Assembly: GCA_004565275.1 (NCBI GenBank)
Contig: SDOX01000127.1
Span: 44,491 to 108,235, forward strand
DNA: 63,745 nt
Reading direction: 5' to 3'
DNA from: Nannochloropsis salina CCMP1776
Taxonomy: Eukaryota > Sar > Eustigmatophyceae > Eustigmatales > Monodopsidaceae
A program made the position numbers and the translations under genes. Shown piece after piece: positions 1 to 63,745 of this stretch (its first letter is position 1; each line of letters opens with the position of its first letter). Below the pieces are notes generated by a model. It was not told where the DNA came from, ran no database searches, and saw only the letters and a list, made by a program, of their open reading frames with translations.

Positions 1-162
1 GGGGGAGGGGGGGCAGCATATGGCAGTAAATAATAAAAGGTAAGCCGAGGCCGGGAAACGCTGAAAGAAAACAGGAGAAGATGTGTACATGGGAAATGGG
101 GGAGAGGGGGAGAGAGGGAGGGAGGGAGGGAGGGAGAGAGGGAGGCAGGGAGGGCGGGAGAC
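1..162 (-). other. SEC13 intron 1 (partial)
   Basis: This is intronic sequence after the donor at 162/161, read on the minus strand. It holds a GGGA tract on the plus strand at about 101-160, so the transcript is CCCU-rich here. No exon is visible before the left edge. Confidence 0.6.
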
Positions 163-633
163 CTTGATGGTCCGGTCGCTGGAGCAGGTGGCAAGTTTCT
201 TCCCGTAGTAATCCAACTGAGCGTCGTGGATCATGTCTTCGTGCTGCGTCTCCATAGACATATCCCCCCCGGGACCGGCAGTGACTTGAGTCGGGAGGGC
301 AGAGCTTCCCGCCGCGGGCGGTATTTGGCTATATTGCGGCTCTTGAACTTGAGGGACCGGCTGCGGTTGATAGCTGGGCTGGGCGGGAATTTGAGCGGGT
401 GAAAATTGCTGCGGCTGCGCTTGAGGAGGGTAAGCTTGCTGGGGAGGGTAGCCGGTAGCTTGTTGTGGTTGTTGCATGTAGCCCCCGTAAGCCTGAGAGG
501 GCGCCTGAGGAGGGTACTGCTGCTGCTGTGGATGCGCATAGCCGCCCGCGCCGTACGGTTGTTGTTGCTGTTGCTGTTGCGGGGGCTGGCCATAGAACAT
601 TTGCTGCTGCTGATGCTGGCCGTAGGGGTTCAT
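163..633 (-). CDS. SEC13: SEC13, COPII/nuclear pore WD40 protein, first exon (gene runs off left edge)
   Basis: SEC13 is the WD40 propeller that pairs with SEC31 in the COPII coat and also sits in the nuclear pore Nup84/Y complex. The exon starts at an ATG at 633 and ends at a likely GT donor just after 163, in an AAG codon. The last 35 or so residues carry the family signature: [20 protein letters not shown] followed by SSDRTIK, which is blade 1. Ahead of this is an extension of about 115 residues rich in Gln, Pro, Tyr and Gly. Canonical SEC13 has only about 10 residues there, so the extension is unusual and probably disordered. The remaining blades lie beyond position 1. The gene faces the next one across about 550 bases. 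The identity is secure from the signature; the function of the extension is unknown. Confidence 0.88.
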
Positions 634-1183
634 AATGGAAACAGTGGGTGGGGTTTGTGGTGCCTGTAAAGAATGCAGAGGGGGAGGGGAGGGAGGGGAG
701 CGAGGTCAGTGAAATGGACACGAAGGGCACCAGAAAACTTCTTTCGCCTCCGCTTCATTACAGCCCTGCCTCTATTCCGGTTGGCGCCGGGTGCGGGGCT
801 TGTACATGCAAGAAATCGCTCACTTCGGAGGGTGTTGGCACGTCGCGAACTTCGAGTGTAGAGTTAGCGGGGAAGTGTAACCGACTAGGCAGAGATGCCT
901 GATAGTTGGTAATACATGCACCCCGCGGTCCTTTACACCTTCCCCTGTCTGCCCGTGCCCAGGGGGCGTGGATTTCATGGGCATGGTCGCAAGGTGGCGA
1001 GGTTTGTAGGTTAAAGGCCTTGATCTTCGCCCGCGGGAGGGTTCATTTGGAAAAATCAACGGGACGAGAAGATGGTGATGGAGAGCGTTCTTGCTCCCAC
1101 CGCCATTATTCTCGTTTCCCACGCACGGTGCAGGACCTTACAACTCACGACGGCACTCTTCCACAGACAGTATTGCCAGGGGC
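634..1183. promoter_or_regulatory. Divergent intergenic region between SEC13 and the next gene
   Basis: About 550 bases separate the SEC13 ATG (633, minus) from the ATG at 1184 (plus). No supported exon or RNA gene is seen. It presumably holds both promoters and 5' UTRs. This is inferred from layout only; I recognise no specific promoter element. Confidence 0.5.
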
Positions 1184-4035
1184 ATGTCGTTGTTGACGAA
1201 ACTTCTGCGAGCGGGCGCTTTTTCGGTTTCTGTTCTCGCGTACTCTTATTTAGAGCTGATCGATCTCTCCGGACTTGCACCGGGAAACGGGATAGAGAGC
1301 GGGCATGGGACTGAAAATGGAAAAGGAGGGGACTTCTTGACGGCCAGAATGGGAGCCGCAGGGATAACGTTGCCACCAGCCAGTGTCATGAGGTGGGTAC
1401 GTGGGAGCAGTGTGAGTGGACCGTTTCTGTTCCAAGTGATTTGATACTTGCGTGCTTCCTTGCTCGGTCTCATTGGTGTTTCCCTCGGCCTCGCTCCAGC
1501 GTGTATTTGACATATCTTCCGATCTTCGTCGTCCCGCTGCTCTTTCTTGGACTCTGTGTCGGTGGGACTTTCCAGGGCATGAACGCGGGTGGGTGGAGGA
1601 GGGCGGGAGGGGGAGCGGGAAGGAAAAAGAAAGGGGGGGAGACTACCACATCCCACATACCTAGGCATTTCCAAAGCCCTATGCTAACATCCTTTGTTGT
1701 CCCTACCAGTCTTGCATCACACCCTTCTCGTCCTGGCCGCAGTGCGTCCCTCTCCTTCCCTACCCCTCTTCCTCCTCTTCCTCGCCTCCGCGGCGTGCTA
1801 CTGGGCGAGCGGAGGGGTGGCCTCCGAGCAGGTAAAGCCTTCTAGAATCTCGGTGCAGGCATGCTGAGGGGACGTGCAGGACGTGCATGATCAGGGGTCA
1901 TGCTGGGGCCTAAGCTGGCCACCACCTTCCCCTCCTCCCTCCTTACTGACTTGCCCTCACCCCCTCATTTCTCCCTGCGTGCTCCCCGATCCGATCCTTT
2001 ACCAAGAGCGACAAGGTGGCATTCCGTCCCTATGAATCTGAGATTCGTCAGCTCCTCCTCCGGCACGACCCCGCCCAGCTCCATCGGGTCGACTCCCTCT
2101 TGGAGGGGTATCAGTGGCGGGGGGGAGGGAAGCGACTGCTGCAGGTAACCTTCCCCCCTCCTTCCTTCCTCCTTCCCTCCCTCCTTCCCCCCCTTCCCAT
2201 CTCTCTGCGCCCCTTCCTACCTGTATTTTCCCCCGTCCGCGTTGGCCTCCATAGCAATGCTCTCTTCGTTGTTTAGTTCTGTCCCTGTCAGGGCCGGTGT
2301 GGACCGCGGTGCCTCTCTCCGACCAAGGGTTTCCCTCCCTTCCTCCCTCCCTCCCTCCCTCCCTCCCTCCCTCCCTCCCTCTTTTCCTCATTCTTCCTTC
2401 CTCGCTGGCAGGAGCTCCGTGATCGCTACACTACCAAGACTCTCGACACCAAGACAAGCGAAGAATACCGCCCTCCTTCGCGCCCGCCCTCCCCCTCCTC
2501 CCTCCCTTCCTCCTCCTCTGCCTCCTTTTCGTCGTTGCCCGACGCCTCCACCTATACCTCCGACCCAAAGCCTTCCTCCCTCCCTCCCTCCTTCCCTTCC
2601 CCGGAAATCCATGCCCCCCATGTGCCAAGATGGACTTTGGAGACTCGGTAAGGAGGGAGGGAGGGAGGGAGGGAGGGAGGGAGGAAAGAAGAGCGAAAGG
2701 AAAAAGTCTGACATGATTGCGCGCCGGTCCTTTTCTTTCTCGAGCCGTTCCAAGCCAAGGATCATGGACGAAGCGAAAGGATCGGAACGGGCGAGGAACC
2801 AAACTCAGGGGCAGGCACTCCATGCTGACGCTCAACTTCTTCCCTCTCCCTACTCGCCAACCATGCACCTAACCACTCTCCCTCCCTCCCTCCCTCCCTC
2901 CCTCCCTCCCTGCCTGCCTTTCCCTGCCACCTTCTCTGCAGGATGGGAGGGGATCGGATCGAGCAGGGAGCGTCGAGGGCGGACCTTTTCCATCACCGTC
3001 ATCACCGGCACCCCGCGCTCGCCCAGGAGCCAATGTCCTTCTCACCACCCCTTGCCCCCCAATCCCACGGACCGCAATGGCAGCGCTACATGCATGAGGA
3101 GAGGGTGGTGGTGGGCAAGGGTGGAGTCTATGGTAGGGAGGGAGGGAGGGAGAGAGGGAGGGGGTCCGGGGGCTCGGCAGGGGACGTCAAGACACTTCCT
3201 ATCTTTTGATTTCTTCCTGACTTCTTACCTTTTGTCCTCGCCAACTTTTTCCTTCCTCCCCTTCTTTATGGCGAAGGCGACAGTTTCGACGCGAGGATGG
3301 AGAGTTTCGAGGAGCGAAGCAGGGGAAATGGAGGGCACGGAGGCGGGGAAGGAGGGAGAGAGGAAGGGAGGGAGGGAGGGAGGGAGGGAGGGAGGAGCTT
3401 GAGTACCTCGGTCATGCACGCCTCTCAGGCCTACCGCGTAAGTCTCTCCCTTCGGCCTCCCTCGACTTCCTTGAGAGCGATCGTGTGCCTATCAGCAGGC
3501 CCTTCTCCCTCCTTCCCTCTCCCCTCTTTCTTCTTTTTTCTTTTCTCTCCGAGTGCTCAGGTCCCTTCGTCTCCGGTAACCCACTATGTCCCCTCCCTAT
3601 ACACATCTCGCATCCTTTCCCACCCTTTATGTCCCCTCCCTATACACATCTCGCATCCTTTCCCACCCTTTCTATCCCCTCCCTATACACATCTCGCATC
3701 CTTTCCCACCCTTTATGTCCCCTCCCTATACACACCTCGCATCCTTTCCCACCCTTTATGTCCCCTCCCTATACACACCTCGCATCCTTTCCCACCCTTT
3801 CTATCCCCTCCCTATACACACCTCGCATCCTTTCCTACACTTTCTGTCCCCTTCCTATACCCACCTCATCCTGTACCAGACACGGCCTCACTCTTCCTCT
3901 CCCTCGCCCTAACGGCCATCTCCCTCCTTCTCTCCCTCCCTCCCCCCTCCCTACCAGCAAAGTATCATCGACCGACAAGAGCAGCGACGGCGGGAGGTGT
4001 TCGAGCCACGGCATCCCCATTCGCTGTACAGATAA
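1184..4035 (+). CDS. Membrane-anchored hypothetical protein
   Basis: Exon model: 1184 to about 1400 (3' border unsure), 1710-1831, 2007-2144, 2412-2647, 2942-3132, 3277-3437 and 3958-4035. From exon 2 on, every phase fits and the reading ends at TAA 4033. Exon 1 begins MSLLTKLLRAGAFSVSVLAY and exon 2 is strongly hydrophobic (LLVLAAV then LFLLFLASAACYW), so one or two membrane spans are likely. Exon 3 carries a short helical module (FRPYESEIRQLLLRHDP, LLEGY, LRDRY). It resembles the HNP-type motif that I recall scattered through many protist proteins. The rest is Ser/Pro-rich, then His-rich and Arg/Glu-rich. Exon 1 must end in phase 1, and I could not choose between several weak donors. Introns here are full of CCCT/GGGA tracts and one holds a minisatellite. 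I do not recognise the family. Confidence 0.6.
2331..2382. repeat. CCCT simple repeat in an intron
   Basis: A pure (CCCT)n tract of about 50 bases lies just before the acceptor of the exon at 2412. It probably serves as an oversized polypyrimidine tract. Confidence 0.8.
3590..3875. repeat. 43-bp minisatellite, about 6.5 copies
   Basis: Units start at 3590, 3633, 3676, 3719, 3762 and 3805, with a degenerate one from 3848. The core reads CCCCTCCCTATACACAT, then CTCGCATCCTTTCCCACCC, then a short variable end (TTATGT or TTCTAT). Copies differ mainly at that end and at an ACACAT/ACACAC site, suggesting recent, patterned expansion. The array sits in the last intron of the gene at 1184-4035. The period is not a multiple of three, so the long reading frames across it are artefacts. 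Confidence 0.93.
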
Positions 4036-4343
4036 CCGAAGGGGCTGCGGAAAGCAAGATTAGGTGGGCTTCCGTGAGAATTCGGTAGCGTCTCACGAGC
4101 CGCACGAGGTGGTGGAGGGATGAGTACCGGCGGGGATTGAGGCGGTCAAAGACTAGGCAGGATGGGAGGGAGGGAGGGAGGGAGGGAGGGAAGGAGGGAG
4201 GTACCTGGCGGTGGACAGCTTGGGGGGTGAGAGGGAGTGCACGGAAGCCAGGGACTCTCTCCAGGAGGGTGGGATGAAGGAGCGGGGGAAGAGAAGGCGT
4301 CAAGCACGTTGTTGACGCGTGTGTCACCAAGGCTTTTGTGCAT
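3965..4343 (-). CDS. Candidate small gene antisense to the 3' end of the preceding gene
   Basis: Two exons fit: 4205-4343 (ATG at 4343, MHKSLGDTRVNNVLDAF, then Pro/Ser-rich) and 3965-4152 (VFDRLNPRRYSSLHHLVRL and onward, basic and Leu-rich). The donor CAG|GTACC and acceptor CCTAG agree in phase and give 108 residues. The composition of exon 2 looks protein-like. However, it overlaps the last coding exon of the gene on the other strand (3958-4035), no family is recognised, and one frame is open through the intron. It could be a chance antisense frame. Confidence 0.3.
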
Positions 4344-4744
4344 ATGAGGGCACGCTTAAGATGAGGCTACGGCAGGCAGAGGACCGGCCCCAGGAAGAAG
4401 GAGGGGTGGAGGGAGGGGTAGCTGCTGCAAAGCCTTCCCCGCCAGATGAAGGAGGCTGGGAAGAGATGGACCGGAGGGAGGGGAGACGAGGGAGCTGTGC
4501 CGTTGTGAGGTGTCTAGAGCGTTCTGCGTCAAGTCAGCGCAGCCACGCGCCTATTGTCCCCTACCATGCGCATTGCTTATGACCGTCGTCAACAATCTTG
4601 TCATGAGCCTGTTTGTGGCACCTGCAGCTTGCTGTATGTGGCTGTGCCTGCCGGTCATTGAGGGCAACTCGACGGAGAACAGGCACTTGCTGTGCGCAGA
4701 GCTACCGCGCATCTTCCTTTGCGGCCAAACAAGCCGCCACAAGA

Positions 4745-4915
4745 CGTAAAGTAAACACAGCCGACGGTTCCGCTCACACTCAACTCGTATTGCTGATGAA
4801 ACTTCCTTCCATCTTTTCCTTCTTTTCATTCGTTTCTTCCTCGCATCATTACACATGCCAACAACTCTTTCTTCTTTGTTGCCTTTCTCATCGTTATCTT
4901 GTATTACGGCCCCCA
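4745..4915 (+). repeat. 3' flank shared with the second acidic-gene locus
   Basis: This stretch aligns with 8490-8660 in the same orientation. Shared landmarks in order are GTAAAG, a GACGGTTCCG block, CTTTTCATTCG, TCGCATTA and ATGCCAACAA. It lies downstream of the acidic gene (5026-5889) and so marks the 3' edge of the duplicated unit. Confidence 0.75.
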
Positions 4916-5025
4916 CAAAGGGGGAAGGGAAAGCGACAAGAACGGTGCAATTACATACATGAAAACAAGGCAGAAGGAGAAAGGAGGTGCTTCCCCGTCC
5001 TCTCCTCCCTCTCGCCCTTGACCCC

Positions 5026-5889
5026 TCATTCACATCTCCCCTCCTCCATCCTCGCCTCCAGGAATGGCTCCTCTTCTTCCTCCACCACCCCTCCCCGTCC
5101 CCACTTCCTGCCCCCCACCCATCTTCTCACCGCCTCCCTCACACCTCCTACCACAGACACGAGACGGGACCATGCCTGCTTTCCTCCTCGGACGAAGCCA
5201 TGGAAGGCCTCCTCAACCCCACGACGCCAACTGGACAAGAAGGATAGGAAAGATGTCGAGTGCTTTTGTCCTTCTTCCACCTCCTCCTCCTCCTTCTCCT
5301 CCTCCTTTTTCTTCTCCTCCTCCTCCTCCTCCTCCTCCTCTCTAAGACTGCTCGACGAGCTGGTGTAGGACGAGCAGGGGGACGAGGGGGCAGAGGTGCA
5401 CATCGCCTCTTCCTCTTCCTCTTCCTCCTCCTCCTCAGCCTTTTCCTCCTCCTCCTTCTTCTTCATAATTGTAATGGCTTCCTTCACTTCCTCCTCCTCC
5501 TCCTCCTCCTCCTCTTCTGCTGCCGTCGCCATCTCGTCCCCAAGACTGCTCGGCGACGTTGTGTAGGACGAGCAGGGTGAGGCAGGGGTGCACACTGCCT
5601 CTTCCTCCTCCTCGTCCTCCTCTTCCTCCGCGGCAACCCACACCTCTTCCCTCCCCCACCGCCCACCCGCCAGCCGAGCTGAAGCCTCCTTAATCACCTC
5701 TGCGGTGATATCGGAAAAGCCCTTCGTGCAGGGCGACATCAGTCGCTCCTGCATGGCACACCGTGCCAGCTCCACCTCCCCCTCCTTCCGAGAGAGCGTC
5801 GCCCTCCCGACGCTCTCAAAAGTAGCCATCTCGGCCCGCGCAAAGCACACCTGAAATAGTGTCGAGCTCTGAAGCTCGGTGGTGGACAT
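5026..5889 (-). CDS. Acidic, glutamate-rich hypothetical protein (intact copy of a local family)
   Basis: Single-exon frame of 287 residues from the ATG at 5889 to TGA at 5026. The N-terminus (MSTTELQSSTLFQVCFARAE, then MATFESVGRATLSRKEGE and CAMQERLM) is the part repeated in two damaged copies near 9 kb, so it marks the family. The middle holds two Glu runs, each followed by a repeated module: CTPASPCSSYTTSPSSL and CTSAPSSPCSSYTSSSSSL, an internal tandem duplication. The C-terminal third is basic and aromatic (FLSFLSSWRRGVEEAF, ending WVGGRKWGRGG) and could be an amphipathic membrane- or RNA-binding tail. No known family is recognised. The low-complexity codons (GAG/GAA runs) mean the frame could be helped by composition, but the conserved N-terminus supports a real protein. 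Confidence 0.6.
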   Translation of the reverse strand: MSTTELQSSTLFQVCFARAEMATFESVGRATLSRKEGEVELARCAMQERLMSPCTKGFSDITAEVIKEASARLAGGRWGREEVWVAAEEEEDEEEEEAVCTPASPCSSYTTSPSSLGDEMATAAEEEEEEEEEEVKEAITIMKKKEEEEKAEEEEEEEEEEAMCTSAPSSPCSSYTSSSSSLREEEEEEEEEKKKEEEKEEEEVEEGQKHSTSFLSFLSSWRRGVEEAFHGFVRGGKQAWSRLVSVVGGVREAVRRWVGGRKWGRGGVVEEEEEPFLEARMEEGRCE

Positions 5890-6375
5890 TATAATATCTG
5901 TGTTGTGTATGCAAAAGAGATTTTAGAAGAAAGCGAAGGATTTAGTCTTGTTACATTCACACAAAGAGGCGAGTACGTCACCCTTCAACAACTTGCGCTG
6001 CAGGAACAAACAACCACAGACTTTCTACCACACCTAGCTCGGCTTTTTGCTCTGTATCTTCGCATCCAAATGGCTTCATGTCTGCAAAAACAAAGAGCCG
6101 CTGACTATTTCGCCGTTCCGTTGCATATGCATCCTCGTGCCAAGCCAGAACAAAGCACTTTTTCTGGGCGATGCCCAGCGATACCTCAACCCCACAAGAC
6201 ACACAGTCTGTCACAACGTTGGGGCAGGATCTGCGGTCAAAAGCAGTGCGATGGGCTCTACGCAGGATGAATAGACACCAAAGGCGTGCCAACTCTCTGC
6301 TCGCACCGGACGGGGGAGTTTCTCCAAGGCGCGGGGTGCGGTCCGAAGGCTTCCACACGATTTAGCACCTCTTCC
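5890..6375 (-). promoter_or_regulatory. Upstream region of the acidic gene, duplicated at 9290-9710
   Basis: The 5' flank aligns with 9290-9710 over most of its length. Shared blocks include TGTGTTGTGTAT close to the start codon, GTCA(C/T)CCTTCAACAACTTGC, GGAACAA(A/G)CAACCACAGA and, at the far end, CACGATTTAGCACC. A promoter plus 5' UTR duplicated along with the gene is the simplest reading. Confidence 0.65.
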
Positions 6376-8489
6376 CCTCCGCATTGAGCGAGACAGAGCA
6401 CCGGCTCATGCTGCCAGTGGACTCGAGGTCGGCTGTGCAAAGCGCAACCACATCGAAAGAAAACAGACGCTACCACGAGCAGAAAAGAACAAAAACGACC
6501 AGCGCGCCTGACACACGCATCCTGCCACTTCTCGAGATCGCTTTTTTCTCATTTTACTGGAAAGGTTCCGGTGCGTTTTAACCGTTATTTAAACTCTCAC
6601 ACACTCGCTCATCCTTCTGCACGCTGTCCGTCTTCTTTGCCTTGCTATTTCCCCTCTCACGTGCGTTTTGGTAACCTTCCACCACCGTACACATCCGTCG
6701 TTAACGCCAAGCAGGCATGTCGTGCACACCAAAGGCAAAGCCACACGCAGAACACGTCCTTCAGCCCCAGGATCTCGCCCTCGCTCGTCGTCTCGCTCTG
6801 CCGTGTGATCGACCGGGGGGGTACACGCCCGGTGCTGCCTCACAGGCTTTACGAGACATCTGTGGTGGACGGGGTGGCTGAGGAAATGGAGACACACCAT
6901 GTCAGGGGACACGCACACGCGACACCATCCTGCGTCCGGCAACAATACCTTACGCAAGCATTCTCCCTGATGCATCAGGTACGCCGCCTCCGCCTGTGCC
7001 GCCTGGCGGGCTCTCCAACAGCTACACCACCCCCGCCTCGCACTACCCATTCGAGGCCCTGTCAACAACTCACCCCTGCCGACCTCACCGTCACCCCCAC
7101 ACCCTTGATGCATCATGCCCATGCCCATCGCGTACACCCTGCTCCAGGAGAGTCCGCTGTGCACGACGAACTGGGGTAACAGCACGCCCTGCCGGCCCTT
7201 GACTCCTCTGTCTCCCATGTCCCATCCTCCAGCCAACGTCCTGCTCTTCACCCAAGCCATACCGCTTGCCGTCTCCTCTCTAGCACTCTCCAAATACTGG
7301 CAGACTGCTCATCTCTGGATGCCATGCATGCGGATGGTGAAGGACATGACTTCATTGCTTCAACGTCTCGGCTTCACGTCGCCCTCGCCTCAAGTCCCTC
7401 CCCGCACCACCACACCACATGTAAAGCCCCCGTCGTCCCTTCCCCTCACACCTACTCACCTGGCCAGTGCAAGCGTATGTGCTTCAGATGGATTCATGCC
7501 TGCGAAGACGGGCGATGCCTCTACGAAAGTCCCTGCAAAAAAAAACCTGCCAGTCGACCTCAAAGCGCGACGTAACAGCCTGGACGGCCTTCGCAACATC
7601 CTCACGCGTGCGTTCAGCCGCTTCTCTCACACCTCTTTCCACGCGCAATCGACTCTCCCATATGCTCATCATCGCATACAGCAACTACACACTCCACCAA
7701 GCCTGGTGCTCGCCGGCATGGCCGTCACTTGGAACAAAAGCCCAAGCCGAAAACAAAGCGAAGGGCGTGCGTGTCTCTCCGGCGGTTTCATTCCCTTTCT
7801 TTGCATTATGCCTGGACCGTGCGCCCTGCACACGCACATACTCCCCACGTTTCCTGCCGACAGCACGATACACGTCGTGCAGCTTCTTTGTTTTACTGCT
7901 CTATCGTTCATCACCCATTAATCATCCATTCAAGCGCCAAAATGCTGCCTAAGTCTGGCCGAGGGCCCTCGCTAAGTTTTTCTTCCTTCCCACAAGACGT
8001 GCTATTCTTCGCTGCGAGTTTGCCTGTCTTCTGGACGCCCGTACAACTTCCAGCAACACGATTCCCACATCCTACATGCAGGCGACTTGCAACACTCACA
8101 CAACCTAGCATTTCTTGTCCATCGGTAGCATGTATCGATCGTCGGCACCTTAGCCCTCCAGAAGGCGGGAAAAGCGCCCAAGTTGCAGTGACGTGTTCAA
8201 GCCCCCGGAGGGGGGAGGTTAGATGCCTGCCCTGCATGGGCCTAATCCCCGCCTCTGTTTTCATGTCTTGTCTGCCTGTGGGATAGCTTTGCATGCATGC
8301 AGTGGTGTATCATATGAAAATAAGCACTCTCACGCGACACTGTGTAAACGCGGCTTGTGTCGTACCGCTCATGTCTGCATAATAGGAGAGAGCATGCTTT
8401 AAAATCCTCGTCATCGAGAGCAATAGGACTGATAAAAGGCGCTCACTCTGCGCGGTTCTATGCATCTTCCCCCCGGAACCCACCATAAC
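6376..8489. other. Two kilobases without a convincing gene
   Basis: Several frames over 180 residues exist on both strands, but none shows domains or a consistent exon chain. The best coding hint is on the minus strand at 7484-7684. There a charged helix-like stretch (LRVERGVREAAERTREDVAK) is followed, across a run of nine T on that strand and in another frame, by a stretch ending in a good donor (CCAG|GTGAGT). It could be a fragment of a gene, or a broken one. No RNA gene or transposon signature was found. Confidence 0.35.
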
Positions 8490-8660
8490 ATGTAAAGTTA
8501 TGCAGCTGACGGTTCCGTTGACAGTATACTTTCAACGCAAGGAACTTGCAATAATCTGTTTGTTCTTTTCATTCGCTTTTTCTTCGCATTATTCTGTATG
8601 CCAACAATTATTTCTCTCATGCTGCCTTTAATTTAATACTAATCGGCCGGTCCTCAACGA
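8490..8660 (+). repeat. Second copy of the acidic-gene 3' flank
   Basis: Diverged copy of 4745-4915, same orientation. It is followed directly by the inverted gene fragment at 8690-8998, so the second locus keeps the original 3' flank but has a rearranged gene body. Confidence 0.7.
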
Positions 8661-8689
8661 AGTCGTGATAAAGAAAGAAGCAAAACGGC

Positions 8690-8998
8690 TAATGAGGGCG
8701 TATTTCTTTTAGATTAAGATGTTCGGTTGTTAGTTTCTTCAGCGCAATTCGTTGAAGGGTGACGTACTCGCTTCTTTGTCTACATTTGACAAGACTGAGC
8801 CCTTCACTTTTTCTTCCATATCCCTCGATACACAATGCAAAATTCGAAAATGTCAACCGAGCTGCAGACCTCAAAGCTGCTCAAGTAATACATCGCGCGG
8901 GCCGAGATGACACCTTTGAAAGCGTCGGGAGGGCGACGATTTCGAGGAAGGAGGGGAGATGGAGGTGGCACGGTGGGCCATGAAAGAAGGACCACGTT
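8690..8998 (+). pseudogene. Inverted, truncated copy of the acidic gene (copy C)
   Basis: From 8690 to 8849 this is the reverse complement of the acidic-gene 5' flank. An ATG at 8850 then opens the family N-terminus (MSTELQTSKLLK), but a stop follows after 12 codons. The next family residues (ARAEMT) resume beyond the stop and the frame drifts into Arg/Gly-rich sequence. Orientation is opposite to the intact gene and to its neighbour copy at 9000-9289. Similarity to the intact copy ends near 8998, where the palindromic junction begins. Confidence 0.7.
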
Positions 8999-8999
8999 G

Positions 9000-9289
9000 G
9001 TCGTCAGAAGAATATTTCAAGGTAAAGTCGAAATCAATGAAGGATGCTGCGGCTGGCTAGCCGCAAGCGCTGCTCCCAAAGCTGCAGCCTCCTTCATTGA
9101 TTTCGACTTCAGGATGAAAATTCCCTCTGACGACCAATATAGTCGCTCCTGCATGGCACACGGTGTCTGCTCCATCTCTTCCTCTCTCCTCGAGAGCGTC
9201 GCCCTCGCCACGCACTCAAAGGCAGCCATCTCGGCCCGATTAAAGCATAGCTGAAATACTATTGAGCTTTGTAGCTCAGTGGTAGAAAT
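9000..9289 (-). pseudogene. Truncated copy of the acidic gene (copy B)
   Basis: The minus strand encodes the family N-terminus (STTELQSSIVFQLCFNRAEM, then AAFECVARATLSRREEEMEQ and CAMQERL). The start codon position reads ATT instead of ATG, so the original start is lost. An internal ATG at 9229 could still open about 70 residues. The Glu-rich middle and basic tail are absent. The coding part stops at the palindromic junction with copy C. It is probably a relic. Confidence 0.72.
9003..9133. repeat. Imperfect palindrome joining copies B and C
   Basis: The left arm begins GTCGTCAGA, runs through AAGTCGAAATCAATGAAGG and reaches CTAG at the centre near 9058. The right arm is its imperfect reverse complement, ending CTCTGACGAC at about 9133. 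Arms of about 60-70 bases with a short spacer could form a strong hairpin in RNA or a cruciform in DNA. Confidence 0.75.
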
Positions 9290-9710
9290 TTTGGTTTATT
9301 TGTGTTGTGTATCGAGGGGAAATGGAAGACAAAGTAAAGGACTCAGACTTGTCAAATGCAGACAAGAAAGCGAGGACGTCATCCTTCAACAACTTGCACT
9401 TAAGGAACAAGCAACCACAGAGCTTCCACCACATCTCGTTTGGGCTTCTACCTTGAATAATCGCATCTTATTGGCCTTTTGTCTGCCAGAAGTAGGACCG
9501 CGAATATCACACGACGTCCTGCCTCGTGGAAGCTGGAACAAGCAAATGCCTAGTGATACCTCAACATTATAAGAACATATAAGCTTCCTAACAACAATAT
9601 TAACGTGAGCTTTGAGATAGTTAACGCGATATGGACCACAAATAGAGCATGAAAGCTGCTGAATTCGTCGTAAAGAGAGTTTCCGCACGATTTAGCACCA
9701 AATTCGCTTC
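9290..9710 (-). repeat. Second copy of the acidic-gene 5' flank
   Basis: Diverged copy of 5890-6375, on the same strand as copy B. It ends at the shared CACGATTTAGCACC block at about 9688-9701. Confidence 0.65.
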
Positions 9711-10112
9711 TGTCGTGTACAGTAAATCGCCGTGCTTCACACGACTTGTAAGCCTTCCGAAGAATTCGGAACAACGAAACTGTGTTTGACAAGGAAAACG
9801 GTATATTCAATGCCTTAAGATTAGACTATATTACCTTAAACGAGAAGGCCTGTACACAATTGTCAGTCTTTTACCAGCGAACAATTACATTTCTCAGCTT
9901 TCCTCCTTCCTAAGCATTCGAGAAACGGAAGTTGAGCTCAACGGTCGGCCGTTTCGGGTTTACTGAAAAATCCTGTTAGAACTGGCGAAAAAGCTCATTG
10001 TAAAAATAGCTTGATATTGCCCTGAGTGTAGACCGAATTATAAATTTCCATCCTCCTACCAATTAATGCCAGTCTTGATTGCATTGTCGAAAATCTATTC
10101 GTGCAGATTACG
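9711..10112. promoter_or_regulatory. AT-richer region upstream of the TOG-domain gene
   Basis: About 400 bases that are noticeably more AT-rich than the surrounding DNA. No frame is supported. It presumably holds the promoter and 5' UTR of the gene at 10113. A TTCGTGCAG at 10098-10106 could be a 3' splice site for an upstream leader exon. Confidence 0.4.
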
Positions 10113-12947
10113 ATGCCTTCCGCGATAGCCCCAGGAGCACTTCTCCCCTCCTCCTCAACCCTTGTCCAATTGTCACCTGGCCCGCAACTTTCCTCTTCCC
10201 GTCAATCTTTCTCGTCGGCATCGTTATCCTTTAATCCTTTACCTTCGTCTTTGTTCGTCACTCCTGAAAATGTCGTTCCTCCCTTTCTCTTGGAGCACAT
10301 TCAAGATATAACACTGCCACAACATGTGCGCGCTGAGGCGCTCTATATTTTTCAGATCGCCTTGATCGATTTCTCAAATGAGAATCCTGATGATTTTGCT
10401 AAATATGTAGGAGAATTTTTGATATATTTACTTACCTTGCTCGTTGCAGAAATGGCACCTAAATTTCGCGTAAGTGAGGATGACCTAGATTCTGGTTGCA
10501 ATTTGGTCCTTCTCAGATTTGACAATAATGAAACTACAAAGCACTCCGAAACGAAGCCAATAGTAGAAGTACAAAGTCTTTCACAAGAAACTTTGGTCAT
10601 TAACGACATGTCAGCCTGTGGTGGCGTAAATCGTCGCACAGGATCAAGGCCAGGAACGGCAGCATCTATGAAGAAAAGAAATTCTACGCCCGACGACAGC
10701 ATACGAAAGTCGGCGCACCAGAGCTTCAACAACTCAATATTCCAATCAGCTGTCTTGAAGTGCCTCCATTTCGTCGTTGAGGCTGGCAAGAGCCAAGTCG
10801 CTTACCACCTCGACGCCCTCTTCCCTTCCCTCCTCCTCCATCACCTCCACCCGGCCTACACGCGCCTCGTCCTATCCATCCTTAAAATTCTCTTAGAATG
10901 TGTTCCGCCCCCTCAATTGCTCTCTTATGCCTTGAGGTTTGATGCATTTGCCCACCCCTCCCTTCTTGTGCGTGAAGCATTTCTCGGGCCCGTTTGCGAT
11001 GCTCTGGCGGCATCCAATGTCCTAGCGCTCCAACCAATCGAGCACCGCCTCACAAAGACGCTCTGGGCTCTTGTCATGGAGGCTACAAAAGACGGTACCG
11101 AGGTAACTCAAGCGCGAGAATGGGCCAGAAAGGCATTGCGGCTCATTTATCGCTGTCTTGCCTGCGACGGAATCGAGGGGACGCAGGAAGTTGATGGCCA
11201 GCGACAAGAAGGAAGGAAGCAAGCCGGACGAAGGGGAGGAGACAGCGTATTTTGGAACCTGCTCCAAGCACACGTGACTGAGGCCATGATCCTCAATCTC
11301 AAAAGCTGGCTGCCTGCGGATCGCCAAGAGATTGAACACAAGCACAAGGAAAATAAGGAGGATCAGGGTAGGACGGGTATAGATGCCTTGAACCAAGAGC
11401 TCTTGGTGACACCTCCCGGATCGCCATCTGTAAAGTCCTTCTGTGGCCGTAGTACACACGATTCCGATTCACGAAGGGAACGTTTGAGCCGTTCCTTGAT
11501 CCCTCGCCCTCCTGCGAAGCAAAAAACGCTGGACACCAGGCGCTCGCCGGCATCAGCATTCTCTCCTCCTCTTCCCCTCCCACTCGTTGCGTCCTCGGCC
11601 CCAGATTTCCCCTCCACACATTCGCCATCGTCCTGCAACATTTCGCCGGGCGCCTTTCCACCACCGACTTCTCCCATAGTCGCCCGGCGGGGTTCTGGGA
11701 GGAAAGGGATTGTTGACTGGCGGGACGATCACGACGACGAGGAAATACAAAGTCGGGACTCAACTTTTCCGGAGACCCCTTCCCCCCCGACTCCCTGCCG
11801 TTCCACCACTTCCCCTGCTCCCAGGCTGTCCCTTAAGCACCCTGCTACGACGTCATCCTCCCCTCCTACGCCCACAACGGGTCTATTCCCGTCACATCTC
11901 CGTGAAGGCGACGAAAATGTCACTGATAAGCCCGGCTATTCCGCTCCTCAGTCCCCTCTTCCCCAATCCGAGCATCGCTTGCAACCTCGAGTCCGCCGTT
12001 TGCCCTCTCAAGCCTCCTCCCCATCGTCTTCTTCCCATTCAAGCCCAGTGGGCCCCTCCTCAGCACCCACGCACACCCCTACCATTCAGTACCTTACCAT
12101 CGCCCAACTTCGACCACTTCCCGACCCGAACCAAAGTCTTACGCATCTTGTGACCTCCCTCCCTACGGCGGACTGGCCTGAAAACTTCCATTCCCTGACC
12201 ACTATACGCAGACTTGCTCTTCACCACCCTGACATTCTTTTTGCTCTGTCGCCCCCATCCCTTCGCCTTCTTTTGGTTGAGCTCTTCCGTCTCATCGACA
12301 ATCTTCGCTCGGCCGTGGCCAAAAACGCCTTGCTGACTTTAGCGGACATATGGAGCCATGCGGGGAGAGCCCCCAAGCCCAAGCACTCCGAGAAAGGTAG
12401 CGTGGAGGGGATCGATCCACGCCTCTTGGAGAATGCACTGCCCATCCTCGTTCCTCCTCTCCTGCGTCGCTGTTGTGACACGAGCGGTTTCTTGGCGCAA
12501 ACAGCGGAGGCTGCCTTCGAGGCTGTCATTCATCATACTCCAGACATGGCGCGGCTTCTGTCTGCCTTGCTGCCAATGGCGGCGCACAAGCACCCGCTTG
12601 CTCGTAGGAGAGTGGCCACTGTAGTACGTCAATGCCTTTCCAGGCTCGCGGCTACGAGTTCCTTTGTCTCCCCTGTCACGGGAGCAGGGAGCGTCGGGCC
12701 GCTAACCAAGCGAATGCACCGTAAGAAGCGCGCCGGCAATGCAATCGCCGCGGCGGATGGAAGCAAAAATAAACAGGTTGGCTGCGACACACTGAGTGCA
12801 GAATTACGGGAACGGCTAAAAAAAGCGAAAGAGAAATGGCTCAGTGACGCTGACGCGGAAACTAGAGCAGAAGGAAGGAAGATTGTCGAAATTCTACAAA
12901 ATAGTAGCGACGCAAATCGTAGTGAATCTACTCAGATAAAGGAATAG
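10113..12947 (+). CDS. TOG/CLASP-like HEAT-repeat protein (TOGARAM/crescerin-like)
   Basis: Single open frame of 944 residues from ATG 10113 to TAG 12945. The first third is helical HEAT-like (FLLEHIQDITLPQHVRAEAL; AYTRLVLSILKILLECVPP). A Ser/Pro-rich linker fills about residues 430-660. A second helical array from about 670 has the TOG signature: a Trp in the first helix (TADWPENFHSLTTIRRLALH), then ELFRLIDNLRSAVAKNALLT LADIW and further HEAT repeats. NLRS followed by a helix is typical of CLASP and TOGARAM TOG domains, which bind tubulin and control microtubule growth, in cilia for TOGARAM. The C-terminus is charged (LKKAKEKWLSDADAETRAEG). The gene is intronless in an intron-rich neighbourhood. 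Family assignment is by eye; CLASP versus TOGARAM cannot be settled here. Confidence 0.72.
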   Translation: MPSAIAPGALLPSSSTLVQLSPGPQLSSSRQSFSSASLSFNPLPSSLFVTPENVVPPFLLEHIQDITLPQHVRAEALYIFQIALIDFSNENPDDFAKYVGEFLIYLLTLLVAEMAPKFRVSEDDLDSGCNLVLLRFDNNETTKHSETKPIVEVQSLSQETLVINDMSACGGVNRRTGSRPGTAASMKKRNSTPDDSIRKSAHQSFNNSIFQSAVLKCLHFVVEAGKSQVAYHLDALFPSLLLHHLHPAYTRLVLSILKILLECVPPPQLLSYALRFDAFAHPSLLVREAFLGPVCDALAASNVLALQPIEHRLTKTLWALVMEATKDGTEVTQAREWARKALRLIYRCLACDGIEGTQEVDGQRQEGRKQAGRRGGDSVFWNLLQAHVTEAMILNLKSWLPADRQEIEHKHKENKEDQGRTGIDALNQELLVTPPGSPSVKSFCGRSTHDSDSRRERLSRSLIPRPPAKQKTLDTRRSPASAFSPPLPLPLVASSAPDFPSTHSPSSCNISPGAFPPPTSPIVARRGSGRKGIVDWRDDHDDEEIQSRDSTFPETPSPPTPCRSTTSPAPRLSLKHPATTSSSPPTPTTGLFPSHLREGDENVTDKPGYSAPQSPLPQSEHRLQPRVRRLPSQASSPSSSSHSSPVGPSSAPTHTPTIQYLTIAQLRPLPDPNQSLTHLVTSLPTADWPENFHSLTTIRRLALHHPDILFALSPPSLRLLLVELFRLIDNLRSAVAKNALLTLADIWSHAGRAPKPKHSEKGSVEGIDPRLLENALPILVPPLLRRCCDTSGFLAQTAEAAFEAVIHHTPDMARLLSALLPMAAHKHPLARRRVATVVRQCLSRLAATSSFVSPVTGAGSVGPLTKRMHRKKRAGNAIAAADGSKNKQVGCDTLSAELRERLKKAKEKWLSDADAETRAEGRKIVEILQNSSDANRSESTQIKE

Positions 12948-13564
12948 AAAAAACACGCTGGAAGATAGCACTCGATGATTGAAGGTTAAAGTATACGAAA
13001 CTGACTTCTTCTTTGCCTTTCAAGGTACTTTGAAATATCGCACCGAAGATTGCTCTATTTACAATATTCTATGCATCTTCGACAGTGATTTTGAGGCGGC
13101 TATATTATCAACATACCAATAATCTTTGGGTACCCTGTAAAATTCACAACACGTCTTAAAATAAGTCTGAATTTCCCTTATGTGGACCTTCAATACAGCG
13201 GGGCAAGACTAGCATTTGCAAGCGCGTCGCGGGACGGCATACATCTCAAAACGACACCTTGGCGTTCTCTCACGTCCCTAGTAAGCTGCCAACGCATGCC
13301 GGGGGTGATTGAGGATCTTTCGAGCATTCTTATTCCTGCTTAGTGGGCTTACATGGCCGTAAAATATTGTAGAATAGAAATAATTCTGGGTCGCATCCTC
13401 CATCGGGACGACTATTTTGTTTCGTTTCCGAACTCGATTGTCAATTTATCGATCGACAAGATAGGATCTGTAAAGTAACAACCCAACGCTATTGGCAATT
13501 TGCGTCAAACGCTCCCATCCGTCTTTTTGCAGTCACATGAATTCTTCATTTACTTGCTGTCTAA
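12948..13564. other. Convergent 3' intergenic region
   Basis: It lies between the TOG gene (+) and the mitochondrial kinase gene (-), so it should contain both 3' UTRs and terminators. It is AT-richer than the coding DNA. No other feature is seen. Confidence 0.5.
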
Positions 13565-16500
13565 TCAAGAGGTTTCTGTTGGCGTACTATCTCGGCCAGC
13601 GGGACTGCGCATAACCTGTCGCGTAGCAAGATTACGAGTAAAGGGAAGATTAGGCATTTCCGATCGACCTAGCGCGAGCCAGCACGCCGTACATCCTCCA
13701 ATACTCCACCATACCTGTAACCCAATATCTTCGCACTTGTCCCCGAGCTTGCACAGGTGTAGATAGGAGTCCATCCCAAAGCCTTCCAGGGACTTTACCT
13801 GAGGAGAGGGTTTTAAAAAAAGACGGGGAGACAAATGTTGAACCCTTTCGAAACTCACGGGGGCCGTTTGGCTTGTGCTACGTCCTGGACTTAGGCACTC
13901 TGTAGGTGTCCTGACGCTATAAACGTACAGAGAACATAAATTCAAACGAACCCATTACTTACCTCCAGGTCCCCACCGAAGTACCGAGCGTAAATCCGAG
14001 AGAGAGGGAGGCCCATGCCTGTCATAAATAAGCCCAAACCCGTATTACATCAGTGGAGAGTACATCGTCACTCATTCATTCTACCTTTTCTTCGCTCCCC
14101 TTTCCTCGCTCCCTCCTCCCTTCTCCCTCTACTCACCGTGTCCCGCCAGCACGGGCTCGGTACCGACGTTGGGAAAAGTAAAAGGACCGGCCGAGACGTT
14201 TCCCGCTGGGTTCTATAACCCCAGGCGTGGGCGTAAGTAGGTTCACCCGACACTCAATGAGAAGGGTAGTCACACGTCTTATCCATCTACATCACTGAGC
14301 GTTCATGCATCAAGACGCGACGATATGCAGCCGAGGGACCTCAATCCTTCCTGTCCTCCCCCCCCTCGCATTCTTCCCCTCCAACCTGCCCGCGATGATC
14401 CCTCTTACTCTTTCCCCTCACTTTCGAAGTCCCTTTCCGCCCCATCTTACCGTCACGGTCACATTCTCATCCAAGGAACCCCCTCCCGCCCTCCCGCCTG
14501 GCAAGGGGGCAGGTGAGGAAGGGAAGGAGGGAGGGAAGGTGGTGTAGAAGAATGTCCAGAGCAACCGGAGGTCTGACCGTGGCACTCCGCCGCCCTCGTC
14601 GGCGACCTGATCAGGGAAGAGGGAGGAAGAGAGAGAGGATGGGGGGGGGGGGGAGGAGTATAAGGGCTAGAAAAGTAGCACCCAGGCAGTAAAGACAGAC
14701 ATTTATTTTACAGCCGTCGCCGAAGGAAATGCACTTAAGCCAACACCAGGTCGACCGACCCCAACATATACGCAAATAGGCACGCCCTCTCCCCTCCCTT
14801 CCCTCATTCTAACCTTGATGGTGACGTCCTCCTCGCCCATGGCCACGATCACTTTCACGGGAGGAAGTTCTGCGGGCGTCGCCCTCGCAAAGGCCTGTCA
14901 AGGGGATGAATTAAGGATGGAGGAGGGACGCAAAGAATATCACGGCAAAGTAGAAAGACTTAGAAGGAAGGGAACGGGCGGGCGCGAGGTTACGCCGTAG
15001 CCCTGAGTGGAGGACAAGGAAGGGAAGGAATGACTAGAGGGAAGCGCGGGAAAGGAGGAGCGACCTTCTGGCGAGCCTCGAGTCTTATTCTTTGGTCGAG
15101 GAGAGTGGAAGGAGATGCTTCCAGTGCCGCTGCCCGATAGATGGGGTCATGTTTCTCCACTACGGCCCGGCAGGAGTTCTGAGGGACAAAGGAAAGGCCG
15201 GAGGAAGGGAGGGAAGGAGGGAGAGAAGACAGAAAAAGCTTTGAGGAAGAAAAAAACTATATATCGATGCGAGGGAAAAGGGGAGAAGGAGAGAGCGAGG
15301 CTACTTTGGAAAACGGCAGAGGAAGAGACAACGAAGGGGGGTAAGGGAGAGAGGGGAAGAGGGAGGCAAGGTCACCTTCAGCGTCTCCACAATCATGTAA
15401 TAAAGATGGGAAGGAACGTAGCAGAAGTCGTCCTTGTCGGTGCCAATGGTGCGAACGGTGGGGGCGTTGCCTAAAGCGGCGCGGCAGAGGCTGTGGAAGG
15501 GCGGGAAAGAGGGATGAAAAAGGGTAAGGCGGGCGGCAAGGCAACCGGTAGACTGGAAACAGAGGGTTCAAGAAGAAGCAAAGAGAACATGTGAAAGGGA
15601 GGGTCAGTGGTGGGAGAAGGAAGGAAAGCTCAGCGGCACCGACCGTTCTGCGTCGGCGGCGGCGGCGGTTGCGACCTGACGAGGCGAGCAATGGGAAGCA
15701 ATGATGCCGGAGTAGCCCTCCCTGGGTGGTGGAAGGGGGAAAAGGCAGAATGAATAGGGCACGCGTGCCACAGAGATTGAGCTAGATTGAGGGTCTTCCA
15801 AGGGAGCGAGTGCGAGAGAAGGGAGGCAGGACATGCGAGTCGGCATGCAACGCGCTTCAGCCCCGACAGAGTACGGTGCTTACTCAGCGGAGGGAGAGAA
15901 GAAGAGGAAAGACAGCGTGTTGCAGGGAATACAAAGGAGTGGCGGAAATGGGGTGCATAACAAAGAAAAGAGGGAAAGGACACAATGAGGAGCGACAGCG
16001 GGGAAGTGCGAGAGAATGTTGGAGGGAGGGAGGGAGCAGGCGAAGGTGACCAAAGAGGGCTAAAGCGACAAGCAAACGAAAACAGACGTGCAGAGAGCAC
16101 CAGAGGCCAGGGCTCCACAAGCAGAAGACAAGGGTGGGAACCGGCTGTCAGGGACCGTACCGGGCGTCGTTGCTGACGATGTGGTGCTCCACCAGGAAGC
16201 GGAGGCCGATCCGAGCCGTGTAAAAGCCCGTCAGCGTCTGAGGGCAGGGACCCGATCGTGAGCATCTAGAATATTCTATACTTTCGCAAGCCCCTCATAC
16301 CCCGCATCTCCTCCCCTCAAAGTTATGTAAGCAAGAGCAGTCGGGCACGCACCAAGACACAAGGCTTTCCTCTCTCCCTCCCTCCCTCCCTCCCTCCCTC
16401 CCTACCTGCTCAATGCTCTCCCGATCTGGATCCAGGAGGAGGTCTTCGTAGCTCATATCTGCTCTATACTCCTGAATGCCTGTGGTAGGCGTCGCGAGTC

Positions 16501-18174
16501 TCCTTCACGTCAGGATGGGAAGGTCCCTCTGGACTCTCACTATCCTCCCCATCCCTCACTCCTACCCTACCGCCCTTCCTCCTTCCCCCCTTCATCATCC
16601 CGACCCAGCCCTCCGCCCCTCTTAATCCCCTCCGATCGCGTCCCTCCAGGCTTACCGTGTGCCAGGGCTCGAGGGATAGAGGTGTGGTCGCAAAGGATGG
16701 AAGCCAAGAGGCAGGTGAAGTCATACTCCTGACCGGGAGAGGGGCGACAAACGAGAGAGATAGGCCGGAAAGGCAAGCACTTGTCGATTGGATTTTCTAT
16801 CCGTACACTTTGGCGCGACCTTCCCCCTTCAATCTACCTTACCCCGCTTCTCCCTCAAAAAGCGCTTTTCTTCCTCTCCCTTCTTCTCTTTGCCTGCCCT
16901 CCCTCCCTCCCTCCCTCCCTCCCTCTTTCCCCACCTGCTCACTATCCATGGGCTTAGGAAAAGCTTGAAGCTCTTCGACGTAGCCAGCGTACCATCCCAT
17001 TACGTTCTGGATGCCTGCAAGGATGGAGGGGCAGCGAGATGTGAGAAAGGAGGGGAGAGAGAAGACGGACGAACGGGTTACGATGGCGGAAAATTCAAGC
17101 AGCACTCGCCCGTTGACGACCTCGAAATCCCTTCCTCCCTCCCACCTCGTTTCTCCGCCAGGCCTGGGGGCAGGCGGTCTCGCAGCTCGATCACGCGCTG
17201 GGCGATGCGGCGGGGGAGCTCAAAGTGCAGAAATTGAGCGTTTCGAAGGCGCTGGGGGTGGAACGGGAAGCCGAGGGATGAGAAGAAGGGAACAGAACAG
17301 ATGGAAATGAAGTGATTGTGCGATGGAAGAGCTTGCCTGGCCGAGGCGGGAGCTTCTTTTTCCCGCTTCCTCGTCCAGAAATAAACCCTTCTTTCCCTCC
17401 ACACCCTCCTCCTTGCCTCTCGCCCTGCACTCTAATCCCATCCTCCGCCTTTGCCTTCCACAAGTCTCACCTGTGCTGGACTCGGGCGATTTCCAAACCG
17501 ATAAAGGTCCAACAAGGAAAGAGGAGTCGTCCGCTGCCGAGCAAGCCTGCCAGCGAAGTGTAGGACAAAAAGGTGACGCATTTGCAACAGGAATGGTGGC
17601 AGGAACGCCCTCGGTCGTCCACGTGCATCGCCTTATGGCCAGTGGAAGGTCAGCACAAGACACTCATTTTGCAGGCGATCGTTCGTGAGAGCGTTTTAAG
17701 GACTTACTCTTCAACGCGTAGCATCAGCTCCTCGTTGATGGCGGGTCGAGTCGGGAAAGCGAGAAGGCGCTTGGCTCGAGGCATTTTGGACTGCAAGAAG
17801 AGACAAGAATGCAAACATATCAGTCATTAAATAAGGAAGTTGACCAGCTTCCTTTCCCCCGTTGTGACCGGGCAGTTCGACTGGCGACACTCAAGTGCCC
17901 ACTTTTGGTCCCTTTGTACCTCTCTCCTTCATTTTTTCATCGAATTTTCTGAGTCTATTTCGAACTCTGCCAGCAGACGCAAAGGAGATACAATGGGCAA
18001 AGTTAAACCATCATAGGTCCATTTCAGGGTCGAGTAAAGACTCCCAATTGATATTCATCCCTTCAACATCCTACGTAATCCCCTCCTTCTACCGAGTTAG
18101 CCCTCCTTGCCACTTACCCGCAACTGCTGCGCCAAACGCTGAAGGAACGAAGTATTGGTGGCACGGGCCGCCAT
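13565..18174 (-). CDS. PDK: Mitochondrial pyruvate/branched-chain 2-oxoacid dehydrogenase kinase (PDK/BCKDK family)
   Basis: Sixteen exons give 511 residues in consistent phase: 18118-18174, 17708-17790, 17471-17546, 17146-17251, 16935-17014, 16656-16728, 16406-16479, 16161-16237, 15644-15721, 15376-15490, 15065-15178, 14814-14894, 14451-14606, 14137-14212, 13963-14018, 13565-13798. The family phosphorylates the E1-alpha subunit and turns off the dehydrogenase complex. Exon 1 (MAARATNTSFLQRLAQQLR) looks like a mitochondrial presequence. The helical domain shows ELPRRIAQRV and the FYTARIG stretch. The GHKL ATPase domain has YVPSHLYYMIVETLKNSCRA (N-box, about 262-281), ADEGGGVP (G1, about 340) and GHGMGLPLSRIYARYFGGDL (G2 and after, about 414-433). 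An insertion of about 25 residues rich in Ser, Pro and Gly follows FFYTTF. The last exon reads past GLQ into a tail of unknown value. PDK versus BCKDK is not resolved. Confidence 0.93.
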
Positions 18175-18862
18175 GAATGGATGGTGTGCCTTATGTCCGC
18201 GTAATGATTAGATTGGAAGGAAGTAGGATCTGTTATCTAAGTCGTACTTGAAGGGCGGGGAAGCAGATGGTGGTGCGACGCAAGCAAAACAGTAGGAGCC
18301 AGACGAGCAACGGCTTTCCAAGGGCGGAAAATATAGGAAATGCATGAAAGAAAATGGATTTTGTCCGATACTTTCCACGCAATTGCTTGATTATGTAACT
18401 TGATCTGCGCGCGATGCGTTGGTTTGACTTTGAGACTTTTTCTACATTGCAGCAACCTCCTGGTGGCTGACGCCAGTAGTTTTATCCACATGCGATTACG
18501 CGAGGCAGGTTGATTTCCATGATTTTATTTCATTTTATAAAATAGCGAGAGGCAAATGTGGGGAGTGGGACAATAGTTTGTCCTCTGTTGGGAAGAAATG
18601 TTCAAATCAACTTTCTCTTTTCAACTCACGTGCTTCGCGTTTTTTTAAAAAAACTTCAGCTTCATTGATATGTTCTACGGCAAGAGAAAAGAATATAATA
18701 TCGATGTAGACTATGTATAGATACAGTTATTCGATTCATTGAGTCCAGGCTCCAAAATCCTTCCCCATCTACTGCCAAACTTTAAGAAGAAGAGAAGAAA
18801 AAAGAAGAGGACATAACAATAAGGAAAACAAAAAAGAGGGCGGGGAAGAAAGAAAGCGACTC
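18175..18862. other. Intergenic region between two minus-strand genes
   Basis: It contains the promoter/5' UTR of the mitochondrial kinase and the 3' end of the acyl-CoA synthetase gene. The part from 18480 to 18860 is AT-rich. No supported frame or RNA gene. Confidence 0.5.
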
Positions 18863-21800
18863 TCACGGCCTCTGCGAGAATCTCTGACGCAGCTCAGTCT
18901 TTAGGATCTTTCCAGTTGGCCCCTGTGGTATGCTGTCCACGAAAATCACGTCGTCAGGCACCCACCATTTGGCTACTTTCCCTTTAAAGTGGTCGAGCAG
19001 GGCCTCTTTGGTGAGACGGATTGCCCTGTCGGTGTCGCTCGAGATCGAAGGAGAGGAGGATGTAGTAGAGGAACGGAGTGAAAGCGCAGGACAATTCTTG
19101 GGCACGACGATTAGGAGTGGTCTCTCATCCCACTTGCGATGGGGCATGGCGATCACAGCCGCCAGTGCCACCTGATAATGGCCGAAAGACGGATAAATGA
19201 GAAATCCAACAGACACAAAAGCATTTCAATGTAGAGAAGTTCACATTGAGTGCTGCTGCTGAATTCCTCCGTGGCAGGAATACGAAGGGGAGAGACAAAA
19301 CAGAAAGGGATTCTCGATTGCGTACGGTCCAGGGATGAGGGACGCACCTCCGGGTGGTTCATGGCAATGTTTTCGAGCTCGATGGAGGAGATCCACTCCC
19401 CACCGCTCTTAATCACGTCCTTGCTCCTGGGGGGAAGTAATGACCGAGGGGAGGAGAAAGGATTACACTAGAGATATGTTTGCCCTGGCTGTGAGGTGCG
19501 ACTTCGCCCTCCGTTCCTTCCAGACATCCTCCCACCTCTTACTTTCCCCCTCCATCGTCACCTCCCTCCCCTGTTCACCTATCCGTGATCTTAATGTAGC
19601 CATCCGGACAGATGGTAGCCACGTCCCCCGTCAGGAACCAGCGCTCGCCATCGTCGTCCTAGGGAAGCACGGAGGGGAGGGAGGCAGGGAGGCACGGCGG
19701 GAGGGAGGAAGAGAAAGGATGTGGCCAGGGCGATAAGGTAAACAGTTCGACAGGTGTGGCTTTTGGCGCGCGCCTTACCGTGTAGAAACTCTCTTGGTGG
19801 CCTCTCACCCCTCCGTCCCTTTCTCCCTCCTCCGGTGCTTGTATGGGTGAGAAGTAATCTGTTGCTACCCAGTGGCCTCGGGCGCACAGCTCGCCCGGAC
19901 TGACGCCATCCCAGGGCACCTCGCTCCACCGAGGAGGGGAGGGTGGGGGGTAGGAGGAAGACAAGGAAGGGAGGGAGGGAGGGGGGGAGGGCGCGACGAT
20001 GCGAAGATCCACGCCGTAGATGGTCCTTCCTTGCTTGGAGAGGACGTTGTGTTGATCCTCGGTGGGGAGAGCGAGGTGCTTGCCCTGTGAGAAAGGGGAA
20101 GGAAAGAAGAGAGCAAGGATGGGTATGATATAGGAGCATGGTGCCTGATGTGACGCAGGTAGACGTATTCGAGGAGAAGACGCGCTATAGGTTTCAAGAG
20201 GGAGAGGGAGGAGGAGGCAAGCAACCTTCAAGGTGGATGCGGTGCCAATGGGGGACATTTCTGTCATCCCCCACGCGTGCAAGACCTCGATCCCGTGCCG
20301 CTCTTTGAAGGCACGCAGCATGGAGGGAGGGCAGGCAGCGCCTCCGATGACCAGACGCCGCAATTTGGGGAGCTCCTGTCCAGGGTTCTGGTCGAGGTGG
20401 TGGAGGAGAGGGAGCCAGACCGTGGGCACGCCGGCGGCGAGTGTGACCTGAGGGAGGGGCAGGATGGGACGGAGGAGACAGCAGGAATGAGTGAAAGGCG
20501 GGCCTTTGGGTCCCTCTCCCAAGCCATTGTCCGATGGCCGACAATGTACCAGACCTCTACAGAGTGCTACTAGTAAGGTGATCAGCCACTCAGAAGAATC
20601 AGCGCCTGACCCCTCCTTTGCCTCTCGCCCTCCCTCCCTCCTTGCCACGCACCCCCTCTTCCTTCATCAGCTCGTATAGGGAAGCCCCATCCAAAGCGGA
20701 ACCGGGCAAGACCAGCTTGCACCCTACCATGGCTGCAGTGTAGGGGATGCCTGCAACGAGGGGAAGAGACGAAGAGAAAGGAGATCGAGGGAGGCTCTTG
20801 AACCGGCACAAAAAAGCAAATTTCCTTCCAATACTTCTTTTCGAGCATCCTATCAAGAGGTTGATCTATCTCGTCTGAGCATCGTATCGTCTGCCTTTGT
20901 TTCTTTCCCCCAAGGGATAAAATAACCTGCCCTCGCCGCACTCCCATGGCCCCATCACCTCACCCCAGGCGTTCACGTGAAAAAGAGGAACAGCGGGCAA
21001 AACAGTGTCGCGGGCAGAGACGTTGAGAGAGTCAGGGAGAGCGGCGGCCAAGGAGTGAAGCACGGTGGAGCGATGAGAGTATAGCACTCCCCTGGGTAGG
21101 CCTTGAAGGGAGGGAAGAGAGGGAAGGAGGGGGGAGGGGAAGAGCGCAAAAGAGGCGAGTGAGGGAAACGATGACCTGTGTACGGGCAGGACCTGAAGGG
21201 ACATGGGCGAAACAACATACCCGTCGTGCCGCTTGTATAGCAGAGACTAGAGGCTGCTGTCTCCTCCAATATGGGCCACACATAGTCCTCTTTTCCCTCC
21301 CGAAGCAAAGCCTCGTAGTTGTGAAGGGAAAGGAAAGGAGAGGACGGAGAAAGGGAAGGTAGGACTGGCATCCGCTCTTCGTCCACGAGGCAGATCCAGT
21401 GCTTGACACTTGGACAGTGCGGGAGAAGTCGGTCCACAAGGGAGGCGAAGCAGGGGTCGAAGAAGAGGACGCTGTCTTGGGCGTGGCGGACGATCCATGT
21501 GAGAGTCTCTGCAAACAAACGAGGATTCAAGGTGTGTAGTACGGCCCCAGCACCCGAAACGGCAAAGTAAAGCTCCATATGTCTGTATGGACAGGATAGC
21601 GAAGGATGCAATTCGTCGTAACGATCATAAAAAGGACGATTACAGGGGGCAGAAACTTAGACGAAGTGGAGAGATAGCCGGAGCGAAAAGACGATTGGCG
21701 TGTCCCACTCTCTCCTTCAATGCTCTTAATTTGGCGTAGATTATATTTCACAACTATCTTTGATTCGTTCGAAGTTTACCTGTACGTGTTCATGGCCAGT

Positions 21801-22144
21801 GTTGCCACCCTGTCTCCTTTCTTGACGCCCAGCTCCTCTAAAATGTTGCCGAGCTGCTTGCTTCGACCGTGCATATCTTTGTAAGTGTACCGATGGAGCT
21901 TCCGTGATCCAATGCCCGCCTCTTCGTGTCGTTGGCTTACGATAAGCGTGTCCGGATGGTGTTTGGCCGCATGCCTCAGCAAAGATGAGATCAAAAGAGG
22001 CGAATGCATCATGAGACCCGATAATGCCGGTGCAGGAGAATCAGAAGCAACAGTAGAAAAGTCAACAATCTGGGGGGAGAGTCTCCGATGGAAATGTTTG
22101 AGGTGAGGAGGAAAAGGCGCAATTTTGGGAACAAATGACCTCAT
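18863..22144 (-). CDS. Fatty acyl-CoA synthetase (AMP-binding, medium/long-chain type)
   Basis: Nine exons give 652 residues in phase: 21780-22144, 21221-21582, 20964-21101, 20653-20750, 20226-20447, 19779-20084, 19579-19658, 19348-19426, 18863-19171. The enzyme makes acyl-AMP from fatty acid and ATP, then acyl-CoA. Core motifs are visible. The P-loop YTSGTTGLPRG crosses the exon 2/3 junction at about residue 242. [12 protein letters not shown] and [13 protein letters not shown] match the A5 region, [20 protein letters not shown] is the A7/A8 region, and [10 protein letters not shown] holds the A10 catalytic lysine. The first 40 residues are basic and could be a mitochondrial or other targeting sequence. 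A low-complexity Ser/Pro stretch interrupts the region after YGVDLRIV, and a Ser-rich loop lies in the C-terminal subdomain. The C-terminus (SQRP) is not a peroxisomal signal. Exact chain-length preference is unknown. Confidence 0.93.
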
Positions 22145-22618
22145 TCCCGTACTGTCTTGCAAACGTCACTGTATTGAGTAGGTAATACGTACAGAGAAAA
22201 GAGCGCGTAGGTGGAAAAAAGATGATCGGTCGTGATTATTCGTTCAAATGAATTTTTCACAGTTGAATATGTACATATAATCTCACCATCAACCAGCTGA
22301 AAGGCATGTAGGGTGCTGGGACGGAAATGCACATTTCTTTGGTGCACAATTGAACTGCGACTTCGGTGACCGTTGATACACAAACTTCAACTTTCCGCTG
22401 GCGATTCGGCGATACAAGGAGAAAGTAGAGTTGAATGAGCCATCACACGTAGCGTTTTCCCCCCACCCTCAGAGACGGGTGACTCGATAGCAGGTATACG
22501 ATGCTTGACAGACCGGAAAAGGTGTGCTTTGTCGAAACTTTGATGCCCTGAAACACACAAACTCATCTCTTTACCTCGCTCACTTTTCTAGCTCGTCGTT
22601 GCATGGACCCTATTGGCA
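22145..22618. promoter_or_regulatory. Divergent promoter region
   Basis: 474 bases between the start of the acyl-CoA synthetase (minus) and that of the JMJD7-like gene (plus). No TATA-like or other element was confidently recognised. An upstream ATG at 22602, out of frame, could start a short uORF before the start chosen at 22619. Confidence 0.5.
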
Positions 22619-24580
22619 ATGCCAGGAGGTCCAAATTTGTTTCCGTCCAAGGGAAGTGGTCTCAATGTTGAGCAACAAGATTGGATTGACGAAGCGTTAC
22701 AAGCTTTGCATCAAGATGTCGAGGATTTCTGGGTCCCACAGGCAGTGTGTCGATTGACACAGCCAATAAGTGCCTTGACTTTCCTTAGGGTAAGCATTGT
22801 GCCAATGGAGAAAATAAGGATGGGGAATAATGATGATGCGGAGGGAATGAATAGTGATAAGCCTCACAACAAAGAGTAATTGCACGAAAAAGGGCAAGTC
22901 GAAGACCCTCATTCATCGTATTACTCATCTTTCTAATCTTGTCAGGACTTTGTCCAGCCCTCCATCCCGGTCGTGTTTTGTCAAGGAAGCGGCCTAATGG
23001 GAGAAGATTGGGGGCTGGAGACTTGGAAAGATTGGAAAGAGATTGTTGAAAAGATCGGAGGAGAGCGATTGGTCTCCGTGAACGTGACGCCTGACGGGAG
23101 GGGGGACGCAATCTTGGGTTTAAGGGAATGGCAGTCTGAGAGAGGAAGCGGGAGAGGAGAAGTAGACGATCAGGATGGATCGAGAAATGCATCGGGGGAT
23201 GCACAAGAGAACTCCGACAAACCTAACTCCTTGTCATCGCCGAGACCTCATCCTACTTCGCGCCCACAACGGGTCTTCGTGAAGCCAGAAGAAAGGCGGA
23301 TGACGTTTGCGTCCTTTGTCAAGACACTGCTGCAGGCCAGCGGGGGAGAGGAACAAGAAAAGGAGGTCATGTATTTGAGTCAACAGGATGACAATCTGCG
23401 TCGGGAATTTCCGGAGTTGCTTGGGAAGGAGCAGCTGCCGGACAAACGAGGAGGGGGGCAGGTATCCTACCTTTTTTCTCCTTGCTTTCTCTCCCCCCCC
23501 CTCTTTCTTCGATTTCTTCTCATAGTTTTGTTAAACAAAGTTTTCTTCGTCTAAATTTCTTTCAAATATTGTTCCCCCTTTCTCCCTTTTTCGTTCTTTT
23601 AGGTACCTGCCAACGGCTTTCCCCTCGCCCAGCAAGCTTTCGGCTCTCCTCCCGATGCCATCAACCTCTGGATTGGGGATGCTCGCTCTATTTCGTCCCT
23701 CCACAAGGACCCTTACGAGAATATGTACGCCGTGCTAAAGGGAGAAAAGGTAGGAGGGATTCCTCTGCCCACCGCACCCTCCACTGGAGCATTCTCCGTT
23801 CTTTGACTGCAAAGGCCGCTATCGTCATTTTAAAATGCCAGCCAGCGTGTGGTCAGTCACGCATTCTGATTCATTCATTATCGCAACCCATTCTCACCCC
23901 CTCCCCACTTCAGCATTTCACTCTCTTCCCGCCCTCGGACGTGTCCTCCTTCCTCTTCGCTCGCGGTCTTCCGCAAGCCTCCTACGCCTTCGATTCGATC
24001 CGCGCCTGTTTTCAAGTCAACTTAGATGGCAGAGAGAAGGGCAGCACGAACAATGGGAGGGTTGATTGGGTCGATTTGGAAGCTTCCAAGGCAGCGGCAG
24101 CAAGGCGGGGAGAAAGGGAGGGAGGGAGGGAGGAAGGGAGGGAGGAGAGGCGGGAGCGGGTTCTGCATCCGCTAGAAGTGCGAGTGAAGGAAGGAGAAGT
24201 ATTGTATCTACCCGCTTTGTGGTACCACGAAGTAACTCAGACGTGTCCCACCGTTGCCGGTAAGGATTAGATTGGGGAGGGCATGAAAACCAGAACACTT
24301 ATTGTCTCAACACATCGCCATTCCTCCCTTTCTTTCCTCCCCCCCTCCCTCCCTCGTTCTCTTCCCTATCTCCGGCTGCCTTTGCTCAGTAAACTTCTGG
24401 CACGACATGTGTTTCTTTGGCCCCAAGTACGTGTACTTCAACTTCTTGCAACGGCTAGGTGCGCAGCGACAAGAGAGGGTGAAAGAGAGGGGGAGGGACG
24501 GGCGAGCAGAAAGGGGCCAGGAAATCGACAGGCGCGATCTCAACGCTTGTGGAAGTTACGGAAGTATGAGTCAAACATGA
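22619..24580 (+). CDS. JMJD7: JMJD7-like JmjC/cupin-8 2-oxoglutarate-dependent hydroxylase
   Basis: Five exons (22619-22789, 22946-23461, 23603-23749, 23914-24259, 24390-24580) give 456 residues. JMJD7 is an Fe(II)/2-oxoglutarate lysyl hydroxylase; in animals it acts on DRG GTPases. The N-terminal part has the family features PSIPVVFC and VNVTPDGRGDAI. The metal facial triad is readable: His263 and Asp265 in SSLHKDPYENMYAVLKGEKH, and His383 in LPALWYHEVTQ. VNFWHDM and KYVYFNFLQRL follow, as in animal JMJD7. Differences are a loop rich in Ser, Asn and Asp at about 117-150 and a Gly/Glu/Arg-rich loop, from GGGA-like DNA, before the last His. The C-terminal 35 residues are charged and not part of the fold. 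The ATG was chosen because it leads directly into the conserved helix (DWIDEALQALHQDV). Confidence 0.85.
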
Positions 24581-24869
24581 TAAGAAAATATTCTGGGAAG
24601 CTTATCTTGTTGCGCTCTATTTCTTAATTTTAAAGCGCCCTCGCCCCGTGTTTCGCCTCCTTGATGCATACCGTTCAACATCTTTCCCGCCTTTACCGGC
24701 GCTTCCCTCCCACCTATTCACGCCTCGCACGGGCCCTGCAGTGCTGATAAAGCGAACCTGTCTCCTTCTTGCTCTCTTCCCCCGAGCTTTGCCCTCACCT
24801 CTTTCTCCTTCTTCACACCCTTTCAACATCTAGGGCCCACGCAAACCTCCCTTCCCGCCTTCTTTCTTC

Positions 24870-27800
24870 TTAGTACGGCGAGCGTCGTCGGGCCCGGGAC
24901 CGAGAGCGGTAGGGAGAGCGGGAACGCGACCGACCGCGACGATAGTGCCCTGACCAGATGGAAGATGTAAGATACAATCAATGCCCGGTAAGTATTTTAC
25001 TACGTCGAAAGGAAAGGGAAGAGAAGCATCCCAATACCCAAGATCTACACGATTCAAGACTTGCATAGCTCCCTTCTTCCGCTTTCTCTTCCTCCCCTTT
25101 CATTTGTCCCACGCCATTCCCGCCACTCACGGTCGTTGGGCGAGGGAGACCGGCCTCGCCGACGCGAGTACACGGGAGACGGACTTCGGCCCCGGCTATA
25201 TCCCCCAGAACTCCCGGCTACGGGAGCAAGGGAGGGAGGGAGAGGGGCAGGGAAGGAGGGAGGGAGGGAGGGAGAGAGGGAGGATTAGTCCCGGGCAGGA
25301 GCAGAAGGTTGATCTGTGGCCCTTGTCAAGGCCGACACCGTGATCTTGGCCCCCCCCAACCCCTCTTTCCGCCCGACCCACCGTATCGATCTCCTCCCCC
25401 TCCTCCCCCTCCCCCACCCCCTCCTCGCGGCTTGGAGAATGTAACGGCCATCCGGTGCGGGCTGCGATCGTCGAAGTAGTCTCTGGAGCATATGGAGGGA
25501 GGAAGGGGGGGAGGAAGAGAGGGAGAGAAGGAGGAAAGGGAAGATGTAAGTAAAGATTATCAGGTGAGCTGATTCTCGGACCCTTCTTCTCGACCAAGCG
25601 CCGTTCTCTTTCTCTTTCCACTCTTCCCCACTCCACTCTCTCTCTCTCTCTCCCCTTCCCCTTACCCTTCCATGGCAAACGCCTCCTTCAAATTCCTTCC
25701 CTCGTCTCGCACGACCACAAAGCCATATAGAGGGGCCACGGACTGGCGCGGGGGCAGGAAGGCCTCCACGGGATCTGACCTGAGGCAGGACGGAGGGAAG
25801 GGGAGGGAGGGGTTCAGGGAGGGAGGAAGGGTGGGCCTGGGAGCAATCGACACGCTGAAAGGACCTGCGAGGGTCAGTTCTGCCTACTCTCTCCTCTACC
25901 ACCCAGTCATGCACTAGACGCCTCCTTCGAGACTCTGGCGGCAGTCTCCCCACGTTGCCCCCGAGCCGCTTGCCCTCTCTCCGCCCTCCCTCCCCTCCAT
26001 CCTCCCTCCCCTCCACCACCCTCGCGACCTGCGAAATTTGTGCATTAAATCCTTGTCAGTGCATCCCTCGGGGAGGCCCCCCACAAAGAGGCGGACCTCC
26101 TTCCCTCCCTCCATCCCTCGGTAGATGGGCCCGCTCCGTCGAGGGGGAGAGCGAGAGCGGCCGCCTAAGGGAAACAGAGAAGGAATTCAATGTAAAAATG
26201 ACTCGACCGGGCTGATACTCTCTTCTCTTTCCCTCCTTCCTCACCTCGTCCGCGGGGAGGGCTGCGACTACGACCTCTTTCCTCGCGCTCTTTCACGGGC
26301 TTGGCCGCCTAGGAGGGAAGACAGACGGGTGGAAAGAGGAGAGAAAGAGGGAGGGGTTTGCAAACGGGGGTTGGCTAACTGAAGAAGGGAAAGGGGCCGA
26401 GAGAAGGGTACTGCCGACATCAGAGCCCTGTCCCTCCTCTCCCCCGTCTCTGGCCTTCGCGCCTCCTTACTTTGACTGCCAGGCGCCACTGTGAGTCCTT
26501 GTAGTAGATGCCTGAGGGGTGGGGTGGGAGGGGTAGAGGGAGGGGCGGGGGTGAGAAGAGGGAAACGAAGAGGCGGGCCAGCATCCCGAGAGTCCGCACC
26601 CTCGACGAGGTTGTCGCATATGAAGGAGGAAAGGTTAAGGTGTCTACCGAAGGAAGAGAGACTTCGCGCGAAGAAAGGAGGGAGAGAGGGGAGGAGCGAC
26701 AGGTGAATACGGGGACAGAAGGAGGAAGGGAACGGGGGGGAAAGAAAGGAAGCCCGGGAGGGAGGGAGGGAGGAAGGGAGGGAGGGAGGGAGGGAGGAAG
26801 GGAGGAAGGGAGGAAGGGGGGAGAGAGGACACACCATCGTAAGACTGGGCCTTCTCCAGGTTGTCGTTGCTCCTCTTGATGGTGACAAAGCCACAAGGGG
26901 GATGCTTGGAGCCACACATGAAGGCCTCCACGGGCTCGCAGTCCTTGAAAAGACTGTGGGGAGGGAGGGAAGAGGGGAGGGGGAAAGGGAGGGAGGGAGG
27001 GAGAGAGGGACGGAGGGAGGGAGAAAAGTTAAGGGAAAGGTCAGGCAGCCACAAGAGCGAGGTTCGTACGCATGGGGCAACAGGCAGGATTTCAACCCCT
27101 CCTCCCCTCCCACTCACTCCATCAGATCCTCCTCGACGCAGTTGTCGGGGAGACCGCCCACAAAGAGCCGGACGTTCTCGTCCTCCGCCCCTCGACCCCC
27201 GCCATCTGCCAAGGTGCAACAAAAAGAATGGGAAACGAAGGAAATTACCGGTCCACGACCTCGGCCCGGGGAAGTCTTCAACTGCCCCCTCCCCCCCTTC
27301 TCCGAATCCAACCATCACTCTCCCGCCCTATCTTCCCTTCCTCCCCATGTCCGTTCCCACCTTTTTCAATCATGCCTTGCGTGCTACGATCCACCGTTAT
27401 CTTGGACCCGTCGAGTTCGGTCTCGTGCAGCTCCTCAATAGCCTGGAGAGCCCCACAAGGAGGAGGCGAGGGAGAAAGGGAGGGAGGGAGACCGGGTGAG
27501 AGGGATATCGGAACGGGTGCTCCTCGAATGACACCTTGACTTCCTGCGCAAGCTTGGACAATGAGGCCCGGACCTTAGAATAGACAGGTGCGACGGAGAA
27601 TCAAGAAAGGCAGAGAGAAACAGGAGGCACTCACCCGCTTCCCGTCAGCCTCGTCTTTAAAGGTGATGAAGCCATACCGTTTACTTTCGCCTGTGTTCCG
27701 GTCCTTGCAAACCTGAGGAGGTAGGAGTTGGACATTTGACGAGGAGAGAAAAGGAACGAGCGGGAAGTGGGCGAATTACGTCGATCCAATCCCTCCATGT

Positions 27801-27977
27801 CCTCTCCTCCCACAAATGTTCCTTCCCTGCGTCTTTCCCGAACCGACCTGCCCCTATCCCTACCTGTGCCCAGACTATTTCTCCGCCTATCGCGTCCTTG
27901 AAATATTTCTCGAGCCCAATATCATGCGTTTCCTTGGACAAGTTTCCGATGAAGAGCTTAAATCCGATCAAAGACAT
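24870..27977 (-). CDS. SR/RGG-type RNA-binding protein with three RRM domains
   Basis: Twelve exons give 347 residues: 27864-27977, 27635-27712, 27361-27442, 27118-27205, 26835-26953, 26471-26511, 26245-26308, 26029-26104, 25666-25779, 25382-25482, 25131-25217, 24870-24949. RRM1 starts at residue 4 (FKLFIGNL for RNP2, KRYGFITFKD for RNP1). RRM2 starts at about 100 (VRLFVGGLPDNCVEEDL, CGFVTIKR). A short RS linker (REERGRSRSPPRGRG) precedes RRM3 (VRLFVGGLPEGCTDKDL, YGFVVVRDE). A Gly-rich stretch and a clear RS tail (RGRSRSRSPYRSRSRARRR) end the protein. This order fits nuclear pre-mRNA splicing or mRNA-binding SR-like proteins. RRM2 and RRM3 look like sister domains. The 3' border of exon 10 is uncertain; two donors keep the frame and differ in how much Gly-rich sequence is included. 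One intron carries a long GGGA tract (26753-26822). Confidence 0.87.
26753..26822. repeat. GGGA/GGAA purine tract in an intron
   Basis: About 70 bases of near-pure GGGA repeat with GGAA variants, inside intron 5 of the RRM gene. Confidence 0.8.
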
Positions 27978-28772
27978 GAAGAGGAGATAAGGAGGGGATA
28001 GCGGCAGAAAACAGGTGCTGCAGATACGCGTAGCCTAGGCCGTGCGGCAATGTGCTTGGGATATTTGAAGGAATGAAGAGAATTTGGTGGAGGAGGTGGA
28101 CAGATGTAGGTGGGCTACAGCGTGCAAGCGAGAGGAAGGTGGTCAGAGGCCTCGATGTTCTCCCGAGGGTGAGTTGAGGGTAAAAAGTGGAAACCAGAGC
28201 GCACGCTTGGCTGGTTGGCGGGAGGAAGGTGGGGAGGGAACGCTATGCTTCAGGAGAAGGAATATTTCGCGGAGATGAGTGTGGAGAAGAGGACAAGGAA
28301 TGAGGGAAGGTGGGAAAAAGGAGGAGGAGGAGGAGGAGAAGGAGGAGGAGGAGGAGTCGAGGGGAGGAAGGTTCATGAGGCAAAGCACAAGAGAGATACA
28401 ACAGGTGACGCATGTCGTGGGGCTACAACCTCACGCATCAACGTGACACACCTGGACTATGATAAAGTGAAGGCACAACCGCGGGTGAGTCGGTGAGAGC
28501 AGCCGTGGCAATTGTTGCCCTCAGAGGCCGCCTCCCTGGATGACGGCGAGGATATGATGCTTTACGACCCTTCCTTTACCGCCCCCTGCCACAAGCCCGA
28601 AAGCCACCCTGCCGCAAAGGCACGCCTCCTCCAGGTTTGTCCGCGTGGATCGACAGGGAAAGAATTTCATCGTGCTGCGTAGAGAAAGGCTGACGACTCC
28701 TTTCCTTCGTTTCCTGGCCTTTCACGCAGTGTGGCAAGGGGACGTTGGAGTTACGCTAGTTGCACAAGCAGC
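27978..28772. promoter_or_regulatory. Divergent intergenic region, with a possible extra exon
   Basis: It lies between the RRM gene (minus) and the plastid-protein gene (plus). From 28525 to 28639 the plus strand reads like an exon: an acceptor CCCTCAG at 28521-28527, then SLDDGEDMMLYDPSFTAP and a good reading frame to CTCCTCCAG|GTTTGT. I could not connect it in phase to the gene downstream; joined to the next acceptor (28730) it stops after nine codons. It may be a small separate gene, an alternative leader or a chance. Confidence 0.35.
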
Positions 28773-30484
28773 ATGCCTTCAATGTGGTCAACACCAGGTC
28801 CGAGAAGACCGAAGCTCAGCATCATCGTCCTGGGCATATTTTTCCTTCCGTCCGTCCAGGGCTTCCTTCATCCACCTCTCCCCGCCTTGCTTCAAATATT
28901 TTATCCGCTGTCTGCCGGCCGCTCCTCCTCCTCCTCCTCGGGGGGTCAGCAGGCTCCTACCGAGCATGTAAATCAACAAAAGCGGCGAAAACAGCCATTA
29001 GGACCAGAGATAGGATCTCAGTCGGATGAAGAGAAAGGAAAAGCACAAGTCAATGCTGACAGCCCCCTCTCTCCCTCGAACCCTCCCGACCGCTCCTCCC
29101 CCGCCCTCTCGCCTTCGGCCGCGGCTCGTCTAGAGCGCTTGCCCGACGACACGGAAGAAAGGATCGAGGTGGTGCGTGTGCCCGACTTTGAGGGTACGTG
29201 CGCTATCCTTTCTCCTCCTTACGTGTTGCTGAAAATTCCGGTTGGTCATGTGCCCTTTCGCTCTCTTCTTTTCATGCCCCCTACGCACAGAAATGCTTGC
29301 CTGGGCGATTAGGATGGATGCGCGCGTGGAACGCCGGCGTATCGCGGGCCTCGGTAAGCTACAAACAGCCTGCTTTTTCCTTCCTTATGCCAACTTCCTC
29401 TGCCCTCCCCTACCTCGCCGCCGTCGTCCTCACGCGCGTCCTCCCCGAACCCACAGGCGGCGTGGTGGCAGAGCCTCCTTCTCCCCAAGTAGACCTGACC
29501 AAGAGGCGGCCGCTCTCAAAGAGGGAGGAAGATAAAATGAACACCGTCATAAGAATGCTTTCCCAGTAGGTGCCCCTGTTCCGCCACCCATGCCCCCAGA
29601 TCACCACCCTCTCTCCCCTCGGCCTCCTGATGTGCACGATACCCCCTCAGCACGTACATGGGCCACACCTCTCCTCATCAACGCAGTTTATGCTAGGGCT
29701 CTCACATTCTCCATTCCCCCGGTCTCTTTAGGCGCGCGGAGAGCAAGCGTGTTTTCTACCCGAATGAGATGGAGGAGCTTCGTGAGGTTCGTTTCCTTCC
29801 CCTTTTACCCTCCCTCCGCCCCGACCGAGCAAGAATTGCCCTGGCGAGCTTTGACCTCCGCCTCCCTCCTCCCTCCTTCCCTTCCCAATCCTAGGCGCTC
29901 CGGGACATGGAGTCGTTGATGAAGGACGATGCCGAGCACCTCAAGAAGGCGCAACGAGTGAGCTGAGGGAGGGAGGGAGGGAGGAGTCAAAGCGACGTGT
30001 CATTCCCTCCTCCCGGTAGCCCTCAATCCCAACCTGACCCTTCTCCTTGTATCCTCCCCTCTCTCCTTCCCTCCCTCCCTGCCCCCACCAGGACGCACTC
30101 GTCCTCAACAAGGCTGGGAGAGCCAAGAGCCGCTTCCAGAAGAAGCGGGAGGTGATGATCGAGGAGACGGGGGACTTTGATCCCATCTACGGGTAAGTGC
30201 CTCCCCTCCCCCTCCTTCCCCTCCCCACCATCTTGTCGCTTCGACCCCTGCGGTTTGGCCGGGAAGGAGTTTCTGCAGGATGCGAACACCGGCTCCCTTC
30301 TCGATGTGCCTTAGGTTCTCCTTTCTACTCTCGCGCCCTCTTCAGGAGCAAAGAAGTCCGCGATCAGATCTATTTGTATCTGTGGTCTCTGGTCAAGCGA
30401 GAACCCCGTCTTTTAGAGACGCCCTGGAGCGAGGGGGAGGAGGCAGGGGGGAAGGACGGCAGGGGCGAGCAGGAAGGGGACTAG
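28773..30484 (+). CDS. Plastid-targeted protein of unknown function
   Basis: Seven exons (28773-29193, 29291-29353, 29457-29565, 29732-29786, 29895-29957, 30092-30192, 30346-30484) give 316 residues ending at TAG 30482. The N-terminus (MPSMWSTPGPRRPKLSIIVL then GIFFLPSVQG, FLHPP) is a signal peptide with Phe right after the likely cleavage site. This is the bipartite signal pattern of stramenopile plastids. The mature part starts with a Ser/Pro-rich linker, then charged helices (MLAWAIRMDARVERRRIAGL, REEDKMNTVIRML, LRDMESLMKDDAEHLKKAQR) and a final helix (RDQIYLYLWSLVKREPRLL). No metal-binding or enzyme motif is seen. I do not recognise the family; it looks like a helical structural or assembly factor. 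Targeting is inferred from the signal only. Confidence 0.75.
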
Positions 30485-31391
30485 GAAAGGAGAGAGGAAG
30501 GAGTTTTGTACAGATAGTATGGCGCCGTCCATGTGTGCAGAGGGGTGAGAAATGAAGGCGAGGTCGTGGAACCGAAACGTCACTTGAAGGCTCTCCCACG
30601 TTACTTCCCTGTGCGAGATGTTCGTTGAAGAAAGTAATGGCTGCTTCTTCTTATCCATTCTGTCGCTTTTCAAGCTTGACGTGACTTCCTTCTTTGTTCA
30701 AATCATTAGCCGAGACCCTTGTCTCCGTCATCTTCCTGCAATTTGAGTATGATGGTTTAGGTACCCATTCCGGCAGCGATACCGCCACGGGTGCAAAATT
30801 TCAAGTGCCAGCTACCACACTGTCTCTCTCATTTTATATAGTCCTCAGGCCTTGATTCGCCCTCCTGCCTTCGCTCAAAATACCTCCCTCCCCGTCCCCC
30901 TGCACCCATTTCCCGCGTCTTTACCTCCTACATCGATGTCAGGCGGCCGTCCTCCGGCATACCCTCTGTGGCGCTCCGCTCTCCTCTTTCCATTCCCAAA
31001 GGTGCCTTCCCTAACGTTTCCCTGCTCCGTGGAGGGACCGCGATCACTGTCAGAGACGACAATTCGATCTCTCGCCTCCACCATGCATCCCACAGGCAGG
31101 CGTCTTCCCTGGCATGGCACCTCTCCCAGGGGACCCCTCCACCGCTTTACAATACATGGATTTTCTTTGTCCGGCGTGAATCCACACGCCGCCTTTGTCT
31201 TCCTTATCACAACATATGCCACATTCCATTCCTTCTTCCATTCCCTCCGGCCCCGCCATACAGCGTTGCCCTGATCACTGACCCCCCCCCAAAAAAACTT
31301 CCATACACCCCCTCTTCGCCGCTTTGAGCGACGGGAGGTAGAATGAAGGGAGGGAGGAAAACGCAAGGGAGGGCATACAATGATCCCATCC
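30485..31391. other. Convergent intergenic region
   Basis: It holds the 3' ends of the plastid-protein gene (+) and the PEHE gene (-). On the plus strand at about 30960-31090 a frame reads NVSLLRGGTAITVRDDNSIS and RLHHA. It faintly recalls the core of an FHA domain, but no gene model supports it. Confidence 0.4.
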
Positions 31392-34300
31392 TCATTGAGG
31401 TTGAGAGGCCCGTACAGAGGACATCTTCAGCTCACGGCTATCCGCCCTCCCTCCCGCCCTTCCTTCCTCAGACCCTCCCTCTTCCCTCAACATGATCCTC
31501 CTCCGCTTCGAGTTCTCCATCCTCCTCGCCTCCCTGCCCGCTACCTCCCGCCCGCTGAGTGAGGAGGTGGAGGAGGAGGAAGAGGAGACGCTGTTCTCCT
31601 CCCCTTCCTCGCCACACTCCCTCCCTTCTTCGCTTATGGAAGCCGAGATCGAGGAGGAGGTGGAGGAAGGAGGGGAACCGAGCAGGACGGGGGTCTCCTC
31701 GCCCTCGCCTTGTTCTCCTTCCTCTTCCTTCCTCTCCTCCTGCCCTTCCTCCTTCCCTTCCTGACCGACAACGCCGACCAGGGAGGAAGATGCGACCTCT
31801 GTCCTCGATTCCCCCCCTTCCTCCACCTTCTCCCCAGTACTCTCCTCTTGTGCGCTCCCTTCTTTTTCTTCCAGAGGGTGCGAGACAACGCCAGTTGCGG
31901 CGGCAGCTGCCGCCGCTGCCGCCGCAACTGCTGCTGCCGCTGCCCCTACCGTCTTTCTCCTCACCCTCCCATTCCTCTGTCGGCGCCTCGACGCATTCTT
32001 CGACGCGGAGAAGGAGGAGAGGGCGGAGGAGGAAGAATGGTGATGACCGTGAGTGGACCGGTGGGGCGGAGGGGGGCGTTGACGTCTCCTTAACTCGCGC
32101 CACCGCGCATACCTTTCCCATATCTGCTTCAGGGTCTCTTCATGTCGGGCCAATATGGCTTCATCCGAGATGTCTTCCTCTTCTTCCTCCTCCCCCTCTT
32201 CCTCCCCCTCCTTCTCCTCCCTCCCTCCCTCCCTCTCCCTCCCCTCCCCCCCCTCCACCGCCGCCTCCAGAGAATCAAGCCTTCGGAATGTCGGGGCGGG
32301 AATCTCGCTCAGAACGAGGGAGGGCGGGAAGTCGCTCTCTGGGTGGCAGCTGTCTGCCTCCCTCTCCTCGACCCCGTCCTCCCTCTCCGTCGCGCCCGTT
32401 ACACCGGAAGCCTTCGGACGCCCCTCCAAGCTCCCGAGGCCCTTCCCACGGTCTGCCTCCCCTCTCTCCCCCCGAGACATCGCACGCCTGCTGCGAGTCC
32501 GGGTCAGCGACCCGCCTGCCTCCCCCGCCCCTGCCTCCCCCTCCACCCTCCCCGCCTCCAGCCCCTCCCTCCGCCCTTCCCCCGCGGACAGGGCGGGAGG
32601 GAGGGCGGGCTGGAGGGAAGACCCCGCCTGGCCGTTGCTGGAGGGCACCACCTGAAACTGCCCCACCACGTGGCTCCACTGCAAGGGCTGCGTCCGAGTC
32701 AACTCCTCCACGTCGTCCACCCCTCCCTTCCCCCGGAGGCCGCGGGGGAGGACGGGGGGAAGAAGCCGGTTCGCAGCCTGATCCAGGGCCGCCAAGGCCC
32801 CCTTGGTGGCCAGCACGCTTTGCCAAGCCATGCCCCCCTTCTCCAGGGGCACGGGTGCCAGCGGCCGCTTGCTTGTGTTGTTCACGGGCGCAATGGATAC
32901 CGCCATCTCTTCCAAACTCGCCCAGACGCTCAGTCCGCCGTCCCTTACTCCTTCCCCGCCGTTCCCCCCTTTGGGTGTCACCCCTCCCTCCCTCCCTCCC
33001 TCCCTCCCGTCCACGTGGGAGACTCCGCTCCCCCCCCACGACCCCGCCCGGATCTGGCCTCGCTTTCGCGCTTTCCGCTGTAGCTCCTCCACCGTCAGAC
33101 CTTCTAGATGCCGAAGCTTTTCCTTCTCGTCTCGGAAGGGGGAGGGCGAGGGCCGGAGGTAGCCCGCCACCAGGGCGGGGGGGATGTCGCCGACGCTGGA
33201 GAAGGATCGTTTGCGTCGTTTGAACGGGTACGGGCTCGAGGAAGAGGATAGGGCGCCTGTCGGCACGAGAGAGGAAAGGGAAAAGGAAGGAAGGCGTGAG
33301 ATTCAGGGGCTCTTTTGCGACGCAGTTCCCCGTGTGGGCCGCGCTCGTGTCTGCGAAATCGCGTCCTACACGCCGCTCCCGCTCAGCCTGTCCTGCCTCT
33401 ACCGCCCCCCCGCTTGACCAACGTCACCCACCGCCTTCGCTGGCACTCCGGCCTCGACCCGAAAACGAAGAAGAGGAGGAGGAGGAAGAGGCGATGGGGG
33501 CGGGAATACGGAGGAGGGGGATGACCGCCCTCCCCTTCACACGGGCAGAGGCAGGGGTGAGCGTGGTCGAGGAGGAGGAGGGAGGGAGGGAGGTGTTGAG
33601 AGCGGCAACTTTGTGCTTGCTCCCTCCTCCCTTCTTGTTCGACAGCTGAGCCGGGCCCGACCGAGAGGGGCGTCCCTCCCTCTCTCCCTCCCTCTCCCCC
33701 TCCCGCACGTCTTGAACGGAGCCTTCCTCCTCTCCTTGAAGTCGGGAGGAGGGCAGGGCGGAGGGAGGGAAGGAGAGCAAGTCCATGGCTGGGGGTGGCG
33801 GGAAAGCACGGAGGGAAAGGGAAACGAGGGAGTGAGACTGGGGAGATCCTGCGCAATGCCGGTATGCGCCTGCTTACCTCCCCCCTCCCCCTTCTCCCTC
33901 GCCTCATCCAGGCGCTGCATCTGCAAAAGCAACGACTGGTGGTCAACCTGTACGAGACGGAGGGAGGGAGGGAGGGAGGGAGGGAGGGAGGGAGGGAGGG
34001 AGGGAGGGAGGGAGGGAGGGAGGGAGGGGACAAGGAAAGATGGGATAAAAGGAGGAAAGGAAAGAGGGCAAGAAGGAGGAAAGGAGGGAGGATTGGGCGA
34101 CAGGATTAAAGATGGGATTAAGAAGCCCAACATGAAGGGAAGCTATGAAAGGAGACAAGTACCTTAACACTGTAGTGGTGCAAAAGAGTGCGCACCAAGG
34201 ATTCCTCCTCCTGTGGGTTTGACGAGGGACAGGGGGGAAAGCGTGTGAGGCGTGTGAGGCTTAGAATCAAGGCCCACGACAGATTCTTTGGTGAATTCAG

Positions 34301-37226
34301 GAAATGGAAAAGCACGACTGAAGGAACGGAAGGAAAGAAGGCAAAGAAGGAGGGGGGTAGGGAGGGAGGGAGGGAGGGAGGGCCGTACATGCTGTAAGCG
34401 TGCCACCGTCCGCCGTCGCTGCACGAGCAGGCCGATGCGCCCCACCGCGTCCCCAAAAAAGGCGTCCATCTCAATCTCCAGCACCACCAGCAAGTCTTTC
34501 TCCTGGACAGAGGCGGGCTTGCCTTCGGGCCCCTGGGGAGGGCTGGAGAGGGGACGGGAGGGCGGGCGGGCGGGAGAAAAGAAAGGGTGGAAGTCAGGCG
34601 CAAGGGCTGCCAGGGCATATGTCTCGGAGAGTTTCTCAAGAAAACCGATACCATTTTCATCTACCTTCCATCCATTCCATACCACCCGCCCTGCTCCATT
34701 CACTCGCCCACCCCCAATCTGCCCTCACCAGCAGCGACCGAGCGGCAGAAGCGGCAAGGCATCCTTCCCTCCCTCCTCCTCCGCCACCTCCCTCGCCAAC
34801 GCCCAGAGAAATTCATAGATGCAGCCCACCGGCGTAGAAGCGTGGAGAGAGGGAGGTACCGCGGCGTGGAAGGAGGGCTGGAGGGAGGTGCCAGTGGAGG
34901 GGGCGGGGGAGGGGGCGGCGACGGGATTGAGAAGGGGAAGGAGGCCGAGGGGCGGGGGGGCGGGAAGCGGGTCCGCAGAGACGAGGAAGAGGGAGACGTG
35001 CGGGACTGAAGGAAGAAGAAAGAAACCGCGAGGAAAGGATCAGAAAGAAAGGGGTGAGCGTGATGGAACTCAGATTTGGAGGCCGACCTCGCTGATTCGC
35101 TGCCGATACTGTGTTTTCGTTTTGCTGACCCCCACCCTCCCTCCCACTCTCTTTCCCTCCCTCCCTGACTTACCTTGCTCCGATGTTTGAGAGCAGGAAG
35201 CCACGACAGGGGAAGAAGAGGAGGAGGCACTGGTGGTGGTAGAATCGGAGGTATCCACAGCGGGGGGAGCGGAGGAAGGGGAGGAGGGAGGAAGGGAGGG
35301 AGGCCGAGCCGCGTCGGTTTCCTCCTTGGGCGCGTTGGGTAGGGGAAGAGGATGATCTCGGTGACGCCGGCGCTCCAAGCGCACCAAGGAGGAGAGAAGG
35401 ACGGACAGGGAGGGTGGAAGGGAGGTTGAAGACGCGGAAGGGGAGGAGGAGGGCGGGGGGCGGGGCGGGGGCGGGTTCTTGACAGAGGCGAACGAGACGA
35501 GGCCGATACCCTTCAGGATGCGAACCACGGCGCTGGGCGAGAAGGAGAGAGGAGGAAAGCGTGAGAGAAAGGAGACATGATGCGTCTTAATCATCCGGAG
35601 ACTTCGTGCGAGACCTGTCCGTCCCATTCCCTTCCCCTCCACCCAATCCTTTCCTCTCTCCTTTCCTCCCTCCCTCCCTCCCCCCCTTTCTTTTTTCCTT
35701 CCCTCTTCCTCACCGTATCTCGCCAGCAGTCACTAACTCCTCCTTCTTCGAAATCTCTGCTCCAGCGATGTTGCTTTGCCCGGGCGTATTTCTATCGCCC
35801 TCCTTCTCCCCTTCCCCTCCCTCGCTCCCCGCCTCCTTCCCTCCATCTCTCACCGCAGAGAGACGGGCTTGGACCTCGCGCTCAAGGGAACAAAGGGGGA
35901 GGCTTTGGTGCTTAGCATCTGCAAACGATAAGGTAGGGGGGAGAGAAGAGGATGGCGCCGGAGAGAATATGAGTAGGCATTGCGGTTATCAGCGGAGATT
36001 GAGGGGAAGGGGCGGAGGGAAGGAGGGAAGTAAGGCAGGAGGAAGGAAGTGGGGAAAAAAGTAGCACCTTTCAACACCGCGAGGGTCATGGCAAGCAGCT
36101 CCAAACCTCTTGTGGAAGTGGGTTTGGTGATGATCTCCGCGGGAAGCCGCCTCTTTTTCTGGCTCGGGGGCGGAGGCTGTGGCGGCTGTGGCTGGTAATA
36201 GTACTGGGAGTGGTACCCCTTGCCCTCCCTCCCGCCCTCCCTCGCTTCCTGCACGCCATGCGCCCCATCCGGTGAGGCCATGCCGCTAGCCTTCAACTCA
36301 GGAAGGGCAGGAGGGAGGGAGGGAGGGAGGGACGGAGGGAGGGGAGGCAGCGTGGAGGCGGCGAGGGTGCCCGCAGTGTCGCTGCTCGCGCCGGTCTCGG
36401 TCGAAGCCGCTTGGGAGGACAAAGGGGCGGGGGAGGAGGCGGAAGGGGGAGAGGACGCGGCGGGGGCTGCCGGGAGGGAGGGCAGTGGGGCGGGAGGGCT
36501 CGAGTGAGGGTAGAGGGAGGGATGCAGAGGATAGTAGGGGCTGGAGGGAGGGGCTCCGGAGGCGGCAGCGGCGGCGGCCGCGGCAGCGGTGTGCATGTAA
36601 GGATGATGGTAGTAGGGGTGATGGTAGGGATGCACAGGCAGGTAGGATGGGTGCGGGTAGTACGACGCGTGGAGGGGGGAGGGCGGGTATGGCGAGGGGG
36701 AGGGGAAGGAGGCAGGGGGGGGGGGGCAGGGACGGGGGGGGGGCGCGATGAAGCGCGGAGAGGGAGGAATGGGGCCGGAGACCGCCCGCGCGGGCTTCGT
36801 GTTCCCCTCCATCCCTTGTTTCTCCTCCCCCCTTCCCCCTTCCCCTCCTATCCTCCCCGAACCTCCTCCAGAACCCTGGCCGGCCCCCCCCGTGCTCCCA
36901 GAGCCGGTACCTCCCTCTTCTTTTTTCTCCTCGCCACGCCCAAACCATCCCGCGTGGGCGTTCAGCGCCTCCTTTCCAGCCTCTCCATGTGAGCCTGGGG
37001 CGGTGTACACGGACAAATACGGCGTCGGGGAGTCTGCCAGAGGCGACAAAGCCGGAGTGCGTCCTCCCTCCTTGCCCTCCCCGTCCCCGACCCCTCCATC
37101 CGCCTTCTCCGCCTTCACAGACGCCCCTGAGCAGCCGCTCTCCTTGTCAGCTCTCTCGCTGCTCAAGTTTCCAGTGCTGCTGTAGCCCCCACCTTGCCCG
37201 GTGACGTCCTGGGTAACTGGCGCCAT
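31392..37226 (-). CDS. Large coiled-coil/PEHE-domain protein, MSL1/KANSL1-like
   Basis: Ten exons sum to exactly 1479 codons plus stop: 36068-37226, 35854-35918, 35714-35799, 35174-35532, 34729-35005, 34389-34542, 34163-34210, 33878-33947, 33432-33788, 31392-33256. Exon 1 is a disordered Pro/Ser/Gly/Tyr-rich region of about 380 residues with a basic patch (QKKRRLPAEIITKP). Next come helical segments (PVGCIYEFLWALAREVAEEE, LLVVLEIEMDAFFGDAVGRI) and a coiled coil (EEESLVRTLLHHYSVKVDHQ, MQRLDEAREK). Near residues 1220-1250 is EEDISDEAILARHEETLKQI followed by WERYARWRELRRRQR. This matches the SDE-x-RH-E-x-basic core of PEHE domains, which bind the MOF histone acetyltransferase in MSL1 and KANSL1. 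A coiled coil followed by PEHE is also the MSL1 layout. A poly-Ala run and acidic Ser-rich tail follow. I infer a chromatin acetylation scaffold, with moderate certainty about the family and high certainty about the gene. Confidence 0.72.
33958..34028. repeat. Pure (GGGA)n tract, about 70 bases
   Basis: It lies just upstream of the acceptor of exon 8 of the PEHE gene. In the transcript it reads (CCCU)n and acts as polypyrimidine tract. Confidence 0.9.
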
Positions 37227-38299
37227 GCCGGTCTGGAGACGTAGTACGAGGGGAGGAGCAAGAGCGGAGAGAGACGGGAAGGTGAGACAAGAGAGCGCAC
37301 AGGAGGCCAGGGCGGGACGATATATGCTATCAAATGGAAAAGATGGGAACTATAGTGGGTGTTTATCCTATTATTACAAGAAGACACACACAAGGAGAGG
37401 AGATTTGGGAAGTAAGCGCATACCTCTTGGGCTAATTACCTGCTTAACTCGTCGCTTTTGGCAACCAGGATACAAGGAGAAAGCGGAGCAGGATATGGTT
37501 GGAGCTTCACCAATAGCTCATGGCTAACGGGTATCAGTAGCAGCTCTAATCTCGTTCCCTGGTGCGAGAAAGAGGAAACGCTGAGAGAGAAGACGAGGAG
37601 TGCTTAAATGATTTGCACGTTACCAGCGGCAAAGGACGATGGAAACGTCCAAACAGGGTATAAATCATGGAATCACGGCAAAATTTCGTTACATGCTAGT
37701 GCTTGTATACCCTGCATCCTCTGAACAAGAAAATTGAGTTCAAAAAGGGACTTTTTGCTCGGAAAGAGCAAAGAAGCATATGCCCCTTCAGCCTGCGTCG
37801 GCTAGAGAAGATAAGGGGACCGGCACGTCGCACTCCTCCAAAACTTTCCCCAACACCGCGCACCACGCGCCACACCAGCATAGATGATCCGCTCCACCTC
37901 ATTTTGTACGTGCTCAGTGCGGTCGAGGGGCATGGAGCTGGCAGCGGGCAGGGAATCCAGCGGGTTCCAAGAATATCCTCCTCGCGCAGCTGCGGAGTGG
38001 GGGCACTGAGTCCTATATCGTCTTCAAATACCTCGTGTGCAGCGAGGTGGGCGATTGTCTCCAGGGGCATGCAGCCTGGTCAAACAGAGGGGTAGTTACT
38101 CAAGCCCGTCTTTCATCGTTGGGTCGTGTGGACATATTGCGATGGTTCAGAAGTCGGCATGTGCGCAGTTGCTGGTGTGCATCTTCGCTTAAGATACTCA
38201 CCTCTTTTAACTCTGTCTTGAGAAAAGCCACAGAGCAGGGCAGGAACAATGCTGTATCCCTTGCCGTTCGAAAGGTGGCAGTAGGTCAAGTGGTAATTC
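37227..38299. promoter_or_regulatory. Divergent intergenic region between the PEHE gene and SNM1
   Basis: About 1.07 kb. On the minus strand at 37696-38070 one frame of 124 residues looks partly protein-like (LAAHEVFEDDIGLSAPTPQL, REEDILGTRWIPC). A second frame there also looks coding (DRTEHVQNEVERIIYAG). This could be a small two-exon gene or a leader of the PEHE gene, but I could not build a consistent model. The rest shows nothing. Confidence 0.35.
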
Positions 38300-41200
38300 A
38301 TGGCTTCGCAAGTCGAGCGCATCAAATGGATTGAGGTATTTTTGATGAAAAATAGCGTGACGTGTCTGCTATTCTCCCTTTCCACAGCTCCTTTCTACCT
38401 CATCACATGCTACCCTCTCGTCTCTCCTCCCTAAAGCACGCCTTCCAAAGCCCCCTTTCATTCCTTTCACTATCTCTTCCTTCTCTCTCTCGCCTTACTT
38501 AATCCCTACGCTTCCCGCAGGGCACGTCATTCCTTGTCGACGGCTTTAACTTCCTCTCTCCCAAGTGCTCGGCCTACTTTCTCACCCACTTCCACAGCGA
38601 CCACTACTGGGGCCTCCGACCCTCTTTCTGCCACGGTACGTGGAGACGGCAATTTAGATGGCCTAGGAAGACAGGGCGAAGAGGGGAGGGCCGGATAAAT
38701 TTGTACTGGCAGGGGGGAGAATGGCTTGCGTGGGGGTGCACCCAAGTTCGATACCAAGTGCAGTGCTTTTTCTCGCCAATGCACCCAAATTCTCGCAAGT
38801 GAGCCGGCAGGCCGCAGTAAGGAGAAAGTCTTGTGGCAGTTTATCCCTACGTCTTCTTTGTCTGACCGTGCTTCCTCCCGCCCTGTGTCCTCGCTGTTCT
38901 CAAAGGCACTATCTACTGCAGCGACGTGACCGGCGCCCTCCTTGTCGGCAAGCTCGGGGTCAAGCCTCAGTTCGTCCACACCCTCCCCCTTGAGAAGCCC
39001 ACTACCATTCAGGTGACTCTGACTACCTCCTCTCTCCGGCCTCGTCCTCCCTCCGTCCCTCTACCCTAACCTTCCCACCCACCCACCCGATATTCCCGGG
39101 GGGGTGTCCCCCTTCACTCCCTTTCTCTCTCACTCACTCCTCCTTTCCTTCCCTCTCCAGGGCGTGGAGGTCACGCTCTTAGACGCCAATCACTGTCCAG
39201 GGGCGGTCATGCTGCTCTTCCACAACAAGAAAAGTACGGAGAAAGGGAGGGAGAGAAGAAGCGATGCTGCAAGTCGCCACTGCGAACGTGCAACAAAGAA
39301 AAATGCACGCGCTTCAGATATCAACGGTGTCTCTTCCGCGTCTTGTCTCCCTTCCCCCCTCCCTTGTTTTGCGTGCCACCCTCCCATCCCCTTCAGCCAA
39401 CACCACCATTCTCCACACCGGCGATTTTCGGGCAAGCGAGGCATTGACCGAGAGGACGGCGTCCTGGCTTCGGGACCGGGACCTGCGTGTGCGCACCCTC
39501 TACCTGGACACTACCTACTGCAACGCCAAGGTACCTCTCTTTCTCCAACCATCCCTCCCTTCCTCCCTCCCAATCGATCCTCTCCCCCACCTCCTTGCCA
39601 CGACACTCGCAGTCTGCATCGATTTTGCTCCTTAACCCAGCGCGCGCTTCTCTCCATCCCCTTCCCTTCTGCCCTCCCTCCCTCCCTCCAGTACACCTTT
39701 CCCTCCCAGCCGTCCGTCCTAGCAGCCCTCAGCCGCATCGCCGAGCGCGAAAAGGCCGAGCGTCCCTCCACCGTCTTCTACGTCGGCACCTACTCAATCG
39801 GGAAGGAGAGGGCGGTGCGAGCCGTGGCCGCGGGCATTGGGTGAGGGGGGGGGGGGGGGGAGGGAGGGAGGGAGGGAGGGGATGTGACGGATAGGGGGGA
39901 GACGGAAGGGAGATTGAGTGTCCGATCAGCCTCTCTCCTCCCGGGCCCTGACTTGTTCACCCTCTGCAGGCAGCAAGGTATACGCAGACAAGCACAAGGA
40001 AAGGACCTTGCGGCTGGCATCGGAGTGGGACGAGGAGGTGTTCGTCTCGGAAATGGAGGGCTCGCACGTGCGCATGTCGTGGCTGGGGAGGCTGCGGCCG
40101 GAGAAGATGGGGCCCCGGGCAGGAGCGAGGCGGATGGGACAAGAGAGGGGCGTGGAGATGAGGAAGGAGGGGAGAGAAGGGGAGGAGGGGAAAGATGTGG
40201 GAGGAAATGAGGAGCACAGTGGATGGGAGATGGATCGGGCGAGCGAGGAGGGCGAGGAAGGAAAGGAGAAGGAGGGGAGGGAGGAAGGCGTGGGGGAAGG
40301 GAAGACAGAGGTGGGAGAGAAGGGGGACGACGAGGGAGGATGGGAGATGGAGGAGGAGGGAGGGGGGGTTATGGAGGAGGAGGAAGAGGAGGAGGAAGAG
40401 AAGGAGGGGGACGACGCGTGTCGTCCCGTGGTGGGCTTTCGACCGACAGGTAGGGCGACAGGGACGAGGAGGTCGAGCCGTAGGGGAGGGAGCGGGCCCG
40501 GGCGTGCACGGGCAAAGAGATGGTCTTGCCGTGTCCCCTTTACGTTCGTCCACTCTTCAGCATGATCCTTCGTCCTCAATGCTTTCTCTCTCCCCCAGGG
40601 TGGAGCTACCTGCGGAATAGGAAGACGGCTCGGGACGCTTGCCCCTCCTCCCCCTCCTCCTACACCCCCTGGGTGAACCCACAAAATGGCGCGAAGCTCT
40701 ACTGGGTACCCTATTCAGAGCACTCCTCCTACACGGAGCTGAGAAGCTTTGTGCGGGCGATTCGTCCCAGGTACAAAATATAAAGAGGGTGACGAGGGTG
40801 ACGCATGTCGGTGCTGGATGTATCGCCCGGGGCGTGTTTCTATGAGTCCAGAAATCTCAGGGGCACCCCCGGCCCATACGTTTTCCCGCGATGGTTATCT
40901 CCATTGCTACGGCGCTTTCGGCAATTTCCCTTGTCATTAACTTCTTTGGACCCCCTTCAAATCCGCGACAGGAAAATTATACCAACCGTGGGCGCAGGGG
41001 ACGAGAAAGGGGTTGAGCGACAACTCAAGCATTTCCTGGCTGACATGGACCTGTCCCACGATAAATCGCGCCTCGATCGCTACTTGGGAAGGGGGGAAGA
41101 GAAGCGCCCCAAGATTCTTCAAAAAGAAGGGAGACCCTTGGAGGGAGGGGTGGGAGGCAAGCGTAAAACTTTTGACTTCGAAAAGATCGACGTAGAGGAG

Positions 41201-41365
41201 CAGGTCCTGAGGTGGGAGGAGCTTTCAAAAGGGTTGAACAGCGATGGGAAAGCGCAGGAAAGAGGAAGAGGATGGGACGAGCGTGAATTTACCTCTGACA
41301 CTAAGGAGAAAGGGCTTGGGAGGAAGACGGTCGAAGTAATTGTACTGGATGATGATGACAACTAA
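38300..41365 (+). CDS. PSO2: SNM1/PSO2 DNA interstrand cross-link repair nuclease
   Basis: Nine exons (38300-38335, 38521-38635, 38906-39012, 39161-39233, 39397-39530, 39692-39840, 39974-40449, 40599-40770, 40972-41365) give 551 residues in phase. SNM1/PSO2 is a metallo-beta-lactamase/beta-CASP 5' exonuclease that processes DNA cross-links. Catalytic motifs are present: LTHFHSDHYWGL (HxHxDH), DANHCPGAVMLLF, ILHTGDFR (motif 3 Asp) and LYLDTTYCN. Beta-CASP elements follow (FYVGTYSIGKERA, then YVPYSEHSSYTEL-like YWVPYSEHSSYTELRSFVRA). Between about residues 250 and 355 an acidic, low-complexity insertion (Glu/Gly-rich, from GGGA-like DNA) replaces the short loop of other species. The start exon is only 12 codons (MASQVERIKWIE), chosen because it splices straight into GTSFLVDGF. 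The C-terminus is charged and ends DDDDN. Confidence 0.9.
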
Positions 41366-42041
41366 GAGGGATGTAAAAAGAGACTTGTTGCAAGAGGTCG
41401 CATGCACATCATCTGTTTCTTCCTTGACGTGCTAACCTCATCTGACATAAAGCAATGTTTCAATAGCAGTCGTTGTTAAGGCCTGTGGTTCCTTCACGTT
41501 GTGTTTTTGTCTGAGTTGCGAAAGAGTACTTACGTCGTAACTGAACCGTGGAAGGGAATGCAACGCAAATTGCAGCCATGAATGAGATCTTTTTTATGCA
41601 TTGCCCATGCAAGGGATTTGTCCTCCTTGTCACTTTAAGTACGCGCTCAAACAAGACCCATATTCGTCTGTAACGTCTCTTCGATGACTCCAAGGCACAT
41701 TTTGTGTCCTTACCCTCCCGCCTCGAACTTGGCGACGCTCGCCTGTCCAGCGACTTGATCCCTTCAGACGCCACGATCGGTGCCACGCGCAGCATCGAGA
41801 TCCGCAACGCACCGTACAATTTTTGATATCAGGGCGTTTCAGAGGAATCAAGGGAAGGATGGACGCTCCTTGGTGTCGCACGGGGAGGCCAGGCATGTGC
41901 CGACCTCCCCCGTATCCAAGCAGCACCGTGTCCTTGTCCTTGATCTTCAAGTTCCTCCGTCTCGATGCCCCTTCCCGCGCAGTTGCCGCAAAACCTGACT
42001 CTCCCCCATCCTACATTTCGATGTACTCGATACTTGCAGAC
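41366..42041. other. Intergenic region with a candidate minus-strand exon
   Basis: Between 41806 and about 41995 the minus strand carries a convincing stretch (REGASRRRNLKIKDKDTVLL, GYGGGRHMPGLPVRHQGASI) ending near a consensus donor (ACG|GTGCGT). A second frame at 41460-41819 (LYGALRISMLRVAPIVASEG) may be a following exon. No complete model or family was obtained. The region otherwise serves as the promoter of the lumen-protein gene. Confidence 0.35.
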
Positions 42042-43156
42042 ATGGAGAGGTGTGGGATATCGACGCCGCATCGACGAGAAAGTGAAGGAGGGATCCGACG
42101 AAAAAAAACGACCTGCAGCATCTCTCTCTGCCTACTCTTCCTCCTCGTCGATCCAGCTTCCGTATATTCATGGCAACCGCGCCTTTGTCCAACCATGAAA
42201 GCAAAGGGAGCCAGAAAACAACATTTGGAGCCTTCGCAAAGCGCCCCAAGGGAAGCCTTCCGACACAGAGGAGGCGCTGTACTTCAACAGGCTGCCGCCG
42301 TTTCGAGTGTCCTCTTCTCTTTGTCCTCCTCGGTATTTCTACCTCCTGCACCCGCGTCAGCAGCTGATGACAAGATCGTTGCGATTGAGGAGGCGAGAGC
42401 CAAACTGGAGGCGGAGTTGAAAGAAGAAAAGAATATTCAGCGGTTAGAGACGGCAATCGAGAATGCTGACTGGGAGACACTGAAACAGGTATTGTTAGGG
42501 TGTTGGCAAGTAATCAGAGAGGATAGAGGGTGAGAACGGGTGGGATGTAGGTAGGGAAAAGATGAGTATGGACGCAGAGTCTTACACAATGGCAGAACCT
42601 GTGCAGAGATATGTGTGCCCTCCCTCGTAAATGATTGACTCTTTCGTATCCTTGTCTTTTCACCTGGCAACCTACCCCCCTCCTGCCCGTGAACTATCCT
42701 CCCTAATCGATCCAGACCTCGAGGCAATTCGACGCCTACTTGCGAGGAGACTTGATGGGGACGGCCCGGAAGGGTCTGGTGGACAAGAAGTCCGCGAACT
42801 CGATCCGCGAAGCGACCATGTACAGCCTCATCAAGGTCCGTGCCCCCCTCTTCCGTCCATGGGAGTCCCTCCGCGGGCTGGGAGGTATAGAAGAGATGGA
42901 AAACAAACGCAAGGCGCTTATTTTGTGCCGCCGGTTTTAAAGTCTTGGCCCCTCAACCTTCCCCTGCCTCTCTCCTCGTTTTCTTCCTCCTTTTACCCCT
43001 CCCTCCCCCCCTCTCGGCCCTTTCTCCGCGTGGATTCAGGTGAACAAAGGCGCCCGTGCCTCCGACGTGACACAAGCTGTAGAGGGTGTGAGAGAACTGC
43101 GGAGCAACCTCCAGGCTTTTATGAGCCTGGAGTGGGAAAAGCCACAGCAAGAGTAA
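42042..43156 (+). CDS. Thylakoid-lumen protein, PsbQ-like helical type
   Basis: Three exons (42042-42488, 42716-42835, 43040-43156) give 227 residues. The N-terminus is tripartite: a signal peptide (TCSISLCLLFLLVDPASVYS), a basic transit region (MKAKGARKQHLEPSQ) and a second hydrophobic span ending in SVFLPPAPASA just before ADDK. The last is a lumenal signal with an Ala-x-Ala cleavage site. The mature part, about 120 residues, is helical (IEEARAKLEAELKEEKNIQR, QFDAYLRGDLMGTARKGLVD, SDVTQAVEGVRELRSNLQAF). This resembles the four-helix PsbQ/Psb31-type extrinsic proteins of photosystem II. The resemblance is in size, targeting and helix pattern, so a specific name is not given. An in-frame ATG at 42021 is an alternative start. 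Confidence 0.72.
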
Positions 43157-44086
43157 TAATAAGAGGAATCAGAGTAAGATGGAACGCTAAAGAAATTGGA
43201 ATGAGAAATGGCAGTTGCTGCGAGCGTCTTGCTGTGTTATTGATCTTTCCTTCTCCGTCTCCTCTCGAGACCGGAGAGGCACAGCAGAGGAAAGAAACGT
43301 TTGTGTCGGTCAAGACGACGCGATTACCGAGTCCTCGATCCCTGTATATTCTTTTGCCTGATTGCGTATCTTGTTCAAAAGCCCACGCAGAGTCCGCCGC
43401 CCACCGGCGCATCGTTACAATACTCCCTTTACTATTCGAGTTTCCTACCTCCGGTCCTAATCTATCGTTGGATCATTCAATTCTTCGTGGGTTGGTCATT
43501 CATCCCCGGGCATATCTGAAAAACTTGAAGCGAAAATCCGCCGTGGCCTGGCCCGAGAGAAATTTGTGAGGTCCGTGCTGGGACCAGGAAATTCATGAAG
43601 GCAATGAGCCAGGCGGTTCTATTTTAAGGGTGTACACGGGGCAACAGCCTCCCCACGATTTCCTCCCTCCCGTCCCCAGGGCGCTTCGAAGTGTCCCCAG
43701 ACTGTCACACCACCACCCTCCAGACCCGACAAGGTATCACAGAGGCTTCACAAGGCGCGTATCTTTCTCTCGCTTGCTACGTCACCCCATCCCTCCCACA
43801 CTGCCCGCTGACAAACCCGCATCGGACCACGCCACACTCATCAAGCGCGTCTGAGTCCCTCAGTCTCAGCTGTTGCTCTTGTGTTTCTGGGGCCTCGGAC
43901 CGACCCTCCGCCTTCTCTCCCCTCCGCGTTGCTCTACGCCTTCCCTGCATTTCCTCCGTCTCTATTGCCCCACATCCTCCCCCACACCTGACACTGCTGT
44001 CCCTCCCGGCCAGAGAGTCGGACGAAAGGGAGCCAGTGGGGAGGGAGGGGAAGAGGGCGGGGGGCTGGATGGGCGGAGATGCCAGG
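43157..44086. other. Convergent intergenic region
   Basis: It holds the 3' ends of the lumen-protein gene (+) and the RBR ligase gene (-). At 43680-43860 on the plus strand an exon-like stretch after a CCCCAG (RFEVSPDCHTTTLQTRQ) is open but connects to nothing. No other feature is seen. Confidence 0.4.
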
Positions 44087-47000
44087 CTACACCCTCCCTT
44101 TCATGACCGCATTGAGCATGTACCCAGGCAGAAACAAGGCAGACACTGCCTCCTTGCAGCGGCCCGTGCTCACGAGAGTGGCGAGGCAGACGCAGATACC
44201 CATAGGGAGCCAAAAGACCTCGAGGAGAAGGAGGAGGAGCCCCAGAGCCGTGAAGAGGGCGGCGATGACGAGATCGCTTCCCAGGCGGGCGCGGCGCCGA
44301 CAGAGGGTGTGCAGGGCGGGAAAGAGGAACTGGAGGGAGGAGAAGGGAGGGAGGAGGGAGGGAGGGAGGGAGGGAAGGCGGGAGGGAGGTCTCCGGATGG
44401 TGAGCTGGGGCTGATAACCTCCCGCGGGTCCGTCCGAGGGCTGGTATACCATCGTGCCCGGCCCTTTGACCGAAAGAGAGCGAAGCGACCACTCGCTTGC
44501 CCACGTGCTCATTCCCTTCCTTCCTCTTTCCCTCCCTCCTCCCTCCCTTCCCTTCCCCTTCTCTTTCCCTTCTCTTTCCCTCTTTTGCCCTGGCAGTACC
44601 TGCCAGGTTGGGCGTCTCGTTGTGTAGGAATCGTCCGCGGCATGGGAGAAAGGGATGAGGCAGGGAAGGGAGGTCTGGATCTGAGGAGCCGTGAGGCAGG
44701 GGGCGAGGAGGAGGAGGAAGACCGCGGCGGGCACCCTGAGAGAAAGAGTGGGGGGGGATGGGGGGCAGGGGTTGATCAGGTTGATGCCGTGATGACGCGT
44801 GTCGGTGGGGCGTCCAGAGGCCCAGGCGGCTTTGGAAAGATATGGGCTGACCGACGGCCCAGAAAGAGAGGGGAGGGGGGAGGTTACCAAAGCAGGGAGC
44901 CGGCGACCACGAGGGCGGCGGTGACCATGGAGAAAGGGAGGAGGAAGAGCACGCAGGCGAGGCGGAGGGGGATGACGACGAGGCGGAGGACAAAACCGGG
45001 GAAGAGGACGTCACCGAGCCGGGAAAACTGGGCGCCTGGGGGCGGAGAGGGGGATGAAAAGGGAGGGAAGGGAGGGGGCGGTATGAGGTCGACGGAGGGC
45101 AGGGAGAGGAGGAGGGAGGGAAGGAGGGACATGGTCCTACCGGGGCAGCCGAAGATATTATACGTGTCGTAGTGCCCGTCGCGATACAAGGCTCCGCAGA
45201 GCCAGCACCTGCATGGGAGGAAGAGGGGCAAAAGAGGACGTGAGCGGGACAGGAGGCAAGGAGGAAAGGAAGAGATCAAAGTAAGGAAGGAGGAAGGGAG
45301 GGAGGAAAAGAGGAGGCGAGAAGGGAAGCAGACCACTGGTGGAGACAGTTCGAGCAAGTGATGTGGTTGCAGCCGCCACTCTTCTCCGTGGGGGCAGAGC
45401 AGCGAGGGCAACGGCGGGAGATGGCCAGGACGGCCCGCTGGGACTGTGAAGGAAAGGGAACAGGACAGGGTCAGGGAGAAGAGCCTTGGCGGTGGCCCGC
45501 ACGGCTCCCGTGCCCGCCCCACGCTTTAACCCCCTCCCTCCCTCGACCTGGTGGGTGGCCTTCCGCAGTCGGAGCGCGTACTGCCAGCAGGACTTGTCGG
45601 GGTGGGCGCTTGAGTGGAAGAAGCAGAAGCGGGTCTGGCAGTCCGGGCACGTGAGGGCGGGGGAGCAGGCGCATCCCTTAATCATGCGCCCGCAGCCTGG
45701 CTTGGGGCACTCCCGGTATCGGTCGGATTGCCTGGAGTCGGGCGGAAGGGAGGGAGGGAGGGAGGGAGGGAGGGAGGGAGGGAGGGAGGGAGGGAGGGAG
45801 GTGGGAGGGAGGGAGGGAGGGAGGGAGTGGGAGGGAGGGAGGGAGGGATGGAGGGAGGGAGGGAGGAAGAATTACGGGATGACTGAGGGTGCAGGAAAGG
45901 AAAGGACAGTGTCACTCAGCCTCTCGGCGACCTTATCGCCCCTTCCTTTCCCCGACCCCTAGCACTCTCCCTCCTCCGCCCCCCACCTCATCAGAGAGAA
46001 CTTCTGGTATTTCCGCCACGACTCCTCCCCGACCAGGCTGCGGATTTCCTCCTCCGAGTACGAGTAGCTGCAGCCGCTCTGCCGAGAAGAGGGGCAGTAA
46101 GGGAGGAAGGGAGGGAGGGAAGGAAGAGGGAAGATGTGCGAGGGGATGCGCGCACAATGCCAGGTCTATGTCTTAATCGCATGGTAGCGACCTCGGACTC
46201 GTGGTGCACGTAGCTCGTCTTCCTCCTTCCCTCCCTCCCTCCCTCCCTCCCACTGCCTCGTCCTCGCTTCCCTCCGGCCGTACCTGCCCGAGCATGGGGC
46301 AGGGGATGAAGACACCGCGGGAGGAGATGGAGGCCTCCATGTAGTGCTTGATACAAGACTAGATGGAAGAGGATGGGAGGGAGGCAGGAGGAAAAGGACC
46401 AAGTCAGCGACAGGGCTACACACCTTCCCCTCCTCCCAGCCCCCCAGTCCTCCCTCCCCTCCCTCCCCTCCCTCCCGCCCTCCCTTTTCTTCCCCCTTCC
46501 CTCCTTCTCTTCGCACCCGACAGAAAAAGTGCGTGCAGGCGCCGGACCCCTGGAGAGGCATCTGCTCCTCCTCCGGGAGATCCGACAGGCAGACGTTGCA
46601 GTAGAAGGTGCTGAGGGATGGAAGAAGGGGGGGGGATGCAGGCAGTGATGGAATAAATCGCTCCAGTTTGCAGAACATTCCAAATTTATCTGGTTTGGGC
46701 AGTCGTCGCTCCCCCTCCCTCTCACTCTCCCTCCCTCCCTCCCTCCCTCCCTTCCTCTCGCCCTACCTCTGTCGCTCAATCTGGGGGACAGGTTTCATCA
46801 TCATGCTCCACAAGGCCCCCCATCTCTCGCCTCCGCCTCCCCCGTCCCTGGACGCCCCGCCTTCTCCTCCTTCCTCGATCTCTCCTTCCCACAGGCTTCC
46901 CTGCCCTCGACTGTCATGACCCTCGCCCCCCCCTCCCCCCGCTCCGGCCTTCTTCTCCTCCCCCTCCCTCCACTTCTTCTCTCCTTCCTCCTTGGTCTCC

Positions 47001-48070
47001 TCCGCATCCTCCTCGCCCGCGTCCGATTGTTCGCCCTTCCCCCCCCCGGCCCTTCTCTTCGTCCTCGCTCCCTCCCCATACCCTCGTCCCTCCTCCCCTC
47101 GTTCCCCTTCCTTTCTCCCCGGCTTGGACGCCACTAGCGCACGCACTACTGCCCTCGCCGAAGTGTCGATATTGGCAGGAGGATTCATGACGGCTGGCGT
47201 GGGGGTCGCGAATGCATGCACATGCCTTCTGAGCGAGGCGCGAAAAGGAGCGCTAAGAGACATGGAAGGGAAGGGGCTCCGCCCTCCCGTGGGGGTTTGG
47301 CTCGCTTCATCCCGATCCCGCCCTTCATTTTCGCCCACTTTTTCCTGCTCGACATTATCGAAGGTGATGGTGTAATGCGGAGAATGCAGCCTCCCCTCCT
47401 CCGGCCTCTCCCTTCCACTTTTCTTCTCCACGCCTTCCTCCCCATACCCTGGTTTGGAGGCCATGTTCGCCCGCAAAGGCAGGGCTAGCAGGTGCGGCGA
47501 GTTGAGTGGACAGGGCGTTGCAACATTTGAATATAAAAAAGATTCTTGATGAGGAGGATGCGGTTTAGGGGAGAGAACGGGGTCCGAACGTTGGGAGGGG
47601 GTAGATGACGCCACGGAGGCAGCCGAGCTGACGCTCCGAGGCCCTTGACGGCGCAACCAGACTGCGCATGTATGTGCGTGCTGTACCCCATCCTCTTCCT
47701 CGTCATCCTCTTCTTCGTCCGATGGGTCGTGATACGCGGGGGAGGTGCTCTTGGGAAGCGGTATGCTCTGAATTTGATGACATGGTGTGGGAGTGTGTTC
47801 GTGGCTGGTGGGGCTAGATGGTGAACAGACGACGAGATGTGAGGTTTGAGACTCGCGTGGTAATGATGGCAGAGTAATAGACGGCATAGCGGAGGAAGGA
47901 AGGGCTGATGGTTGCGGAGTGGCGGGAATGCAGTCATTTTTACGATCCTCTTCGATGGGGGCGACTCCCACGTTGCTATCCCTATCTCTTTCTGCAATAT
48001 CATCTGGTTGTGTGGTCGTAGCTGCGGTGTCGAAATTATCCAAAGCTAAATTGCTTGTGATGTTCCCCAT
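44087..48070 (-). CDS. Membrane-anchored RBR (RING-IBR-RING) E3 ubiquitin ligase
   Basis: Ten exons sum to 871 codons plus stop: 46767-48070, 46517-46610, 46284-46358, 45987-46078, 45548-45731, 45334-45443, 45141-45208, 44888-45035, 44600-44735, 44087-44491. RBR ligases pass ubiquitin from E2 onto a RING2 cysteine and then to substrate. Exon 1 (434 residues) is disordered, starting MGNITSNLA (a possible N-myristoylation Gly2), and is rich in Ser, Pro and Glu. RING1 follows (YCNVCLSDLPEEEQ, HFFCRSCIKHYM), then the IBR (YRECPKPGCGRMIKGCAC, CPDCQTRFCFFH) and RING2 (CPRCSAPTEKSGGCNHITC, CWLCGALY). The predicted catalytic residue is Cys608 in SGGC. Three or more hydrophobic spans close the protein (VLRLVVIPLRLACVLFLLPF; VPAAVFLLLLAPCL; VIAALFTALGLLLLLLEVFW), like RNF19/RNF144-type ligases. 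The last exon may contain an unspliced CCCT-rich in-frame intron. Confidence 0.88.
45746..45866. repeat. Longest GGGA tract in the window, about 120 bases
   Basis: Near-pure (GGGA)n with single interruptions (GTGGGA, GTGGGA, GATGGA), in the intron between exons 4 and 5 of the RBR gene. It is CCCU in the transcript. Confidence 0.9.
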
Positions 48071-48725
48071 ATTTAAGGGTAAAAAGCGACCATGCGCGGC
48101 TCAGACAGTTCACAATGCGGTCCCTTGTAACCGGGACCCAGCTATGTCAATCTGTGCCTGCGTATCTGTAATAACAAAATAATTCGGGAGGGGTGAACGG
48201 TAAGACAATAATCAATTTGTGCCTTATCAGTATGTATCTATCTCCCAATGGAAAAGGCTCTGTGAGCGAGCGGAATTCATCATGGCAGAAGTCATCAAGA
48301 GCGTATGGGAGGTTCAGGGTCTGGCTGTTTGTTCCAGCGAGTACAATTAATTGAATTGGTTCGTTAAAAGCACTCATTAAGCACTCTGACATGTCAGAAG
48401 CCTATCATATTGTGGAAAATTGTGAGTCAAGCCGGGATGTCGCGTACAGGAGCCGCTTTCACTCGCAAAGAGGACATGGAACAGACGCAGCGACAACTCT
48501 TCCAGAGTCAACTAACGGTTTGGCTGAGTAACGGTTATTTAAACCATTATGAACTAAATTTCGCCAAAAAGAAATAATGTCGAGAAATGGTGCAGGAAAG
48601 CCCTCTGTGACGGCCGCTCGCACAAGCAAAAATATACATGCTGGTTTTTACACGTAATTTCTTGCTCATCTATTCAATACTTTCTTCAAGATATTCGTAG
48701 CATCGCACAGTCTTCCGCGCTATAG
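48071..48725. other. Intergenic region, same-strand neighbours
   Basis: Promoter and 5' UTR of the RBR ligase and 3' end of the nucleotide-sugar transporter gene. It is AT-rich. No supported coding frame; the frame at 48147-48392 (minus) has no features. Confidence 0.45.
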
Positions 48726-51143
48726 TCATTTCTTACTCATTCTTTCTACTGATTTCCGAGTTTTCGCGCGTTCCACGTACCAGGCATCATTGTACTTCGC
48801 ATGAAGAAAGGTGGAATATCCGACAAGGCAAGCAGCAAGAAGATGGCCTCGGGAGGGCGGGGTACGCTGCATCATTGACTGGCAGAGAGCTGTTAAAGCA
48901 ATGCCTGCAATCAGTGCAAAGCCTTTTTTTACACCTATACTTAGCCCGCAAACGTAAAGAGATACGTTAGAAATTCTTACATCGGCTTTGTTCCATGTCC
49001 TCTGCAATCCGAGTGGTGGTTCTCTTTCGACTCTTACCTCCCGCGTATTTGGTGACAAGACCAACAATGATGCCTCCTGCGGCATTGATGACAACAGGTA
49101 GAAGAGCAAGAGGGCTCAAATTCTTCGGCAAGGAGAACGAGGAGGTACCTGTGCATAAAAATCGCAATCACAACATTTGCAGGACACAAAAAAAAGGTCT
49201 TTACGAGCAGAATGATTTTCCCTCTAAAAAGAAGAAAGCCATTACTCAATAATGTCCTCCATCAGGGGATGGAGGAAATAAATGAGTAATGTAACAAAAA
49301 AATTTAAAGAAAGAATGGCGGGTGACAAATGATGCAGTTTGAAGTGATGGACGTGCAGCATTTGCCAAGTACGCAAAGTCGAAGGAAGAGAGCTCCGTCC
49401 GAGAGAGTGCTTTCCAGGCAAGGCATCGCCCCCCCCCAAATGGGTAGTCCTCTCTGAGGAAACCAAGCGCAAACGTACGCAGCCGTGGAAAAATAGAAAC
49501 GACGTACAAATCAACCCAGCAAAAGAAAGCAAACCCTGGACAACGATGGAAAATGCACCCACCTGGGGAAGAAAAGAAGTACTTGCTGACGACGATCAAG
49601 GCCAGGCAGACTTGGCCGTAGAGGGCAAGCTCGGCCGAGAAGAGGTAGCTGTTGCGAGAGGCGCCTTGCAAAGTATTTTGCGTCAGGGCAGCACATACTC
49701 CTGGAGGGGGAAAAAATGGGCCGGGGGGAGGATTAAGGAATGAGTGGGCATGACGGCCGCCTGTAGGAGATCCTGAGGTTACGCAAGCGTCAGATTCATC
49801 CCCTTCATTACCGTACCCGATGTGAGAGAGGCGAGGAGGACGGGCAGGACGCCGAGCGTGAAGGTGGTCGGGTCGTAGGAGGGAGAGGAGGCGGGGGAGG
49901 CGGAGGGCCAATTCAGGATGATGGCTGAAAGGATGGTATTCAGAGAGAGATTGAGTATTAAAGACAGAGGGCCAATCCTGTATCGGGCATGATGCATACA
50001 GACGACATGAAGGCGTCATTGCCCTTGCCAAGACCCGGCCCATCTTATCTCTTCCTTTCTCCCTCCCTCCCCCCCTCCCTCCCTCCCTCCCTCCCTCCCT
50101 CCGCACAGGCAACGAGCAGCATCCCCAGCGCCACCAATTGCAGAGGCGTCTGCTTGCGGCCCATGACCACGTAAAGGCAGACAGCGGCGGCCAGCGTCTG
50201 GATGGGGGTGAGGACGGGAAAGGGAAGGAGCGATGGGATAAGGAGGGGGAGGAGGGGGAGGCATGCTGACGGGTGTTGGGGGCAGGGGGGGTCCACCTTG
50301 GTCTGATTAAGGAGATTGAAGGAGAGGGAGTCCAGGTGCTGGTAGCCAAATTGAGCCATAGTGTTTTGGAGGGCGTAGAGGGACGCAGGGAGAGCGGCAA
50401 CACGGAGGCTTTCTCTGGAGGGGGGGCAGGGGGAGGGTGACAGGAGGATGAGCAGGGGCCAAGGCCGGCAGATAGATTGTGAGGCCCCAAAAGCTAGAAA
50501 ATGAGAAATTTAGCGAACACATACGGCGACTGGAAGGAGGAAGGATGAGGAGGAGGGAAGAGGGGGAGAGCGCAGACAGACAGAGAAGGGACGCCTGATT
50601 CAGTGCCTCGCCTACCGCACTGTCCATGTCGCCCATAGTTTGGCTCGGCTGTCCCTAGTCTCGGTAACCCAGAGCCCTAGGGCGCAGAGGAGGATCTTGA
50701 AGCTTTCGGTGGCCATGACCACGAGCATCTTGGGCAGGCTCGTGGGGATGAAAGCACGGACCAAGAGAGGCTGGAGGCCGAACTGGAGGGCTAGGAGGGA
50801 CCTGGGAGAAGGGAAAGGGAGGCGGAGAAGAATCAAGGGGCGTGGACTATGAGTCCTTGAAAGAGGGTGCCTGCGAAGAAAGGGCGCTGTGGATTATGTC
50901 GCACGTCCCCGTGACATGTCATCCTCGAACCCTTCCCCGGCGTAAACGTCCCAAATGTCGCACGCACATGTAAAAATATCCCGACTGAAAGACACTGTCG
51001 GTACGGGACACCGATGAAGTCCTGTGTCCTCGTGCTCTGCGGGGGGGGGAAGGTGTCGAGCGGGGGGCAGGGCGGCGACGGCGGGGGGGAGAGGGGGAGG
51101 AGGCAGGAGAAGGGGATGGCAGGTTCGTAGCTCCAGCACTCAT
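48726..51143 (-). CDS. Nucleotide-sugar transporter (SLC35A-like)
   Basis: Eight exons (50968-51143, 50616-50801, 50297-50414, 50107-50197, 49817-49924, 49563-49700, 49038-49148, 48726-48934) give 378 residues in phase. These Golgi or ER antiporters exchange a nucleotide sugar for the nucleoside monophosphate. Family landmarks: FGLQPLLVRAFIP with KMLVVMATESFKILLCALGL (TM1-2), LPASLYALQNTMAQFGYQHL then NLLNQTK, the classic Q-T-K before TLAAAVCLYVVMGRKQTPLQ, NTLQGASRNSYLFSAELALY, and ALLPVVINAAGGIIVGLVTK YAG. The 45-residue N-terminus is cytosolic, Ser/Pro/Arg-rich. The C-terminus is strongly basic (VERAKTRKSVERMSKK), possibly an ER/Golgi sorting signal. The donor of exon 4 was chosen by phase. 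The substrate cannot be read from sequence. Confidence 0.88.
50064..50102. repeat. CCCT tract in a transporter intron
   Basis: Near-pure (CCCT)n of about 40 bases just after exon 4 of the nucleotide-sugar transporter. On the transcript strand it reads GGGA, close to the donor. Confidence 0.75.
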
Positions 51144-52033
51144 TCTATCAATTGACCGCGATGAGTTCGAAGGAGGCACAGGAGATGATCTTGTGCGCAT
51201 GGTGGTCAAGAGGAAGTGTCCTGAGGGAAAAGCGGGTGGGAGAAGAGTTGCAGCGATGTAGGTGGGGAGGTTTGCGCTGTGGCACAGGTGTCGTGCATCG
51301 CGTCAAGAAGGAATTGTATCGTCCAACAATCAAAGTACAATTCCGCAATACGAACAAAACACTAATTCCGTCTCAGTTTTGTTGAAAGCTACCCTGAGCA
51401 CGAGCACTGGACAAGGCAGGACTATTGGGGATAAGTGGCGGGGGAGATAATGTGGAGGCACTGGCTAGAGCGAGCTTGTCCGATCGCCCAGTGCCCCCCT
51501 GCGACGTACGACTCCAGAAAGGTATTTGCACTGAGGCTGGCGTCTTCCTCGCACTTCCACCGGTGGTGGCGGTTGAGAACGCAGGAGGGAGGGTTCAGTA
51601 GGCGCTGGGGGGCATTAGAATGGGACGAGTGTGGTAATAGCACGCGTGCGAGCATTGGCTTAGGGCCTGGAAAGGGACAGGGGAGTATCCTGTCCCAGAG
51701 TCTTCAAATGAGACGGAATTCTTGCACCAATGTTGCCTTTGTCCTTCGAGGCCGCATTCCCGATACGAAGACGATAACATAGCGGGGAAGAGCCTTTCCA
51801 CCTTTGGCCCTCGCCTTTCACGTGTCGTTGTCGCCCTTTCTTTGAAAATTGTGCCAAAGTGGAAAGGGTAGCGCTGCTCATCTCCCAGAGGCTGGAGCTC
51901 GCTTGTCTGGCGGGGTTAGATTGACCTCGTGGATCCCGAAACCCGAGGGAAACTCATAGCTCGACCTCTCTCCTCCCATTTCCCCATACTGAAATTCTGA
52001 CATAGGTCTGGTACCTATACCTGTACTTTTCAG
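51144..52033. promoter_or_regulatory. Divergent intergenic region
   Basis: About 890 bases between the transporter (minus) and the VOC-protein gene (plus). No frame shows coding features. A pyrimidine tract with TTTTCAG directly before the ATG at 52034 suggests that the VOC gene has a 5' UTR intron. Confidence 0.5.
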
Positions 52034-55000
52034 ATGTCTCTGCGTGTCTGGATCGCCGCGGGTGCGGCCTGCTCGCTCGCCTCTTTGGCTACAGCGTTCC
52101 TACCTCCTTCCCTCTCTTGTCGCGCAGGTACGTAACTTCCAGGAAACTGGACAGGTGTCTGCGGTGACCATGTAGATAGAGAGAGGTGTAGGCGTGCATA
52201 AGGGTAGGAAATAACACGGGAACATTTGACATCCGATACTCCTGGCTTCCGTTACGCGATCTGCACGCTGATCCCGTCCCGTCCTCCGCGACAGGGACCT
52301 CGACTTTCCCCTCTCTGACAGTCAACAGGAAAGCCCTCGCCGCGCCCTTAGCGGCTACAAAGAAGGAAAAGACAGCATGGGACGCGGAGGAGCAGTACGA
52401 GGTGCTGCCCGAGGATACCTTCATCCTGCGCCCCGATATCAAGGTGAGGAATGTGTGAAAAGGAAGGAGCAGAATGCATGGTCGGGTAGGGACTAAATCG
52501 AATACACGTGCTTGCTGGGGAGGAAAGGTTTGATCGCCCTAGGGCTCTCTTACTGATATCTTCATCGCCTCCCCCTTGGCTAGGACTACGCGAAGCTGAC
52601 AGAAGAGGAGATGGCGGCCACAGAGTCCGTTGGCAGCACGGCACCCGACCAAAGCCATACTACTTTTGTCCCAAACTCGCATCCCTTCGCGCACGCGCGC
52701 CTGTTGAACGTGGTGGTGAGTGGCTGGGGGGGAAGAGGGGGGGGTGATAGGAAGGGGATGACATGCGTCAGGAGGGCGCGCGAAAGACGGAATGGGAAGA
52801 GGAAAGGATTGCAATCCTATGCGAGTAGTCTGCGTGTTGAACAGTTTTTCAGCGTTCATATTGGCAGACACTTGCGCGAGGCTCGAGGAAACTAAATTTC
52901 ATGTCGCTCTTCCCCCCTCCAGCTTGTTCTCGTTCCCACTCCCTCTCCCTCCCTCCCTTCCTCCCTCTCTCCCCTCCTCTCTCTCTCGCGCTCCTTCAGT
53001 GCCGTGTCGCCGACTTGGAGAAAACTGTCAAGTTCTATGAGGCTCTTGGCATGATCAACCTCAGGGAGAAAGTCACGCCCGAATACTCCGCCTCCGTCAT
53101 GGGCTTCGGGTGCGCCTGAGGGTTAGGGAGGGAAGAGAGGGGAGGAAGAAGCAAGGGGAGGAAAAGCGCTCCACATCAGAATATTTTGCCAGGAAAAAGC
53201 TGTCAGATGCTTTTTGTCGGCACTTTGCCTACGTTACTCGCCGAGTAACCCAATTTGATCCCCTCTCGGTCCTTCCTTCCTTACAGCTCGGAGGAGTACG
53301 GGCAGAACGTGGCGCTCCAGTTCGTACAAGACTCGAGCCCCGTCTCGCTTGGCGATGGCTACGGCGGGTAGGACAGGGGGCAGAGGGTGGAAAGGGAGAA
53401 GGGGGTGGTGGGGATAGAGATGGAGGCAAGGGTGTGCTAGCTTTGGTAGTAAAGATGGTGGGGGCGGACGTGCATAGGAGAGCAGGGGTCGATGAGGATA
53501 CTCCGATGGTGACTTGGGCTCTTGCGAGGAGGAGAAGAGAGCGGTAAAGGACAGAGGCGACTAGGGGACAGAAAAACGAAGACAAAAGGGTGCGAGAAGG
53601 AGTAAGAGTAGGCAGGACCCCCAATCCAGGGCGGGGCGGTGGTAGCCTTCGAGGATTCATTGACCGAGGACGGTGGTTGGAGGTCGGAGTGCGCGCAGGT
53701 CATCATGAGTAATGACCAGACCGCTCGACTCTCCCTGCATACTTTTCATTTTCCCTTCTCGTCCTCCCTCCCTTCCTTCCTCACTCCCTCCCTCCTTCCC
53801 CTCCTTCGGCTTAGAACCACGTTCCTCGTGCCAGACGTGCAGAAAGCCGTGGCCAAGGCGACCGGCGCGGGCGGAAAAGAGCTCAAGGCCGTGGCGACCG
53901 TCGAGTTTCCGGCCACGCAGGTCCCCGACCAGGTGCATGCCCCGCCTTCCCTCCCTCCGTCTAGCGCCTTTTCTCTCTAGCCTTCTGCTCGCTTGCCCCA
54001 TCTACCCCTTTGCTACAGCCCTCCTCCTGGTCCTCTTTCTTTCAACGCGACTATCTCTTGATGTGCTGACTGTTCGGGCCTGAAAGCCAGCCGTTCTGGC
54101 ATCAGCTTCTTTGTTCTCTACTCTCAGCTAAAGGCAACAAATGGCGAGACGCAGAATTTGAAGCCGACGCCTGCTGAGCCCTCACCGCTCTTTTTTCTCT
54201 CCTCTCTGCTTCCGTCCTAACCCCTCTAGGACGCGCAGGAAGTGAACACTGAGGTAAAAGCCGTGGTGACAGACCCAGACGGATACAAGGTGCGACTGAA
54301 GGCGAATTCGGAAAATAAGCTTTGGCGCGAGGGAGGGAATGAGGGAGGAATGGGAAGAAACGTGACAGGGAAGGAGGGAGGAGAGGGAGAGAAAGAGAGA
54401 GATGGGCCGGGTCGGCACATCTTATGCCGACAGCCAAGGATCCAACGACTCACTTCCTTGTCGTTCCCGCTCTGGTTGCCTGTCTTTCTCGCCCTCAGGT
54501 CACCTTCGTTCAAGGCGAGAGCAAGGACGTCCTCTCCTCTGTCACCCTCCGCGTCTTCGACACAGAGAAGGCGGTTGCCTTCTACAGCAAGCTCGGTGCG
54601 CGTTTCCCTCTCCTCCGTGTCCTCTCCTTTGCTTGCTTGCTCCTCCAACAGTATTTCTATAGAAGTCCTTAGTCGTTGACCTAGACCCGCTCACACGCCA
54701 CGCATTGCGCCCTCTCATGCCCCTCGCAAATATCCCTTTCCCTTGCGCTCCCTTTCTCCTCCTACTCTTCTCTCTTAGGCATGAAAGTCCTGAAGAAGCG
54801 CGCGAACGTGCCGGCGGAAACCAGCATATCGACCTGGGTGGGCTACGACGACGATCATATCTACACAATGGGATTTGTCCACGAGAAACTAAAGCAGCCC
54901 CAGTTCCACATGATGCGGGTGCCCGCCACCACCCTCCTCCTCAAGTGCGTCCCTTCCGTTCTTCCTCCCTACATTCCTGGTTACAACCTCTCTTTTTCCT

Positions 55001-55575
55001 TGCGTTCTCTCCCCAAGTACTTCATCTCTTCCTCGTCGACCTTCGGCATCGATTACAACCCTTGACCGCCCAAGGCGCCTGCTTCCTCAAATCTGTCTCA
55101 ACTTTATCCTGCTTGTCTCTATTTCCTCTTTCTCCTTTCAGTTACGAGTATGACTCTCAGCCCGTGAAGACGGGCAACAGCCTGGCGCAGATTGTGGTGG
55201 GCATCAACAAGGGAGTTAAGACAGCGCTTGACTCCATCGCTGCCGAAGGTAGGGAGCAAGGAGAAACAACACAGAGGAAGAAGGGGGGGGAAGGATAGAG
55301 TCAGAGAGCAAAGAGGTATATAAAGAGATGTGTAGTCGTAGTTGAAAGCGAGACGGAGGTCTGCCAGCATCTTTGCTTTTTGCTTGCGGAGGTGTGCCTT
55401 TGACGAGTAAATCTTATTCCGCGCCGTCGTTACTCCCTTCATCTTTCCTCCAGGCGCCAAGGTGCTGAAGGAGGTTTCAACCGAGGACGGTCAAGACGTG
55501 GCAGCTGTCGCGGACGTGGACGGGTATACACTGACTCTGGTGGACATGGAGGAGTTTAACGCGCAGCTTGCTTAA
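52034..55575 (+). CDS. Plastid-targeted two-module VOC (glyoxalase-fold) protein
   Basis: Eleven exons give 411 residues: 52034-52127, 52295-52443, 52584-52715, 53000-53109, 53287-53367, 53815-53932, 54230-54289, 54499-54595, 54779-54944, 55142-55248, 55454-55575. The N-terminus (MSLRVWIAAGAACSLASLAT then AFLPPSL) is a signal peptide with the stramenopile plastid A-F motif. Two VOC modules follow: CRVADLEKTVKFYEALGM with VVTDPDGYKVTFVQ, and LRVFDTEKAVAFYSKLGMKV with VADVDGYTLTLVD. This is the fold of lactoylglutathione lyase. However, the four metal ligands expected in glyoxalase I (His before the R-V-x-D motif, Glu in ELT, His in FGHIA, Glu in IEL) appear as Asn, Gln or Ala, Thr and Thr in module 1 and are also missing in module 2. 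An enzyme of the standard type is therefore doubtful. Its 3' UTR and exon 5 reappear near 61-63 kb. Confidence 0.88.
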
Positions 55576-56008
55576 AACGAGTAGAGCCGGAGGAGGAGGG
55601 GGGGGAGAGAGGAAGGGATGGGAGAAGAGGAAACAGCGCCGAAATGCCGGTAAACTTCGGCAGTGACAAAAACTTAGAGTGGAAAAACCTTGGATTGGCT
55701 GTCCTGCGAGGGATGCGTGCATGGTCGGAAATGCTATCGTTGTGTGTTATCTATTTGAAGGCGATGAAACGTCGACATGTGTTTGAGAATGTGTGAGGGA
55801 GAAAGTGAGCGGGATGGAGGAAGCGAGGAATGAACATGCTGAAAAAGGACAAAACGAAGGAGGCTGCACTCATGTCTATCGGTCACTTTGCTCGTATACG
55901 GGTATGTTCTCTCACGAGATAGATGTTGTATTGCCCCCTTTGAAAGTTGTTCATTTGAATGACATCTGTGCCGCTGCCATGGATGGGAGGTGCGGTCAAT
56001 GCATGAAA
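55573..56008 (+). repeat. VOC gene stop codon and 3' UTR, duplicated at 62693-63125
   Basis: From the TAA through a purine run (GAGTAGAGCCGGAGG and onward) to ATGCATGAAAGC the sequence is almost identical to 62693-63125. Divergence is concentrated in a short block near 55905-55950. This is the parental copy because it is continuous with the intact VOC gene. Confidence 0.92.
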
Positions 56009-57304
56009 GCGAGAAGGAGTATTCCTTTTTCTCGCGTCCAATATGTAGTTCCGTGTGGATAATTTCCACATTTCCTTTCTTTCCTTCGACGATCTTGCAG
56101 TCCTTTAAGCCCATCTACCTAAATCACAGTCGTTCCCAGCGGGTCCACCTTGTCTCTTTCCCTCTTGTCCTCCTTTTCTGCCTTGCCTTCTCCTTCTACA
56201 AGTCAAACCTCTTCTTATGTCCTATGTCTTGAGCCTCAACAATAGAGAGATGGCTGCATGAGCCCTGCTCCCTGTAGAGAGAGACAACTCAAAGAGTTCC
56301 TTACGAGGGCGAGACAAGGACAAGTCTCGTCCAGAAAAGTATCACACTCCTCGAATAATGGCCGGTGAGCTGACCGAGCTCAAGCAAAGGAAAAGAGCTT
56401 AGTGACGAGGTACAAAGCACAAGCGAGCTAGCCCGACAGAGGATATCACCTCTCCTGAATGATGATCGTTGAGCTGGTAAGACTCAACAAAAATAGCGGC
56501 TTTCAATACATTCCAAAGAAAAAAGTGAGTTTCGAAATGGAGGGCAAAAGCGAATAAGCCTAAATAACGGAGAGCTGGAGTTTTGAGGCGGCGCCCCAAC
56601 TTGCCGCTCTGCATCGAGCCAACCTAGCATCCGCAAGTCTGCAGAACTCCCGATACGTGACTAAAGCATGTTCATTTGCCAGGATGGGAGTTGTTCATTG
56701 CAAGGACAACATAGCCGTGGTATGGGAGAGAGAAATTCGGATGCAACCGCTCGGGGAAACCAGCCTTAGCTCCCTAAGCCAAAGATTCCTCGACGCTCAA
56801 CCGGGGAATTTCCAATTAGTACACTTGCTTTGCAGATTGACGCTGTGTGTTCGCTGTGTCGATGCAATCTATACGTGACCTTGTTGCCTGAATTTTCTTC
56901 ACTATACAGTAAGTACTGAAGTATTATATATATTAATCCTCGATATTATTCTATACCATATGTGTTAAATGTTTTTCGTGAAGGCGATATTGTCAAGAAG
57001 AAGATTCGATCATTCGTCCTCGCTCAACGCACCTACGGATGCTTGGTGCATCCCTTTTTACGAGACATAAATGATGCACGAGATCCGTATGTGTCGTGCC
57101 GTCTACATTGATAACGACAGGATCGATCAAGTGAGATACGTAATGTCGTAAATGACACGACCTTGGGGCTGTGCTTCAAACGACCCTCGTTGCCTCCTCG
57201 GAAACCTGGTCGCGCTGGGCTCCCTGTGGTGTACCATTACTTTCATATTATTCAATTAAATCTCATTTGTCTATACTCATCTATCATCACGTAGACAAGG
57301 GAAC
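56009..57304. other. Intergenic region, no supported gene
   Basis: 1.3 kb between the VOC 3' UTR and the secreted-protein gene. No convincing frame. The part from 56880 to 57300 is AT-rich and probably the promoter of the gene at 57305. Confidence 0.5.
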
Positions 57305-60300
57305 ATGATTTTTGTTTCCTCTAAACTGTGTTTTGCTCTTCTAGCGCTCTTTGCCTTGCACGTCGAGTGTCAACCTGCCAGGTTTCCAGTCGTGCAACAA
57401 TCTCGGGGGCTGGACGAAAAGCATGAGCTCCATGCCAGATTGAAAGAGCTTGTACAGTCCACCGCCAAAAGGTGTGGGACGAGCTGTAGAGATCCACGAG
57501 GCTCCTCATCTTTTCTCGACCGTTTTGCCACACCTGAGGAAAACCCCGACTACAGTAGGACAGCATTTCAAGAAGCGCCGATAAATGCAACACGCGATGG
57601 TCATTTCGTGGAGCGTGAATTACTTTTAAAACCACGAAAGAGAAGGTGGATCAGCAAGAGAAAGCTCAAGAAACAGCTTCAAGAGTGCGAGACTCGCTTA
57701 CAAGAAAGTCAGGACACTTTGGAGGCCCCAAGGCTTCTGTTTGTTCAGATGGCTCAGCACTGCACGTTGGAAATGACAGCAGGACGATATTACCTCCGCA
57801 CGACAGATATGGATGCGGATACCTACGTCTTTACAGAGATGCCCATGCAGCGCGCAACAGTCTGGCCAACAAGTTTCTTTGTCGGCTACCTGTTTGATGA
57901 GTTCTTCCCCGTCGAGAAGCCCAACGCGGCTTTCACCTTCAATGTTTACAACAATCAGTCAGAGAAGACATTTGAAGGACCCCTAATATCTGTCATCCTC
58001 TCGTCGCATGAAGTCGTCCTGCAGGAGGACAACTCCACTCTTGTTGTTTACGAGCTTGGTCAGTCGTCTAAGCAGGAAGCTACGTCCCCGCTGTCACACT
58101 TTTTTCGAGGTGTGGATCCCGGTAGTACGGCATCTGTAACATACGAGCACTGTTCTTTCTTTATCGATCCTGCGACTGGTGACATTGATTCCGACAAAGG
58201 TGAATCTTCCACAGATACCGGAAGTGGCCCATCCCCACCAAATAGCGAAACAAGCCCATCTGCGAGCTTTACTAGTCCAGTGACATCCTTTGATACGACA
58301 ATCCAGACCCTTGAGCAAGCGGCACAAACGGTGGAGAACGGCCCTAAGGGGCCTAGTCCGACACCCAATCCACTTCGAAAATACGATAGAATCTGGAAAG
58401 TGAAAGATAGTGAGGGGAAACTGGGAGGCGGCGTTGAATCGAAAGACTACCTCAAGGGTGCGGCAGACACTATACGTGCTGTGGCAGTTGTCATTAAGGA
58501 ATGCAAAGCGAAGAAATGTGATGGAACCGCCATCGTAGAAGGCGTATCTAATATCCTGCTTGCCGTGTCTCCTGTCGTCGGAGCCGCTTTCCCCCCGGCT
58601 GGTATAGCAATAGCCGTTATAGCTTCCTTCGGTCTTCTCTTTTCTAGCCTTGCATATGAGCCTCCGAGTCCAGGAGCTGCCCCTCTGACACCGTCCATGA
58701 TACAAGACGCCGTGAGACGCAGTCTCGTAAGCTTTACTGTTGCACAGGACACTGAGCTTCTTGAACAATACGCAGTTTTCATCAACATAGATCTCGACAA
58801 TTTCGTGAGGCATTCGGGAAGCCTTGCCTATATTCGCAAGCAAAGGGGGAATGATGGTCAAGTTCTTATCGACAAACAGGTGTGTGGTATACGTAGTTTT
58901 TTTTAAAATAAAACTGCTGCAATAGAGGTATCGTTTCCCGGCTTTATCAAGATTTCCCCCCCCTTTCTCTCGATGCTAGGGAAGTCGTACTCCTTCCTAC
59001 ACTCTCACGTCCCTTAGAATTTTCTTGGCGTGAACGACGGGAGGATAGGGGTGGCGTTGGGAGAACAATGGAGAAACACACCCAAGTTTGTGCACTTCTC
59101 ACATGCATCCATATCCTTGTTATTTCACCCTCAACTCTCCCAGGTCGCTCTTTGGTACCACCAGGAGTACAGTGGAGCATGGAACTCATATCAGTCCGCT
59201 TTAGTCCCGATACAAGTAAAGTATAATACATGGTTTGGGTCAGGCAAGGATAGCCTCCGAGCAGATGTTGCCAACTGGATCGACGAGAACATGAACCAAT
59301 GCCGAGTCACAAAGCAACCTCCAGGAATGGAGAGAAAATACAATGAGTACCCGCCGCCTACAGATGGTGACAATTTTGAAAAGTGTAGGAAAAATGTGGA
59401 TGAAGGTAAAGCCATGTGGGATACTATGTTGGCCTTTGCCGACGCTTACCTTCACATGGCCACGACCCTTATGAATTTTGCCTCTCAAAGCATTGTAATT
59501 ATGCACATGTCCTCGTTTTGTGATCCTGCCCAATTCGACGAGAGCACAATCACTGAGAAATGCGAGTGGAATAGTGCGATTCGAAACTTGCTGTCCAAGG
59601 TATTTGAAGTACAAGGCTATGCGCTCTTTCTCTCCAGGGTCCGCAAAGAAATTGATTCCGAGTGTATTGGTGGAAGGGGATGGCCATTCTCTCAGCAATG
59701 TTCTATGGAGTCCTGCAACTATAAGTGGAGCATTTCACTGGACATGATTAGATATTTTGACACATTTGCTGGTGACACATTGGAAAAGATAGGATTCTTC
59801 GAAATTGAAACCGCCACAGGAGATGTATATTCTTCCTGCCTTAATTTCAGGACTGACAAGGGTAGAGATGGGTTTGCCTATGGGGGTTTCTGGGCGTACA
59901 CAGGCGTGTCGAGGACAGATAAGTCTAAAGATCGAACTGACAAGTTCGACGATTGCGCAGCGTTACCTGTCGTTCTGCGTGGCACATACTCTTTCGGCGC
60001 TGTTCCTAATTACGTTGTGAAACCAGATCTACCTAAATGTGCGGCGACTATTGACGATGTCAGTCTCTGGGGACCCAATTTTCCGTCTGACGAGTCACTG
60101 AAACGGTATACTCCGGACCTTTCCTGCAAGCAGACTTCCGAAGTCTCACGACACTTTAATGTCAAGGCTGACCAGATAGATGAGTGCTGGAAGCATTGCT
60201 CCAATGAGGCGAAGCTCAAACCTATCTTTTTCTTCACCGTCGACACTTTACTACTACTGTGCAAATGTTATTCCACGTGGTAAGTAAGTAGGCGCACATT

Positions 60301-60435
60301 TCCGCTACACTGACATTCTCACAGTCAACTCGTCCCTCTGTTATTCCATAACCTACAACACCGGACAGTGATATTGTTTATGAGCCAGGGACGTCTCTCG
60401 TTGCAGCATTAAAGGAACCAATAAATGAACCATAG
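57305..60435 (+). CDS. Large secreted protein of unknown family
   Basis: Three exons (57305-58879, 59144-60279, 60369-60435) give 925 residues in phase. The N-terminus (MIFVSSKLCFALLALFALHV, ECQ) is a signal peptide. The next 130 residues are basic, with a short coiled-coil stretch (KKQLQECETRLQESQDTL). A Ser/Thr/Pro-rich linker lies at about 300-350. A long hydrophobic stretch at about 410-455 (NILLAVSPVVGAAFPPAGIA then IAVIASFGLLFSSLAY) could span a membrane. Exon 2 is a dense, Trp/Tyr/Cys-rich domain (ALWYHQEYSGAWNSYQSALV, MWDTMLAFADAYLHMATTLM, GFFEIETATGDVY). It ends with a small Cys cluster (DECWKHC, LLLLCKCYST), faintly like WSC or PAN modules. Exon 3 adds CDIVYEPGTSLVAALKEPIN. No family is recognised. 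Exons 2-3 are copied at 61.4-62.7 kb. Confidence 0.75.
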
Positions 60436-61181
60436 CAGCATGGAAGTCCTTGCATTCGGAACATATGGCTCGACGAAAGCTACAACCCGCATTTCATGCT
60501 GACTTTGCAGTAAGGTATATAATCTAGTTTAAAATCTTCAAAAGCTTTCCTTATGAGTTCGCTTGAGCAAAGGACGAAATCTAGAGAAGGTCAGGTCTGA
60601 TCGGCATGGAGTCAATCCCTAAAATGTTACTACAATCTGCTCTACTCTCTTTTCCTGATAGAGCGCACAAACTTCCATTGACTTTCTCATGATTGATATA
60701 CCATATACTCAGAGAGCAATATCTCGTATAAAGTATTAAATTAAATGTCACGGTTAGATATGGATCGAGCACCCACTGGACCATGCCAGCATGAAAACTC
60801 TTACACACGGACAGCCATAGCTTGGCCACAGTTTACGACTCCTTGTCATCACGCCTTATCGAACACCTTAGCACAGTATTTATCCGTCCGCCTCGAAAAG
60901 CTCTACCACTTTATACTAGAGCGTCAAAGAAGCAATCATGCTCAAAACGGGTTTTACCACCGGCGAGTTGTTTTATCAAGTGTCACAACAGCCATCAGTC
61001 TTACCGCACCGGTTTTCTGTCCAAGGTCTTTCTATTCGCCGCCCTTCATAGCTATGCTCTCAACACAGATCTGCATAAACAATAGGTTTAGAGTATTCCT
61101 GGATGACAATGATAAGTCCTCCGCCCCCGTTGCTTTTCGAGGAAAGTGTTTCGTCCTAATCCCCTCCCCTCCACACCGGTC
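60436..61181. other. Spacer before the duplicated mosaic
   Basis: About 750 bases. Frames at 60745-61251 show no features. No similarity to other parts of the window was noticed here except at its right end, where the VOC exon 5 fragment begins. Confidence 0.45.
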
Positions 61182-61280
61182 CAAGGAGTACGGGTTGAAC
61201 GTGGCGCTCCATTTCGTACCAGACTCGAGCTTCGTCCCACTTGGCGAGTAGAGGCGGAAGAGGAGGGGGGGGGAGAGAGG
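61182..61280 (+). pseudogene. Orphan fragment of VOC exon 5 fused to the start of the VOC 3' UTR
   Basis: 61182-61248 is about 85% identical to VOC exon 5 (53290-53358): AAGGAGTACGGG, AACGTGGCGCTCCA, TTCGTACCAGACTCGAGC, CTTGGCGA. It then jumps, at a GCGA/CGAG overlap, into GAGTAGAG-CGGAAGAGGAGG and a G run. This is the beginning of the VOC 3' UTR (55578 onward). The splice acceptor and the rest of the gene are absent, so it cannot encode the protein. Confidence 0.8.
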
Positions 61281-62695
61281 TCGTTTCCCGGCTTTATCGA
61301 CATTGACATTGTTACCCCCGTTCTCTCGATGCAGAGATATGGAGAAATATGCGCAAGTTTCTGCACTCCTTACTCGGATCCATGTCCTTGGTATCTCAAC
61401 CTCAACAACTCTCCCAGGTCGCTCTTTGGTACCATCAGGAGTACAGTGGAGCATGGAACTCATACCAGTCCGCTTTAGTCCCGATACAAGTGAATTATAA
61501 TACATGCTTTGGCACAGGCAAGGATAGCCTCCGGATAGATATTGCCAACTGGATCGACGAGAACATGAACCCATGCCGGGCTACATCGCCACCTCCTCAC
61601 ACGATACGAGAATACGATCAGTACCAGCCGGATATAAGTGATAAAAAATTTGGAAAGTGTACGAAGACTGCTGATGAAGATAAAGCCATGTGGGATACTG
61701 TGTTGGCCTTTGCCGACGCTTACCTTCACATGGCCACGACCCTTATGAATTTTGCCTCTCAAAGCATTGTAATTATGCACATGTCCTCGTTTTGTGATCC
61801 TGCCCAATTCGACGAGAGCACAATCACTGAGAAATGCGAGTGGAATAGTGTGATTCGAAACTTGCTATCCAAGGTATTTGCAAGGCTAAGCGCTCTTCTT
61901 CTCCAGGGTCCGCAAAGAAATTGATTCCGAGTGCGTTGGTGCAAGGGGATGGCCATTCTCTCAACAATGTTCTATGGAGTCTTACAACTATAAGTGGAGC
62001 ATGTCATATAATGCAGTAATTAAAAATAATGTTATAAGCGGAAGCTTGGAGAGGATAGGATTCTTCGAAATTGCATTCTCCCCAGGGGATGTATATTCTT
62101 TCTGCCTGAATATCAGGACTCACGCGGGTAGAAAGGGGTTTGCCGATGGAGGTTTCTGGGCGTACACAGGAAATGCTGTATTTGGTGCTGGGACTGAACA
62201 TCTATTCGAAAAGTACGATAATTGCGCAGCGTTACCTGCCGTTCTCGATGATGAAACCTGTTCGGCGCTGTTCCAAATTACGTTGTGAAACCAGGTCTAC
62301 CTAAATGTGCGGCGACTATTGACGATATCAGTCTCTGGGGACCCAATTTCCCGGTTGATCAGTCACTGAAACAATATGCTCCAGACCTTCCCTGCAAACA
62401 GAGTTCCGAAGTCTAACGACACTTTAATGTCAAGGCTGACCAGATAGATGAGTGCTGGAAGCATTGTTACAATGAGGCGAAGCTCAAATCTACCCCTTTT
62501 TCACCGTCGATAAGGGTTTACTACTGTGCAAATGTTTTTCGACGTGGTTAGTGAGTAGGCGCACATTTCCGCTAAACCGACATTCTCACATATACTCGTT
62601 GCCCTGCTATTCTGTAGCCTCCAACACCGCTCGGTGACATTGGTTATAAGCCAGGGACTTCCCTCGTCGCAGCATTAAAGAAACCAATTGCTTAA
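61281..62695 (+). pseudogene. Partial copy of the secreted-protein gene (exons 2 and 3)
   Basis: The copy begins inside intron 1 (CGTTTCCCGGCTTTATC at about 61282, matching 58931). It continues with an intact acceptor (CTCCCAG) and exon 2 from 61418 to about 62546. Long stretches are nearly identical to exon 2 of the full gene (for example the region encoding MATTLMNFASQSIVIMHMSS), while others, such as 61570-61680, are strongly diverged. The frame is broken near 61890 and again later. The exon 3 equivalent (GDIGYKPGTSLVAALKKPIA) lacks the AG acceptor. Exon 1 with the signal peptide is absent. The TAA is shared with the VOC-type 3' UTR that follows. Confidence 0.82.
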
Positions 62696-63125
62696 GACGA
62701 GTAGAGCCGGAAGAGGAGGGGGGGAGAGAGGAAGGGATGGGAGAAGAGGAAACAGCGCCGAAATGCCGGTAAACTTCGGCAGTGACAAAAACTTAGAGTG
62801 GAAAAACCTTGGATTGGCTGTCCTGCGAGGGATGCGTGCATGGTCGGAAATGCTATCGTTGTGTGTTATCTATTTGAAGGCGATGAAACGTCGACATGTG
62901 TTTGAGAATGTGTGAGGGAGAAAGTGAGCGGGATGGAGGAAGCGAGGAATGAACATGCTGAAAAAGGACAAAACGAAGGAGGCTGCACTCATGTCTATCG
63001 GTCACTTTGCTCGTAAACGGGTATGTTTTCACATAAGGGATTATGTATAGGCCGATTCGATTGTTTTTAAATATGAATGACATCTGTGCCGGTGTCATGG
63101 ATGGAAGGTGTGGTCAATGCATGAA
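62693..63125 (+). repeat. Second copy of the VOC 3' UTR
   Basis: Copy of 55573-56008 (see there), fused in the TTGCTTAA-ACGAGTAGAG motif to the end of the partial secreted-protein copy. Similarity fades after ATGCATGAAAG at about 63125. Confidence 0.92.
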
Positions 63126-63221
63126 AGAGGAAATGAGATTTTTTAAAGCTTCTAAATCTCTCTCCTCCTCTCAGGTCCGTTGTCTTCCGCATTTATCACA
63201 GAAAATTGGCTGCATAAGGTT

Positions 63222-63623
63222 TCATCTGTTCTGCTGCGACGAAGACATCCGGGTATCTTTTCTCGACAAAATAACATGGATCCAGTCCACGGGGCAATTC
63301 TTGATGACCTGGGTAACGAGCGGGCTTGCCCAGGTGAAGTGTTCGTGGTGGGGGCGTGGAATGGGCACGTGGGTGAGATGCACGTGCTGCGCCTCCTCCT
63401 CTGCCTGGGGACCGCGACGCACGTTGGCGAGCATGCGGGCGGCGTACTCATCGATGAGGGCCTCGGAAATCAGCACAATTCCCCACCTACCGACCTTATT
63501 TTTCGTGTCAAACATGTACCGATGCGTAAGCTTAAGGGTCATTCGGTCAAGTGCATCCTTGTCCAAATCGGGAACGATGCCTTTCGTACGCAAAAATGTG
63601 TCACGGCAAAAGTGGTGCATGTC
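63222..63623 (-). CDS. Hypothetical protein, last exon (gene continues to the right)
   Basis: Open frame of 132 residues from about 63620 down to TGA at 63222. It is preceded by a likely acceptor (GGGTAG|GACATGCAC), so it is probably the terminal exon of a gene entering from the right edge; a second exon-like stretch (DEFDIEEG) starts at 63745. The first 70 residues look protein-like and are well mixed in composition (CRDTFLRTKGIVPDLDKDAL, THRYMFDTKNKVGRWGIVLI). His-rich sequence follows. No family is recognised. Its 3' side abuts the duplicated VOC 3' UTR, so the original gene end may have been replaced. Confidence 0.5.
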   Translation of the reverse strand, partial: DMHHFCRDTFLRTKGIVPDLDKDALDRMTLKLTHRYMFDTKNKVGRWGIVLISEALIDEYAARMLANVRRGPQAEEEAQHVHLTHVPIPRPHHEHFTWASPLVTQVIKNCPVDWIHVILSRKDTRMSSSQQNR

Positions 63624-63745
63624 CTACCCTTTTTTCCTCTTGGCCCATCCATTTCCTCTCTCACTCCATCCTGCACCCCTCCCTCCCTCCCTTCCTCCCT
63701 CCCTGCCTTCCTCTTTCCCTCCCTTCTTCAATGTCGAACTCATCT

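Follow-up and report, generated by a model that had tools for sequence, protein, structure and literature searches.

The window, a stretch of 63,745 nucleotides with which contig C18 ends (the readable genome comprises 26.5 Mb in 103 contigs), contains at 61163-63245 a mosaic made of pieces of two neighbouring genes, a VOC (glyoxalase-fold) gene and a gene for a secreted protein. The mosaic is probably an old end-joined subtelomeric patchwork that was later patched by ectopic gene conversion. Its pieces are evidently of different ages, because the fragments share about 81-84% identity with their parents, yet runs of 298 and 150 bases are identical.

The VOC gene (52034-55575, plus strand) is the donor of the exon 5 and 3' UTR pieces. 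It was modelled with 11 exons encoding 411 aa, with an open frame and GT-AG borders at 10 of 10 introns, and the protein matches Pfam Glyoxalase with an E-value of 1.6e-18. Its 3' UTR and flank (55576-56111, plus strand), from which the later patch appears to derive, are of a type here called A, which is also present on contig C60 at 92% identity. The secreted-protein gene (57305-60435, plus strand; exons 57305-58879, 59144-60279 and 60369-60435) encodes 925 aa with 25 Cys, and the hydrophobic N-terminus of the product reads by eye as a putative signal peptide. Pfam and NCBIfam searches of this protein found nothing above cut-off; the best Pfam match, CycT2-like_C, was sub-threshold (E 0.088 for the parent and 0.018 for the copy) and the NCBIfam search gave no match. 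A comparison of exon 1 with solved structures gave only two insignificant matches (E 0.58 and 0.74), and structure prediction was poor, with mean pLDDT values of 35 (exon 1) and 51 (exon 2). Scans of viral and prokaryote contigs, each of limited sensitivity and seeded by two short peptide patterns, yielded no relatives of exon 1. An 89-base part of intron 1 (58975-59063) also occurs on contig C2 (990699-990787, 90%); the copy lacks this part near 61332, and it is perhaps a small mobile insertion.

Self-BLAST of the window recovered every piece of the mosaic that an earlier sequence-only reading had listed, in the same places and order, and the mosaic is thus real. A fragment of VOC exon 5 with the end of the preceding intron lies at 61163-61247 (plus strand) and is 81% identical to 53271-53355. 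This fragment has lost its acceptor AG, its frame ends in TAG where it meets the next piece, and the parent was the only other genome match found. It is followed on the same strand by a VOC 3' UTR start at 61245-61280, the left direct repeat (92% to 55578-55612, with the GGAAGAGG variant), and by a piece of the secreted-protein gene at 61281-62688 that comprises part of intron 1, exon 2, intron 2 and exon 3. The last component is a chimeric VOC 3' UTR copy at 62688-63245 (plus strand), consisting of 298 identical bases (to 63015), a mixed part at 63016-63127 and a tail of a different type, B. The underlying alignments paired 58924-58976 with 61276-61332 for part of intron 1 (76%), 59068-60422 with 61339-62688 for the secreted-protein gene and its copy (84%), and 55568-56009 with 62688-63127 for the VOC UTR and its copy (94%). 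The insert had been described as intron 1 plus exons 2-3; the piece is present, but about 89 bases of parental intron 1 are missing. A search of the readable genome at E up to 1 found no second match to the stretch upstream of the mosaic that separates it from the secreted-protein gene (60436-61162).

As had been proposed, the gene piece lies between two direct repeats of the UTR start (61245-61277 against 62698-62730, 94%), and both flanking copies indeed share GGAAGAGG, while the parent has GGAGGAGG. The repeat cannot be put down to chance, given the genome-wide and shuffled counts of repeat words. The readable 26.5 Mb genome contains four copies of the 18-base CGAGTAGAGNCGGANGAG, three of them in the window and one on C60 (reversed control 0), and the 26-base repeat word, with up to 3 mismatches allowed, was found three times in the window and not at all in 100 shuffles. 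The shared GGAAGAGG, which differs from the parental form at a single site within a purine tract, suggests a common source for the left 34 bases and the right UTR.

The copied piece of the secreted-protein gene is, by its sequence, a pseudogene. It carries a 5-base deletion near 61881 and an in-frame stop at 62414-62416, and its exon 3 acceptor has been lost through a change of CAG to CGG; exon 3 is readable by eye in several paralogues. Because of the deletion, the stop and the lost acceptor, no new gene is evident here, and the idea that the mosaic illustrates a route to new gene ends found no backing in a fused piece that is broken. The possibility that the VOC stop codon terminates a functional fusion gene was likewise rejected, the frame being broken in several ways.

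Inspection of three of the joins by eye showed almost no bases in common between the partners: three (CGA) between exon 5 and the UTR, no exact ones between the UTR and intron 1 (AGAGG if two bases were lost), and one T between exon 3 and the VOC stop. Short homology at GAGTAGAG or TTGCTTAA had been offered as the joining device and was rejected, since neither word is present on the plus strand in the sequences that were joined (VOC exon 5 and the 3' end of the secreted-protein gene). Plus-strand GAGTAGAG is confined to three UTR copies and TTGCTTAA to two UTR starts; minus-strand matches to GAGTAGAG occur elsewhere, at 14127, 54116 and 60640, none of them at a junction. With almost no common bases at the joins and with the proposed words missing from the partners, the junctions seem to point to end joining or template switching more than to recombination between short repeats. 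On the left side, exon 5 is joined directly to the UTR, and according to the gene model about 2.2 kb with exons 6-11 has been left out. Since these exons are absent and the UTR tail is of the other type, the joins near 61247, 61280, 62688 and 63245 all need explaining. Insertion of a transposon with target duplication was also rejected: the insert is a piece of a host gene collinear with its parent and the flanking repeats are unequal, the left one beginning 10 bases deeper into the UTR than the right one.

The right-hand UTR was compared in alignment A1 with two C60 UTR copies as references, and sites were taken as informative where the parent agrees with the first C60 copy and the second C60 copy is different. 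The copy in the mosaic matches the parent at 292/292 positions at 62724-63015. At 63128-63245 it matches the parent at 42/89 and the second C60 copy (C60:23227-23681) at 99/118, this stretch being the type B tail (plus strand). Informative sites of types A and B numbered 46:0 in 62780-63015, 18:6 in 63016-63127 and 7:40 in 63128-63245; the change from type A to type B is therefore gradual and not sharp, and within 63016-63127 the copy resembles type A more closely than type B. What had been called a full 3' UTR copy thus departs from the parent from 63016 and belongs to the other UTR type at 63128-63245. The stretch 63093-63245 is 86% identical to C54:216-368, which adjoins telomere repeats; the type B tail sits directly behind the telomere repeats at the start of C54, and the homology of the window with C54 and with C60 stops in both cases at 63245. 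These comparisons are consistent with an old UTR with the other tail that may have been overwritten from the VOC gene. A minus-strand ORF of 132 codons (63222-63620) adjoins the contig end and had no match in Pfam and NCBIfam searches.

Two identical runs are probable gene-conversion tracts, one of 298 bases in the UTR (62718-63015, plus strand, equal to the VOC parent) and one of 150 bases in exon 2 (61701-61850, plus strand, equal to parent 59427-59576). None of 20000 shuffles reached the UTR run of 298 in 442 columns (largest 186) and none reached the exon 2 run (largest 92). The control pair, the parental and C60 UTRs, was not clustered, its run of 77 being reached by 3693 of 20000 shuffles. 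The exon 2 run sits in one of the better conserved exon 2 stretches of the family, so that selection explains part of its 150 bases. When shuffling was kept within family-conservation classes, 0 of 20000 reached 150 (largest 107), and with third codon positions only, the observed run was reached by 4 of 20000. The flanks of the UTR run are homologous yet diverged, with 34/36 columns identical plus a one-base gap at 62688-62723 and 89/111 at 63016-63127. Where the parent and the first C60 copy differ within 62716-63004, the mosaic copy has the parental base at all 16 sites; at site 62696, left of the run, it equals C60. Right of the run (63016-63127), it follows the parent at four of eight such differences, C60 at two and neither at two, and this split, together with the 18 type A to 6 type B sites, means that the border of the UTR tract is not clean.

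Bounded identity inside diverged homologous flanks, the pattern looked for in gene conversion, was thus found, with a ragged right border in the UTR. Copying would have run from parent to copy, and the C60 copy agrees with this direction at the 16 of 16 private sites. Because the 298-base run looks as though it was copied later, no single date can be read from the mosaic. The sequence-only reading therefore holds in that duplicated pieces of the VOC and secreted-protein genes form a composite, and does not hold as regards short homology, a single insertion and a single date. Among five other paralogue pairs, identity was clustered in three (0 of 5000 shuffles each, as raw values uncorrected for conservation) and unclustered in two (524 and 2204 of 5000).

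Other explanations of the mosaic have been weighed against an end-joined patchwork with later conversion. One duplicated VOC tail split by a single insertion from the secreted-protein gene, with the 34-base UTR start duplicated as the target site and no later copying, would account for the direct repeat around the gene piece and for GGAAGAGG in both copies. Such an event is improbable, given that exons 6-11 are missing on the left, that the right UTR tail is of the other type and that divergence from the parent is uneven, with 292/292 beside 89/111 and 42/89. It is also unlikely that a recent duplication or crossover, and not conversion, brought in the 298 UTR bases: collinear but diverged homology on both sides (34/36 and 89/111) is expected of conversion and not of plain insertion, even if the identity is limited to the parent's own DNA, the run is short and its right border is ragged.

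An assembly artefact, through faulty joining of a repeat-rich chromosome end or through parental reads entering the consensus of the copy, has to be considered since the contig ends just beyond the mosaic and contigs C8, C59 and C77 end inside a family gene; a collapse that placed one parental sequence twice would moreover yield identical runs. The fragments, however, hold many private differences and disabling changes that mis-joined parental reads would not make, the type B tail was found independently on C60 and C54, and the window is free of Ns, so that an artefact appears very improbable.

The secreted-protein gene belongs to a family that an exon 1 protein search traced to 15 contigs. 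In 14 of these the end of the gene lies no more than about 8 kb from a contig end, and transcription always runs toward the end in question; the member on C93 is internal. Telomere repeats, whose unit in this genome is TTAGGG, are present at nine of the 14 ends (C60, C74, C79, C89, C96, C75, C2, C55 and C34). The ends of C18, C59, C77, C8 and C101 are without them, and C59, C77 and C8 stop inside the gene. The placement expected of a subtelomeric family, next to telomeres, is thus seen as a position near a contig end on 14 of the 15 contigs and as telomere repeats at nine of these ends, with the window's own end having no repeats. The right end of contig C18, at which telomere repeats were searched for and none found, is a probable chromosome end, and its subtelomeric status leans on the paralogues. 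An exon 2 protein search added isolated short scraps at C74:10719-10889 (L014), C74:7220-7369 (L013) and C76:46226-46402 (L018). Exchange between chromosome ends is indicated by a block in which C54:212-1849 and C60:23525-25177 are 96% identical over 1654 columns, and by the clustered identity in three of the five other paralogue pairs. On C2 (L025) the coding sequence is followed directly by telomere repeats, on C96 (L020) the repeats start about 137 bases past exon 1, and on C60 (L032) they come soon after about codon 56; these look like broken ends healed by telomere addition. C54 also contains a 264-base near-perfect palindrome (L036:4568-4831; 95% to its own reverse complement) a few kb from telomere repeats.

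In the favoured history of end joining followed by conversion, subtelomeric breaks would have been repaired by end joining or template switching to give the old composite. The pieces have since drifted 16-20% from their parents, and the copied gene is broken. Later homologous repair may have overwritten parts of the composite with short stretches of the intact VOC and secreted-protein genes, by gene conversion from parent to copy. On other contigs, end breaks would have been healed by telomere repeats added inside a gene or UTR.

In other eukaryotes, patchworks near telomeres and conversion within gene families at chromosome ends are well known. Human subtelomeric duplicon patchworks have an end-joined origin, and the VSG genes of trypanosomes are a chromosome-end family in which intact genes and their broken relatives share conversion patches, as appears to be the case here. 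The human patchworks (PMC2323237) likewise have end blocks of differing divergence that are common to chromosome ends, whereas the pieces in the present mosaic are much smaller (0.03-1.4 kb) and are known from the genome of one alga. In contrast to the mosaic VSG genes of Trypanosoma brucei (PMC13233330 and PMC11383311), the patched copy here is a pseudogene, and the likeness concerns the chromosome-end setting and the pattern of patching. By description only, the TLO genes of Candida albicans (excerpt of PMC9713401) are likewise a telomere-associated family spread across chromosome arms; in the present family, in contrast, each of the 14 terminal members is oriented toward its contig end. The SVSP family of Theileria parva (PMC2657828), again compared by description, is also a subtelomeric secreted-protein family, that of a parasite. 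Among the matches listed in a search of open-licence papers, no title dealt with subtelomeric gene families of Nannochloropsis or Microchloropsis.

In Microchloropsis gaditana, spliced leaders have been reported to be added to most genes (89%), and 239 spliced-leader candidate genes are given for the strain studied (excerpt of PMC8570151). The 34-base core of the leader from the same source had 11 exact matches in the present genome (reversed control 0); this number, which covers only exact matches in readable sequence, is far below the published 239. The leader matches and the TTAGGG telomere unit suggest that the alga belongs to Microchloropsis or stands close to it. With leaders on most genes, as in M. 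gaditana (excerpt of PMC8570151), a scrap with an acceptor and a captured 3' UTR could become a transcript. The mosaic itself is probably a by-product, and it looks like ordinary chromosome-end reshuffling by a known process. It may tentatively be suggested, by analogy with parasite surface antigens, that in a free-living microalga a telomere-facing, Cys-rich secreted family trades patches with its broken neighbours and that breakage, healing and conversion generate variants, perhaps against viruses or grazers; we regard this, like the idea of a transcript from such a scrap, as a speculative proposal with a small chance of being right. Overall, the ends of a small algal genome seem to undergo breakage, joining, overwriting and renewed capping, with one gene family riding along. 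The compact, readable locus offers a tractable view of chromosome-end gene evolution outside parasites and yeasts, and the gene family deserves more attention than the mosaic.
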